Source: Nitrososphaerota archaeon (GTDB lineage: Archaea > Thermoproteota > Nitrososphaeria > Nitrososphaerales > Nitrosopumilaceae). Taken from it: a stretch of DNA of 48,293 nt. This document shows, piece after piece, positions 1 through 48,293 of the stretch. Location of the stretch: assembly GCA_028867735.1 (NCBI GenBank), contig JAGWFW010000006.1, positions 1 through 48,293 of the forward strand. The letters are read 5' to 3'. Numbering within the stretch: position 1 is the stretch's first letter; each line of letters starts with the position of its first letter. Position numbers and translations under genes: made by a program. The notes under the pieces are model-generated. The model had not been told where the DNA came from. It did not search any database and worked only from the letters and a program-made list of their open reading frames with translations.

Positions 1-99
1 GAGGCCTGTGAATCATGCGATGGTACAACACCAAGTGTCATCACAAGCGCCGCCTTGCTGTTACGTATGCAAACAGGTGATCAAAGCGAAACAATATAA
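1..99 (+). CDS. C-terminal end of an unidentified protein (5' cut by window edge)
   Basis: The first forward frame is open from base 1 to a TAA at 97-99 and encodes 32 residues (begins [15 protein letters not shown], ends GDQSETI). The composition looks protein-like and the frame ends just before the next gene on the same strand, so it is probably the tail of an upstream gene. Two cysteines in the visible tail are not enough to name a family. Confidence 0.45.
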
Positions 100-172
100 A
101 TCATGCACAAATATGGCCCAAAAACTGCATTTTTTGCGATCGCTAATATTGGTCTTGGGTGTAGTTTGCTCA

Positions 173-1477
173 TTGTCTTCTGCTGTTGAGATCTACAAGA
201 AAAAAACTAGAAAGTCTGCCAAGATTTTTGAAAAGTCAAAAAAATACCATGTCAACGGCGTAAGTCACAACATACGATTCTTCAAGCCGTATCCGTTTGT
301 TACCAAGTCTGCAAAGGGAAAGACCATCTCAGACGTTGACGGAAACAAGTACACAGACTATTGGATGGGACACTGGAGTCTTATCCTGGGCCATGCCGCG
401 CCCCCAGTTGCAAGCCTTGTCAAAAAACAATTGCCGTCATGCTGGATGCACGGTACCGTAAACGAGATGACAGTACAGTTCTCGGATGTAATTCAAAATG
501 CAGTTCCAGCAGCTGAAAAGATTCGCTACGTTTCCACCGGCACAGAAGCCACCATGTATGCAGTAAGGACTGCAAGGGCATTTACCGGAAAAAAAACAAT
601 TGCAAAGATTGACGGCGGCTGGCATGGATACACGACAGACTTGCTCAAGTCAGTCAACTGGCCTTTTGACCAGCAGGAAAGTTCAGGGCTTGCAGATGAT
701 TCTCACATTGTATCAATACCGTACAATGACCTTGCAAAGTCAATTCAGATACTGCAGTCAGTAAAAGACGATCTGGCTGGCGTAATCATAGAACCAGTCC
801 TTGGAGGCGCAGGATGCATCCCTGCTACAAAAGAATACCTGACAGGAGTTCAGGAATTTGTGCACAGGAACAATGCTCTCTTTTTGCTTGACGAGATTGT
901 GACAGGGTTTAGATTTTCATTTGGATGCCTGTATCCCTCGATGAACCTAGATCCTGACATTGTAACTCTTGGAAAGATAGTCGGTGGAGGATTTCCAATT
1001 GGAGTAATCTGCGGAAAAGACGAGATAATGAAAATTTCTGACACTAGCACCCACACAAGGCTTGACAGATCATACATTGGAGGCGGGACATTTTCTGCAA
1101 ACCCCATAACCATGACGTCGGGAAGAGCAATGCTCCAGTTCCTCAAGAAAAATTCTCAGGTTTACAGAAAAATTGGCAAACTTGGAGACATGGCAAGAAA
1201 TGGGCTTGAGAAAACATTTGACGGCAAAGTCGTTACCACTGGAAAAGGCTCGCTTTTTATGACACATTTTTTGACTGGAGATGTGACCGAGATCAGAAAT
1301 GCTTCAGACGCAGCAATGTGCAACACAGACCTGCTCCACAGATATCACTTTGAGATGATTGCAAGGGACGGGATTTTCTTCCTGCCTGGAAAACTCGGTG
1401 CAGTGTCACATACCCACAGCGAATCTGACATTAGACAGTTGATACTGGCATCAGAGAGATTTGTCTCTCAGATGTAG
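173..1477 (+). CDS. hemL: Glutamate-1-semialdehyde 2,1-aminomutase-like class III aminotransferase
   Basis: PLP enzyme expected to convert glutamate-1-semialdehyde to 5-aminolevulinate, the tetrapyrrole precursor used for haem, sirohaem and cobalamin. The PLP-binding lysine lies in [13 protein letters not shown], the cofactor aspartate region in [12 protein letters not shown], and the early [19 protein letters not shown] segment is the usual phosphate-cup region. The open frame extends up to base 8, and an ATG at 113 would add a hydrophobic, signal-like leader ([15 protein letters not shown]). A TTG at 173 gives 434 residues, the normal family length, with a TAATATT box about 25 bases upstream, so I prefer it. 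Family assignment is firm at class III aminotransferase level; the exact substrate is inferred. Confidence 0.8.
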
Positions 1478-1600
1478 CCACTTAAAATACCGTCAAAATA
1501 TGTGGCCAGGTGCCATTTTCTTTGCCAATTTAGCACACCCATCCAAGAGATTTCCAAACAAACACGCACGTTATTTTATAGATGATATGCAGGACAAAGA

Positions 1601-2179
1601 ATGAACACGGCATTGGAATCGTTAGAGTCCACGTTTCGTACAAACAGGGTCACCCTGAGGCTACCATACAGCCTGATTGACGAATTAAGGAAGGATGCGG
1701 AAGAAAAAGACCTTCCCCTAAATTCGTTTATAGTCAAGATTCTTAGCAAATACCTATCATTTGACAAGCGTTTTGAGATGATGCCCACCATACTTACATC
1801 CCAGGTGTTATTTGCAGCGCTAATTGAAAACATGGACGAGATGGCAATGAACCAAGCTGCAAAGACAGCCCCTAGGATGGTCAAAAAGCTGTCAGCCCTC
1901 GGAGGATGGGAGTATGATGTAGATAACATTGTAGAAAATTATTTTTCAGTGATTGGCAAGTATTGCGGCTGGTACCAGTTCCGATACAAAACAGAGCGCT
2001 CAAGCTATATTCTGGTTTTTGAGACAAACATGGGCCGCAAGTGGGCAAGATTTGTTTTGAAATATGTCAAGGCGATACTGGAATCACTCAAAGTCCACAT
2101 AACTGATGAATCACTGGACGACGAGATAGTAATCTTCAAGTTTGTCAAGCTGATTGTCTGGAAGCCATCGACACAGTAA
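1601..2179 (+). CDS. Ribbon-helix-helix protein with novel C-terminal domain (copy 1)
   Basis: A 192-residue protein. Residues about 14-52 look like an RHH DNA-binding unit: a strand NRVTLRLP followed by two helices (LIDELRKDAEEKDLPLNSF). The remaining ~140 residues are an unrecognised alpha/beta domain containing NYFSVIGKYCGWYQF and KYVKAILESLKVHITDES. The same two-part architecture recurs on the other strand at 17080-17619, so this is a small paralogous family, probably of transcription regulators. The ATG at 1601 follows a TATTTTATA box by about 27 bases, so the mRNA is probably leaderless. The ligand or target is unknown. Confidence 0.72.
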   Translation: MNTALESLESTFRTNRVTLRLPYSLIDELRKDAEEKDLPLNSFIVKILSKYLSFDKRFEMMPTILTSQVLFAALIENMDEMAMNQAAKTAPRMVKKLSALGGWEYDVDNIVENYFSVIGKYCGWYQFRYKTERSSYILVFETNMGRKWARFVLKYVKAILESLKVHITDESLDDEIVIFKFVKLIVWKPSTQ

Positions 2180-2264
2180 TTTGTTGTGATAAAATCATAT
2201 CATCTGACAGTAAGGTCGGAGAAGATATAATTTTTCAAAATAGATACGGATAATACAGTTTTGC

Positions 2265-2284
2265 ACGGTTTGAGAACGGTTTGA
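2265..2284. repeat. Tandem 9-bp direct repeat upstream of the cupredoxin gene
   Basis: ACGGTTTGA occurs at 2265-2273 and again at 2276-2284, an 11-base period, about one helical turn. It lies roughly 30-50 bases upstream of the cupredoxin TATA box, where an activator or repressor dimer could bind side by side. The function is inferred from position only. Confidence 0.4.
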
Positions 2285-2312
2285 CAAAATGGTAATTTTT
2301 CTAAATAGCCAG

Positions 2313-2320
2313 ATTTATTA
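2313..2320 (+). promoter_or_regulatory. TATA box of the PEFG cupredoxin gene
   Basis: ATTTATTA is centred about 28 bases before the GTG start at 2345, the spacing expected for a leaderless archaeal transcript. Confidence 0.5.
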
Positions 2321-2344
2321 ACTAATGTTTCTAGAATCGTTCTC

Positions 2345-3148
2345 GTGTATAAAATAGCAATAATCGTTGCAGCAGTAGTTTTGCTTATTCCTTTTGCATC
2401 ACAGTCATTTGCTTCAAATATTGAAATCGATATCCACACAGGTTCTGCTGACCCAAATCAGCATCTTACCTTTTACACTTCGGCTACAACAGCATATGTT
2501 GGAGACACGTTAAAGTTTTCAAATGGCGATACGGTTACTCATGAGGTTGTCTCGGGAGACCCAAATTCTGGCCCTAATGGAAAATTCGATAGCGGTACAA
2601 TAAACCTCGGTCAGTCAGCATACTATACGCTTACAGAATACGATGTCGGTACATTCAGTTTTTACGACAAGGCATATCCGTGGATGACAGGAACCATCCA
2701 AGTCCAGGAAACACCATCAGGATACAAGGTGATTCATAATGTCGGTGCAGATGTAGGAGACGGCAAGACAACGTTTGATGTACAGTACCAGTCAGCAAAG
2801 AACATCATTTCCGCAGACATTGGAGCAAAGGACAAGTCCCTCAACTTGGTTCTGGTAGGCAGGATAACAGGAAATGACAACCTTGTACTCAGACTGCCGA
2901 CAGGCCTTATTGCTCCGCCGTTCTTTGGGGTGCAGCTTGACGGTCAGTTCACAAAGAACTTTACAGTATCAGACGAGCAAGGAATAGAGATTGTAACAAT
3001 ACCCATCACCCCAGTGACCGAGCAGGTCAGCATTATTGGCACGCAGGTAGTTCCAGAGTTTGGACCTGTTGCCATGCTTGTTCTTGCAGCATCCATCATA
3101 ACACTGGTGCTGTTCACAAGATTTACGCCAGCCCATAAACTGGGATAG
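2345..3148 (+). CDS. Exported cupredoxin-fold protein with PEFG sorting signal and degenerate copper site
   Basis: A 267-residue protein: signal peptide (about residues 1-23, ending SFASN), plastocyanin-like domain (about 25-120), a second unassigned beta-rich region (about 125-230), and a C-terminal PEFG motif (237-240) followed by a hydrophobic helix and a basic tail. PEFG-CTERM is the known thaumarchaeal signal for archaeosortase-mediated surface anchoring. In the cupredoxin domain His66 (THEVVSG) and Met114 of FSFYDKAYPWMTG remain, but the expected Cys is Asp108 and the expected second His is Tyr111, so a normal type 1 copper centre cannot form. Start is GTG, leaderless. The 3' end overlaps the convergent SDR gene by 26 bases. 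Confidence 0.8.
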   Translation: MYKIAIIVAAVVLLIPFASQSFASNIEIDIHTGSADPNQHLTFYTSATTAYVGDTLKFSNGDTVTHEVVSGDPNSGPNGKFDSGTINLGQSAYYTLTEYDVGTFSFYDKAYPWMTGTIQVQETPSGYKVIHNVGADVGDGKTTFDVQYQSAKNIISADIGAKDKSLNLVLVGRITGNDNLVLRLPTGLIAPPFFGVQLDGQFTKNFTVSDEQGIEIVTIPITPVTEQVSIIGTQVVPEFGPVAMLVLAASIITLVLFTRFTPAHKLG

Positions 3149-3842
3149 CTGCACCGTTTATTGGCTTTGCATCGTCAGAGGCCAAAAAAAGAATTATTCT
3201 TGCAATATCATTTGGCTTGACCCACTTTGTGTGATCAGCTCCAGGTATTGCGGTTCGGTTTTCCTCGGTATCAATTATGCTTGGCAGTATACAGTTGACG
3301 TTGATTCCTTTTGACTTGACTTCTTCTGAGAGAGACTCGACGAGTCTTATCACCCCGCTTTTTGATGCAACATACGCGGCATCAAGTCCGCTTCCCTTGA
3401 GTCCCGGTCTTGCGGCGACATGGATTACTTTGCCGCCAGCTTGTTTTATCATCTGCCTGACAACGTGCTTGCTCAACAAGAATGCTGTCTTGAGGTTCAG
3501 ATCCATCATTTCCTGCCATTCCTTTTCGTCAATCTCGGTGATAGGCTTTCCTGCAATGTACCCTCCTATGACATTTGCAAATACGTCTATCCTTCCAAAT
3601 TTTTCCAGTGTTGCAGACACTAGGGTTCTTGCTTCTTCTTCTTTCTTAAAATCACCTCTCAGCAGGAATATGTTTTTGGTCATACCACAGATTTTCTGCA
3701 GCAGCGGAAGGGAGCTGTCTGAGTAATATGTGATGACAAGAGTTGCCCCAGACTTGAGAAATGCCTGCCCAACGTCAATTCCCAGCCCTCCGCTCCCCCC
3801 AGTTACAAGTACCACTTTACCTGAAAAATTGTAATCCTTCAC
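3123..3842 (-). CDS. Short-chain dehydrogenase/reductase (FabG/PhaB-like)
   Basis: A 239-residue Rossmann-fold oxidoreductase. The NAD(P) motif TGGSGGLG is at residues 14-21, the usual NNAG is altered to FANVIGGY, and the catalytic YxxxK is YVASKSG. Classic SDRs of this length reduce 3-oxoacyl-thioesters or other small carbonyls; no substrate can be read from sequence. It is transcribed away from a phasin-like gene only about 80 bases distant, so acetoacetyl-CoA reduction for polyhydroxyalkanoate synthesis is a possible but unproven role. Start GTG at 3842 with a CTTTTTTAATTG box about 27 bases upstream. Confidence 0.82.
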   Translation of the reverse strand: MKDYNFSGKVVLVTGGSGGLGIDVGQAFLKSGATLVITYYSDSSLPLLQKICGMTKNIFLLRGDFKKEEEARTLVSATLEKFGRIDVFANVIGGYIAGKPITEIDEKEWQEMMDLNLKTAFLLSKHVVRQMIKQAGGKVIHVAARPGLKGSGLDAAYVASKSGVIRLVESLSEEVKSKGINVNCILPSIIDTEENRTAIPGADHTKWVKPNDIARIILFLASDDAKPINGAAIPVYGLA

Positions 3843-3924
3843 AACACAGAGACAGTATTGCCAATTAAAAAAGAATCTTTTTCCCAGTGATCATGTTTAT
3901 CAGATGATGCCGCTAGGATATACC

Positions 3925-4278
3925 ATGTCAAAAGACACCAAAAATAGCGATTGGAACAGCCTCTGGATTGAATACACGAATCTTCTAAAAAAATGGATGC
4001 AGAATTTAGAGTCACTGCAAAAGACGAATGTCGAGGTACAGGAAAAATACAAAGAAGTCATGTCAAAGGCAATCAGCGAGTCAAGCCAGAAGACAATGAA
4101 AGAATTTCAGGAAAACTGGCAAAAGGCCATGACCCAGGCTGGAACAGCAGCATTCAAGCAGTTTGGAGAAAGCTGGCAAAAGTCAATTAGCGAGTCAGGT
4201 CTTGAACAGCTAAAGACGTATGGCGACATGATGAACAAGTTTGCCGAAACATGGCAAAAAATGTGGAGACAGAACTAG
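3925..4278 (+). CDS. Phasin / PhaE-like amphipathic helical protein
   Basis: A 117-residue, almost entirely helical protein rich in Trp, Gln, Lys and Glu, with repeating units such as EFQENWQKAMTQAG, QFGESWQKSISESG and KFAETWQKMW. Three NWQK/SWQK/TWQK elements spaced about 30 residues apart suggest an amphipathic surface-coating helix, as in phasins or the PhaE subunit of class III PHA synthase. Full-length PhaE is longer, so a phasin-type granule protein is as likely. An upstream in-frame ATG at 3904 exists, but the ATG at 3925 sits 27 bases after TTTATCA and is preferred. No phaC gene is visible in the window. Confidence 0.55.
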   Translation: MSKDTKNSDWNSLWIEYTNLLKKWMQNLESLQKTNVEVQEKYKEVMSKAISESSQKTMKEFQENWQKAMTQAGTAAFKQFGESWQKSISESGLEQLKTYGDMMNKFAETWQKMWRQN

Positions 4279-4283
4279 ACAGC

Positions 4284-4976
4284 CTAGTCCACAGGCTTGC
4301 CTCTAGTCTTTGACTCGATTTCATCTGCCAGGATATCAAGTTCAGAGGTATCACCTAGTTTTTGATATGTCAGTTTTTCAAGCGTCTTGATTATGCTTTT
4401 TGCAGAGCGATACTGCGGCAGCTTCGGCTCGTTGAGCTCTGCATACAGGCCGATTCCCTGTATACCATTCATCTTTGCAAAACCTAGGATAAGTCCGTTA
4501 AAGCCGGTAATGATAGAAGCCTCAGGTGTTGTTGCAATTCCAAGCTTGCGTACCTGATCTGTCATATCTAGCGACGTCGTGGTGACAAAAGTTTTCGGTT
4601 CTTTTCCAATCGGTTTTGTAGTGTGAAACCCCCCAAGCGTGTAGATGAATCTTGTCGAGTATTTTTTTGCCACGTTGATTACATCCTGACACAGCACGTT
4701 GAGCTCCTCAGTTGAGGAAGGCTGTCCGGAACCCCCGCCAAAGACAATCGTGTCCTTTCCAGACCTGTATTCCCATTTTTCTTCCGGCAGGTCAATGTAT
4801 CCACCATTGTCTATCACATACGCAGGATAGGACGGAAGAACTTCGCGAAAGACCGTGGTATCTAGGTTTGTGTTGATAAAATCAATAACTATACTTCCCA
4901 CATCCCCCATGTCTTGCATTGCTGCAATCATCAGCGGCTTTTGCAGGCTTGGTTCCTTTATCTGTGAAAACTTCAC
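4284..4976 (-). CDS. PAC2 (proteasome assembly chaperone 2) family protein
   Basis: A 230-residue protein with family features: an N-terminal MIAAMQDMGDVGSIVIDFI segment, a central FGGGSGQPSS stretch, and TLGGFHTTKP followed by GFNGLILGFAKMNGIQGIGLYAE. Archaeal PAC2/DUF75 proteins are related to eukaryotic proteasome assembly chaperones; a direct role in archaeal 20S assembly is presumed rather than shown. It ends five bases from the phasin-like gene, convergent, and is divergent from superoxide dismutase. The ATG at 4976 is the natural start. Confidence 0.78.
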   Translation of the reverse strand: MKFSQIKEPSLQKPLMIAAMQDMGDVGSIVIDFINTNLDTTVFREVLPSYPAYVIDNGGYIDLPEEKWEYRSGKDTIVFGGGSGQPSSTEELNVLCQDVINVAKKYSTRFIYTLGGFHTTKPIGKEPKTFVTTTSLDMTDQVRKLGIATTPEASIITGFNGLILGFAKMNGIQGIGLYAELNEPKLPQYRSAKSIIKTLEKLTYQKLGDTSELDILADEIESKTRGKPVD

Positions 4977-5026
4977 ATCAATTATTTACATTGTTATGAT
5001 TAATACCTTCCAGTCATCCCATTAGG

Positions 5027-5034
5027 ATATAAAT
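5027..5034 (+). promoter_or_regulatory. TATA box of superoxide dismutase
   Basis: ATATAAAT is centred about 26 bases before the ATG at 5056. It supports the ATG over the in-frame TTG at 5041. Confidence 0.55.
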
Positions 5035-5055
5035 GGAATTTTGAAAAATTCTTCC

Positions 5056-5679
5056 ATGGTCAAGTATGAACTTACTCCCCTCCCATACTCGTACGACGCA
5101 CTTGAACCGTACATAGACGAGGTCACCATGAGAGTTCACCACACAAAACATCACCAAGCATACGCAGACGGACTAAATGACGCTCTTGCAAAGATAAATG
5201 CATTATCGCACAAAAATTACATTGTCGGTATTTTATCTGACATGACAAGTGTGCCGGAAGATGCAAGGAATGCGATAAACTTCCATGGCGGAGGATACGA
5301 AAATCACAGGATGTTCTGGGAAAGCATGAAGCCAAAAGGTGGAGGAAACCCAAGCGGAAGGTTAGCAGATGAGATTTCAGTATATTTTGGAAGTTTTGAC
5401 GAGTTTAAGAAAAAGTTCTCCGAAGGAACAGTTGCCATGCAAGGGAGCGGATGGGGTTGGCTTGTCTACAACCAGACATACTCTAGGCTAGAGTTTATGA
5501 CGACGGAAAACCAGACAAGCCCTTGGACCCTAAGGCGCATTCCATTGCTAGGACTTGATGTCTGGGAGCACGCATATTATCTAAAATACCAAGACAGTCG
5601 GGCCTCGTACGTTCAGGCATGGTGGAATGTTGTCAACTGGCCAGAGGTTGAAGAAAGGTTTCTCAGAGTATCATCGTAA
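5056..5679 (+). CDS. Fe/Mn superoxide dismutase
   Basis: A 207-residue enzyme that dismutates superoxide in the cytoplasm. Iron/manganese SOD features are plain: the first helix with metal His in VHHTKHHQAYADGLN, the second His in FHGGGYENHRMFW, GSGWGWLVYN, and the metal Asp/His motif LDVWEHAYYLKYQ. Metal specificity cannot be settled from this. Start ATG at 5056 gives MVKYELTPLPYSYDALEPYID, the normal N-terminus. It is followed after 65 bases by a hydrolase gene on the same strand. Confidence 0.95.
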   Translation: MVKYELTPLPYSYDALEPYIDEVTMRVHHTKHHQAYADGLNDALAKINALSHKNYIVGILSDMTSVPEDARNAINFHGGGYENHRMFWESMKPKGGGNPSGRLADEISVYFGSFDEFKKKFSEGTVAMQGSGWGWLVYNQTYSRLEFMTTENQTSPWTLRRIPLLGLDVWEHAYYLKYQDSRASYVQAWWNVVNWPEVEERFLRVSS

Positions 5680-5744
5680 TGTCATGATGTTTGAGCTTAT
5701 GCAATGAGCTAGGTCTTATCTTGACGATTTTTGTTACATCACAA

Positions 5745-6569
5745 GTGACAGTAAGAGAGCATTACATTACAGTCGATGGCAACAAGATAAGATACCTGGA
5801 AGACGGCAGCGGCCCACATGTCATTCTGATACATGGGCTTGGAAGCCAGGCGGACAGGTGGTCAAGTGTAATACCTCACCTAAGCAAGGATCACCACGTC
5901 ATAGCGCCGGACCTGATAGGGTTTGGATATAGCGACAAGCCGTCTGTTGACTACACGCCAAAATATTTTGTAAAATTCATCTTTGATTTTTTGGAGGGAC
6001 TTGGCATCAAAAAGACAGTCATGATAGGCTCGTCCCTCGGGGGTCAGATTGTTGCCGAGTCTGCAGCAGCCCTTGACGACAGAGAAATAATTCAGAAGAT
6101 AGTGCTTGTATCACCCACGGGTACAATGCGCACGACAAATCCCACCCTTGATGCATACATAATGGCCGGTCTCTATCCGCAGCATGACTTGATCAAGACA
6201 GCATACCAGATGATGTCAGGCAGGCAAAAACATGTCGAGGAATCCACCATTGCAAGGTTTCGAGACGGCATGTCCAGGCCAAACGCAAAGATGGCGTTTC
6301 TTTCTTCGGTGATAAGTTTCAAGCACTGGCCTGCAATAACCCGGAGGCTGCAGCTCATCCCTATACCGGCTCTTGTCATTTGGGGAAGGGAGGACGCCAT
6401 GATTCCAATCAGTTTTGCAGACGACTATGTGTCAAATCTGAAAAACTGCAAGTTTGTTGTAATGGAGGGATGCGGTCACAGACCGCATGTGGAAGAACCT
6501 GAAAAACTTGTTGATACGATAATCAGGTTCCTAGGGAACAAGATGCACGTTAAACAATCAGTGGCATAG
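5745..6569 (+). CDS. Alpha/beta-hydrolase fold enzyme
   Basis: A 274-residue serine hydrolase with a full triad: oxyanion segment LIHGLGSQADRW, nucleophile elbow IGSSLGGQ, acid in VIWGREDAMIP and His in GCGHRPHVEEPE. The family includes esterases, C-C hydrolases and haloperoxidase-like enzymes; the substrate is unknown. The frame is open up to a TTG at 5691, but the segment before the GTG at 5745 is not typical of the fold, and MTVREHYITVDGNKIRYLEDG is, so GTG 5745 is chosen. No partner suggests a pathway. Confidence 0.85.
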   Translation: MTVREHYITVDGNKIRYLEDGSGPHVILIHGLGSQADRWSSVIPHLSKDHHVIAPDLIGFGYSDKPSVDYTPKYFVKFIFDFLEGLGIKKTVMIGSSLGGQIVAESAAALDDREIIQKIVLVSPTGTMRTTNPTLDAYIMAGLYPQHDLIKTAYQMMSGRQKHVEESTIARFRDGMSRPNAKMAFLSSVISFKHWPAITRRLQLIPIPALVIWGREDAMIPISFADDYVSNLKNCKFVVMEGCGHRPHVEEPEKLVDTIIRFLGNKMHVKQSVA

Positions 6570-6585
6570 TTTGGGCCCGTGAATA

Positions 6586-6593
6586 TTTTTATA
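6586..6593 (+). promoter_or_regulatory. TATA box of the 84-aa hypothetical gene
   Basis: TTTTTATA is centred 27 bases before the ATG at 6617, so the transcript is probably leaderless. Confidence 0.5.
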
Positions 6594-6616
6594 CGGTTTC
6601 AAGTGGTTGAATTACA

Positions 6617-6871
6617 ATGGATGCATACTTGGAAGAAGAGCTGTACGACCTGCTGACTTTTTGCATACAAAATCCCCCGTCCTCGCCTGATTACAATTCC
6701 AAGAAAGAGAGAATCCAGGAGATAGGAAAGGAACTCTACAGTGACGGTGGCGTAGATTCAATGGTGAACATGTATTTTGCAGTACAGAACAGAATAAAAG
6801 AAGAGATCCAAAAAGATGCCAACCCCTACCGTTCGTGGTGGAATAATATCACTGACGAATGGAAGTACTAG
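6617..6871 (+). CDS. Hypothetical small acidic protein (84 aa)
   Basis: I do not recognise the family. The protein is soluble and mainly helical, with acidic N-terminus MDAYLEEELYDLLTFCIQNPP and an aromatic end RSWWNNITDEWKY. It has a well-placed TATA box and a clean ATG, and its stop codon interlocks with that of the convergent 39-codon gene through a shared CTAG. Confidence 0.6.
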   Translation: MDAYLEEELYDLLTFCIQNPPSSPDYNSKKERIQEIGKELYSDGGVDSMVNMYFAVQNRIKEEIQKDANPYRSWWNNITDEWKY

Positions 6872-6987
6872 TTAGCAACCGCAGCCAGAGGTTTTTCTTC
6901 TACTGGTTCTTCCTGCATTTCTTTTCGTGCCCTAGCAAGTGCCATTCTGAGATGCTCTATTTCAATCTCATCCATCATTTCGCACAT
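6868..6987 (-). CDS. Short hypothetical protein (39 aa)
   Basis: A 39-codon reading frame starts MCEMMDEIEIEHLRMALARA and continues as a charged helix with a Glu/Pro-rich end, closing with TAG at 6870-6868. The helix looks like a genuine protein (heptad-like, EIEIEHLRMALARARKEM), and a CTTAAGTA box lies about 27 bases upstream of its ATG, matching the leaderless pattern of its neighbours. It shares CTAG (6868-6871) with the stop of the convergent upstream gene. The function is unknown. Confidence 0.5.
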   Translation of the reverse strand: MCEMMDEIEIEHLRMALARARKEMQEEPVEEKPLAAVAN

Positions 6988-7029
6988 GAAGACAGATACC
7001 AAGATCAGTTACTTAAGTCCTGTGAACGA

Positions 7030-7698
7030 TTATGCGATGGTTCTAGAAGATGATGCGTCTTTTAGTGAGATAAGGCTTGAGCAGTATTCCCTCCACTGGT
7101 GGGTAAAGAGAATCTCATTATCGCCATGTACGTAGCACCCAAGAACAAACTTGTTTCCATACTTTATTGGAACATCCACGACAAACCTTTCCTGCTCGTT
7201 TACTTTTCTAAAGTATGTTGGTTTTAGTCCCATAGAATAAAGATCAATTACGAAACCAAATGGATTTGGGTTTTGCATCTTATCTTTTGCAGACTCGTAT
7301 GCAATGTATCTCGCAGCATATTTTGCTGCATCGCGTGCAGCATCACGGGCAGACTCTCCTGACACATATCCTCCACCATACCATCCATAGTTATCCCGTG
7401 CACTGTAGCTTGCCTCCTTCCACACGTGATCCCATATTGAATCCCAGGTGTTCGTTCTATCAGACTTTATTGCTGCAACTCGAGCAAGATCCCACAAGGA
7501 ATCGCTTGCATACTGTAAAAGATCTCCTTGCTGCCATGGATCCAATGCCTTGACATACTCATCTATGATTTGACTCATCTTTGGAAGGATAGCGTTTGCC
7601 TCGTCGATGGTTCGTGCAGGAGTGAAATACTTTATTGATTTGATCTTTGAAATAGGTTCGTTTACTAGAAGCGTTTCATTTGGCTTGGACAATTTCAA
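7030..7698 (-). CDS. Hypothetical protein with Ala-rich SARDAARDAA helix repeats
   Basis: A 222-residue cytoplasmic protein. The middle (about residues 65-145) carries repeated short units such as SARDN, SARDAARDAAKYAARYIAYESAKD and WDSIWDHVWKEAS, suggesting a helical array. The C-terminal ~70 residues (VVDVPIKYGNKFVLGCYVHG) look like a separate beta-rich domain. I know no function. It starts with TTG at 7698; a TAATATAAAA box lies about 28 bases upstream, which supports that start. Confidence 0.6.
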   Translation of the reverse strand: MKLSKPNETLLVNEPISKIKSIKYFTPARTIDEANAILPKMSQIIDEYVKALDPWQQGDLLQYASDSLWDLARVAAIKSDRTNTWDSIWDHVWKEASYSARDNYGWYGGGYVSGESARDAARDAAKYAARYIAYESAKDKMQNPNPFGFVIDLYSMGLKPTYFRKVNEQERFVVDVPIKYGNKFVLGCYVHGDNEILFTHQWREYCSSLISLKDASSSRTIA

Positions 7699-7774
7699 TG
7701 ATCAGAGCTTTTTGGGTTTTATATTAATCTGCTTTTTTCGGGTTCTGTGTAGTCCTCGTCGGAATTTTTCACTG

Positions 7775-8368
7775 TCAAAAACCGTCGGGTGGCGTTAGTG
7801 GAGGTATAAACCAGTGAACAAAATCAGGTGTGAAAACTCCAAGACCATAGAGGATCAACGGTATTGCCGTACTTGTGAGAAGTATTCCTGCAATCAATCT
7901 TGTTATTCTTAATGGCACTTTCTTGACAACTCCTAACCACAATAAACTAATGATAAGACCAATAGCAACAGCAAATCCTATCAATGCACTTTCTAACTGT
8001 ATCAAACTGAATGTAGCCAACGCAACAGAGTTTTCCACTGCTTCAATCATTGCAATGTAAAAGTAAGTTATTTTGTATTTGGTTGCATCAACTTTGGTTT
8101 CATTCTCAAAAAATTCTTTGAACATAAGACCGCTAAAAAACAATAACCCAATACCTAAAGCAATTTCGAGGATATCTGTAGGAACAAAACCTGCGTATTT
8201 TAAAAAAATAAAATACAATATGATTCCAACTGCAAAACCAAATGCCGTAATCTTGAGAGTTTTTCGTAATCCGATTCTACTTGTTACACCTATGCCAACT
8301 AATGCCTGCTCTCCACCTTCAACAAAGATGTACTTGAATGAAGTGAAAAACACAATTAGTTCAAACAC
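7775..8368 (-). CDS. Six-helix membrane protein, FTR1-like acidic repeats
   Basis: A 197-residue integral membrane protein with about six hydrophobic segments in two halves of three. Each half begins with a helix carrying closely spaced acids: FVEGGEQALVG (about residues 16-26) and MIEAVENSVALA (about 107-118). This resembles the RExxE-bearing repeat helices of FTR1/OFeT iron permeases and related cation carriers, but the arginine is missing, so metal transport is a guess. It starts with GTG at 8368, nine bases after the stop of a zinc-ribbon gene, so the two are co-transcribed. Confidence 0.6.
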   Translation of the reverse strand: MFELIVFFTSFKYIFVEGGEQALVGIGVTSRIGLRKTLKITAFGFAVGIILYFIFLKYAGFVPTDILEIALGIGLLFFSGLMFKEFFENETKVDATKYKITYFYIAMIEAVENSVALATFSLIQLESALIGFAVAIGLIISLLWLGVVKKVPLRITRLIAGILLTSTAIPLILYGLGVFTPDFVHWFIPPLTPPDGF

Positions 8369-8377
8369 AAATCATGA

Positions 8378-8527
8378 TTAACTATCATCAATATTAAACC
8401 AGAGATTCTTTGGTTTCCAATACTCTCTAACTTTATTTTCACAATCATCACACCATTGATACTTTATTTTGTAATCATAGTCAGTATTCATTCGAACTTT
8501 ACACAAAGGACATTCATGAATTGTCAT
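8378..8527 (-). CDS. Small zinc-ribbon protein (49 aa)
   Basis: A 49-codon gene from ATG 8527 to TAA 8380-8378. It holds two CxxC pairs, HECPLCKVRMN and QWCDDCENKVRE, spaced as in a rubredoxin-like zinc ribbon. The downstream membrane protein starts nine bases after its stop. A role as a metal sensor or accessory to the transporter is inference from linkage only. Confidence 0.6.
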   Translation of the reverse strand: MTIHECPLCKVRMNTDYDYKIKYQWCDDCENKVREYWKPKNLWFNIDDS

Positions 8528-8563
8528 ACCCCTCTCCTGACAGGGTTTGAATCAAAGTCCAGA

Positions 8564-8731
8564 CTAGACAGAATCTTTTTTCGTGTCATTGCCATCAGAG
8601 TCTTGTTTTTTTGCATCCTTTGGCATCCACAGTCTTGCAACGGCTCCCATCATGAATCCACCCACAACAACTATTGCGATTCCGCTGATTATCAGAACAA
8701 TTACTTTAGCAACAGACTTGAAAGAGGCCAT
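8564..8731 (-). CDS. Single-helix membrane protein (55 aa)
   Basis: A 55-codon frame from ATG 8731 to TAG 8566-8564. It has one membrane helix (about residues 8-32, VIVLIISGIAIVVVGGFMMG) and a charged C-terminal tail ending KKQDSDGNDTKKDSV. Small one-helix proteins of this kind are common in thaumarchaea; no function can be given. It lies between the zinc-ribbon gene and a broken SRPBCC gene, all on the same strand. Confidence 0.5.
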   Translation of the reverse strand: MASFKSVAKVIVLIISGIAIVVVGGFMMGAVARLWMPKDAKKQDSDGNDTKKDSV

Positions 8732-8802
8732 GTATTAGATAGCTTTTCTCCGGTTAAATACGGATTGGTAAGACACGACAAATCATGCAGTTCTCTGCAC
8801 CC

Positions 8803-9237
8803 TTATTGCGAACTTTCCGCCACTTTGCCAAACTGTTCGATTACTTCTTCTATGCTTTTTTCTATCTTCCCTTTTGCCATAATCCAACCAGTTTTAGCTT
8901 TTCCTGCTAAGCTTAAAATCGCCTTCAACCGTGATCTTTGTCCCTCCAGGAACCGTGGTGTACGTGGTAATTATGTGGCTGCCTTTTGCGTCACCCGAGA
9001 GAAGATGTACATAGTCTATCTCAGGCGGAGTCAGTACATGCTTTGTTGTCTGGTGCATTTTCCTTCCTGCCATGATAGCATGATCTTCGCTGATTATCGT
9101 ATTGCCATCCCTTGACATGATTTGATTGATTTGAAAAACTGGGGAAGTCTGTTTGATAAGCTTTCAAAATCTATCACCGATTGGAAAATCTTTTCTCTGT
9201 TTGCTTTGATTATTTTTTCAACCTTTATTTTTGGCAT
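8803..9237 (-). pseudogene. SRPBCC (START/polyketide-cyclase fold) gene with two compensating frameshifts
   Basis: Three reading segments together make one ~144-residue SRPBCC protein. Frame 0 from ATG 9237 encodes MPKIKVEKIIKANREKIFQS...NRLPQFS. A second frame, from about 9140 to 8924, encodes ISEDHAIMAGRKMHQTTKHV and GGTKITVEGDFKL. Frame 0 again, from about 8923 to TAA 8805-8803, encodes LAGKAKTGWIMAKGKIEKSI. The first shift is -1 (or +2) and the second +1, so the frame is restored. Without the shifts, the middle frame stops at 8896-8894 and frame 0 stops near 9008. Either the gene is decaying or the sequence has two indel errors. SRPBCC proteins bind hydrophobic ligands. A TTTTAAT box lies about 27 bases upstream of ATG 9237. 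Confidence 0.7.
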
Positions 9238-9287
9238 GTTTTTTCAATGGTTTTCCAGAATTAAAAGACGTGATTTGAAATCACTTG

Positions 9288-9295
9288 CTTTAAAT
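9288..9295 (+). promoter_or_regulatory. TATA box of the LEA14-like membrane protein gene
   Basis: CTTTAAAT is centred 27 bases before ATG 9319. It favours this ATG over the in-frame TTG at 9295. Confidence 0.5.
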
Positions 9296-9318
9296 TGAGT
9301 GGATCGGATTTCAACGCA

Positions 9319-10104
9319 ATGTCAGACGATGCAATCAATCTGGTTCAATCATTCATTGATTCCAAAAAAGGAGACACTAACAGATTGCAGGAGATTCTCA
9401 TCAAGTTGCAGCAAGGAAATTCTCTTGATGCCTCTGATCAAAGTTATTTGGATGAGATTATAAAAGAAGTACAGGCAGCAGAGCAAACACCTTCCGAGAC
9501 TTTGGAACATCCAAATTCCGAGATTTTGGAACACCCTGATTTCTCGGAGCAACAGAATGTGGAACACGAGTCCCTTGATGACGCTGTCATTCGCGAAACT
9601 AGAAACTCGCCGTCAAGAAAAAGAGTCATAGCAATATCGGCCGTAATTGTCTCAATAGTGGTGGCATATGTAGGACTTGATGTTTATTCTGTTGGCACGC
9701 TGCAGTTCAGGCCAGTGCAGGGAAACCAGTATCAGATATCGCCAACAGAGATTCACATACGGGCAGCCGTCTGCAATCCCTCGTTCTTTCCCGTAACTTT
9801 TAACAAATATGAGATAAGCGCCTTTTACGATTCAGAGCCAATAGAAAAAGCCGAAATAAATGGCAGCACGGTCTCACCCAAGACAGCATCCGTGGTAGAG
9901 GGTATATTTGTGCTAAATGCGGACAGCATACTCAAACTAAAAGAAAAAAACGCAACGTTTGATCCTACGCTGGCAAAAATTACTACAACGGTTGACGCTC
10001 CAATATTCGGGGCAATTCCTTTCTCTGTAGTAAAACAGTATTCCGCAGAGCAATTCCAGGATGTGCTCAGAAATGGACCTCCCGGCGATTTCAGCTGCAG
10101 TTGA
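9319..10104 (+). CDS. Membrane-anchored LEA14/WHy-like protein with GKGDT-type N-terminal domain
   Basis: A 261-residue protein. Residues 1-55 form a short helical domain (MSDDAINLVQSFIDSKKGDT, then RLQEILIKLQQG) that is also the N-terminus of the SHOCT protein at 15859-16158. A Glu/Pro-rich linker with two LEHPNSEI/LEHPD-type repeats follows, then a transmembrane helix (about 105-125) and an extracellular domain with IHIRAAVCNPSFFPVTFNKYE, typical of LEA14/WHy folds found in stress and surface proteins. Orientation is inferred as N-in, C-out. It ends three bases from the convergent thioesterase gene. Confidence 0.65.
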   Translation: MSDDAINLVQSFIDSKKGDTNRLQEILIKLQQGNSLDASDQSYLDEIIKEVQAAEQTPSETLEHPNSEILEHPDFSEQQNVEHESLDDAVIRETRNSPSRKRVIAISAVIVSIVVAYVGLDVYSVGTLQFRPVQGNQYQISPTEIHIRAAVCNPSFFPVTFNKYEISAFYDSEPIEKAEINGSTVSPKTASVVEGIFVLNADSILKLKEKNATFDPTLAKITTTVDAPIFGAIPFSVVKQYSAEQFQDVLRNGPPGDFSCS

Positions 10105-10107
10105 GAC

Positions 10108-10584
10108 CTAGTTTTTTCCGCGTTCCTTGAGCCTTTGTAGCATTCTTCTTTCCCCTTCGGCAAACCTTTTCCTGTCCTCTTCCGTCTCAATAAGAAGCTG
10201 GGGTACTTCGCTTGTCTTGCCATCAGGGCCCAGTGCCACCGACGTCACATACGCGGTATTTGTTAGAGTTCTGGTACCTGTCATCAGGTCTTCTGCCTCC
10301 ACCTTGATTTCTATCTCCATGGATGAACGATGAACGTAGTTGAGCCTTGCGTTGAGGATCAGCGCGTTTCCGACATAGACAGGCTTGAGAAAGTTTACCC
10401 TGTCAATGCTTGCTGTAACCGCGTTTGTTCTGGCATGTCGTTGTGATACCAGTCCTGCAATCAGATCAATTTGTTTCAGTATCTCCCCACCAAAAACATT
10501 TCCTGCAGGGTTGGCGTCAGACGGAAACATTCTGACAGTCATTTCTGTCTGGGATTCCATAGGACTTTTTGGCTGGAGAACCAT
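10108..10584 (-). CDS. Hotdog-fold acyl-CoA thioesterase (YciA/ACOT type)
   Basis: A 158-residue single-hotdog enzyme that hydrolyses acyl-CoA. The family signature DANPAGNVFGGEILKQID is present at about residues 22-40, followed by RHARTNAVTASIDRVNFLKPV and the usual SSMEIEIKVEAEDLMTG strand. The C-terminus (TEEDRKRFAEGERRMLQRL) is the normal charged helix. The acyl-chain preference is unknown. The start ATG at 10584 has a CATAAATTC box about 27 bases upstream. Confidence 0.88.
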   Translation of the reverse strand: MVLQPKSPMESQTEMTVRMFPSDANPAGNVFGGEILKQIDLIAGLVSQRHARTNAVTASIDRVNFLKPVYVGNALILNARLNYVHRSSMEIEIKVEAEDLMTGTRTLTNTAYVTSVALGPDGKTSEVPQLLIETEEDRKRFAEGERRMLQRLKERGKN

Positions 10585-10610
10585 CGATTCTCAGAGATCA
10601 GGAGATGAAT

Positions 10611-10826
10611 TTATGAGTTGTTCTTGTTGTTGTCTTTTACGTCTTTTTCTGTCGATTTTGTGGCAGAGTCATCGTACGAGTATAGAGAGTCGTCTCGCAC
10701 ATAGGTTCCATTGTCTGCAAATTTGCTGGTTCCAGTGTTTTTCTTTTTGTACCAGATCTTGACAATCAATGACAAAGGCCCTCCGACGATACCAATTATC
10801 AATGGGACGGTCCAATCTATGAACAT
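10611..10826 (-). CDS. Small membrane protein with charged tail (71 aa)
   Basis: ATG at 10826 gives 71 residues: an N-terminal membrane helix (TVPLIIGIVGGPLSLIVKIW), a KKK anchor, and a hydrophilic, Asp/Lys/Asn-rich cytoplasmic tail. A TTG two codons upstream (10832) is possible, but TATTTATGA lies about 29 bases before the ATG. The family is not recognised. It is divergent from the next small membrane protein gene, with both promoters in the 80-base gap. Confidence 0.5.
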   Translation of the reverse strand: MFIDWTVPLIIGIVGGPLSLIVKIWYKKKNTGTSKFADNGTYVRDDSLYSYDDSATKSTEKDVKDNNKNNS

Positions 10827-10908
10827 GTACAATCACATTCCATCACGATATCATAAATATCTTCATTTTACAAAAATCAGTCTTATATTAACGATGTAGC
10901 AAAGTACC

Positions 10909-11115
10909 ATGATGAAATATTTTTGGTGGAGGCTTGCTGACTATGCGACTGGAGTGTTTGCGGGAGGAGGAATCGTATTTCTGATTGACAAGTTCTTTTG
11001 CCACAAGTGTATCGGCTCGTACACTACGGCATTATTCCTTGGCATATGGATTGCAATCATGCTTGCTGTCAATTTTGTATTTCAGGCAGTAAAGCCAAAA
11101 AGCATCAAACAATAG
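10909..11115 (+). CDS. Two-helix membrane protein (68 aa)
   Basis: A 68-residue protein with two hydrophobic helices (ATGVFAGGGIVFLIDKFF and TTALFLGIWIAIMLAVNFVF) separated by a short loop containing CHKC, and a basic C-terminal tail. A CTTATATTA box lies 25-28 bases upstream of ATG 10909. A CxxC in the loop could bind metal or form a disulphide. Function unknown. Confidence 0.55.
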   Translation: MMKYFWWRLADYATGVFAGGGIVFLIDKFFCHKCIGSYTTALFLGIWIAIMLAVNFVFQAVKPKSIKQ

Positions 11116-11185
11116 ATGATTTTTTGCTTGCAGTGTAGTGCAGTATATTCCTAGTCTTTATCATTTCTGGAAACAATATAGTATC

Positions 11186-11542
11186 ATGCAAGCAAAACTC
11201 GTTACTGGCGATTATGATCCATCAAAGGTAAGATATACTCTTGACAGGCTGCTGATAAACAGAAGCAACGAGTTTCGCGAGATTGCGCATGCCATAGGTT
11301 ATCCAATCATGCAACAGTATTGGGAGGAGTTTATACTCAGGTTCTGCCTTGAGTTTGATGACTGTTTTAGGATGTGGTCTGACAATGAAGACCATACTGA
11401 TCACAACAAGGTGCACAAATGCATGACAATGATGAGGCAAATCGCAGTAGGCAAGCCGAACATGACCGAGGTAACCAAACTACAAAATGCGGCATATAGG
11501 ATTGCAGAAGACTTTAAAATACTATATCACAGGCTCAAGTGA
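11186..11542 (+). CDS. Hypothetical helical protein (118 aa)
   Basis: The open frame extends to a GTG at 11138, but ATG 11186 with CTTTATCA about 27 bases upstream is the better start. The protein is soluble and helical, with a His/Asp-rich stretch SDNEDHTDHNKVHKCM and two acidic cysteine-containing segments (FCLEFDDCFRMW). I do not recognise a family. Its neighbours on both sides are also lineage-type small genes. Confidence 0.5.
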   Translation: MQAKLVTGDYDPSKVRYTLDRLLINRSNEFREIAHAIGYPIMQQYWEEFILRFCLEFDDCFRMWSDNEDHTDHNKVHKCMTMMRQIAVGKPNMTEVTKLQNAAYRIAEDFKILYHRLK

Positions 11543-11585
11543 TTTACAGAAAACAAATTATAGCTACTGACAATACGTCTATTGA

Positions 11586-11996
11586 ATGAATGTATTTGAA
11601 GAGTTTTGCAAAAACGTTGTTGCGTTAGATCCAAAGATACGATTTGCAGGAATTGCAGACGGCGATGGAAAACTAGAGGCTACAGCAGACAGAAATGGCC
11701 TCAGCCCCTTGCTGAGTTCTGAGGAGAGGGCACAGTATGCCATCACCGCAGCAACAAGACAGTATACCAGACTAAGGTGGGAATACAGACTTGGAAAGAT
11801 ATCGTATGCAAGCTCGCATTATACAAAACTGATAAGGGCCACAATCCCCATCGCGGATGAAAACAGCAGACTGGCACACGTCTTGTTGCTTTCATTTGAT
11901 TCCAATGCTGACGATTTTCACCAGATAATCACAAAAAAAATAATCCCATTGGTTGCAAATAACATGACCAACTTTCTCAAAGCTACCGAGAGATAG
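11586..11996 (+). CDS. Thaumarchaeal hypothetical protein, possible roadblock/profilin-like fold
   Basis: A 136-residue protein with an alternating helix/strand pattern: N-terminal helix MNVFEEFCKNVVALDP, then strands IRFAGIADGDGKLEA and later IRATIPIADENSRLAHVLLLSF. The order resembles roadblock/LC7 or other sensor-like folds of ~130 residues, but this is by eye only. An AATTATAG box lies about 27 bases before the ATG. The function is unknown. Confidence 0.6.
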   Translation: MNVFEEFCKNVVALDPKIRFAGIADGDGKLEATADRNGLSPLLSSEERAQYAITAATRQYTRLRWEYRLGKISYASSHYTKLIRATIPIADENSRLAHVLLLSFDSNADDFHQIITKKIIPLVANNMTNFLKATER

Positions 11997-12033
11997 CAGA
12001 ACCAATAATTACCAAATGCTACGTTAGGATATC

Positions 12034-12891
12034 ATGCCTACATCTACAGATAATAGTCCAAGAGACATATGGAAAGCAGAACAGACTGCCGTGACTAACC
12101 GTAAAACTCTGCACAGGGAGATCAATGAGCTTGTAGTAAAGGTCATACTGACAGTGGCATGCACCTGGGTATCTTTGTACCTGTTTGAAATATTTGTTGC
12201 ACCGCTAGTTGGCATCACGCATTTTCACATACAGATTGCAAGTGTAATAGCTACTGTAATCATAGCAATTTCAGTTATTACTGGCACAAGACGATTGCTT
12301 AAAAAATTTACAAGCAAATCCCATCCACAGTTTTCTGCCAGCTTGTCATTTTTTGTCATCATAATTATTTCCCTTATTGCAAGTCTTTCAATTCTTCACC
12401 AGCTAAACGTCAACCCAGAAGAGATACTAATCAGCGGCGGCGTGGCCGCAATCATAGTAGGTATTGGAATATCCACCATAGTGGGAAACATACTTTCAAG
12501 CGGATTGATACTCACTACATATCCAGCCAAAATTGGAGACTCGATCCATGTTGTAAACGACAACGTCCATGGAAGAATACGAGAGATAAACCTCATGTAC
12601 ACAACAATAGAGACAGACGAAGGTAAAGAATACATCGTCCCAAATAATGCAATAATACAGGGAAACGTCAGAATTCTAAAAGATATTGCAATTGTTGACA
12701 AGCTTCCATATTCTGAAGGCGATTACGTGGAGATAACAGGCTCACTTGAAAAATACATTGGAACCATAATCAAGATCACTCCTAGATTTACTACCATATT
12801 AAATGACGAGCGAACCAAAGAGTATATTTTGGCAAGTAGCATGATCTTGGACGGCAACTTTACCATAGTAAGACACAGAGCAAAATCTTAG
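12034..12891 (+). CDS. Mechanosensitive channel, MscS family
   Basis: A 285-residue membrane channel that opens on hypo-osmotic stress. Three N-terminal hydrophobic helices (about 37-60, 68-92, 105-130) precede the pore helix TM3, GGVAAIIVGIGISTIVGN, then the MscS beta domain with LTTYPAKIGDSIHV and EYIVPNNAIIQGNV. The C-terminal domain is short compared with E. coli MscS. An ATAATTAC box lies about 27 bases upstream of the ATG. Its stop interlocks with that of the convergent gene (TTAG at 12888-12891). Confidence 0.88.
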   Translation: MPTSTDNSPRDIWKAEQTAVTNRKTLHREINELVVKVILTVACTWVSLYLFEIFVAPLVGITHFHIQIASVIATVIIAISVITGTRRLLKKFTSKSHPQFSASLSFFVIIIISLIASLSILHQLNVNPEEILISGGVAAIIVGIGISTIVGNILSSGLILTTYPAKIGDSIHVVNDNVHGRIREINLMYTTIETDEGKEYIVPNNAIIQGNVRILKDIAIVDKLPYSEGDYVEITGSLEKYIGTIIKITPRFTTILNDERTKEYILASSMILDGNFTIVRHRAKS

Positions 12892-13247
12892 GGGTTACTT
12901 CCGCCGCCGTTTACTGTGATCTGCGCCATGTTTCTGTGTTCAAGGTATATCGACACCCTAGAGTCTGTGCAGAAAGGATAGTTCTGCTCCTGTCCTTTAT
13001 TTTGTTGACAGAATTTTTCCACCTGTGCCATTTCCTGATCGCAGTCAGAGGTTGGGTTTGCCACGCAAGAATCTATGTCGTTTGCTATAGTGCTTATGGC
13101 TTCAGGAGACTGGACGCTGCTGTCAAACGGAGAGCCCGTCTGCTCCCCGGATTGCAAATTAAAAAGAGGAAACCCAAGAAAGATGAAAAAGAAAGCCGAA
13201 GAAATAGCAAGAATGACTCCAGTGATGACCCCACCTTTTCTGTTCAT
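12888..13247 (-). CDS. Hypothetical membrane-anchored extracellular protein (119 aa)
   Basis: The N-terminal helix (GVITGVILAISSAFFFIFLGF) acts as signal or anchor and is followed by a ~90-residue hydrophilic domain with four cysteines (IDSCVANPTSDCDQE and EKFCQQNKG...YPFCTD) that could form two disulphides. The tail ends VNGGGSNP. I do not recognise a family. Base use is similar to its neighbours. Confidence 0.55.
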   Translation of the reverse strand: MNRKGGVITGVILAISSAFFFIFLGFPLFNLQSGEQTGSPFDSSVQSPEAISTIANDIDSCVANPTSDCDQEMAQVEKFCQQNKGQEQNYPFCTDSRVSIYLEHRNMAQITVNGGGSNP

Positions 13248-13288
13248 TAGGTGGGTCTTGTCATCCCCAAATTATAACCGATGTGGAA

Positions 13289-13696
13289 CTAGGTTACTGC
13301 AAGCTTCATGACAAGTGGCTGTGACAGGGCGTCTGGATTGTCGATTCCCGACCATACGAATATTTGTGCGGTATAGTTTCCAGGCGTTGTAGGAGTCCAA
13401 GACTGTGACGGATTAAGTGACTGGCCTGCGCTGAGCGTGCCGGTAAGCCACGATAGCTGCATCACAACTCCATTTTTATCCAATATTTGTACAATGTAGG
13501 CAAAGGGCTGTGCTCTATCAAGTCCGCTTGATACGTCGGCAGAGATCTGCACTTGCTTGTTTACGGATATTGTCCATGCGGTTCCATTTTCCAAGTTGGC
13601 GGTAATTTGATTAGAAATCTCTGCGTGTGCAAGAGGTAATACTGATGACAGTATGATTCCAGAGATTGCCAAGAAAACAAGCAGTGTTTTCATCAA
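13289..13696 (-). CDS. Secreted Ig-like/beta-sandwich protein
   Basis: A 135-residue protein with a clear signal peptide (MMKTLLVFLAISGIILSSV, cleavage after AHA) and a ~110-residue all-beta domain containing NGTAWTISVNKQVQISADV, FAYIVQILDKNGVVM and PGNYTAQIFVWS. Such single-domain secreted proteins are common in thaumarchaea and probably sit on the cell surface. No catalytic residues are seen. It lies 40 bases downstream of the coiled-coil gene on the same strand. Confidence 0.6.
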   Translation of the reverse strand: MMKTLLVFLAISGIILSSVLPLAHAEISNQITANLENGTAWTISVNKQVQISADVSSGLDRAQPFAYIVQILDKNGVVMQLSWLTGTLSAGQSLNPSQSWTPTTPGNYTAQIFVWSGIDNPDALSQPLVMKLAVT

Positions 13697-13736
13697 GTTG
13701 TACTACACCGGCCTGTTTTTATGGTTTGTTGTGTAG

Positions 13737-14288
13737 CTAGTCTTTTCTTTTCTTAATTGAGAGAGTTTTCTGTACTTCATTAATGCTGCTTAGAAACTTT
13801 TGTTTTGCCTCATATTCATCGGTTACTTTGATCACAATTCCCGTAGGGGAAAACATTACGTCTTTTACAAGTATTGGCGAGCTCAATCCCAAAAGTTCGC
13901 TCAATATATCAAAGATGTTCTTAAATGTATTTTCACTTTTGTATTTGAAAAAAGTGCTTCCGTCGGCTATCAGCGGATTTGGCTCTAATGGAATTACAAG
14001 TTCGTGTGATGTAAAATCAGAGATGAATGTGGCAATATCGTCATTTATCTTGGCAGTCAGGGTCTCTTTTTCTTTCACGAGTTTTTCTTTTGCAGATTCC
14101 AGCTCTTGCGTTGCGTCAACGTACTGTTCGCCAATCATTTTTGCAAACGTTGATTCAGTCGATATTTTAAGCGGTATTTCATGAATTCTAAAGTTTATTG
14201 TGGAAAGTTCATCGTCAACGTCAGTTAGTTGTTGCCTGTTTCGTTTTATCTGGAGTGCGACTTGTTCTAGAAAATTAAAGTCGGTCAT
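13737..14288 (-). CDS. Coiled-coil protein coupled to the artubulin gene
   Basis: A 183-residue soluble protein. Residues about 8-90 are heptad-rich (RNRQQLTDVDDELSTIN and later ATQELESAKEKLVKEKETLTAK), predicting a coiled coil. Residues about 95-183 look like a small alpha/beta domain (PILVKDVMFSPTGIVIKVTD). Its ATG at 14288 lies only two bases after the artubulin stop, so the two must be co-transcribed and probably translationally coupled. A filament partner, adaptor or regulator of the tubulin is the natural inference. The family is not recognised. Confidence 0.65.
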   Translation of the reverse strand: MTDFNFLEQVALQIKRNRQQLTDVDDELSTINFRIHEIPLKISTESTFAKMIGEQYVDATQELESAKEKLVKEKETLTAKINDDIATFISDFTSHELVIPLEPNPLIADGSTFFKYKSENTFKNIFDILSELLGLSSPILVKDVMFSPTGIVIKVTDEYEAKQKFLSSINEVQKTLSIKKRKD

Positions 14289-14290
14289 GG

Positions 14291-15685
14291 TTATGCACTA
14301 AATTGATGAACAACGTCCATAAGACTTTGCTTGAACTCTTCGGTTGTAAGCCCCCACTTGCCATATTCTTCCTTGTAGCCGTCCCAAGAGGCCTCCGCCT
14401 CGCTTGCAATCTCCAAGATCTTGGGCCCAATCGCTTTTGTGTTTACAAGTATTGTCACATTTGCTTGCTCTGTATCCAGTATTGGAATCTTGACAAATAT
14501 CATGCGAGATTCTTCAATGTGGAATCTGTCCTTTATCATGTTCTTCAGGATATCCCTCTCCTTTGCATCAAAGTCTCCTTTGATCTTGACTAATGCAACA
14601 CAAGAGTCCCGTTGTCCGCCCTTGTCACGTACGTCATTTTCATCAATGTCAAATAATACGGCGTCGTTTTTCTTTCCGATATGTTCTACAATAGCATCCA
14701 TGGTATTTCCCTTTCCTCCAGACATTAGATCAGTTCCCCACTGCTTTTCCTCCGGAACCACCGGGATAACCCACGGTACTGCAAACCTTGGTTTCTTTGT
14801 TGCAAGCCATGTCCTGTAGTTTGACATGTCCCATTCTGTTTCTCTTGCAAATGATGCAGTAAACATCGATATGGCGTTTGCCGCAATAAGGTTCATTCCT
14901 TTATAGTCCTTCCATCCAATCTCATGTTCTTTTGGAAGATCGTCTATGATTGATTGTAGTTTTTCTGTCTTTTTCTCATGTTTGTGGGCAAGTTCTCTTA
15001 GCCTCTTGTTTGAAAATAAAAGAGAGCAGTCGCTGTATTTTATCTGGTGTTCGAGATTCATGACAATGTTAATTGCTGCTGCTTCAAAGATTACCGGATC
15101 CCAGCCAAATTCTGGCAACAATCCAAACGATGCGATTGTGGCATGTTCCTTTGTGTCTTTTTTGATATACTGCATGAATGCGCTGGCAAAGGAACTGCCT
15201 GTTCCTCCACCCATTGCAAATGGAATTGTAAAGCCTCGCACTGGCTCAGGAGACAGTCCTGCCAGTTGCTTTTGCATGTCAAATTTTTTGGTTACTTCAT
15301 TGATGAATCTGCTTCTGCCTTCTGCCCAGTTTCTTGCTGCCCCGCCTGATCCGTGAATGACATGTTTGTCACGGAGTGCAAAAAGATCAGGATATGACTG
15401 CAGTATGAGGTTTGCTGCTCTTGGGTCAAGGTCGACTAGCAGTGCACGTGGAATTAGTGGAATCTCATTTCCACCATATGAGTTTGGAAATCTCAAAATT
15501 GTGCTGCCATACCTCTTCAAAACGCGCGATTCGTCCTTCTCACCTTTTAATGTGGGCTTGAGAGGATCAGCCCCTACGTCAATCAATAGTCTCCTATATG
15601 CCTCTGCGCCAAGCCCTATACCGCAATGGCCAAAACATGTCATCAGAACTGGTGCTGGAGGTAGTGGAGCGTTAACAGTAGCCAA
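14291..15685 (-). CDS. Artubulin: archaeal tubulin-like GTPase
   Basis: A 464-residue tubulin-superfamily protein, closer to eukaryotic tubulin than to FtsZ. T1 is GHCGIGLGAEAYRRLL (19-34, compare tubulin GQCGNQIG); T3 is VDLDPRAAN (84-92, compare VDLEP); SGGAARNWAEGR aligns with tubulin DAANNYARGH; T4 is MGGGTGSSF (158-166); YSDCSLLFSNKRL aligns with HSDCAFMVDNEA; and MFTASFARETEWDMSNYRTW covers T7. The tubulin T7 catalytic Glu is Asn289 here, so hydrolysis across the longitudinal interface may be weak, as at the beta-tubulin Lys site. Artubulins have been described in a few Nitrosoarchaeum genomes. Start TTG at 15685 is needed to keep strand S1; an ATG at 15643 would truncate it. The coiled-coil gene follows directly. 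Confidence 0.88.
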   Translation of the reverse strand: MATVNAPLPPAPVLMTCFGHCGIGLGAEAYRRLLIDVGADPLKPTLKGEKDESRVLKRYGSTILRFPNSYGGNEIPLIPRALLVDLDPRAANLILQSYPDLFALRDKHVIHGSGGAARNWAEGRSRFINEVTKKFDMQKQLAGLSPEPVRGFTIPFAMGGGTGSSFASAFMQYIKKDTKEHATIASFGLLPEFGWDPVIFEAAAINIVMNLEHQIKYSDCSLLFSNKRLRELAHKHEKKTEKLQSIIDDLPKEHEIGWKDYKGMNLIAANAISMFTASFARETEWDMSNYRTWLATKKPRFAVPWVIPVVPEEKQWGTDLMSGGKGNTMDAIVEHIGKKNDAVLFDIDENDVRDKGGQRDSCVALVKIKGDFDAKERDILKNMIKDRFHIEESRMIFVKIPILDTEQANVTILVNTKAIGPKILEIASEAEASWDGYKEEYGKWGLTTEEFKQSLMDVVHQFSA

Positions 15686-15858
15686 TACTAATCACCATAT
15701 AACAATGAAGTGCTCACTTTAATCCTAGAGTGTAAGATTGTAAAGCCCATACTTGATTGTTGTAGACATAAAAACGAGGTTTTAACGATTGGTTGCTGCA
15801 TGTATGATAGATATGGTTTCTGAATTTAAAATTTGGGAAGAAATCATCCTTTTAGAGT

Positions 15859-16158
15859 TCAAAACTCAGTTATTGTCTTTTTCAGTTCCCTAAATTCGTC
15901 TATTGTAATCTTTCCTTCTGCAAGCCGTAGTCTAAGAAGTGCTACTGGGTCTTCCAATTTAATTTCAGGCTGTACATCCGGGGTTTCCATCTTGTTGTTG
16001 CTTGATTCGTCAGATATCAGATTTTGCACATATTTGTAATCAGACATGTATACAGGGTTGGATTGTTTTACAAAATCAAGTATTTCTGTCAGTCTTTTTG
16101 TGTCTCCTTTGCCTGAGGCAAGAAGTGTTTTTACATTTTTTATAAAGTCGTCTGACAT
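15859..16158 (-). CDS. SHOCT-domain protein with GKGDT-type N-terminal domain (99 aa)
   Basis: Two domains. Residues 1-52 (MSDDFIKNVKTLLASGKGDT, then KRLTEILDFVKQSN) match the N-terminus of the membrane protein at 9319-10104. Residues about 70-99 (DPVALLRLRLAEGKITIDEF, then RELKK) form a SHOCT domain, a short oligomerisation or recruitment helix pair. The ATG begins one base after the stop of the TPR gene, so they form an operon. A scaffold or adaptor role is inferred from SHOCT plus TPR linkage. Confidence 0.75.
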   Translation of the reverse strand: MSDDFIKNVKTLLASGKGDTKRLTEILDFVKQSNPVYMSDYKYVQNLISDESSNNKMETPDVQPEIKLEDPVALLRLRLAEGKITIDEFRELKKTITEF

Positions 16159-16159
16159 G

Positions 16160-16972
16160 CTATTTCACAACTGCCTTGAATCGAAGATCATCTTTTAGCC
16201 TATTAAATGCAGAGTCCTTTGTTGCCCATCCCTTTATTGTCTTTCCATAATACAATATGGCCTGTGCAAGAAGCTCAAGAGCTTCACGATCATCGCCCAA
16301 TTCCGCCTTGCTTCTAGCTTTTGAATAAATTACAGTACCGTTTTTCGGGCTGTTCCTTAAAACCTTGTCAAACAATGAAATTGCGTCTTGGTGTTTACCA
16401 AGTTCTGCAAGGCTCGTAGCTTTGTAAAATAGGGCCTCAAAATTTTCTGGATCTTTTTCCATTACTTTATCAAAACATGGTAACGCATCATCGTGCTTTT
16501 TCTGTTTTCCAAGTACGAGACCCTTAAAGTAAGTAGCAGAAATGTTTTCAGGATCAATTGATAAAACATGATTGAAGCATTTGAGGGCCTCGTCATATTT
16601 CCCTACTCCTATTTCTGCAATTCCCTTGTTGTAGACGACCGAAACATGGTTCGGGTCCACTTTCAGTGCCTTTTCATAGAAACCTAGTGCACGTTCAAAT
16701 TGCTGTTGTTCTGCATGCAGGTTTCCCAAATTGTTCAATGCCAGTACATGGCTGGGATTTTTTTCAAGTATTTTTTCAAAAGAGAGCACGGCATCTTTGT
16801 GTTTCTTTAGATGAACCAGTGACAGCCCCTTGTTGTATAGCGCATCTAGATTTAATGGATCAATTTTTAGAGCCTTGTCAAAGAACGATATAGCGTCTTT
16901 GTGCTTGCCAAGTTTTGCATAGCTTGTGCCTTCCGATATCATTCCAGCAGATTCATTTTGGTTTTGTGTCAA
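16160..16972 (-). CDS. TPR-repeat protein (seven repeats)
   Basis: A 270-residue protein made almost wholly of seven 34-residue tetratricopeptide repeats (about residues 9-246), each with the GKHKDAISFFDKALKIDP type consensus and an intervening ALYNKG turn. A capping helix closes the C-terminus (GWATKDSAFNRLKDDLRF). TPR solenoids bind peptides or assemble complexes; the partner is unknown. Start is TTG at 16972. It is the first gene of a two-gene unit with the SHOCT protein, upstream of artubulin on the same strand. Confidence 0.88.
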   Translation of the reverse strand: MTQNQNESAGMISEGTSYAKLGKHKDAISFFDKALKIDPLNLDALYNKGLSLVHLKKHKDAVLSFEKILEKNPSHVLALNNLGNLHAEQQQFERALGFYEKALKVDPNHVSVVYNKGIAEIGVGKYDEALKCFNHVLSIDPENISATYFKGLVLGKQKKHDDALPCFDKVMEKDPENFEALFYKATSLAELGKHQDAISLFDKVLRNSPKNGTVIYSKARSKAELGDDREALELLAQAILYYGKTIKGWATKDSAFNRLKDDLRFKAVVK

Positions 16973-17079
16973 TTTGATCTAGTGTTAATTATTACAGATA
17001 CTACAATTGAAGATTTAAGTTTACGGCAATCATGTGTTTTTCAATAGTCTAGATTACGTTCATTCTAGTCGTTTTAACA

Positions 17080-17619
17080 TCAAGTACGATCTTTATGTAA
17101 AAATTCAAAAACAATTACGCCGTCATGCTGTGATTCGTTTGCAATTATGATTTTTAGTGACTCTAGAATCGATTTTATATAATACTGAAGAAATATAGCC
17201 CATTTTTCACTTGGATCTGCAGAGAAAACTAGCCTATACCTGTTGCTGTGCACTTTGCACGTAAACTCAAACCATTTGCAGTATTTTCCTATTACCATAA
17301 AATAATTGTGAATAACATGATCTATGTCATACTGCATACCTAAGATATTGAATAGCTTTTTGACAATTCCGGGCCCTTTTTGAGCAAGTTCTTTCATGTC
17401 ATCTTCATTCAGTTTGGCCACGATTAAAAGAAAGAAATCATACGGAAGTACCACGTTTAGAATTGCATTTACGTTTTCTTCGTAGGTGATATTTTTGTTT
17501 AGAACTTTGTTGATAAATGCATTGAGTGTCAGGTCTTTTTTATCAGCTTCACGTTTTAGAATCTCCAGTACATCATTTTGCAATCTCAGAGTTATTCTAT
17601 TGGTCGGTGTTCGCTCCAT
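17080..17619 (-). CDS. Ribbon-helix-helix protein with novel C-terminal domain (copy 2)
   Basis: A 179-residue paralogue of the gene at 1601-2179. The RHH unit is TNRITLRLQNDVLEILKREA, continuing DKKDLTLNAFINK. The C-terminal domain shares NYFMVIGKYCKWFEF, YIKSILESLKIIIANES and the final VIVFEF with copy 1. Identity is spread over the full length, so this is a duplicated two-domain family rather than shared RHH alone. A GTG at 17634 could add five residues, but ATG 17619 has TTTAAAATGG about 27 bases upstream. A regulatory role is inferred. Confidence 0.72.
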   Translation of the reverse strand: MERTPTNRITLRLQNDVLEILKREADKKDLTLNAFINKVLNKNITYEENVNAILNVVLPYDFFLLIVAKLNEDDMKELAQKGPGIVKKLFNILGMQYDIDHVIHNYFMVIGKYCKWFEFTCKVHSNRYRLVFSADPSEKWAIFLQYYIKSILESLKIIIANESQHDGVIVFEFLHKDRT

Positions 17620-17733
17620 GCTTGAAATCGTCACAAAATCACCATTTTAAAAAAAAACAGTTATTTCATGAATATTAAAAATTACGTAGGAATGTTTAGT
17701 TTTACATCAGATTAGGGTTTAACAAGTAGGAAA

Positions 17734-19014
17734 TTATGATGTGGCCGGAGTTTCTGGAAATGTTTTTTTCATGTATCTTGATAATAAAGGATATTGGACT
17801 ATGAGAGATGAGAGAACTACTCCGAATGTGATTGGTTCTAGTATATCTTTGAAGTTGCTTTCTGGAAGTGTTGCCACAAGTGCAACAGACAAGGCTCCCC
17901 TCATGCCTCCTAGCATTATCACATGCCTCCACGCGTTGGGCCATTTTTCATGTGTAAATCTGTGGGTTACAGCAAGTATGGGATAAGTAGATACGGCTCG
18001 TGCTGCCAGCACAGCCCCAAAGGCCATTGCGATTAGAGGCAGGTTCTTCCCCATGTTTTGCATATCCATGCTGAGCCCCAGATACAAGAAAGCTACCGAA
18101 TTTGCAAAAAATGCAATCATATCCCAAAAGTGCGAACTGTACATCTGGGTTTTTTCGCTCATAATTCCTTTTCCTTTCATAACAAGATTGCCAAAGTATA
18201 GACCAGATGCAGCCGCCGCAACTAGACCAGAAAGCTGCAATGCGTTTGCAACAACTACAGATCCAAACAAGACAGCTACGGAAAGAGCAGTCTCGGAAAA
18301 GGGTTCATCCATCAATCTGAAGAGAAATCTTGCTCCCAGTGCAAATCCAAGGCCCACTGCTATTCCGCCAAAAAATACAATGGCAAAGTGCCCCACCTGT
18401 TCTAGTATATTGACGTTTATCTGACCTATGGTCTCGAGGGGTTCCAGTGGAGAGCCTTGGGCTGCAGCTATCGCAATAATAGAGGAAAATATGACAAGGC
18501 CCGTAGCATCGTTAAAGCTGGCTTCGGATTCCATGAGTGTTGTCAATGTCTTTGGCGCCTTGACTTGTTTAAACACCTGAATTACGATTGCGGCATCAGT
18601 GGGTGCAATTAACGCGGCAAATGCAAATGCAACTATGGTCGGCAGGCCTGCAACATACGATAGCAGGAATCCCCCAACCAGTGTTGCAAAAACTACACCG
18701 AGGGTTGCAAGTAACAATGATGAAATTCGTACTGCCTTGAATTGTTCACGATCTATTTTCATCATGGCTTCATAGATTAAAGGTGGTACAATGAAATACA
18801 GAATTAGTTTCGGGTCCACGTGGAACTTGGACGTATCAAAAATGCCAAATCCCGATACGTGTATGAGGGAGACCGCGATTCCTATGCCTACCAAGACCAT
18901 CGTATACGGCAGTCGAATCTTTTTGGCAAGAAGTGACGCAAGAAAAATCATACCAAGAAAGATTGGGATGATCCACTCAGTTCTAAACAGTGACCCTATG
19001 CTTATGTCTACCAT
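17734..19014 (-). CDS. Na+(K+)/H+ antiporter, CPA1/NhaP type
   Basis: A 426-residue membrane transporter with about 12 hydrophobic helices. Diagnostic stretches are PPLIYEAMMKIDREQFKAVR, AALIAPTDAAIVIQVFKQ (the unwound TM4 region) and the ion-site helix ESEASFNDATGLVIFSS, whose Asn-Asp pair is typical of electroneutral CPA1 exchangers. It probably exports Na+ in exchange for protons. No long cytoplasmic regulatory domain is present. An AATTATAAAA box lies 20-30 bases upstream of the ATG. Confidence 0.9.
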   Translation of the reverse strand: MVDISIGSLFRTEWIIPIFLGMIFLASLLAKKIRLPYTMVLVGIGIAVSLIHVSGFGIFDTSKFHVDPKLILYFIVPPLIYEAMMKIDREQFKAVRISSLLLATLGVVFATLVGGFLLSYVAGLPTIVAFAFAALIAPTDAAIVIQVFKQVKAPKTLTTLMESEASFNDATGLVIFSSIIAIAAAQGSPLEPLETIGQINVNILEQVGHFAIVFFGGIAVGLGFALGARFLFRLMDEPFSETALSVAVLFGSVVVANALQLSGLVAAAASGLYFGNLVMKGKGIMSEKTQMYSSHFWDMIAFFANSVAFLYLGLSMDMQNMGKNLPLIAMAFGAVLAARAVSTYPILAVTHRFTHEKWPNAWRHVIMLGGMRGALSVALVATLPESNFKDILEPITFGVVLSSLIVQYPLLSRYMKKTFPETPATS

Positions 19015-19074
19015 CCCTAACTTTCATGGTATCAAATTATAAAAACAGTTCCAAAGTGTTGCGCAAATCTCTTT

Positions 19075-19287
19075 TTATTTTTCTTTTTTTCTAATTTTGC
19101 TGCCATTGTCTTTTCTTAGCTGCCTAAACCCCAGAAAGATTCCAAGCACTAGGTTCACTACCCCTAGTGCGGTGAGAGGAAAGTTTGGGTCTTTGAAATA
19201 AAACATCCCCATAGAAAGCCCCCACGCCCCAGCTACGAGAAACATTATTGTTATTGCCTTTAGCTTTTGCGGAGACGGGGTGCTCAT
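19075..19287 (-). CDS. Two-helix membrane protein (70 aa)
   Basis: ATG 19287 gives 70 residues with two hydrophobic helices (TIMFLVAGAWGLSMGMFYF and TALGVVNLVLGIFLGFRQL) and a strongly basic tail (KDNGSKIRKKEK). An in-frame GTG at 19311 is possible, but GTTTAATAG about 28 bases before ATG 19287 favours the shorter form. The function is unknown. Confidence 0.55.
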   Translation of the reverse strand: MSTPSPQKLKAITIMFLVAGAWGLSMGMFYFKDPNFPLTALGVVNLVLGIFLGFRQLRKDNGSKIRKKEK

Positions 19288-19338
19288 CAACGCTTGCTGA
19301 CTATGTGACACTATTAAACATTGAGAATGTTTTCAAAA

Positions 19339-21843
19339 CTATTGACCAAATTCTTTTCTTGCATTTTCAAGAAATCTTGCATGGATTCGAATTCTTTCAA
19401 GGCTTTGGGCAAGTTTCATCTCAGTTCCCGGAACATGATGTTTTGCAAAGAATTTCCGGATTTCTCTTTCTTTATCCAAGTCAGCCATTACAGATACGCT
19501 TCCAATTATTCTATTTAATAATGGATTTCCCACGCCAAACTTCTTGACTAGCACCCCCCAGTTCTTTCGTATCCATGGCCACACCAAGTCTTTCCCATAG
19601 GGGTTTGTTATCATCCTTGCAATCGGAACAAACAGGCTCTGCGTCCTGACGTCCTTTGAGAGCGTAAAGGCCAGAGTCTTTTCAAGCAGTTGTCTTTCCT
19701 TAAAGTTTGAAATCGATCCTAGGAATCTTACCTTCTCTTCTTGCGTGTGCGCCTGACGATACATGCTGACTAGCTTTTGATACGTTTTCAAATTACCATT
19801 CCATGCAACTGCAGAATACACTGAGCTTCGCAGATCTGGATTCAAGGAATGAGTTTTGAGCAGATTTGAAAACCTTGACTGGGCTTCAGACAATATCTCC
19901 TTGTCATCAAGTCTTCCAAGTGAGCTTATCAGTGAATTTCTCAATAGTGCGTGTGTTGGTTTTTCTCCTTTTACCTGATCCCATCCAAATCTTTGGAATA
20001 TTACATTCATGAAATATTGGTTGAACTCTTTTATCTCGTCCCAGAATTTCTCTCCTGAAAGCGCGACATACAAGAAATTCAGAAATGCAATAACATCAGA
20101 CAATACGACATAGTCGTCTTCTTCCTCATAATGCCTGACAAAGTCCAAGTAATGTTTGAGAGGATACTGGTTTGAGAGCACAAGTGCAGTCAGGTCATGA
20201 TGTATGCTCCAGCGGTCAAGATTTGATATCTTCTTTTCCTCTACAAGACTTCCAAGCTTTTCTAGCGAATTTTCGTCGTATTTTACTCTGTAAAAGCCCT
20301 TTTGTCCGGCATTTATCTTGAACCACCTGCCACCATATGGAATACTGACAGTATTGCGCATCGTCTTTGTGACAACTTTATCCTCCAACCTAACAGAGAT
20401 TGGGATTATCCAGTTTCCACGCTGCGGTTTAGTCTTATTTTCAAGTAGAAATCTCTTTTGTGATAGTTTTATCCTAGAGCCAGATGCAGCTGCTTCAATT
20501 ATCGGATACCCAATCTGTCTTACCCAAGTATCCATCATCTGCGTCACGGGCTTTCTTGACGCAGATCCAAGAGAATTCCATAAATCCTCAGTTGTCGCAT
20601 TAGAATACTGGTGTTTTTTCAGATAGCTGTGAAGGCCTTTTCTAAAGTTTTCTTGTCCGATAAAATCTTCTAGCATCATTAGTACGCTTCCTCCTTTATT
20701 GTAGCTTATCTCATCGAATATCTGTCGAACATCGGCAGGACTTTTTACATCTACGTCTATCGGATGAGATGACTTGAGCGAATCAAGACTCAAACCGCCC
20801 GTCATCTCAGATATTAGGAATTGATCCCAAAAGTCCCATCCCGGATAAATCTTGTCTACGGCCTTTGTTGCCATGAAGGTTGCAAAGCTTTCGTTTAGCC
20901 AAAGATCATTCCACCACTTCATTGTTACAAGGTTTCCAAACCACTGATGTGCAAGCTCGTGCGCTATTACTTCTGCAATGTGCTGCAGGGTATCAGTAGA
21001 GGATGTCTTTGGATCATAGAGCAATACGGTCTCCCTGAATGTGATAGCCCCCCAGTTTTCCATTGCGCCAGACGCAAAGTCTGGAATTGCAATCATGTCA
21101 AGTTTTGGCAGCGGATATGGAATCTTGAAGTAGTTTTGAAAATACGACAGGAACTGTTTTGTAAACACAAGCGCCATCTTGCCTTGCTGTTTCTTCCCCC
21201 TAGTTGTGATAATTCTAACAAGTGTCTTTCCCAGCCTGCTCTGCAGAACTTCAAAGTCTCCAACTCCAAGATACAAAAGATATGTTGACATGACTGGGGT
21301 TTGTTCAAATCTAAACAGAGTCTTTTTGCCAAGCCTTTTCTTTGATACAACCGGCATGTTTGAGATTGCTGTAAGATTGTAATCTACCACAAGAGACACA
21401 TCAAACGTGGCCTTGGCCTCAGGTTCGTCCCAACATGGAAATGCTCGCCTTGCATCAGCTGCCTCAAACTGGGTGGTTGCAAGGTGTCTTTCATTTCCCT
21501 TGTATTCATATTTGCTCCTGTAAAAGCCAACTAGTTTGTCATTTAATGTGCCTACAAAATCAATCAAAACTAGTGCTTTGCCAGATATTTTTTCAGGTAG
21601 GTTTAGAGTTAGTTCTTCATTTTTCTCGTCAAGTCTCACTCTTGCCTTTAATTTTTTTTCATTCCATAATACCGTACAGCTATCAACCTCAAGTTCTGCC
21701 GCGTTTAGGACAATCTGTCGCGTCGGTTTTGATATTTTTACCCGGATTTTCTCCTTTCCTCTAAACTTGAACTTGTTAAAGTCTGGTTCAAACTCTAGAT
21801 CATAATTAATTGGTAAAACTGTTCTCACAGCAATTGGTTCCAA
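19339..21843 (-). CDS. M1-family zinc aminopeptidase
   Basis: An 834-residue cytoplasmic metallopeptidase that removes N-terminal residues from peptides, as Tricorn-interacting factors F2/F3 and ERAP-type enzymes do. It has the exopeptidase motif SGAMENWGAITFRE, the zinc site HELAHQWFGN with third ligand Glu in NDLWLNESFATF about 18 residues on, and a catalytic Tyr region SYNKGGSVLMMLED. A long C-terminal helical domain (about residues 530-834) completes the family length. It probably finishes proteasome products. Start is TTG at 21843. Confidence 0.95.
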   Translation of the reverse strand: MEPIAVRTVLPINYDLEFEPDFNKFKFRGKEKIRVKISKPTRQIVLNAAELEVDSCTVLWNEKKLKARVRLDEKNEELTLNLPEKISGKALVLIDFVGTLNDKLVGFYRSKYEYKGNERHLATTQFEAADARRAFPCWDEPEAKATFDVSLVVDYNLTAISNMPVVSKKRLGKKTLFRFEQTPVMSTYLLYLGVGDFEVLQSRLGKTLVRIITTRGKKQQGKMALVFTKQFLSYFQNYFKIPYPLPKLDMIAIPDFASGAMENWGAITFRETVLLYDPKTSSTDTLQHIAEVIAHELAHQWFGNLVTMKWWNDLWLNESFATFMATKAVDKIYPGWDFWDQFLISEMTGGLSLDSLKSSHPIDVDVKSPADVRQIFDEISYNKGGSVLMMLEDFIGQENFRKGLHSYLKKHQYSNATTEDLWNSLGSASRKPVTQMMDTWVRQIGYPIIEAAASGSRIKLSQKRFLLENKTKPQRGNWIIPISVRLEDKVVTKTMRNTVSIPYGGRWFKINAGQKGFYRVKYDENSLEKLGSLVEEKKISNLDRWSIHHDLTALVLSNQYPLKHYLDFVRHYEEEDDYVVLSDVIAFLNFLYVALSGEKFWDEIKEFNQYFMNVIFQRFGWDQVKGEKPTHALLRNSLISSLGRLDDKEILSEAQSRFSNLLKTHSLNPDLRSSVYSAVAWNGNLKTYQKLVSMYRQAHTQEEKVRFLGSISNFKERQLLEKTLAFTLSKDVRTQSLFVPIARMITNPYGKDLVWPWIRKNWGVLVKKFGVGNPLLNRIIGSVSVMADLDKEREIRKFFAKHHVPGTEMKLAQSLERIRIHARFLENARKEFGQ

Positions 21844-21866
21844 GAGACAAGTAATATACCTTTAAT

Positions 21867-22361
21867 CTAATGTAGAACGGCAAATAACCAATGCAGAAAA
21901 TGGATGCTGAAAAATACAATTGCAAATGATTTTACTGTCTTTCCTGCAGCCATTGCGATTGAATATTTTACAATGTTGTATTTCTTTGTGCCAGCTATGA
22001 TTGATATTATATCTCCAAGTATAGGGATCCATGGAGAAAAGAAAATTATCGTGCTCCATCCATATTTCGTCATTATGCTCATGCTTTTTTGCTCATATTT
22101 TGGAGTAGATTTTCGCAGTCTTCCTATCAGCCTTCCATTATATCCAAGATAATATGCAATGTATCCCCCAATGATTGAGCCAACAGTCAAGACTAGAAAA
22201 ACATTGAATGGATTTACTCCACCCAAAAGTAAAGTTGAGGTTGTGACTTCAGTTGGAATTGGGATAAACGAGGAAAACATTCCATTGAAAAAAAGACCTG
22301 CAAGACCATATTTTATGAACAGAGTATCATGAAATATTGCATGGAGGACATCTGATAACAT
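21867..22361 (-). CDS. VTT/DedA-family membrane protein (YqaA-like)
   Basis: A 164-residue membrane protein with the VTT (SNARE-associated/DedA) pattern: a re-entrant segment SSFIPIPTEVTTSTLLLGG, then GSIIGGYIAYYLGYNGR, and the second FFSPWIPILGDIISIIAG segment. DedA proteins are linked to phospholipid flipping and membrane homeostasis. It begins 15 bases after the stop of the upstream gene, with AGGAGA as a Shine-Dalgarno site, so they are co-transcribed. Confidence 0.82.
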   Translation of the reverse strand: MLSDVLHAIFHDTLFIKYGLAGLFFNGMFSSFIPIPTEVTTSTLLLGGVNPFNVFLVLTVGSIIGGYIAYYLGYNGRLIGRLRKSTPKYEQKSMSIMTKYGWSTIIFFSPWIPILGDIISIIAGTKKYNIVKYSIAMAAGKTVKSFAIVFFSIHFLHWLFAVLH

Positions 22362-22376
22362 CGCCTGACTTTTCTC

Positions 22377-22607
22377 CTAGCTTGTTTTAAATGAATTGCC
22401 ATATTTCACGTCGTAATCATAAATTGCAATAGAAATTTTCTTGAGAAGTTTTTTCTTTGATTTTTGTGCTTTTGCATCATGACTATAGTCTTTTTGTTCG
22501 AGAAGATCATGAAGGCGTTCAAGCTCAATCCTTGAGAGCATGCTGATTCCCTTATTCATGACCACATCCAAGAGATGTAGTCGCTCTAGATCATCTTCGT
22601 TTGGCAT
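22377..22607 (-). CDS. Small helical hypothetical protein (76 aa)
   Basis: ATG 22607 gives a 76-residue charged protein starting MPNEDDLERLHLLDVVMNKG, with a Lys-rich centre (KAQKSKKKLLKK). A further in-frame ATG at 22661 is less likely, because ATATTAAAC lies about 27 bases before 22607. It leads an operon with the VTT membrane protein. Family not recognised. Confidence 0.6.
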   Translation of the reverse strand: MPNEDDLERLHLLDVVMNKGISMLSRIELERLHDLLEQKDYSHDAKAQKSKKKLLKKISIAIYDYDVKYGNSFKTS

Positions 22608-22684
22608 AAAGTATTCGTGTTTATGTTTAATATTTGTCTTGTAGAACTGGATCCAATACAAGTTAGACTAGAACTGCGTATGAG

Positions 22685-22690
22685 ATATAA
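22685..22690 (+). promoter_or_regulatory. TATA box of the secreted beta-propeller gene
   Basis: ATATAA is centred 27 bases before the GTG at 22715, indicating a leaderless GTG-initiated mRNA. Confidence 0.5.
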
Positions 22691-22714
22691 CAAGGTGAAA
22701 ACTGCCCTTTTTCT

Positions 22715-24259
22715 GTGAAGAAGAACGTCAAAAAGCTTTTAGCTGTTGGGTTTATGGCAGTTTTCATACTTTCTACAGTAGCTGCCGTGGGAGCAGGTTT
22801 TTTCAGATCTAATCCACAGGGAACGCATGCTACATTGACTGGAACTCCTAAAGACAACTATTCCCCAGACAAGTGGACTACTTTTTGTCAAAGCGAGAAC
22901 GAGACAAAATCAACCAAATACATCACAGAGTTCAAGATTCCCACTCTATGTACACAGCCATTAGCCATTACTACGGATCCATCTGGAAATGTGTGGTTTA
23001 TCGAAACCAACACAGGAAACATGGCAAGATTTGATCCCACTACAAATACATTCCAAGAGTTCAACAATCCACTATGGCAGAAGGGAGAAAAGTCAATGAT
23101 GTGGGGAATGTACTATGAACCAGATGGAAACATTTGGTTTAGCGATTCACAGCACAACCTGATGTGGAAGTTCAACACAATGACAGACAATTATTCCAGT
23201 TTCGTATTTCCAAAGACGCAGGGTCAGTCAGAGGCATTTCCACAGATTCTCAAACCCGACGGTTCTGATTTGGTTGTAAATGACTTTACGGGAAGAAAAA
23301 TTTCTATTTTCAGTACAGACCAGACAGGAAATAACCTAAAGACGATAGACATCATGTCTCCCGGAGCCTACAATTTTACAAGTGACATGACAGCTGACTC
23401 TTCAGGCAAAATATGGTATACCGTATGGACATATCAATTGGGAGGGGAGCTTGTAAGATATGATCCACAAACCTCACAGTTCTCCAATTATACGCTTCCT
23501 TCCGAAATATCAGCTCCAAACGGAATCTCAATCGGGCCTAATGGTATCATATGGATAACAGATACCGCAAGCAGCATGTTCATCAGTTTCGATCCCCAGT
23601 CTCAGCAATTTACAAAATACATCACATCCGTACCGCAGGTTTCAACATATGGTAACGCCTCAGGACTGATCAAGACTCCTATCACAAGACCATACTGGGA
23701 TCAATTTGATGATCAGGGAAGACTGTGGTTTAATGAACAGGTAGCAAATACACTTGCGGTCTTTGATCCAGCAAAAGGATCCCTTGTAGAATACCTAGTT
23801 CCGTCGAAAAATCCCAACTGGTCAGATTGTGGTAACCAAGCTGATTGCGGAGTGGCACAAGTTCTTACCTTTACAGTTTCACATAACAAGATATGGTTCC
23901 CAGAGTGGGTTGAAAACAACATAGGAGTGCTCGATTCTACTGTGCCGCTGCCGTTTTCTCAAAACGTGTCTACCACAGATGTCATCCTGCACAGAGGACA
24001 GAATAGTACTGTTAGTGTGACATTGAACCCAGGCGGACAGATGAGCGGACCTGTAGACATAATGACACAGCAAACAGCCAGCCCTCAGGACTTGAGGGTT
24101 ACCTCTTCGGATGAAGCTGTGATATTAGATAAACAAAAAACCATATCAATAAACATGTCTGCAGACAATTTTGCCCTTTCTGGAACCTACAAAGTGCTAA
24201 TCAGTGCAAGATATCAGGATGTGACAGTATCACAATTTGTTACAGTGACAATACAGTAA
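22715..24259 (+). CDS. Secreted Vgb/SMP-30-like beta-propeller protein
   Basis: A 514-residue exported protein: signal/anchor helix (about 8-30), a six- to seven-bladed propeller (about 65-400), and a C-terminal Ig-like domain (about 415-514, with TTDVILHRGQNSTVSVTLNPG). Blades carry the virginiamycin B lyase-like unit, for example TTDPSGNVWFIETNTGNMAR, PDGNIWFSDSQHN and GPNGIIWITDTASS. The lyase catalytic set was not verified, and the antibiotic activity implied by the family name is unlikely here. It probably acts as a surface binding protein. truD starts three bases after its stop. Confidence 0.82.
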   Translation: MKKNVKKLLAVGFMAVFILSTVAAVGAGFFRSNPQGTHATLTGTPKDNYSPDKWTTFCQSENETKSTKYITEFKIPTLCTQPLAITTDPSGNVWFIETNTGNMARFDPTTNTFQEFNNPLWQKGEKSMMWGMYYEPDGNIWFSDSQHNLMWKFNTMTDNYSSFVFPKTQGQSEAFPQILKPDGSDLVVNDFTGRKISIFSTDQTGNNLKTIDIMSPGAYNFTSDMTADSSGKIWYTVWTYQLGGELVRYDPQTSQFSNYTLPSEISAPNGISIGPNGIIWITDTASSMFISFDPQSQQFTKYITSVPQVSTYGNASGLIKTPITRPYWDQFDDQGRLWFNEQVANTLAVFDPAKGSLVEYLVPSKNPNWSDCGNQADCGVAQVLTFTVSHNKIWFPEWVENNIGVLDSTVPLPFSQNVSTTDVILHRGQNSTVSVTLNPGGQMSGPVDIMTQQTASPQDLRVTSSDEAVILDKQKTISINMSADNFALSGTYKVLISARYQDVTVSQFVTVTIQ

Positions 24260-24262
24260 GAA

Positions 24263-25462
24263 GTGGTTCCCAAACTAGACAGCATAATTGGAATTTCGGT
24301 TTATGGTACCAAGACACAAGGAACTGGCGGAAAGATACGCACGTCCCAAGACCAGTTTTTTGTTTCAGAGGTCTTGCGTGAAAAAACACTGGACAAGATT
24401 TCCCAGTCTGGAAAATACGCAGTTTTCAAGCTAAAAAAATCAGGGATTGATACGAATCATGCCCTATCAGACATATTTGAAAAGCATGGCATCAGGCTAA
24501 AGGCCCTTGGCCTAAAGGATGCAAATGCTACAACAGAACAGTTTGTTTGTGACATGAACGTTTCCCGCGCATACAAAGACATAACAACAAACAGATATTC
24601 TATAGAAAAAATTGGTTTTGTTCAAAAACCGCTTACAAAAAAAGACATGATTGGAAACCGTTTCAAAATAAGGATTGAAGATGCAGATTTTTCAAAAATT
24701 TCTGATTTTGGGCAACACGACAGGATTCTAAATTTTTACGGATACCAGAGATTTGGGAGCAGGAGGGCAGTCTCACACCTCATAGGCAAGTCAATAGTGC
24801 AAAGAAACTTTGATCAAGCCGTAGAGATACTGCTTTCATCTACTTCAGAGTATGACCTTCCTGAAAGCAACAAGATAAGAAACGAGCTTAGGGACAAGAC
24901 AAATTATTCTCGAGTCTTTGCAGACGTACCTCCGCAGATGGATATAGAGAGACTGGTTCTAAGGGAAATGATAGACCATGATAATGCTTCTAAAGCACTG
25001 CATGCCATACCGATATCGCTTAGAAGGTTTTTTGTAGAGGCCTACCAGTCATTTATTTTCAATCGCACTCTTAGCATGGCATATGAGATGGGAGAAGACG
25101 TATTCAGCCCTCAGATAGGGGATGTGTGCTATGACAAAGAAGATAACTTGGGTAGATATCAAAATGATCCGGAACAAAAGCTGACAATTCCTCTTGTAGG
25201 TTATTCTTATTCAAAGAAAAACAGATTTGAATACCAAGTATCCAAGATACTTGCAGAAGAAGAAACAAGCCCAAAGGATTTTTTTGTCAAAGAAATGCAA
25301 GAGGTAAGCGACGAGGGCGGTTTTAGACAGTCAGTCATGTCATGCAAAGATTTTGCAGCAGACAGACAATACGTGATCTTCACGCTTTCTCGCGGTTCCT
25401 ACGCCACTATTTTGTTAAGGGAAATAATGAAGCCTGCCGACCCAGTGTCGGCCGGTTTTTGA
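24263..25462 (+). CDS. truD: tRNA pseudouridine(13) synthase TruD
   Basis: A 399-residue pseudouridine synthase that isomerises U13 of tRNAs. TruD motifs are clear: the N-terminal RTSQDQFFVSEVL, the catalytic-Asp segment LKALGLKDANATTEQFV, NFYGYQRFGSRRAVSHLIGK, and the C-terminal fold with FVEAYQSFIFNRTLS. The length and the inserted TRUD domain match archaeal and eukaryal members. It starts with GTG three bases after the propeller gene, so it is probably read from the same transcript although functionally unrelated. Confidence 0.93.
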   Translation: MVPKLDSIIGISVYGTKTQGTGGKIRTSQDQFFVSEVLREKTLDKISQSGKYAVFKLKKSGIDTNHALSDIFEKHGIRLKALGLKDANATTEQFVCDMNVSRAYKDITTNRYSIEKIGFVQKPLTKKDMIGNRFKIRIEDADFSKISDFGQHDRILNFYGYQRFGSRRAVSHLIGKSIVQRNFDQAVEILLSSTSEYDLPESNKIRNELRDKTNYSRVFADVPPQMDIERLVLREMIDHDNASKALHAIPISLRRFFVEAYQSFIFNRTLSMAYEMGEDVFSPQIGDVCYDKEDNLGRYQNDPEQKLTIPLVGYSYSKKNRFEYQVSKILAEEETSPKDFFVKEMQEVSDEGGFRQSVMSCKDFAADRQYVIFTLSRGSYATILLREIMKPADPVSAGF

Positions 25463-25583
25463 TTAATTGTTTGCATTATCGCATGAGAGAATTTGCAATA
25501 GCACAGTGAAGGGTTTGAAGGCAGTGAAGGAAATAAGGTCATATTTTACTCTGGCATCCGTGGATTGATTGCATCAGTAAGAA

Positions 25584-25592
25584 TTTTTATTA
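25584..25592 (+). promoter_or_regulatory. TATA box of the thioredoxin/NHL gene
   Basis: TTTTTATTA is centred 26 bases before the GTG at 25614. The rest of the 151-base gap from 25463 shows no recognisable element. Confidence 0.5.
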
Positions 25593-25613
25593 TGATTTTT
25601 TCCAGAGTTCAAT

Positions 25614-27104
25614 GTGTTTGATAGGTTTTACACTAATGTGGTAAAGGCACCAGAATTTCCATCAGGTTTTGACTGGATCAACTCAGACAGGCCCCTCTCA
25701 CTTGAGATGCTCAGAGGACATGTCATAGTGCTTGATTTTTGGACATATTGCTGCATAAATTGTATGCATACGTTGCCAGCCCTTGCGCAGCTTGAAAAGA
25801 GATATGAAGGAAAACCAGTTGTTTTCATAGGAGTCCACTCTGCCAAATTTTTCAACGAACAGGACAAGAAAAACATAGAGCAGGCAGTAAGGCGGTATGA
25901 GATCTCGCATCCTGTGCTAGTAGACAAACAGATGTCAATATGGCAAAAATACGAGGTTGCAGGATGGCCCACAATTGTGATAGTTGATCCAAAGGGTACT
26001 ATAGCATACAAGCAGTCTGGCGAAGGCCAGAAAGAACTGATAGAAGATACCGTGGATACACTATTAGAAAAACACGGCAAGGCAGGAACTCTATCCAGAG
26101 AGCCAGTCAAAATTTCTCACCAAGTCGCGCGTGACAAATCAATTCTCTTCTACCCAGGCAAGATATCCCTGTCAAATAACAAGATAGCAATATCAGATTC
26201 AAACCACAACAGGGTAATCATAACGGACATGAACGGAAAAATTGAAAACATCATAGGAAGTGGGAGAAGGGGATTTTCAGATGGAGATTTTCCAAATGCC
26301 ACATTTTTTAGGCCGCAAGGAATAGCTTGGAAAGACAACAACACAGTGTTTGTTGCAGATACTGAAAATCATGCAATCAGAAAGATAGACTTGTTTACAA
26401 AAAAGGTATCCACTGTTGCGGGAACGGGAAAACAAGTACCGTGGATGTCAAGCGGAGGGGTGGGAAGAGACACGTCGCTTTCATCTCCATGGGATGTTGT
26501 TGTGAAAGACGATCTAGTTTTTGTTGCAATGGCAGGAAATCATCAGATATGGGTGTATGACACCAAGACAGATTTGATTCAACCCTTTGCTGGAAATGGA
26601 CATGAGAACATAGTAGATGGAGACAGGACACATGCACAGCTTGCTCAGCCAAGCGGTCTTTCACTCTTTGCAGATAGATTGTATTTTGCAGATAGTGAAA
26701 CTTCTTCAATACGCGAAGTTGATCTGCAGTCAGGCCATGTCAGAACGCTTGCTGGACAGGGTCTTTTTGCATTCGGGCATAAGGATGGTCATGTTGACGA
26801 TGCCCTGTTTCAACACCCTCTAGGATTATGTGCCACACAAAATAGAATTTTTGTTGCAGACACTTACAACTCTGCGTTGAGAAGCATAGACATTGAAAAC
26901 AATAACGTGTCCACAATAATTGGAAAGCACACGTCTGGCACATGTAGACTTGATGATCCAAATTGCGATTCACTTGGACTCTATGAACCAAGTGATGTAA
27001 AATGGCATCAGGGCAAGTTGTACATTGCAGACACTAACAATCACTTGATACGCATCTATGACACAAAGACAGATCTGCTCACGACATTAGAGATAGCTTC
27101 CTGA
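25614..27104 (+). CDS. NHLRC2-like protein: thioredoxin domain plus NHL beta-propeller
   Basis: A 496-residue cytoplasmic protein. Residues about 10-155 are a thioredoxin-like domain with WTYCCINCMHTLP (the CCINC site that characterises NHLRC2) and the cis-Pro segment VAGWPTIVIVD. Residues about 175-495 are NHL propeller blades, for example FFRPQGIAWKDNNTVFVADT, QPSGLSLFADRLYFADSE and PLGLCATQNRIFVADTYNS. There is no signal peptide, so it probably acts in the cytosol. The role is unknown; redox or scaffold. Start is GTG, leaderless. Confidence 0.88.
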   Translation: MFDRFYTNVVKAPEFPSGFDWINSDRPLSLEMLRGHVIVLDFWTYCCINCMHTLPALAQLEKRYEGKPVVFIGVHSAKFFNEQDKKNIEQAVRRYEISHPVLVDKQMSIWQKYEVAGWPTIVIVDPKGTIAYKQSGEGQKELIEDTVDTLLEKHGKAGTLSREPVKISHQVARDKSILFYPGKISLSNNKIAISDSNHNRVIITDMNGKIENIIGSGRRGFSDGDFPNATFFRPQGIAWKDNNTVFVADTENHAIRKIDLFTKKVSTVAGTGKQVPWMSSGGVGRDTSLSSPWDVVVKDDLVFVAMAGNHQIWVYDTKTDLIQPFAGNGHENIVDGDRTHAQLAQPSGLSLFADRLYFADSETSSIREVDLQSGHVRTLAGQGLFAFGHKDGHVDDALFQHPLGLCATQNRIFVADTYNSALRSIDIENNNVSTIIGKHTSGTCRLDDPNCDSLGLYEPSDVKWHQGKLYIADTNNHLIRIYDTKTDLLTTLEIAS

Positions 27105-27122
27105 TCTTGCGTTTAGAATCTG

Positions 27123-27389
27123 CTATTCAAAGAAATCTTTTGATACAATTTCTTGACTTGTTGCAAAATCCATAACTTGTTGAAAGTTCAGTGTGCCTTT
27201 CTTGTATTGATCCCAGATGAATTCCAGGTATTCAGTTCTCTCCATACGCTCATTTTTTGTCATTTGAGGGGACTTTTTCATTACATCAGTGCATAATTTC
27301 TCAAGATGCGGGTATTCGAACTTGTCAAGCAGAGCAGTCAGTCTTTCCGCATTCTCATCTTTTTGTTTTGCCTTGCCAAAAAGTCCCAT
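27123..27389 (-). CDS. Hypothetical helical protein (88 aa)
   Basis: ATG 27389 gives 88 residues starting MGLFGKAKQKDENAERLTAL, with an acidic/basic helical composition and C-terminal FATSQEIVSKDFFE. The frame extends to 27440, but TTTTAAATG about 27 bases before 27389 supports the shorter start. The MGLFGK start resembles proteins with an amphipathic N-terminus, but no family is recognised. Confidence 0.6.
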   Translation of the reverse strand: MGLFGKAKQKDENAERLTALLDKFEYPHLEKLCTDVMKKSPQMTKNERMERTEYLEFIWDQYKKGTLNFQQVMDFATSQEIVSKDFFE

Positions 27390-27504
27390 GACACTTGTTA
27401 AACTAGGGCATTTAAAAACTCTGAACTTGTTTCCTTGCATACAAGACAGAACATGCGTGGATTACAGTAGTGAGGGCTGCTGTGTGTAACATGGTTCAAG
27501 TAAG

Positions 27505-27513
27505 GATTTAAAG
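27505..27513 (+). promoter_or_regulatory. TATA box of the stand-alone RAM-domain gene
   Basis: GATTTAAAG is centred 27 bases before ATG 27536. Confidence 0.5.
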
Positions 27514-27535
27514 ATGTAATTCGATTAGTAATATC

Positions 27536-27766
27536 ATGGAAAAAGCATACATCTTGATTGGATGCGAACTTGGCGCAGAAGGCGAGATTGTAGAAAAGAT
27601 AAAGCGTATGGATAAGGTCAAAGATGCCAGAGTAGTCTATGGAGATTACGATATAGTAGTAGAAGCAGAAGCAGGTACAGACACTCAGCTTGACAACCTG
27701 ATTACAAAGAAAATTAGAAAGATGGACAAGGTTAGATCCACTATGACCTTGGGCGTCGTAAGCTAG
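27536..27766 (+). CDS. Stand-alone Lrp/AsnC ligand-binding (RAM) domain
   Basis: A 76-residue protein comprising only the regulator-of-amino-acid-metabolism (ACT-like) fold: KAYILIGCELGAEGEIVEKI, then VKDARVVYGDYDIVVEAEA and the last strand RSTMTLGVVS. No DNA-binding domain is attached. Such domains bind amino acids and can form octamers with full Lrp proteins, so a modulator role is inferred. Its 3' end overlaps the convergent membrane gene by 26 bases. Confidence 0.85.
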   Translation: MEKAYILIGCELGAEGEIVEKIKRMDKVKDARVVYGDYDIVVEAEAGTDTQLDNLITKKIRKMDKVRSTMTLGVVS

Positions 27767-27953
27767 TTACAATTCCCAGCACAATCACCCCCATACCCAC
27801 TGCAGCAATCGCCTCCCCGTATGTAATCCATTTTGTATTAGAATACATGAAAGACGAAGTCGGTCCTACAACCGAGTTTCCCTGTAAAAAGAACAATACT
27901 CCAAAAGCAAATACAATTACGCCTGCTCCAATTATCGGTATTGCAATTCTCAT
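27741..27953 (-). CDS. Two-helix membrane protein (70 aa)
   Basis: ATG 27953 gives 70 residues with two hydrophobic helices (IPIIGAGVIVFAFGVLFFLQ and GEAIAAVGMGVIVLGIVTSL) and a basic end RRPRS. An in-frame ATG three codons upstream also exists, but CCTTTTATTTCC is centred about 28 bases before 27953. Function unknown. Confidence 0.55.
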   Translation of the reverse strand: MRIAIPIIGAGVIVFAFGVLFFLQGNSVVGPTSSFMYSNTKWITYGEAIAAVGMGVIVLGIVTSLRRPRS

Positions 27954-28032
27954 GCTGACCATAACACATTCCGGAAATAAAAGGCAAAATGAGTTGATAA
28001 AATAGGCAAAATCATTTGGAATTCTTTCTTTA

Positions 28033-28749
28033 ATGCGCTTTCATAAAGCAGACATAAGATTGGACGAGTGGGGACCTGACCTATTTGAAATTAGGCATAG
28101 CAGAAATTGGCTGGATATTGGCATTTTTGTCGGAGCAGTAGCTCTTTCCCTGATGGTTTCACTCCTATTCGGCTCAGAAATTGATCAGGCCATCAAGCAG
28201 TCTCCAATTATCATAGATTTAATGTTCATACCTTCATTCTTGATTGGCGTGCTCTACGGGGTCAAGATGGCAGAAAGAGTAATGTCTCCTGCAGCTCCAC
28301 GAAGTCCTGTAAGAAGAGGAATTATCAAGATATTTTTGTTCATCTTCATGATGGGTTCTATATTTACATCAGTCTCGTTTGCGCTTCATGGCGGGACGCA
28401 TCCACCACAGGATTCCATTTTGAAAGAGGGAATAATACCTTGGATAAATGATTTTGTCAAGGCAAATGGCGGGCTGACATTTCTCATAGTCTCCAGCATA
28501 ACCATGATGGCTGCTGCTACAAAACGTATAGTTGGAATGAGCGGTTTTTTCAGCAGAATTTTTACATTTGTTGGAACATACATTTTCTTTACAATGATTG
28601 CCCTCAGTCTTACCCATACTGACCCCACCCACTCTCAGGTTTACTTGTATGCGTGTTATCAGGCTGGAATAGTAGGCGGAATATTCTATCAGATCAACAA
28701 GTTTACCACACGCTCAAACATGTGGGAAGACTACATGAATGGATACTAG
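28033..28749 (+). CDS. Multi-pass membrane protein of unknown function
   Basis: A 238-residue protein with about six membrane helices (for example WLDIGIFVGAVALSLMVSLL, PIIIDLMFIPSFLIGVLYGV and IIKIFLFIFMMGSIFTSVSF). An extracytoplasmic loop carries HGGTHPPQDSI, and the last loop LTHTDPTHSQVYLYACYQAG is His-rich. I do not recognise a family. Its stop interlocks with the convergent gene through CTAG (28746-28749). Confidence 0.7.
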   Translation: MRFHKADIRLDEWGPDLFEIRHSRNWLDIGIFVGAVALSLMVSLLFGSEIDQAIKQSPIIIDLMFIPSFLIGVLYGVKMAERVMSPAAPRSPVRRGIIKIFLFIFMMGSIFTSVSFALHGGTHPPQDSILKEGIIPWINDFVKANGGLTFLIVSSITMMAAATKRIVGMSGFFSRIFTFVGTYIFFTMIALSLTHTDPTHSQVYLYACYQAGIVGGIFYQINKFTTRSNMWEDYMNGY

Positions 28750-29249
28750 AACTTTCTGTATCTCAAAGTCACAAACAGTATTCCAAAAGACGCCAGCATT
28801 ATTGCAGAGGCGATTCCAGAAAATTCCGGCAGATACGTAGTCCCCGTTATGTCAGTCTTTACATTACCGGTGTCGTTGAATTTTAACATCACTGTTGTAA
28901 GATTTCCGTTCTTGAGTACGATTGGCGATATCTGCTTTCCATCCTGATAAACAGTATAGTTTCCCCCAATGAGGTTTTTCGGTATCTCGATTTCAGCAAT
29001 GTTCCCTGCATGAGAACTGTTGCCAAGAAACGTCAAGGTTTTAGCATCCTTGTTGAATGTCACGTTTTGCATGTCATAGTTTGTTGTAGTGTTTACTATG
29101 AACGTATATTGGTCGGCTTTGATTGGCCACTCCCATCTTATGCCAGGATAGTTAAGACCTTTGAACTGCAACTGTGCAAAGGCATGTTCCGAAAGCAATA
29201 TCGTAGACAGCCCCAAAGCAAGTACAATAACTAAAATGAGTTGTTTCAA
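28746..29249 (-). CDS. Exported beta-rich protein with PEFSG C-terminal sorting signal
   Basis: A 167-residue protein: signal peptide (MKQLILVIVLALGLSTILLS, cleavage near AFA), a ~110-residue beta-rich domain with YTFIVNTTTNYDMQNVTFN, then PEFSG (141-145), a hydrophobic helix and RYRKF. This is a variant of the thaumarchaeal PEFG-CTERM surface-anchoring signal. It starts with TTG overlapping the L15e stop (TTGA), so it is read in the same unit. Its function at the envelope is unknown. Confidence 0.75.
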   Translation of the reverse strand: MKQLILVIVLALGLSTILLSEHAFAQLQFKGLNYPGIRWEWPIKADQYTFIVNTTTNYDMQNVTFNKDAKTLTFLGNSSHAGNIAEIEIPKNLIGGNYTVYQDGKQISPIVLKNGNLTTVMLKFNDTGNVKTDITGTTYLPEFSGIASAIMLASFGILFVTLRYRKF

Positions 29250-29704
29250 TTTTTCAGACCGGCAATCTTTCCGCGCATTTCTTTATCGGATGAGATTCTT
29301 GGGTGCGATACATCTGCCAGTATGACTTCATACCACAGATAGACACCGTCCTGATAAAGATAGTATGAACCAAGAAGTTTCAAGTTAGGAAATCTTTCCA
29401 GTACTCTGCGTTCAGCAACGCTCTGCATGCTAAGTGCTGGTTTTATTCTCAGCACACCAAGATGTTTCGGTCTTCTTCCTGCAACAGGCCTCTTTTTGCG
29501 CATGTTACCTCTTCCTACGCGCATTCTTACTACGACTATGCCCTGTTTTGCTTTGTATCCAAGCTGTCTTGCCTTGTATAACCTGCTTGGTCTTTCAATC
29601 CTTTCCAAGGCATGTTGTTTCCTCCATTCTACAGCTTTTGCCCTAAGCTCGGTGGAGTTTTCTTTCCACATCTTAAGCCAGACTTGTTCTTGGCGACTGG
29701 TCAT
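29246..29704 (-). CDS. rpl15e: 50S ribosomal protein L15e
   Basis: A 152-residue basic archaeal/eukaryal large-subunit protein. Conserved parts include RPSRLYKARQLGYKAKQG, VVVRMRVGRGNMRKKRPVAG, RRPKHLGVLRIKPALSMQSV and ERFPNLKLLGSYYLYQDG. Family length is about 145-200. The promoter box AATATTAAG lies about 27 bases upstream of ATG 29704. The PEFSG gene overlaps its stop by four bases, an unusual partner for a ribosomal protein. Confidence 0.96.
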   Translation of the reverse strand: MTSRQEQVWLKMWKENSTELRAKAVEWRKQHALERIERPSRLYKARQLGYKAKQGIVVVRMRVGRGNMRKKRPVAGRRPKHLGVLRIKPALSMQSVAERRVLERFPNLKLLGSYYLYQDGVYLWYEVILADVSHPRISSDKEMRGKIAGLKN

Positions 29705-29802
29705 ATACCCCGCACTACCAAATTCCCCCTTAATATTCTGTTAGACAGATGCATGTGACAAGTTTCAAAACCCTATTATGAAATCACAATTCTACCGATT
29801 TT

Positions 29803-30429
29803 ATGAAAAAACTTGCAGCCATAACATTTGTCATAGTGTCAATAATGGGTCTCAGTTACGCCGGCATGTCTTATGGAACCACTCAAGTCTCAATTGCTAC
29901 AAGTAAGCCCGTTTACAGATACGGTGATAGCCTTTCATTTTCAGTCACAGTATCCAACGTTACGGGAGACATGGCAGTTTTGGAGATAGTGGACCAATCA
30001 AACCAGTCGTCATCCCCCATTAACATGGCAATTGCCAAATCCGTATCAAATATCACTGCCCCGTTTCCATTTTATAGAACAACTTTTTCCCCCGGTACTT
30101 ATTTTGTCAAGATTCAGTATGCCGGAGCCAACGCAACCACAAGCTTTCAACTGGTAGACACTGGAGACATTACAATCCCTCCACAATTCAAAGAGGTAGC
30201 AAGTTCCTGGGTTCAGAACCAGACATCCGATAGGTTGTTTGGAGAACACATTGCCGAGCTTGTCAATTCAGGCACAATCAAGATAGATGGATATCGTGAG
30301 CAAAACGTGACGTCCATACCCTCATGGTTCAGAAATGACGCATTATGGTGGTCAAACGGTTCCATATCAGACAATGATTTTGGACATGCAATAGAGTATC
30401 TCATTGAGCACAGCATAATGAAAGTCTAG
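29803..30429 (+). CDS. Secreted protein with tandem 37-residue thaumarchaeal repeats
   Basis: A 208-residue exported protein: signal peptide (MKKLAAITFVIVSIMGLSYA), an Ig-like beta domain (about 27-120, KPVYRYGDSLSFSVTVSNVT), then two related 37-residue units at 125-161 (IPPQFKEVASSWVQN...) and 172-208 (IPSWFRNDALWWSNG...). Both share Ile-Pro, Phe, Ala-x-x-Trp, Ser-Asp, Phe-Gly, Ile-x-x-Leu and Lys-(Ile/Val). The second form is a widespread domain of thaumarchaeal secreted proteins. Its role is unknown; cell-surface binding is plausible. Confidence 0.72.
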   Translation: MKKLAAITFVIVSIMGLSYAGMSYGTTQVSIATSKPVYRYGDSLSFSVTVSNVTGDMAVLEIVDQSNQSSSPINMAIAKSVSNITAPFPFYRTTFSPGTYFVKIQYAGANATTSFQLVDTGDITIPPQFKEVASSWVQNQTSDRLFGEHIAELVNSGTIKIDGYREQNVTSIPSWFRNDALWWSNGSISDNDFGHAIEYLIEHSIMKV

Positions 30430-30430
30430 A

Positions 30431-31174
30431 CTAGATTTTTTTGGCAATTCTAGCCGGTTTTCTTCTTGCAACACTTGCAATCACAATTATTATTACCAGA
30501 ACTATGGCGCCGATTACAGCCAGGTCGGTTTGACTCAGACTGATTGATATGTTTTGAAGATACGGTATGTTAAAAACGATATTTTTTGATGAATTTAGTG
30601 AAGATGTAACATTTTCCTGTGGAATACTTTCTTGTGATTGAGTTATAATTTTGGGAGATGTTTTCGGTTCAGGCGTAGCGGTTGTCGACTGAGACTCTTG
30701 AGATACGTTTGGGGTGTGGTTTACAGTATTTGTCGGCGCCGCAGTTTGCGTACTGCCGTGCGGTCCTGACGTTGCTACAAATGTACCAATTATCTCGATT
30801 TGTTGATTTCCCGGAGAGAGTTGAATTGATATGGTTCTCGTAGTGTCAGTTGGGTCTTTCTCTATGACGTTGCCAAGTGTTCCGTCAATCACTGTAATGA
30901 ACGGGATGTCGTTGTTTCCTTGTTTAGAATCCAAAAGATCACGTGGGATTGTAAGCTCAAGCAATGCATTTTGGGACAAAACCTGTACAGATACGGTAAG
31001 TTCGTCATATGTTGGGTTTGTTTCAATGTCTTGCACTTTAACTCTGTTTGCATCATAACTGACCTGGAACGTCTTTCCTGCTACAACTGAAACAGTGCCA
31101 GTGTCAGCAAAGGCTGGAATTATAGAGAACATTACCAGAAATAACAGTGAGGCTACAAGTACTAGGCGTACCAC
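30431..31174 (-). CDS. Secreted, C-terminally membrane-anchored protein
   Basis: GTG 31174 starts two bases after the SerA stop and gives 247 residues: signal peptide (VLVASLLFLVMFSIIPAFA), a beta domain (about 22-130) with LLELTIPRDLLDSKQGNND, a Thr/Ser/Pro/Gln-rich stalk (about 135-200), a transmembrane helix (LAVIGAIVLVIIIVIASVA) and a basic tail RRKPARIAKKI. The domain-stalk-anchor order suggests a cell-surface protein. It is convergent with the gene at 29803-30429. Confidence 0.68.
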   Translation of the reverse strand: MVRLVLVASLLFLVMFSIIPAFADTGTVSVVAGKTFQVSYDANRVKVQDIETNPTYDELTVSVQVLSQNALLELTIPRDLLDSKQGNNDIPFITVIDGTLGNVIEKDPTDTTRTISIQLSPGNQQIEIIGTFVATSGPHGSTQTAAPTNTVNHTPNVSQESQSTTATPEPKTSPKIITQSQESIPQENVTSSLNSSKNIVFNIPYLQNISISLSQTDLAVIGAIVLVIIIVIASVARRKPARIAKKI

Positions 31175-31176
31175 GA

Positions 31177-32109
31177 CTAGATTACGCCACGAAGAATCAT
31201 TATTATCTTTTCTGCTATAACATTTGCAGCTAAAGCCTGAGCTTCTCTTGTCTGAGCTCCTATGTGTGGAGTACATATGACGTTTGGAAGCGTTGCAAGC
31301 TTGTTTCCTGTGGCAGGCTCTTTCTCAAATACATCTAGCGCCGCTCCTGCAATTTTTCCTTCCTTGAGTGCACCATAGAGTGCTTCCTCATCGATTACCT
31401 CTCCTCTAGAGGTATTAATGATGTAAGCAGTCTTTTTCATTTTTGACAGTCTTTGCGCATTTACCAGATGACTTGTTTCTGGCGTAAATGGTACATGAAA
31501 TGACACATAATCTGCACTTGACAACAATGTATCAAGATCTGCCTTGATAAGTCCCACTTCTCTTGAAAATTCATCAGGTATTGGAAATACATCGTATCCT
31601 ATGATATTCATATTGAGGGATTTTGCATGTCGTGCAAGTTTCTTTCCAATGTTACCCAGCCCAACAATGCCGAGATATTTTCCAGAAAGTTCACTTCCCA
31701 TCAGTTCTTTCTTTAGCCATTTTCCATTTCGTATTTCTCTGTCTGCCCTCGGTATCTCCCTTGCAAGGGACAGCATCAATCCTAGTACCAGTTCAGCTAC
31801 TGCATTCATTGCACCTTCCACTGCATTGATTACTCGTATGCCCTTTGTATTTGCGGCGTCTACATCTATATTGTCAAGACCCACTCCCACCCTGGCAATT
31901 ATTTTGCAGATGGCTGCCTTTTCTATCAATTCTTTTGTTAGTTTGGTCCTGCTTCGTACAATCACAATTTCATAACTGCCAATCTTCTCTCTGATCTGCT
32001 CTGGAGTAATTTCAGGTTCATAGGTAATGTTTAGACCATTTTTTTTCAATATCTCATTTAATACTTTGTCAACCTGATCACAGATCAAAACTTTTTGATT
32101 CATACTCAT
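31177..32109 (-). CDS. serA: D-3-phosphoglycerate dehydrogenase (short form)
   Basis: A 310-residue NAD-dependent 2-hydroxyacid dehydrogenase, first step of serine synthesis. It has EIVIVRSRTKLT with ARVGVGLDNIDVDAANTKGI, the nucleotide motif GIVGLGNIGKKLA, the catalytic Arg in INTSRGEVIDEEAL, Glu in DVFEKEPATG and His in VICTPHIGAQT. No C-terminal ACT domain is present, so it lacks the classical serine-feedback site. GATTATATTC lies about 26 bases upstream of the ATG. Confidence 0.9.
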   Translation of the reverse strand: MSMNQKVLICDQVDKVLNEILKKNGLNITYEPEITPEQIREKIGSYEIVIVRSRTKLTKELIEKAAICKIIARVGVGLDNIDVDAANTKGIRVINAVEGAMNAVAELVLGLMLSLAREIPRADREIRNGKWLKKELMGSELSGKYLGIVGLGNIGKKLARHAKSLNMNIIGYDVFPIPDEFSREVGLIKADLDTLLSSADYVSFHVPFTPETSHLVNAQRLSKMKKTAYIINTSRGEVIDEEALYGALKEGKIAGAALDVFEKEPATGNKLATLPNVICTPHIGAQTREAQALAANVIAEKIIMILRGVI

Positions 32110-32154
32110 GCAAGAAGACCAAATGTACAGAATATAATCATTGTGTGAAATTAG

Positions 32155-32170
32155 AATAAAAAAGGAAAAA
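32155..32170 (-). terminator. Poly-T terminator after nirK
   Basis: Fifteen bases after the nirK stop the minus strand reads TTTTTCCTTTTTTATT, the U-rich type of archaeal terminator, without a hairpin. Confidence 0.5.
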
Positions 32171-32185
32171 TTGGGATTGTTGGAC

Positions 32186-33490
32186 TTACTGTCCAGTCAT
32201 GTTTCCTATTTCGTTAGCACGTTCGTTTGTGCACTCACAGTGGACAAATGTCTGCTGTGGCATGCTTGTACCAGGCAGGCTCGAAGTTGGAGGTACAGCA
32301 TCCGACGGATTTGGAGCTGGACTTGCTTGAGCTAGCTGTATTGCAGCTGCACCAGTGAAGATGGCTGCATAGTCATGATTGACTATAACATATGCACCTG
32401 GCTCGTCATACACAGCATCAATGATTGCATCTTGTGAACCACCAATGTTCCATGTTTGAGTTCCCATTGCCTGTACCATGTTGCCCTGTGTAACTCTGTC
32501 CATCTGTCCTCCTACAATGTGGAAGAATAATGGCATGTTACCTTGGTTCAATACGAAGTATCGTATGTGTTGACCAACTGGTAGAATTAGTGGGGCTGCT
32601 TCATCATGACCGCCAGCACCTTTCCATACCTTTGTTACAACTGGATCATAACCAAATGGTTTGCCATTTATTACAGTCCAAGTCGTATTGTGTAAGAACA
32701 TTGCAGGTTGGTTGTAAGAACCATCTGCATTAAGGTACAGTTGGTTGAATTGCAAAGTAAACTCATATGCTGCTGGTGAAACTAGTGTGTTGTTTAACAC
32801 TACTTGACCATTTTGTGTTGCAGTTCTCTGGATTAGGAGTTTGTGGTAACCGTTGAGTGGATCAACAATAGTCATTCCGTACATGCCGGAAAGAACGTGT
32901 TGGTCCATACCAATTACACCTACACCTTCACAGTGATACTTGAAGGCACCAGGAGTGTTTGCAATGAACGCATATGTGTTTGACTTGCCTGGCATCACAG
33001 GACCAAAGTTTGGCACTGCAGAGATCCTACCAGCGTGCATATCAAGGCTATGAGCTGTCAGCTCAGTTGATGGAACATTTAGTGTAACCTCGACAACGTC
33101 GCCTTGTGTTACTCTAATTGTTGGACCAGGAACTTGGCCGTCAAAGGTCATTGCATGATACATCTTTCCGCCAGGAATGGGCAGATCGACGCTTTGTGCA
33201 GTCAAGGTAACCTCATGAACGGTTCGACCAGCTGCTTTTTCAGCTGCAACTTGATCTAGTGGAATTGCGTCCGCTCCGACCATATTGAATACCAGACCGC
33301 CGACGCTCTGTGCATCTTTTGCAGTGACAGAATCAATTGTCTGTGGTGTCACTTTGTCAATTGTCGCTGGTGATACGCCTAATGCGTTACCAGCTACTGA
33401 TTGCGTGTTTGAATATGTGCTACCGAACAGAATGCCGGCTACTGCTGCTACTGCAACAATAGACAGTATACTGTATCGCTTATTCATCAT
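32186..33490 (-). CDS. nirK: Copper-containing nitrite reductase (thaumarchaeal NirK)
   Basis: A 434-residue exported two-domain multicopper enzyme reducing nitrite to NO, a hallmark of ammonia-oxidising archaea. The signal peptide is about 1-32. Type 1 copper ligands are His147, Cys187, His198 and Met203; type 2 ligands are His152, His186 and His372 (YVIVNHDYAAIF). Catalytic Asp150 (HSLDMH) and His324 (FFHIVGGQMD) match the Asp98/His255 pair of bacterial NirK. After the fold a Pro/Ser linker leads to a Cys-containing tail, FVHCECTNERANE. A strong AT-rich promoter (33503-33520) precedes it and a poly-T follows, suggesting high expression. Confidence 0.92.
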   Translation of the reverse strand: MMNKRYSILSIVAVAAVAGILFGSTYSNTQSVAGNALGVSPATIDKVTPQTIDSVTAKDAQSVGGLVFNMVGADAIPLDQVAAEKAAGRTVHEVTLTAQSVDLPIPGGKMYHAMTFDGQVPGPTIRVTQGDVVEVTLNVPSTELTAHSLDMHAGRISAVPNFGPVMPGKSNTYAFIANTPGAFKYHCEGVGVIGMDQHVLSGMYGMTIVDPLNGYHKLLIQRTATQNGQVVLNNTLVSPAAYEFTLQFNQLYLNADGSYNQPAMFLHNTTWTVINGKPFGYDPVVTKVWKGAGGHDEAAPLILPVGQHIRYFVLNQGNMPLFFHIVGGQMDRVTQGNMVQAMGTQTWNIGGSQDAIIDAVYDEPGAYVIVNHDYAAIFTGAAAIQLAQASPAPNPSDAVPPTSSLPGTSMPQQTFVHCECTNERANEIGNMTGQ

Positions 33491-33502
33491 CTCGAGTCTT
33501 TT

Positions 33503-33520
33503 TTATAAGTATATTAATCT
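33503..33520 (-). promoter_or_regulatory. nirK promoter region
   Basis: On the minus strand this reads AGATTAATATACTTATAA. A TTAATA box is centred about 27 bases before ATG 33490, followed by a second AT-rich element. Confidence 0.45.
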
Positions 33521-33596
33521 ATTGGGTTTTGAAGCCAAAATAAGTGAAAGTTATGTCATTACTTGAGATATTTTTGTAATTTTTCAAATGCGAATG

Positions 33597-33603
33597 AATA
33601 TTA
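33597..33603 (+). promoter_or_regulatory. TATA box of fumarase
   Basis: AATATTA is centred 27 bases before GTG 33627. It lies inside the longer in-frame ORF that begins at ATG 33588 and argues against that start. Confidence 0.45.
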
Positions 33604-33626
33604 GGAATTTTAGTGGTAGGGTGCAC

Positions 33627-34988
33627 GTGGAATTTAGAACAGAGAGGGATTCACTGGGAGAAGTAAAGATCCCTTCTGAGGCATATTATGGTGCGTTCAC
33701 ATCAAGGGCAATCAACCAATACCATGTAACAGGTCTCAAACCCCACATCAATTTGATAATGGCATTTGTCATGATTAAAAGGTCAGCTGCTGTTGCCAAC
33801 ATGAAGACAAAGGCAATTGACGCAAAACGCGGAAATGCAATAGTAAAGGCATGTGACAAAATACTGGCAGGAAAGTTTCTTGACCAGTTCCTTATAGAAC
33901 CAATCAATTCGGGCGCTGGCACTGCCTTTAACATGAATACCAACGAGGTCATTGCAAACATTGCACTCGAAATTCTAGGAGAAAAGAAGGGGAATGACAA
34001 AGTATTACACTCTAACGATCATGTAAACATGTCACAGTCAAGCAATGATACGTTTCCAACTGCCATGCACGTGGCAATTCTTTTCAACATAAAACAAGTC
34101 ATTTCAGTGCTTGATGATTTGATTAAAACGATAACAAGAAAGGCGAAAGAGTTTTCGGGTTACAAGAAAATAGGCAGAACTCACCTCATGGATGCACTTC
34201 CCGTCACTCTCGGGGGAGAGTTTGCAGCATATACAACCGCCATTGCAAAAGCACGGGATGCAATTTTTGCTGCACAGAGAGAACTTGAACGCGTGGCTCT
34301 TGGAGGAACAGCAGTAGGAAGCGGTGCAAATACACCAAAGGGATACAGAATCCTTGCAATAGCAGAGCTTGCAAAGATTTCAAAGATTCCATTCAGACCG
34401 GAACCTGACATGCAATACGGTTTACAAAGCAGATTTGCAGTGGCAAACATTTCATCAACTTTGAGAAACCTAGCACTGGAACTTGGGAGATTTTCAAATG
34501 ATATGAGATTAATGGCGTCGGGCCCTGTTGCTGGCCTGTCAGAGATTGGAATACCTGCTGTTCACGCAGGCTCTTCCATCATGCCAGGAAAGGTCAATCC
34601 GTCGCTTGCAGAATGCATGAACATGGTGTGTTTTAACATAATTGGCAACGATACTACTGCGGCCCTCGCGGCTCAATCAGGACAGTTTGAGCTAAACGTG
34701 ATGCTCCCTGTCATGTTAAAAGCTGTGCTTGAATCAACAGACATGCTTAAGAACTTTGTACCAATATTTTCCAAGAATCTTGTTGCAGGGCTTAGCGCAA
34801 ACAAGCAAAAACTACGTCAATATATAGAAAACAGTCCTGTAATAGTAACGCTTCTTGCTCCAAAACTTGGCTACCTAGTTTCTGCTGACTTGTACAAAGA
34901 ATCACTCAAGACCGGAAAGACCATACGACAGATTGTAATCTCAAAAGGATTGATGAGCGAAAAAGAAGTCAATATGTTGCTTGGATAA
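33627..34988 (+). CDS. fumC: Class II fumarate hydratase (fumarase/aspartase superfamily)
   Basis: Homotetrameric enzyme expected to hydrate fumarate to malate in the thaumarchaeal carbon-fixation cycle. The signature GSSIMPGKVNPSLAE carries the catalytic serine. SSNDTFPTAMHVA, KKIGRTHLMDALPVTLG and GGTAVGSGANTP follow fumarase rather than aspartase wording, although YYGAFTSRAINQYHVTG leans towards aspartase, so aspartase activity is not fully excluded. GTG 33627 gives 453 residues starting MEFRTERDSLGEVKIPSE, the normal N-terminus; the ATG at 33588 would add 13 atypical residues. The methylthiotransferase starts one base after its stop. Confidence 0.85.
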   Translation: MEFRTERDSLGEVKIPSEAYYGAFTSRAINQYHVTGLKPHINLIMAFVMIKRSAAVANMKTKAIDAKRGNAIVKACDKILAGKFLDQFLIEPINSGAGTAFNMNTNEVIANIALEILGEKKGNDKVLHSNDHVNMSQSSNDTFPTAMHVAILFNIKQVISVLDDLIKTITRKAKEFSGYKKIGRTHLMDALPVTLGGEFAAYTTAIAKARDAIFAAQRELERVALGGTAVGSGANTPKGYRILAIAELAKISKIPFRPEPDMQYGLQSRFAVANISSTLRNLALELGRFSNDMRLMASGPVAGLSEIGIPAVHAGSSIMPGKVNPSLAECMNMVCFNIIGNDTTAALAAQSGQFELNVMLPVMLKAVLESTDMLKNFVPIFSKNLVAGLSANKQKLRQYIENSPVIVTLLAPKLGYLVSADLYKESLKTGKTIRQIVISKGLMSEKEVNMLLG

Positions 34989-34989
34989 C

Positions 34990-36258
34990 ATGGCAAAGAT
35001 ATGGGTTGAGGCATATGGATGCTCTGCAAGTTTTGCAGACTCTGAAATGATTACCGGGCTTGTGGTAAATGGCGGGCACACGCTTGCAGAAAACCCATCA
35101 GATGCAGATCTTAATGTAATTGTCACATGTTCTGTAAAAGACGCGACTGCAGACAAGATGGTTCACAGAATAAAACAATTAAAAAATAAACCGCTTGTTG
35201 TTGCAGGCTGTCTTCCCAAGGCAGAGACTACAACAGTAGAGAAGTTCAGCCCGAAGGCAAGCCTTCTTGGACCAAATTCCATCGGAAAGACATTGGAGAT
35301 AATAGATCTGACCCTGAAGGGACAAAGAAGAGTTGAGCTTGAAGATTCTGACATATCAAAGATAGGGCTGCCCAAAGTCCGCCTAAACCCTGCCGTTGGG
35401 ATAGTAGAGATAGCTAGCGGATGCATGAGCGAATGTACCTTCTGTCAAACAAAGCTATCAAAGGGGGATCTTCAGAGTTTCAGGATTGGCGACATTGTAA
35501 GACAGGTAAGACAGGAGATTCATGATGGATGCTGCGAAGTATGGCTTACATCAACTGACAATGGATGCTATGGACTAGATATTGGAACTGACCTTCCAAA
35601 CCTAGTCAATGCTGTCTCAGACATAGAACAGGACTTCATGGTTCGTATAGGCATGATGAACCCCATGTACATGCCCAGAATTCGAGACAGTCTGCTCAAG
35701 TCGTTTGAAAGCCCCAAGGTCTTCAAATTCCTTCACATTCCGGTTCAGAGTGGCAGTAACAAGGTGCTCAAAGACATGAAACGCGGGCATACTGCCGAAG
35801 TCTTTAGAAATACAAGCAAACTTTTTAGGGAAAAGTTTGGAAAATTCACAGTTTCCACAGACATCATAGTAGGATTTCCAACTGAAACTCGGGAGGACTT
35901 CGAACAGACGCTTGACCTCATACGAGAAACCCAGCCTGACATAGTCAACCTCTCAAGATACAGCGCAAGACGTGGAACAAAGGCCGCTTTGATGGACCAG
36001 ATCGAGGTGTCTGAGGTGATGCGAAGAAGCAAGACAGTTTTTGAGATGACAAATATGATATATCATGAAAGAAACCAGGAATGGATTGGCTGGAAGGGCG
36101 AGGTCATATTTGATGAAAGTTCGGAGGGAGTCATAAGGGGTCGCAACTATGCGTACAAGTCAGTTGTGGTCAGCGACGAGGTCAAGATTGGCCAAAAAGC
36201 AATAGTTGAGATAACAGAGGCCACAAGACATGGATTACGCGGTCATATTACGAGCTAA
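34990..36258 (+). CDS. tRNA (t6A37) methylthiotransferase, CDKAL1/e-MtaB type
   Basis: A 422-residue radical SAM enzyme that methylthiolates t6A at position 37 of ANN-decoding tRNAs. The N-terminal UPF0004 domain holds cluster cysteines in EAYGCSASFADSE, VTCSVKDAT and VAGCLPKAE. The radical SAM triad is IASGCMSECTFCQTKLS (CxxxCxxC), with HIPVQSGSNKVLKDMKRGHT downstream, and the C-terminal TRAM domain ends VEITEATRHGLRGH. Archaeal members are of the CDKAL1 branch. The ATG at 34990 is one base after the fumarase stop, so co-transcription is likely. Confidence 0.92.
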   Translation: MAKIWVEAYGCSASFADSEMITGLVVNGGHTLAENPSDADLNVIVTCSVKDATADKMVHRIKQLKNKPLVVAGCLPKAETTTVEKFSPKASLLGPNSIGKTLEIIDLTLKGQRRVELEDSDISKIGLPKVRLNPAVGIVEIASGCMSECTFCQTKLSKGDLQSFRIGDIVRQVRQEIHDGCCEVWLTSTDNGCYGLDIGTDLPNLVNAVSDIEQDFMVRIGMMNPMYMPRIRDSLLKSFESPKVFKFLHIPVQSGSNKVLKDMKRGHTAEVFRNTSKLFREKFGKFTVSTDIIVGFPTETREDFEQTLDLIRETQPDIVNLSRYSARRGTKAALMDQIEVSEVMRRSKTVFEMTNMIYHERNQEWIGWKGEVIFDESSEGVIRGRNYAYKSVVVSDEVKIGQKAIVEITEATRHGLRGHITS

Positions 36259-36300
36259 ATTTTTTAGATCGAAACTAGGATCAAAACTAAGCAACAAAGT

Positions 36301-36310
36301 TTTTTAATCA
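36301..36310 (+). promoter_or_regulatory. TATA box of the FtsZ-like gene
   Basis: TTTTTAATCA is centred 27 bases before ATG 36333. Confidence 0.5.
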
Positions 36311-36332
36311 TTTTTGCAAGCAAGAGAGAGTC

Positions 36333-37286
36333 ATGGAATTTCAGATGCAAGGACCAATTCTAGTTGTAGGATTGGGAGGCGCTGGGAGCAGACTTGCTGC
36401 AGGCATAAAAACAGAGATTGGATGCGATTCCCTTCTGATCAGTCACGACCCAAAGGACCTAAACCAAGAATCTTCCAAGATTTTGATAAATACCAACCCC
36501 ATTCTCAACCCATCAGCATATCTTATCAGAGGCATATCATTTGGTGCAAGAAGATCAATTGCTGAAAAACTAGCGTCCTATTCAACCGTAATAATAATAG
36601 CTAACTTGGCCGGAAAATCCGGTGCGGCGTTGGCCCCGGTTGTCTCCCAGATTAGCAAGGAAATGGGCAAAAATGTTCTTTCCTTTGGAATCATGCCTTT
36701 CAAATTTGAAAAGGACAAGATTTTCTTCTCAGGAGTTTCCCTAAAAAGACTAAAGGCGAATTCTGATTGCACCGTAATTATAGACAATGATGCTTTGCTT
36801 GACAGCAATCCAGATCTGACACCTGATTCTTGCAATGCCATTACAAATGCTGCCTTGATGTATGTTGTTTCCACTTTGAAAAACTCATCCCTGCCACTTA
36901 AGACAAACATTCTCTCAACCAGTAAAGACATATCAGATGTTGAAACATCTCTTAGAGACTCGATCAAGATGTTATACGAGGATGCGCCTCCAAACAGCAT
37001 CAAGAGTGCGTTGCTCTACGTAGTAGGAGGAAACAAAGTCCCGATTGGCGTTCTAAATTCAATGGTGAGTACCATCAGCGGAATATTTAGCAATGATAGT
37101 ACTAGGGTCAGTTTGTCTGTTGCAAATGGTGAAAAGTCCAAAGTGGTACTGCTTACCTCAATAGAAGGAGAGACGCGTTTTGACAGATATGACCCTCTAG
37201 GAATTGTTCCAAAAGAGAATATGCTAGATTGGGACGAACCAGACTCTAGCGTGAAGATAGACTTGGAACTAGAACAAATAGAATAG
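36333..37286 (+). CDS. Degenerate FtsZ-like protein
   Basis: A 317-residue tubulin/FtsZ-fold protein. T1 is VVGLGGAGSRLA (11-22); the T4 region reads NLAGKSGAALAPVVSQISKE (91-110) where FtsZ has GGGTGTGAAPVVA; LSFGIMPFKFEKD matches the FtsZ VTKPFSFEG strand; and DCTVIIDNDALLD (145-157) matches T6. The Gly-rich phosphate loop is eroded and no FtsZ-like T7 NxDxxD was found, so GTP hydrolysis is doubtful. Thaumarchaea divide mainly by the Cdv/ESCRT system and carry such divergent FtsZ of unknown role. It is convergent with rpl31e, two bases apart. Confidence 0.82.
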   Translation: MEFQMQGPILVVGLGGAGSRLAAGIKTEIGCDSLLISHDPKDLNQESSKILINTNPILNPSAYLIRGISFGARRSIAEKLASYSTVIIIANLAGKSGAALAPVVSQISKEMGKNVLSFGIMPFKFEKDKIFFSGVSLKRLKANSDCTVIIDNDALLDSNPDLTPDSCNAITNAALMYVVSTLKNSSLPLKTNILSTSKDISDVETSLRDSIKMLYEDAPPNSIKSALLYVVGGNKVPIGVLNSMVSTISGIFSNDSTRVSLSVANGEKSKVVLLTSIEGETRFDRYDPLGIVPKENMLDWDEPDSSVKIDLELEQIE

Positions 37287-37288
37287 AT

Positions 37289-37777
37289 TTACTCTTTTGA
37301 TTTCTTTGCAGGTTTAGATTCTGCAGCTTTCTTTTCTTCTTTCTTGGGTTTTTCTTCCGTCTTTTTCTCTTCAGCCTTTTTTTCTTCTTTCTTTGGCTTT
37401 TCTTCGATTACTTTCTTTTCTTCAGTTTTTGGTTTTTCATCAGATTTCTTCTCTTTGGGTTTTTCCTCTGCTTTCTTTTCCTCTTTCTTTGGCTTTTCTT
37501 CGGTTGCTTTCTTTTCTTCCTGATACTTTGAAACTATAATGTTACCATCGTCATCTTTGGATAATTTTACCCGAATTTTTCTTGGAGGATGTCTAATGCC
37601 GCGTTCCCAAACTAAATGACTGATTTCTTCTTCAATTTTTACACTCTCAGATTTCATGTGCTTTGTAGCAAATTCTCGTATCATGTTTATTGCTCGCTTT
37701 GCTCGCTGGTTGTTTGGAGAAAGCAATACCTTTCCCAGATTAATTGTGTAGATTCTCTCTAGTGTTTCTTCTGACAA
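37289..37777 (-). CDS. rpl31e: 50S ribosomal protein L31e with long Lys/Glu-rich tail
   Basis: Residues 1-86 are the L31e core (YTINLGKVLLSPNNQRAKRA, HLVWERGIRHPPRKIRVKLS). Residues 87-162 are a tail made of repeated EEKPKKEEKKAEEK-type units, nearly doubling the protein. L31e lies near the peptide exit tunnel, so the charged tail could project into solvent there. TTG 37777 begins directly after the L39e stop, a two-gene ribosomal unit. The core is certain; the role of the tail is unknown. Confidence 0.93.
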   Translation of the reverse strand: MSEETLERIYTINLGKVLLSPNNQRAKRAINMIREFATKHMKSESVKIEEEISHLVWERGIRHPPRKIRVKLSKDDDGNIIVSKYQEEKKATEEKPKKEEKKAEEKPKEKKSDEKPKTEEKKVIEEKPKKEEKKAEEKKTEEKPKKEEKKAAESKPAKKSKE

Positions 37778-37936
37778 CTAACCAACCCCCACGTCTGTTC
37801 GGCGCCACTGTCTCCTCTTCGGATTTGTTCTTACTCTACGCTTTGTCTTTACTATTATCCAAGCTGGAACGGCTGAATTCTGCTTTATCTTGCTCATCAG
37901 CCTAATCTTTCTTGGAGTTGACTTACGGGCAGCCAT
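37778..37936 (-). CDS. rpl39e: 50S ribosomal protein L39e
   Basis: A 52-codon gene from ATG 37936 to TAG 37780-37778. It encodes a very basic protein beginning MAARKSTPRKIRLMSKIKQN, with VPAWIIVKTKRRVRTNPKRR and QWRR, as in archaeal L39e, which lines the ribosome exit tunnel. A CATTTAAAAAG promoter lies about 27-35 bases upstream. The L31e start codon follows its stop with no gap. Confidence 0.93.
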   Translation of the reverse strand: MAARKSTPRKIRLMSKIKQNSAVPAWIIVKTKRRVRTNPKRRQWRRTDVGVG

Positions 37937-37986
37937 AAAAGTTTGAAAATCTTGACCTCTTTTTAAATGAATCTAAGAAACAGTGC

Positions 37987-38589
37987 TCAAAGTAAACCAT
38001 TTGATGATAGCGCCACAGTGATCTGATTTAACATTCTTGCAGAGGCCCCCCATATCAGATAATTTTGAAATTTGAAAATAAACATCTCTTGGATAGACCG
38101 ATGAGCTGGATCTTTATCGCCATCCATGGTTTTCAATAGTGGAATCAACGGGATTTTCAAGACTGATTCTATCTCATGGTTTGGAGTTATCAGGGGGATT
38201 TTCTCCTGAATTGTAATAAAAGGAGCAATCGTATAGCCAGAATTGAGCGTGGTAACGGGCTTGAGTTGTCCTACTATCTGTTCTCTTTGTATATCCACAC
38301 CCACCTCCTCCCTAGTCTCTCTCAGGGCAGTTGATAGAAGATCTGCATCATCATATTGCCACCTGCCTCCGGGAAACGATATCTCTCCTGCGTGATGGTC
38401 CATAGTCTTTGAACGTTCTGTCATAAGGATGGACGGTTCTGGGCCATAAATTATCACAAGTACCGCGGCAAGTTTGGTCTTCTTGTCATCATGCACTTTG
38501 GCGTTTATTGTACTAGATAATGCGTTTTTTATTTTTTCAAGATCCAATGCAATACCATCCATGGATTCGTTATTTTCTGTTGTGATCAC
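37987..38589 (-). CDS. Nudix hydrolase, CoA-pyrophosphatase-like
   Basis: A 200-residue Nudix enzyme. The NudL/UPF0035 motif is HHAGEISFPGGRWQYDDADL and the Nudix box continues TALRETREEVGVDI, with Asp in place of the first Glu as in other CoA-pyrophosphatase family members. It probably cleaves CoA or related nucleoside diphosphates. GTG 38589 overlaps the MetH TGA by four bases (GTGA), so it is the last gene of the methionine-synthase operon. Confidence 0.85.
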   Translation of the reverse strand: MITTENNESMDGIALDLEKIKNALSSTINAKVHDDKKTKLAAVLVIIYGPEPSILMTERSKTMDHHAGEISFPGGRWQYDDADLLSTALRETREEVGVDIQREQIVGQLKPVTTLNSGYTIAPFITIQEKIPLITPNHEIESVLKIPLIPLLKTMDGDKDPAHRSIQEMFIFKFQNYLIWGASARMLNQITVALSSNGLL

Positions 38590-41096
38590 AGCGCAAAGTA
38601 TTCTGCATCAGGATGGTGTACAACAATTGCTGCGGTAGATTGCTCTGGCACTATTTGCCCTAATTCAGTAAGCGTCATACCGGATTTGTCGGGTTCCAGA
38701 AGCTTCCAAACCAGACTATGTTGCGCCACATCTGGGCAGCTCGGGTATCCCCAGCTATATCTCAGTCCTCGTTTTTGGTCAATCTTTAGATCATCTCTTA
38801 TTTTCTGGTTTATCCATGCAGCCATTGCCTCTGCAGTCTCAACTGCAATACCATGCAAGTAATAGGCGTCAGTGTACTTGTCTTCCTTGTTCCATTTTTC
38901 AATAATCTCCGAGACTTTGCTTCCGACAGTTACCGCTTGGAAAGCTACGATGTCATCTTCTCCAAAATAGTCAGCAAGACACAGATGTTTTGCTCTTGAT
39001 GAGCGAGGAAATTTGAATGCAAGTTTTTCACCATCTGGGTGTTCGACTGTAAGAACGCCGTCTTTTCCATGGCATTTGAAATATCCGTATACAGCATGCG
39101 GTTCGAACAATTTTTCAGCAAGAATCTTTCTCTTCCATTCCTCAAGAAGTGCTTCATGTTCGGCTTCGGATTCTTTTGCAGACTTGCCTCTCAATCCCCA
39201 GGATAAGACAAAGAGCGATTTTTTGTCCAAAAATTTCCACACTTGATTCAGATCTATATCTTTTGGCTCGAATCGGATTATCTTGTTAACGTGAGGAGGA
39301 GTCGGCGCAGTAACTGGTTTTATTGTACTATGTTCAATTGCTCCCTCGGGCGTCTTTTCAATCACAGTTTCAGTCCATTTCTCGATTCGTTCTTTCCACT
39401 GTTGGACAAATTTTTGCCGGTCCTGTGAAACAAGGTTATCCATCGTCTTGAGTCCGTCAAACATGTTTTTACAGTAAAACACGCCGGGCTGGTATATTCC
39501 GCCATCTTTTGCAATTCGATTTATGTAATTACTGTTGATGGCTGCCCCTCCACACAGTACAGGAATTTTCATGTCATTTTTCCTGGCATGTTCAACAAAG
39601 AACTGCATCTGTTTCGAGGTTGAGACCAATAATGCTGACAGCCCCACTGCGTCTGCCTTTACCTCATCAATTTTTTCAAGAAACTTTTGCATCGGGACTT
39701 GTTTTCCTAAGTCATATACCGTGTATCCGTTGTTTTCAAAAATTGTCTTTACAAGGTTTTTTCCAATGTCGTGAACATCCCCATACACCGTTCCAAGAAC
39801 TAATTTCCCCTTGGTGCTTCCTTCCTCTTTTAAGAGATATTTTTCAAGCTCTGCTACAGCTGCCTTCATGCATTCTGCAGATTTTAGCACAAATGGAAGA
39901 ATTAGTTCGCCTGCACCAAACTTGTCACCCACTTCCTTCATTGCCGGCAGCAAATCATCATTTAATGTCCGGATGGCAGCGTTGTGGGTAATCTCTTTTG
40001 GAACATCAATTACTAGCAAACCGTCTCTTTCTTTCAGTTCATGTTTTTCTGCAATCTTTTCAGATATTGCAGTAACAACATCACGTTCTATATCATCACG
40101 GATTCTGTTTACTATCCTAAAATTAGAGCGCTTTCCGGCAGGCCATGACGGGTCTACCTCTATTTTCTTTGCGGTTACACTTGCAGTAGCCTTTGTGGCC
40201 TCAAAATGTGCAATAAACTCTGCAAGGGCATTAGGATGCTTGTTGAATATCAGGTCTTCTGCGAGATTTCGTTCTTTTTCATCTATCTCTGTATACGGGA
40301 TTACATCTTTTGGATTTATTATGACAGTGTCAAGACCTGCTTTTACCGCATGGTATAGGAATATCGCATTTAGTATCTTTCTTGCCCTTGGGGCCAGGCC
40401 AAAGCTGACGTTGCTCAATCCAAGCGTTGTAAACGAATTTGGAAATCTCTTTTTTACAAGGCTGATTCCTTCCAGAGTATTTTTTCCAGCATCCAAAAAT
40501 TCTGATTCTCCAGTAGCTAGTGTAAAAGTAAGGACGTCAAATATGAAATGCTCCTCTTTTAGTCCATATTTCTTTCCTGTCTCAATTAAGAGCTCCGCAG
40601 TTTCCAATTTTTCCTTTGGAGTCTTTGCCATTCCTTTCGGTCCAATGCACATGGCAATTGCAGGAACGCCATACTTTATCATCAGCGGGGCAAGGGAATG
40701 AAATCTACTCCCGTCGCCTTCAAGATTAATTGAATTGATTATTGGCTTTCCAGGAATCTGCTCCAATGCTGCCGCTATAACTTTGGGCTCGGTAGAATCA
40801 ATTACTAGTGGTGCTTCAATCTCAAGGCTGAGCATCTTTGCAAGTTTTTTCATAAACTCCAGTTCGTCTGCACGCTCTGTGGTGGCAACACACACATCAA
40901 GACAATGCGCGCCATCATCTACCTGGTTCCTTGCTATTTTTACCAACTCCTCAAAGTTGTCTCCTAAGACACATTCTTTGGCCTTTTTTGATCCCTGTGC
41001 GTTTAGCCTCTCACCAATGATAAGCGGAGCTGGATTCTGTCTTAGTTCGACCGCCTTTAATGCCGAACTTACTCTAGCGTCTTTCAATACAGTCAC
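38586..41096 (-). CDS. metH: Methionine synthase MetH, pterin/cobalamin/activation part
   Basis: An 836-residue protein with MetH domains 2-4. The pterin-binding barrel covers about 22-290 (PLIIGERLNAQGSKKA, PLVIDSTEP), the cobalamin cap about 400-440, the B12 domain has GTVYGDVHDIGKN at about 453-465 (DxHxxG; His is the lower cobalt ligand) with LSALLVSTS, and the C-terminal reactivation domain covers about 640-836 (RGLRYSWGYPSCPDVAQHS). The homocysteine barrel is encoded by the preceding gene 23 bases upstream. Together they transfer methyl from the folate or pterin to homocysteine. Start is GTG at 41096. Confidence 0.93.
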   Translation of the reverse strand: MTVLKDARVSSALKAVELRQNPAPLIIGERLNAQGSKKAKECVLGDNFEELVKIARNQVDDGAHCLDVCVATTERADELEFMKKLAKMLSLEIEAPLVIDSTEPKVIAAALEQIPGKPIINSINLEGDGSRFHSLAPLMIKYGVPAIAMCIGPKGMAKTPKEKLETAELLIETGKKYGLKEEHFIFDVLTFTLATGESEFLDAGKNTLEGISLVKKRFPNSFTTLGLSNVSFGLAPRARKILNAIFLYHAVKAGLDTVIINPKDVIPYTEIDEKERNLAEDLIFNKHPNALAEFIAHFEATKATASVTAKKIEVDPSWPAGKRSNFRIVNRIRDDIERDVVTAISEKIAEKHELKERDGLLVIDVPKEITHNAAIRTLNDDLLPAMKEVGDKFGAGELILPFVLKSAECMKAAVAELEKYLLKEEGSTKGKLVLGTVYGDVHDIGKNLVKTIFENNGYTVYDLGKQVPMQKFLEKIDEVKADAVGLSALLVSTSKQMQFFVEHARKNDMKIPVLCGGAAINSNYINRIAKDGGIYQPGVFYCKNMFDGLKTMDNLVSQDRQKFVQQWKERIEKWTETVIEKTPEGAIEHSTIKPVTAPTPPHVNKIIRFEPKDIDLNQVWKFLDKKSLFVLSWGLRGKSAKESEAEHEALLEEWKRKILAEKLFEPHAVYGYFKCHGKDGVLTVEHPDGEKLAFKFPRSSRAKHLCLADYFGEDDIVAFQAVTVGSKVSEIIEKWNKEDKYTDAYYLHGIAVETAEAMAAWINQKIRDDLKIDQKRGLRYSWGYPSCPDVAQHSLVWKLLEPDKSGMTLTELGQIVPEQSTAAIVVHHPDAEYFAL

Positions 41097-41119
41097 TTTC
41101 GATTACTTTTTCTAAATAC

Positions 41120-42082
41120 CTAGCGCTTATTTTCTGATTGCTTTTCATCAATTATTTTTCGTAAAAGCGCTATATGGTCCACGTTGGTGCCGCAACAGCC
41201 CCCCACTATCCTGACTTTGCCATACTGATACAGGAAATCTTTCATCACTTTGGCCATGTCCTCAGGCGTCATCTTGTATACTGCCCTGCCCCCTTGGTTT
41301 TCAGGCATTCCTGCATTTGGCACAACAAGTATTGGGAGATCATCTTGTTCGTTGAGCCATTGTACACTAGAGGTCATCTCTACAGGCCCAGTGGAACAGT
41401 TCAGGCCAAATGCGTCAACTCCCATATCAGAGACAGTAGTATACGCAGCCTGAATGTTTGTTCCAAGCAACATCTTGCCGTACTTGTCAAGCGTTACGTT
41501 TGCAATTATCGGGACTCTCTTTCCCGTCTTTTTCATAGCATTGTGTGAGCCTTCTATTGCAAGTTTTACTTCCAATATATCCTGGCTTGTCTCGATCAGT
41601 AATGCATCCACCCCGGCCAAGATCAGCCCTTCGGCTTGAACCTCAAATGCTTCCCTGATTTTTTCAAGTGGAATCTGTCCAAGCGAAGGATCGTTTGAGC
41701 TTGGCAAAAATCCAGTAGGCCCCATGGAACCTATCACATAGTGCGGTTTGTCATCAAACTCTTTTGTGACACCCACTGCTAGCTCGGCAATTTTTTTGTT
41801 AAACTCCAGCGTCTTGTCTCCATACCCGTATTCTTCCAGCTTGAGCTTGTTTGAACCAAATGTATTGGTCTCAATACAGTCTGCACCTGCCTTTAGATAA
41901 TTTCTGTGAATTGTGCGTATCCAGTCAGGCCGGGTAAAAGACAGTCCGTCGTTGAAGCCATCCTTTCCATCCGGAAAATCCTCGGGTTTCGGATTTAGCT
42001 TTTGAATCTCGGTCCCCATGGCCCCATCAAAGAGCACTATCTTTTGTTTCATTAATTCAACAAGAGGAGTTTTTGTTGCCAA
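41120..42082 (-). CDS. Homocysteine S-methyltransferase half of split MetH
   Basis: A 320-residue zinc-dependent Hcy-binding barrel. It starts with VLFDGAMGTEIQKLN, and the zinc thiolates are Cys in FGLNCSTGPVEM and the pair in VGGCCGTNVDH. IETNTFGSNKLKLEEYGYGD is standard MetH wording. It supplies activated homocysteine to the cobalamin half encoded next. Start is TTG at 42082 with GTTTTAATGT about 27 bases upstream. It is divergent from the MetF-like gene, so the 98-base gap at 42083-42180 may control the methionine module in both directions. Confidence 0.9.
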   Translation of the reverse strand: MATKTPLVELMKQKIVLFDGAMGTEIQKLNPKPEDFPDGKDGFNDGLSFTRPDWIRTIHRNYLKAGADCIETNTFGSNKLKLEEYGYGDKTLEFNKKIAELAVGVTKEFDDKPHYVIGSMGPTGFLPSSNDPSLGQIPLEKIREAFEVQAEGLILAGVDALLIETSQDILEVKLAIEGSHNAMKKTGKRVPIIANVTLDKYGKMLLGTNIQAAYTTVSDMGVDAFGLNCSTGPVEMTSSVQWLNEQDDLPILVVPNAGMPENQGGRAVYKMTPEDMAKVMKDFLYQYGKVRIVGGCCGTNVDHIALLRKIIDEKQSENKR

Positions 42083-42151
42083 CAGTAAGTGATGCTTGTT
42101 TTAATGTATTAATTTTCTTTTGTTTTTGCCATTGGCCAAGGCCTTCAAAGG

Positions 42152-42158
42152 TTATAAT
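42152..42158 (+). promoter_or_regulatory. TATA box of the MetF-like gene
   Basis: TTATAAT is centred about 26 bases before ATG 42181, in the divergent intergenic region with the methionine synthase operon. Confidence 0.5.
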
Positions 42159-42180
42159 CAAGTAGTCGCGACACTCTTTT

Positions 42181-42939
42181 ATGACAATAATTTACGAGTT
42201 AAATCCACCAAAGGTAATCCAAGACAGGATACTTTCTCATAGTGAATTACAGGATTCCGTGGAAAAATTCAAAATAAAATCAAACAAAATAGGCCAGATC
42301 TGCGACGGCATACATGTAACAGATTCCGTCCTTGGCATCCCGAGAATATCTCCCATAACTGCAGGATTCTTTGTAAAAAATTCCAATAACAAGATCAAGA
42401 TTTCTGCAAGCATAAGAGTGAGGGACAGAAATCACACTTCCATCACTCAAACTGTTTGCGATGCCATACTTTTGAACCTAAATGGAGTGCTGATAGTAAA
42501 GGGCGACCCTCCTCCAACAGGCCCCAAGGACTCCAAACTGATTCCAAGTGATGTTGTAAGGCAATTCAACGAGCAGGGCTTTGGAGAAAAAATCGACCTT
42601 TATCTTTCGATCTCAAGCAATCCCAACTTTGAAAAGATTCACAAGAAAATCGAGGCCCAGCCAAAAGGCTTTGTAACCCAGGTAATAAGCTCGGCTGACC
42701 AAGTAACAAGAATAGTAGACAAGTTAAAGCCGCAAGGATTTGCAGTAATACCATGCGTACTTTTGGCCTCAGATCGGAACCAGAAATCTGCACAGATGCT
42801 CAATCTTGACTGGTCTGGATACAGCAAAGATACTGCAACATTTGTAAAAGAAGTACACAATATTGCAGGAAATGTGCTCTTAAGTTCCCCAAATGACTTT
42901 AACGGAGCTCTACAAGTGTTAAATAAGATACAAATTTGA
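42181..42939 (+). CDS. metF: Methylenetetrahydrofolate reductase-like (MetF family), short
   Basis: A 252-residue flavin-fold protein. IYELNPPK matches the MetF EFFPPK strand, HVTDSVLGIPRISPI matches VTDN..G.PR.SP, and ASIRVRDRNHTSITQTVCDA with VLIVKGDPPPTG matches the RDRN...GDPP core. It is shorter than typical MetF (about 290), with reduced C-terminal helices. With the split MetH across the divergent promoter it would make the methyl donor. In thaumarchaea the carrier could be tetrahydrofolate or a methanopterin; sequence does not tell. Confidence 0.82.
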   Translation: MTIIYELNPPKVIQDRILSHSELQDSVEKFKIKSNKIGQICDGIHVTDSVLGIPRISPITAGFFVKNSNNKIKISASIRVRDRNHTSITQTVCDAILLNLNGVLIVKGDPPPTGPKDSKLIPSDVVRQFNEQGFGEKIDLYLSISSNPNFEKIHKKIEAQPKGFVTQVISSADQVTRIVDKLKPQGFAVIPCVLLASDRNQKSAQMLNLDWSGYSKDTATFVKEVHNIAGNVLLSSPNDFNGALQVLNKIQI

Positions 42940-42985
42940 AAATAAACAAATTTTGTTCATTCTAAAATCGTAAATTGCCGCATAT

Positions 42986-43016
42986 CTTTTTCCTATTTTT
43001 CACATTTGGTTTTTCT
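42986..43016 (+). terminator. Poly-T terminator tract downstream of metF
   Basis: TCTTTTTCCTATTTTT followed by GGTTTTTCTT forms a double T-rich tract 50-75 bases after the stop, typical of archaeal termination. The rest of the 42940-43100 gap shows nothing else recognised. Confidence 0.45.
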
Positions 43017-43100
43017 TATATCATTTACAGAGCGTGTCTTGACAGATGTTAGACGAACATACAGAAGATGGAGCCTTTCACTTGTGCATATTCAATCTGT

Positions 43101-44177
43101 TCAAGGCATATTAACTTGAGATATTTCTGGTAGGTGTTTTTCTTCCAACACTTGGTTTAGAATATTTAAATCAAATATTCCTCCAAGATCTGGTTTTGAA
43201 TCACCCAGAAATCCCAATCCATATGCAGCATCTGCAGACTTGTAAAGAGAGTCTTGGAGCGGATCGTATGTGACATCCATTCTTGAGAAGGCCTCTTTTA
43301 GTTCATTCTCAGGAAATGTCTTTCCTGTCAAATTTCCCAATTGCTCATTGAATATTGCAATTGCTTTTTCTTTGTTGTCGTTTATCCACAAGGTTTCATT
43401 TACATGCGCTTCAAGTAATTTCTTTATAATGTCAGGATGATTTTGCAGGTAATCAGATCGTACAGCGACAAGCGCTGTCGTAAATTTTCCTCCTGTCCAC
43501 AAGTTTCTTTCATCAACTAGAATTTTTCCATTGGCCTCATGTTCTATTTTAGTTCCCCATGGCTCTGGAACCCATGCACCGTCAATGTCTTTTTTTAGCA
43601 TCAGGGTAACAATGTCGGCGTTTGCAGCGTTTATGACTTGGATATTTCCCCCATTGTCCGAAGTTTTGTACCCGTTTTTGTTCAGAAATGACCTCAATGC
43701 AACATCTTGCGTATTACCAAGCTGAGGTGAGGCAAATTTCTTATCTCCAAGATCAGCAACAGAGTTTATGCCAGAATCATTTCTTACCACAAACACTACA
43801 CCACCGCTTGCGGCACCTGCAATTATACGTAGACCTTGACCGTCAGATTTTATGTATCCGTTTATGGCAGGATTAGGCCCAACATATGCGACGTCAATTC
43901 GGTTTCCAAAGAGGGCCTCTATTTCAGAAGGCCCTGAATTAAATATCTGTGTCTGCACATTTACCCCTCCAAGTTCTTTTTGATAATCCCCGGTCCCAAG
44001 TCCAATTACAGCTTGTGCGTGACTTATGTTTGGGAAATACCCTATTCGCAGTATGTCAGTCTGAGAATATCTTGTTGCATGAGTAGCACCTGTAGTTCCA
44101 GACACCGACACAAAGATAGCAACAACAACAGCTGCAATTATTGCACCAGCAATACCAAACTTTGCGACTGGATTCAT
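43101..44177 (-). CDS. ABC transporter substrate-binding protein, NitT/TauT (SsuA-like) family
   Basis: A 358-residue exported binding protein. An N-terminal hydrophobic anchor (about 5-28) is followed by the type II binding fold: LRIGYFPNISHAQAVIGLGT, NRIDVAYVGPNPAINGYI, DLGDKKFASPQLGNTQDVAL and DGAWVPEPWGTKIEHEANGK. The family handles nitrate, sulphonates, taurine, bicarbonate or thiamine precursors; the ligand cannot be read here. There is no lipobox Cys. ATG 44177 is preceded by a strong AGGGGTGA ribosome site, so it is translated from the operon mRNA with the permease. Confidence 0.88.
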   Translation of the reverse strand: MNPVAKFGIAGAIIAAVVVAIFVSVSGTTGATHATRYSQTDILRIGYFPNISHAQAVIGLGTGDYQKELGGVNVQTQIFNSGPSEIEALFGNRIDVAYVGPNPAINGYIKSDGQGLRIIAGAASGGVVFVVRNDSGINSVADLGDKKFASPQLGNTQDVALRSFLNKNGYKTSDNGGNIQVINAANADIVTLMLKKDIDGAWVPEPWGTKIEHEANGKILVDERNLWTGGKFTTALVAVRSDYLQNHPDIIKKLLEAHVNETLWINDNKEKAIAIFNEQLGNLTGKTFPENELKEAFSRMDVTYDPLQDSLYKSADAAYGLGFLGDSKPDLGGIFDLNILNQVLEEKHLPEISQVNMP

Positions 44178-44206
44178 TCTACAAATCACCCCTCAAAACA
44201 TTCTGT

Positions 44207-45007
44207 TTAGCGATGATGATCAAGTCCCCATTTTTTTCGTATTTTGGCTTCTAATTTATAGAGCAGAAACCTATCTACAATCAGACCTATTGTAAATATC
44301 GTTATCATGCTGGTGATCACCTCTCCCATGTCAAGAAAGTCTCTTCCTACAGAAAGTATGTGTCCCAAGCCTACAATCGACATCAGTATTTCAGCACCAA
44401 TTATTGCGTGCCATGCAAATGACCATCCCTGTCTTAACCCAATAATCAACGATGGGGTTGCTGCAGGCAGTGTAACGTATCTGAACAGGGAAAATCCTCT
44501 CGCCCCCATGTTTTTTGCTGCATCAATGTAGATTGGCGGTATGTTCCTTATGCTACTGTACGTTGAGATCATTACAGAAAAGATTGAACTCATTATTACT
44601 ACAAACATGATACCAAATTCGTTAAACCCTATCAAGAGAATGGAAAACGGCACCCATGCTATACTCGGAAATGACAAAAGTCCTGCAGAAAATGAATTAA
44701 GAGTCTTGCCAAACCCCTTGAATCGAATCATTGCAAGTCCTATTAACGTACCAAGTCCTACCGATATTGCAAAAGATGCCACTAGTCGTCCAAGTGTTAC
44801 ACCCACGCCCTCAGGAAGTGAAAGATTCAGCATTAGTTTAACAAATGATTCTGCAACCATGGCAGGGGACGGCAGGGATATTTTGGGCCATATTCCAAGC
44901 ATGAAGACCAGTTGCCAAATGCCAACAAATATTGCCAAAAACAATGCAGCGTTTGCCGCATCATGAAGGCTTTGAGATCTTTTTTCAGAGATGATTTTTT
45001 CACTCAT
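44207..45007 (-). CDS. ABC transporter permease, SsuC/TauC type
   Basis: A 266-residue inner-membrane permease with about six helices. The family-typical N-terminus is LFLAIFVGIWQLVFMLGIWP, and the EAA loop is IYIDAAKNMGARGFSLFRYVTLPAATPSL, the site that couples to the ATPase. Its start overlaps the ATPase stop by four bases (ATGA), giving tight coupling. The order ATPase-permease-binding protein differs from the usual binding-protein-first order. Confidence 0.92.
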   Translation of the reverse strand: MSEKIISEKRSQSLHDAANAALFLAIFVGIWQLVFMLGIWPKISLPSPAMVAESFVKLMLNLSLPEGVGVTLGRLVASFAISVGLGTLIGLAMIRFKGFGKTLNSFSAGLLSFPSIAWVPFSILLIGFNEFGIMFVVIMSSIFSVMISTYSSIRNIPPIYIDAAKNMGARGFSLFRYVTLPAATPSLIIGLRQGWSFAWHAIIGAEILMSIVGLGHILSVGRDFLDMGEVITSMITIFTIGLIVDRFLLYKLEAKIRKKWGLDHHR

Positions 45008-45780
45008 TGACTCTCATCTTTTATTTGTGCAATCACTTCGTTTTTGAGTTCTTCCACTATTTGGTGATAATATTTTTGTAGATTTTCATCTTCCATTAGC
45101 CTTGGCCTTCTGTAATCTATGGTAAACTCTTTTTTTATCTTGGAAGGCCTATTTTTAAAAACTACAACGCGATTGCCCAAAATAACAGATTCTGAGATGT
45201 TGTGTGTCACAAAGATAATTGTCTTTTTTGTCCTTTCCCAGATAAGCTGAAGTTCTACTAACAACAAGTCTCTTGTCTGAGAGTCAAGAGCTGCAAAAGG
45301 TTCGTCCATCAACAATATCTCAGGATCCATTGCAAGTGCTCGCGCAATTGCTACTCTTTGTTTCATTCCAGTAGACAATTGATACGTATATGAATCGGCA
45401 AACTTGGTGAGCTGCATCATGTCAAGATACCTCTGAGAGATCTGTCTGCGTTCTTCTTTTGGAATTCCAGCCATCTTTAATCCAAACTCAACGTTATCAA
45501 TTACTTTGAGCCACGGAAATAGCGCGCCTTCCTGAAATACCATTGTCCTGTCAGGTCCCGGAGTGGAGATTGATTTTCCGTTAAGCAGTATCTCCCCAGA
45601 GTCAGGAATTTCAAGGCCTGCCACAATATTTAGAAATGTAGACTTACCACATCCAGATGGGCCAACAATGCATAGAAAGTCGCCTTCCTGTACGTCCAGA
45701 TTTACCCCATCCAATGCAACAACAGAATTTCCATTATGATCAAAGTGTTTCACAATGTTTTTTGCCTGAAGTTTTGTCAT
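45004..45780 (-). CDS. ABC transporter ATPase, SsuB/TauB type
   Basis: A 258-residue ATP-binding subunit. Walker A is GPSGCGKST, the signature is LSTGMKQRVAIARALAMDPE (second signature Gly is Thr), Walker B is ILLMDEPFAALD, and the H-loop is IIFVTHNISESVILG. ATG 45780 is chosen because AAAGGAG lies about ten bases upstream; an in-frame upstream start at 45801 would hide that site. It is one of the few genes in the window with a clear leader and Shine-Dalgarno sequence as first gene of a unit. A palindrome lies further upstream. Confidence 0.93.
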   Translation of the reverse strand: MTKLQAKNIVKHFDHNGNSVVALDGVNLDVQEGDFLCIVGPSGCGKSTFLNIVAGLEIPDSGEILLNGKSISTPGPDRTMVFQEGALFPWLKVIDNVEFGLKMAGIPKEERRQISQRYLDMMQLTKFADSYTYQLSTGMKQRVAIARALAMDPEILLMDEPFAALDSQTRDLLLVELQLIWERTKKTIIFVTHNISESVILGNRVVVFKNRPSKIKKEFTIDYRRPRLMEDENLQKYYHQIVEELKNEVIAQIKDESQ

Positions 45781-45853
45781 TAGAAACCAGCTCCTTTCCA
45801 ATCTTTAGGACATGGATGATTCTGAGACATGCCCGCAACGGGAACCAGATTCA

Positions 45854-45868
45854 TATAACAGCGTTATA
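45854..45868. promoter_or_regulatory. 15-bp palindrome upstream of the ABC importer operon
   Basis: TATAAC-AGC-GTTATA is a perfect 6-3-6 inverted repeat that also contains TATA-like sequence for the minus strand, about 75-90 bases before the ATPase start. Overlap of a palindrome with a core promoter suggests an operator for a dimeric regulator. No regulator gene lies beside it. Confidence 0.45.
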
Positions 45869-46023
45869 ATATTGCGGTTAAATAGTGTTCGAATTTTAGC
45901 TTGGACTAATTTGCTTTGTCTCATTGATTTGAAAAATAATTTTTAATTTTTCATGCCAGAAAAATGGATCAGGATTTCAGATCATAAAAGATAAATGCGA
46001 AAATTTGATCACACAAAACCTCA

Positions 46024-47211
46024 ATGAAAGAAAAAGCAGTTTTGGCTTTCTCTGGTGGATTAGATACTTCGGTTGTCATAAAATATCTTCAAGAAAAACA
46101 CGACATGGATGTAGTTACTATTACAGTTGATGTTGGACAGGGTGACGATCTTGAAAAGATTGCAGCCAAGGCAGAAAAACTCGGAGTTGTAAGGCATTAC
46201 AATGTTGATGCAAAAAGCGAGTTTGTATCGGATTTCATAATACCGTCAATCAAGGCAAATGCCTTGTATCAGAAAAAATACTGCCTTGCAACTGCTCTTG
46301 CACGACCACTCATTGCACAAAAGGTGGTAGAGATTGCCAAAAAGGAAAATGCAGGAGCGCTAGCACACGGATGCACAGGCAAAGGAAATGATCAGGTCAG
46401 ATTTGACGTTACCATGCGTGCAGGCTCGACACTTCCAATCATCGCACCGATACGGGATCTCAACCTTACTCGCGATATAGAATTAAAGTTTGCAAAAAAG
46501 CACGGAATCCCGATTGATACTGCTGCAAAAAGATTCAGCATTGACCAAAACTTGTGGGGGCGAGCAATAGAAGGCGGAGAACTCGAGAATGCGTATTCAG
46601 AGCCTCCCGATGACGCATTTATCTGGGTCAAAACCAAAAACTTGCCAGACAGGCCACAGTATCTTGAAATAAAATTCGTACAAGGAGTTCCAGTTGCAGC
46701 AGACGGCAAAAGTCTAAAACCAATCGAGTTGATACAATACGTCAACAAAAAAGCAGGCGCCTCAGGAGTGGGCATTGTAGACCACATCGAAGACAGGGTT
46801 GTAGGAATAAAATCACGGGAGGTATACGAAACCCCGGCAGCACTCTGCCTCATCGAGGCTCACACAGACCTAGAGAAAATGGTACTTACAAAGCACGAAT
46901 TGAAATTCAAAACAATGGTTGATTCAGAATGGGCATGGCTTGCATATTCTGGACTCTGGCAAGATCCTCTGAAAACTGATTTAGATATGTTTATCAATGC
47001 GTCGCAAAAGAGAGTTAGCGGAACTGTAAAACTGAAAATGTTCAAAGGAAGTCTAAGAGTTGTTGGCAGAAAATCAGATTATTCGTTATACAGTCATGAT
47101 TTGGCGACATATGGTTCAGGCTCCACTTTCGACCAAACCCTTGCAAAGGGATTTGTAGAATTGTGGGGACTGCAATCAACAGAAGCTAATAAATTACTAA
47201 AAAAGAGGTGA
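46024..47211 (+). CDS. argG: Argininosuccinate synthase
   Basis: A 395-residue ATP-dependent ligase joining citrulline and aspartate in arginine synthesis. The N-type PP-loop AFSGGLDTSVVIKYL opens the protein. AHGCTGKGNDQVRFD, the substrate loops SIDQNLWGRAIEGGELENA and GVGIVDHIEDRVVGIKSREV are all standard, and the length is normal. A GATAAATG box lies about 30 bases upstream of ATG 46024. lysW follows within 12 bases, tying it to carrier-protein-based Arg/Lys synthesis. Confidence 0.96.
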   Translation: MKEKAVLAFSGGLDTSVVIKYLQEKHDMDVVTITVDVGQGDDLEKIAAKAEKLGVVRHYNVDAKSEFVSDFIIPSIKANALYQKKYCLATALARPLIAQKVVEIAKKENAGALAHGCTGKGNDQVRFDVTMRAGSTLPIIAPIRDLNLTRDIELKFAKKHGIPIDTAAKRFSIDQNLWGRAIEGGELENAYSEPPDDAFIWVKTKNLPDRPQYLEIKFVQGVPVAADGKSLKPIELIQYVNKKAGASGVGIVDHIEDRVVGIKSREVYETPAALCLIEAHTDLEKMVLTKHELKFKTMVDSEWAWLAYSGLWQDPLKTDLDMFINASQKRVSGTVKLKMFKGSLRVVGRKSDYSLYSHDLATYGSGSTFDQTLAKGFVELWGLQSTEANKLLKKR

Positions 47212-47222
47212 AAGATCAAATA

Positions 47223-47390
47223 ATGAATTGTCCAGAATGTGATGCAAATTTGAAAATTCCAGGCGACGCAAGCGTGGGAGAGATAGTTTCTTGTCCAGAC
47301 TGCGGCGCGGATTTCGAGATTGCTTCAAAGAATGGTTCAGCATATGAGCTAAAGCATGCTGAAAAAGTAGGCGAAGATTGGGGAGAGTAA
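47223..47390 (+). CDS. lysW: LysW/ArgW amino-group carrier protein
   Basis: A 55-residue acidic carrier whose C-terminal Glu gamma-carboxyl is joined to alpha-aminoadipate or glutamate to protect the amino group. A zinc ribbon is formed by MNCPECDANLK and VSCPDCGADFE, and the invariant C-terminus is EDWGE. ATG 47223 gives the usual MNCPEC start; GAGGTGA about 13 bases upstream serves as ribosome site, partly inside the argG stop region. lysX follows with no gap. Confidence 0.95.
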   Translation: MNCPECDANLKIPGDASVGEIVSCPDCGADFEIASKNGSAYELKHAEKVGEDWGE

Positions 47391-48248
47391 ATGCCCAAAG
47401 TCCGTATCTTGTTTGATAGAGTGAGACTAGAGGAAAAAATGCTTGAAAAAAAAGCAGTCGAGCTCGGATATGATACGAAGATGATAGACGCAAAAATAAC
47501 TAACATCAGTACTGAAAGTAAGAAAAGTGACTTTGATTTTGGGGATGTTGTTCTTGAAAGATGCGTCAGCTACTTCCGCGGCCTGCACTTTACAGCATGC
47601 TTAGAGTTTCTCGGTGTTCCAATTTTTAACAACCTTCAGGTTGCAACAAACTGCGGAAACAAGCTGTTAACATCACTATTGTTAAAAAAACACAACGTAC
47701 CCACTCCAAAGACCCATTTCTCATTCTCATCTGAATCCGCAGTTGAGACACTTGAAAAACACGGATATCCGCTTGTCATAAAGCCAATCGTAGGAAGCTG
47801 GGGAAGGGGGGTAATATTGCTAAAGGATAGGGAGATTGCAGATGCAATAATTGAAGTGAGAGAGCTCAGCGACGGTCCGCTGGACAGAATATACTATTTG
47901 CAGGAGGTAATCAAGAGGCCACCAAGAGACATACGCGCAATTGCAGTAGGAGACCAAGTCATAGCGGCGATGTATAGAACATCATCAGGCGGATTTAAGA
48001 CAAACATAGCACTTGGTGGAGAGCCGGTTCCATGTGAGATAACAAAGGAGCTGGAAGACATTTGCACGAAATCATCAAAAGCTGTCGGAGGAGGAATACT
48101 TGGAATTGATGTAATGGAAGACGAGAAAAGAGGATTCGTGGTACACGAGGTCAACAACACGGTAGAGTTCAAGGGACTTGCAAAGGTTGCCAAACGCAAC
48201 ATACCAAAAGAAATGATCGAGTTTGCAGTAAATTCAGTTCGTAGATAA
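47391..48248 (+). CDS. lysX: LysW-dependent ATP-grasp ligase LysX/ArgX
   Basis: A 285-residue RimK-type ATP-grasp enzyme that ligates alpha-aminoadipate (lysine) or glutamate (arginine) to LysW. ATP-grasp features are GYPLVIKPIVGSWGRGVILL, YYLQEVIKRPPRDIRAIAVG and the metal site VHEVNNTVEFKGLAKVAK. The NNTVEF segment is where LysX and ArgX specificities differ, and a bifunctional enzyme is plausible as in Sulfolobales relatives; one copy next to argG fits. ATG directly follows the lysW stop. Confidence 0.93.
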   Translation: MPKVRILFDRVRLEEKMLEKKAVELGYDTKMIDAKITNISTESKKSDFDFGDVVLERCVSYFRGLHFTACLEFLGVPIFNNLQVATNCGNKLLTSLLLKKHNVPTPKTHFSFSSESAVETLEKHGYPLVIKPIVGSWGRGVILLKDREIADAIIEVRELSDGPLDRIYYLQEVIKRPPRDIRAIAVGDQVIAAMYRTSSGGFKTNIALGGEPVPCEITKELEDICTKSSKAVGGGILGIDVMEDEKRGFVVHEVNNTVEFKGLAKVAKRNIPKEMIEFAVNSVRR

Positions 48249-48293
48249 AAAAGAACTTGGAAGTTTTAGAGTTTAAATTATACTATGTTATGC

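Follow-up and report, generated by a model that had tools for sequence, protein, structure and literature searches.

According to the passages of Antonov et al. (2013; PMC3711429) that concern them, frame transitions that carry no conserved motif and are confined to near relatives are classed as pseudogenes. Here we describe a gene of the SRPBCC superfamily, in pieces on the minus strand (9237..8803) of a 48,293-nucleotide stretch of archaeal DNA, hereafter the window. The closest described protein families are Polyketide_cyc2 (PF10604) and Polyketide_cyc (PF03364) of this superfamily: intact orthologues of the gene match both, whereas in the window copy no single frame covers all of the domain. 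The solved hypothetical protein TTHA0849 (2d4r) is a weak match (E 2e-4), and a literature search on SRPBCC proteins in ammonia-oxidizing archaea found no paper.

Segments and lesions of the SRPBCC gene

The identity of the gene comes from its intact counterparts. Two 143-residue proteins, the orthologue in the congener G026 and a second, intact homologue on contig C166 of G018 (the nearest relative compared), exceed the curated cut-offs for both families (for PF10604, 35.6 and 46.4 bits against a cut-off of 27.4), and the SRPBCC assignment of the original prediction is thereby borne out. The window fragments, searched one by one, have no Pfam match.

As had been predicted, the gene falls into three segments. 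The N-terminal segment (9122..9237, residues 1-47, within ORF 9237..9094) opens with the ATG at 9237 and reads in the ancestral frame. The middle segment (8918..9120, ORF 9118..8894) is shifted by the loss of one base at about 9121, and the C-terminal segment (8803..8879, ORF 8928..8803) regains the ancestral frame and retains the stop codon. Two compensating frameshifts had been proposed at the joints. The shifts are real; their number is not two, because alignment with the intact orthologues (143 residues) that four congeners have at this locus resolves the second one into three events: single-base insertions near 8917 and 8908, and the loss of one base near 8880. The copy therefore carries four one-base indels summing to zero, and the zone of the last three (8880..8917) holds a short stretch of 8-9 codons in the third frame. 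The net frame is indeed restored, yet the segments in between are mis-framed and none of the frames is open over the full length. The net-zero sum reads more naturally as coincidence than as repair.

The gene is flanked by a divergent gene with a weak LEA_2 match (9295..10104, plus strand) and by a small ORF of 55 aa (8564..8731, minus strand), and both served as markers of the locus across the genus. A deceptive ORF antisense to the N-terminal part had also been pointed out. It exists (9122..9298, plus strand), and we rejected it as a gene: it has no Pfam match, its similarity to the antisense strands of relatives (34-81% across pieces, those from G018 and G009 containing stops) needs no more than the sense gene to explain it, and it is a by-product of that gene.

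The locus in related genomes

We searched 61 genomes, comprising the window's own, 36 congeners and 24 from the same order, and found SRPBCC matches in 25 of them. Four congeners (G026, G009, G030 and G022) carry a 143-residue orthologue at the same site in collinear DNA. Alignment to intact homologues had been suggested as a check on the split gene, and all intact relatives proved to use one frame throughout. The orthologue of G018, on its contig C22, is broken as well, by lesions of its own: ACG replaces the start codon, and a single base is deleted at the position that corresponds to 9152. None of the indels of the window copy is present in it.

A different kind of damage is found in G029. 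There, the first ~91 residues are encoded close to the end of contig C106, and the N-terminal part of a TnpB-like protein comes after them. The C-terminal part of such a protein stands at the end of contig C90, beside the gene's last portion and the collinear flank. From these two contigs, the gene would appear to have been split by a TnpB-type element. We take the element's protein family to be TnpB; a full-length copy on G029:C80 matches Pfam Cas12f1-like_TNB. Such genes are multi-copy in the genus (G029:C106 and C90; G000:C193, C197 and C44), and three matches lie in the window's own genome, G000.

Elsewhere just remnants are left at the expected site, covering residues 8-42 in G024 and 107-129 in G011. 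A neighbour-gene match was found in 36 genomes, and 30 neighbour-gene loci were inspected. Both flanking markers are present at 17 of these: three loci are intact (G026, G009, G030), two are broken (the window and G018), two hold the remnants, and ten are without trace of the gene, which fits loss and original absence alike. Among the other 13, G022 is intact and G029 is split; at the remaining 11, neither the SRPBCC gene nor the second marker lies within the stretch covered.

Near the gene, the window carries a low-G+C stretch of ~830 bases (7744-8574) that is missing at this site in G018 and G026 and has a partial equivalent on G029 contig C90. It codes for a 197-aa membrane-like protein without a Pfam match, patchily distributed (13 of 61 genomes) with copies elsewhere that reach 85% identity, and for a 49-aa ORF whose zinc-finger match stays below threshold. 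We rejected decay through this insert, because G018 does not have it and its copy is broken all the same.

Lesion distribution, constraint and alternative readings

Three readings had been offered for the split gene: decay, sequence error and unusual recoding. Of these, the first alone finds support. Very probably, the window copy is a pseudogene that arose by decay, a reading to be taken with the limit that nearly all the genomes compared are draft assemblies. The copy has disabling lesions relative to intact orthologues at the same locus, and the constraint on its protein is relaxed.

That the real gene is intact, and that the metagenome-assembled genome is in error here through sequencing or assembly, is the alternative that survives best, and we still consider it quite improbable. 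The assembly is a draft (1.65 Mb in 266 contigs, 84.7% complete) and two of the four indels sit in runs of 3-4 equal bases, both of which favor error. However, errors of this kind should be spread over genes, and the frame-breaking gaps are concentrated in this one. Contig C22 of G018 is collinear with the whole window and 89% identical to it (41,664 of 46,668 aligned bases); across 50 ORFs compared between the two, the SRPBCC gene is the only one with frame-breaking gaps inside its conserved body. It has four in this alignment, of which one, two bases long, represents two events and another is G018's own. Seven more are spread over six other ORFs; four of these gaps are no further than 11 bases from one or the other end, one is at 161, upstream of its ORF's conserved start, and two are in the divergent N-terminus of 43101-44189. 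In four other ORFs an aligned G018 stop falls near an end (codons 11 of 135, 5 of 95, 315 of 321 and 3 of 363). Error is also hard to reconcile with an orthologue from a separate assembly that is broken by different lesions, and indel errors cannot produce excess amino-acid changes.

Other features of the window also came to light. Synonymous divergence from G018 rises to between 0.91 and saturation at 43101-45801 and to 1.14 at 29803-30429, against ~0.4 around them, which suggests gene replacement by recombination. At 17061-17617, over ORF 17080-17634, ~460 bases and smaller gaps are missing from G018. The first ~49 residues of ORF 8-1477 (window 8-160) are conserved in five relatives and match apart from the remaining ORF; they are probably a separate upstream feature. 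A tRNA search of the window found none.

Excess amino-acid change is seen when G026 is used as a third taxon, with codons 109-122 around the indel zone left out of the comparison. Non-synonymous divergence of the SRPBCC gene is 0.141 between the window and G018 and 0.124 between the window and G026, a ratio of 1.14; in 23 control genes the ratio is 0.09-0.58. These controls are sets of 18 and 5, one of an initial 24 (ORF 5691-6569) having been dropped for want of a G026 orthologue. The terminal branches of the window and G018 measure 0.080 and 0.061, where the 18 controls average 0.018 and 0.017, so that non-synonymous divergence is ~4 times that of neighbouring genes on both. In contrast, the G026-side branch is 0.044, under the control mean of 0.095. 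A low G026-side branch with high terminal branches implies that the protein was constrained earlier and that constraint was lost in both lineages. The dN/dS between the window and G018 is 0.21, against a median of 0.087 for the 50 ORFs (a set in which the spurious antisense ORF 8456-9115 stands in for the SRPBCC gene). As 0.21 is not neutral, constraint must have persisted for part of the time since the two split.

Direct counts of changes are less telling. Polarised ratios of synonymous to non-synonymous changes are 3:13 for the window, 5:8 for G018, 4:0 for G026 and 6:1 for G029. A stricter count of singletons gives 1:12 for the window, 3:13 for the intact G022 and 2:5 for the intact G009, and failed to separate broken from intact copies. 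Because intact G022 reaches 3:13, we base the argument for lost constraint on the three-taxon comparison.

Could the middle frame be a new, separate small protein of 74 aa? It is the longest open piece of the gene and starts with an ATG (9118) that aligned relatives do not have, but it spans no more of the SRPBCC domain than its middle, finds no Pfam match by itself, and lies in a gene with excess non-synonymous change, so that we give this idea hardly any credence. Programmed ribosomal frameshifting that joins the frames into one protein has in its favor the restored net frame and the retained stop codon, but it would need four shifts in ~144 codons, intact relatives read one frame, constraint is relaxed, and none of the four shift sites was found in the seven aligned relatives (G029 covering the first site only), which makes recoding exceedingly unlikely.

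A probable decay series at one locus

We favor decay, and envision it as follows. A helix-grip, Polyketide_cyc2-type SRPBCC gene was intact and under constraint earlier in this archaeal genus. On the lines of descent to the window and to G018 it became dispensable, perhaps because of other SRPBCC genes: the window's own genome has a distant one with an open frame (G000:C255, 28% identical), and G018 has its C166 homologue. Lesions accrued independently in the two, four one-base indels in the window, start-codon loss and a one-base deletion in G018. As the fragments would fall short of a full fold, we do not expect a functional SRPBCC protein; judging from the sequence, the window copy presumably yields no protein at all.

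A broader idea, to which we give a little less than even confidence, is that the gene has been lost repeatedly and in parallel across this thaumarchaeal genus. The cases behind it are the two indel pseudogenes, the TnpB-element insertion, the two remnants and the ten traceless two-flank loci. If true, it would suggest a common cause, in ecology or in physiology, for shedding a lipid- or hydrophobic-ligand-binding protein. In any event, the states of this locus form a graded series (intact, freshly broken, element-split, remnant and absent) that neatly illustrates how genes are lost in uncultured archaea. It also serves as a warning that a broken gene with its net frame preserved can be a case of simple decay and not of recoding.

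The window copy is an indel pseudogene in an uncultured thaumarchaeon and a member of this series. As far as the account of Antonov et al. (PMC3711429) extends, it resembles the prokaryotic indel pseudogenes grouped there as 'pseudogene clusters', in that its frame transitions are confined to near relatives and share no frameshift motif. It differs from those clusters in that the lesions are not the same in the two nearest species, and this difference points to independent decay.

Follow-up and report, generated by a model that had tools for sequence, protein, structure and literature searches.

A conserved protein gene directly downstream of artubulin and its probable role as an artubulin accessory protein

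Introduction

Artubulin figures in discussions of the origin of eukaryotic tubulin as a relative of the ancestor, and its function is untested in the papers found. The sole functional link that they propose for it, based on two genomes, is to ESCRT-III. A Snf7 gene (CdvB, ESCRT-III) is a neighbour of artubulin in Nitrosarchaeum (Yutin and Koonin 2012, PMC3349469), and the absence of this neighbour in Nitrosotenuis uzonensis has already been pointed out (PMC3835317). According to the accessible text of a later survey, coiled coils occur in most of the unknown genes that neighbour tubulin-like proteins in archaea (Santana-Molina 2023, PMC9871819); that text names no conserved partner family of artubulin and singles out Snf7 alone for it.

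The locus studied here raises the question of whether artubulin has a conserved protein partner of its own. In the window, by which we mean the whole stretch of 48,293 nucleotides that was analysed, the artubulin gene is directly followed by a small gene, hereafter called the partner, which the original prediction held to encode an unrecognised coiled-coil protein and a conserved companion of artubulin (Table 1). Here, we report that artubulin and the partner form a conserved two-gene unit whose members are lost together, and that the partner is probably an accessory protein dedicated to artubulin.

Table 1. The artubulin locus and its neighbours in the window
Feature	Coordinates	Strand	Details
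Artubulin partner protein gene	13737..14288	minus	183 aa, ATG at 14288; ORF and junction
Spacer, artubulin stop codon to partner start codon	14289..14290	minus	2 nt
Artubulin	15685..14291	minus	464 aa, TTG start, T4 signature GGGTGSS kept (alignment)
99-aa protein, weak SHOCT similarity	15859..16158	minus	context only
TPR protein	16160..16972	minus	context only

Results

Artubulin and the gene that follows it

The upstream gene had been correctly labelled as artubulin. Its product matched Pfam Tubulin at 2.1e-16, a profile search of the PDB gave a list headed by Asgard tubulin (3.5e-17) and gamma-tubulin (2e-12) as the best solved relatives, and in a small tree the artubulins and the order's FtsZ proteins fell into separate groups. 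Judged by sequence, artubulin is a protein of the tubulin/FtsZ superfamily whose GTPase domain resembles tubulins more than FtsZ. An ordinary thaumarchaeal FtsZ gene is also found in the window (36333-37286, plus strand), about 21 kb from artubulin, and in another genome of the same genus (G111) the distance is about 18 kb; the two tubulin-superfamily genes are thus near neighbours in Nitrosotalea. A further tubulin-superfamily match (G030:C9:37199-37459, family f7) lies within an open frame of 903 aa, and similar frames of 893-904 aa occur in G045, G102 and G028.

Start and stop of the two genes were placed as predicted. The artubulin stop codon TAA occupies positions 14293-14291 and the minus-strand junction reads ...GTGCA TAA CC ATG ACC. 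The spacer measures 2-4 nt in most Nitrosotalea and in other genera reaches about 20 nt, a spacing that suggests translational coupling of the partner to artubulin. Homologues of the partner with 50-97% identity were found in dozens of genomes, and comparison with G018 gave an NG86 dN/dS of 0.070, the only unsaturated value among three pairs computed, dS being saturated in the other two. On these grounds the reading frame is a real gene, and its substitution pattern is that of purifying selection.

Structure of the partner

The layout of a coiled coil followed by a small alpha/beta domain was borne out by an AlphaFold2 model built with 46 homologues (mean pLDDT 92.8, pTM 0.81). In this model residues 4-92 form an antiparallel helical hairpin, with helices at 4-51 and 60-92, and residues 93-183 form a small alpha/beta domain of the order beta-beta-alpha-beta-beta-beta-alpha. 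The description of the protein as unrecognised likewise stands. No family in Pfam or NCBIfam was matched at its cut-off, PHROGs gave no significant match, and Foldseek searches with the full-length model against PDB and viral proteins returned no significant relative (none at E < 0.1) and did not bring up any similarly shaped protein known to bind filaments. No viral homologues were found, and the isolated C-terminal domain, of which the model was poor (pLDDT 70), was without a Foldseek match. Nor was similarity of the ZapA, ZapB or TubY type seen at the Pfam cut-off or in Foldseek at E < 0.1. Identity of the partner with the published Snf7/CdvB was considered and dropped, there being no Pfam or NCBIfam match and an hhalign probability of 0.6% against the CdvB family.

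Artubulin and the partner are paired across the order

Profile searches for both proteins covered 300 genomes of the order. Artubulin was found at 71 places in 70 genomes, and at 70 of these places the partner was the next gene downstream on the same strand, with spacers within about 25 nt. In the remaining case, G308, both genes face contig ends, with 45 nt left after artubulin at the one and 58 nt before the partner at the other, the pattern that an assembly break between the two genes would produce. None of the 70 artubulin genomes was without the partner, so that a partner missing beside other artubulin genes, which would have spoken against the original prediction, was not encountered.

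The pair is present in families f1, f3, f10 and f13, and is still kept in f10 and f13 where the artubulins are far diverged (about 57% identity to that of the window in f13). One genome (G026) carries two artubulin loci in unrelated contexts with a partner of its own at each. The distances among artubulins correlate with those among partners, with r = 0.987 for the whole set and 0.966 for f1/f3 alone, values to which shared species history contributes. The partner accumulates changes at about 2.6 times the rate of artubulin. In G253 and G306 artubulin is cut down to its C-terminal 168-234 residues and the GTPase domain is gone, while the partner is intact (L247 3810-4325, L248 5421-6206).

The partner occupied the +1 position of artubulin in all 15 distinct, unrelated gene contexts, and the next commonest neighbour family was seen in three. 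Since the type of SHOCT-like 99-aa protein that precedes artubulin in the window is found at -1 in 3 of the 15 contexts, it is not a constant companion. This protein carries a segment SGKGDxxRLxEIL, and its relative in the window is the N-terminal part of the ORF at 9295-10104. The gene for the TPR protein was seen next to artubulin in just two groups, Nitrosotalea and a related clade. All six f10 loci that were read have a third gene on the same strand behind the partner, encoding about 312 aa that fit no clear family (e.g. L147 5495-6433); its assignment to ESCRT-III found no support.

The Nitrosarchaeum loci have the gene order CdvB - artubulin - partner, with CdvB upstream of artubulin, and contain the same artubulin gene as the published artubulin-Snf7 neighbourhood (PMC3349469). 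The partner is not homologous to Snf7, and while the partner is universal beside artubulin, CdvB/Snf7 stands there only in the Nitrosarchaeum-type context among the 15 tabulated. A family-wide link of artubulin to ESCRT-III is not supported by gene context.

The partner decays when artubulin is lost

Three genomes have recently lost artubulin at a site that is still recognisable, and the partner is broken in all three, with the flanking genes left intact. G017, which is 99% complete, retains the surrounding genes, the TPR gene among them, but of the partner only a stub of 44 residues with stops is left; artubulin and partner may here have been lost jointly by a single deletion. In G238, CdvB and the next gene are kept, artubulin is gone, and the remnant of the partner (73% identity) has 36 gap positions and is spread over several frames. 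The stretch of DNA that runs from the final bases of artubulin across the partner is 94% identical between G036, a draft genome, and its sister species; the rest of artubulin is missing in G036 and the partner is frameshifted.

Homologues in genomes without artubulin

The original prediction would also be weakened by homologues widespread in genomes without artubulin, and here the result was divided. In family f2, probably the Nitrosocaldaceae, six genomes without artubulin have kept a homologue that is of full length yet altered and adjoins a radical-SAM gene. A hidden artubulin next to it was considered and dropped; the sole tubulin relative in these genomes is FtsZ-like and far from the homologue. 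One f2 homologue gave a sub-threshold ZapB match in Pfam (E 0.016) that involves the coiled coil only. The radical-SAM protein is 47% identical to one encoded downstream of the partner in Nitrosotalea G011 (L139 1191-2210 and L057 4531-5481), and its gene is possibly an old neighbour of the partner family. In family f8, probably the Nitrososphaeraceae, 23 genomes without artubulin have a shortened homologue in which most of the hairpin is missing, located in the loci read between Nep1 and Rpp21 (RNase P) - S19e - PDCD5. The homologue is not the usual occupant of the Nep1-Rpp21 interval, a notion that was dropped because no homologue lies there in the other families examined or in one f8 genome. 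A search of 250 genomes that belong to the phylum but not to the order yielded no credible homologue and one spurious match.

Given the f2 and f8 homologues, the partner family is not strictly exclusive to artubulin, and the protein can evidently serve some purpose without it. In the artubulin-bearing lineages, on the other hand, the link is absolute in the sample.

A candidate contact site

Among 17 diverged sequences of artubulin-paired partners, conservation peaks in a stretch around residue 134, within ELLGLSSPI, and G134 and P138 are invariant. The corresponding loop LLGLSSP comprises residues 132-138 (about 13895-13875). In the f2 homologues three residues of this loop are deleted and the LGLSxP motif is missing, a correlation that makes the LGLSxP loop (residues 133-138) a candidate artubulin binding site and falls short of proof. 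The tip of the hairpin, which ranked 16 of 73 windows in conservation, was dropped as a specially conserved binding site.

Discussion

The proposal of a conserved artubulin partner is strongly supported by the adjacency at 70 of 71 places, its persistence in every context compared and the three cases of decay, and the same support extends to the view of the partner as a dedicated artubulin-associated protein. Because it is present beside artubulin in every genome examined and decays after the loss of artubulin, the partner very probably works with it. How it may do so, possibly as the filament-binding adaptor of the original prediction, can be outlined. The partner would be made together with artubulin and bind it directly, most likely through the small alpha/beta domain and its LGLSxP loop, and the helical-hairpin arm could act on artubulin filaments by cross-linking, spacing or regulating them, or by anchoring them to some other component of the cell. 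This role for the arm is suggested by analogy to the coiled-coil accessory proteins of FtsZ and TubZ. TubY, ZapA, SepF and EzrA are small accessory proteins, several of which contain coiled coils; they bind to TubZ or FtsZ filaments or regulate them. The partner differs from these in that neither sequence nor fold similarity was detected, the tubulin relative is another one, and binding is here inferred. The bacterial kinesin light chain (Bklc) of Prosthecobacter is likewise encoded by an accessory gene beside a prokaryotic tubulin, BtubA/B; Bklc is a TPR protein, whereas the partner is without TPR.

In its most specific form the proposal is tentative, at somewhat below even odds: an ancient thaumarchaeal protein may have become an obligate artubulin partner, that is, a fixed subunit or regulator of the filament, with the LGLSxP loop, missing in the artubulin-less f2, for binding and the long helical arm linking the filament to other structures.

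The partner could instead be a folding or assembly chaperone of artubulin, comparable to tubulin cofactor A for beta-tubulin, whose target is the nascent or unpolymerised protein and which is not itself part of the filament. Strict co-encoding downstream with a spacer of 2-20 nt would suit co-translational capture, the helical hairpin has the shape of many small chaperones, and decay after artubulin loss fits a chaperone equally well; in G253 and G306, moreover, the partner is intact beside the C-terminal part of artubulin. However, neither Pfam nor the fold search revealed a resemblance to prefoldin or tubulin cofactors, and the long-term retention in f2 without artubulin is unexpected for a client-specific chaperone, which leaves this explanation unlikely.

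Still less probable is an older thaumarchaeal protein with a function of its own, which could concern RNA or ribosome genes or else an FtsZ-type protein, and with no tie to artubulin beyond a common operon. The location of the short f8 homologues among Nep1, Rpp21, S19e and PDCD5 would agree with such a function, as would that of the f2 homologues beside a radical-SAM gene in genomes where the only tubulin relatives are FtsZ-like. An independent gene should not have decayed in the three recent artubulin losses, nor would its linkage to artubulin be expected to survive across 15 different contexts, and the Nep1-Rpp21 interval of the other families examined holds no homologue.

Mere linkage, with the two genes inherited or transferred as a block and without a functional tie, has very little to recommend it. 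Neighbouring genes may be transferred or deleted jointly, and the trees of artubulin and partner match; but the surroundings have been reshuffled many times with the artubulin-partner junction unchanged, and universal adjacency in the 70 artubulin genomes and in 15 of 15 contexts together with the decay cases largely refutes this reading. Least credible of all is membership or paralogy in the KEOPS Pcc1/Pcc2 family, which was prompted by a Pcc1-like secondary-structure order in the C-terminal domain and, in our own reading, an acidic residue near the Pcc2 signature position, and was dropped in view of an hhalign profile-profile probability of 0.1-0.2%, a real Pcc2 elsewhere in the genome of the window (L201), separate Pcc1 and Pcc2 in N. 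devanaterra (L170, L204), and no Pcc1 found by Foldseek with the low-confidence model of the domain.

As a probable dedicated accessory protein, the partner bears on the biology of the family in two ways. Because the pair adjoins a CdvB/ESCRT-III gene in Nitrosarchaeum, a role in division or membrane shaping is plausible there. No prior description of the partner family was found in a search of open-licence papers, and the partner is the first family-wide handle on artubulin, consisting of a two-gene unit and a named loop. The finding thereby corrects an ESCRT-III-centred view of artubulin.
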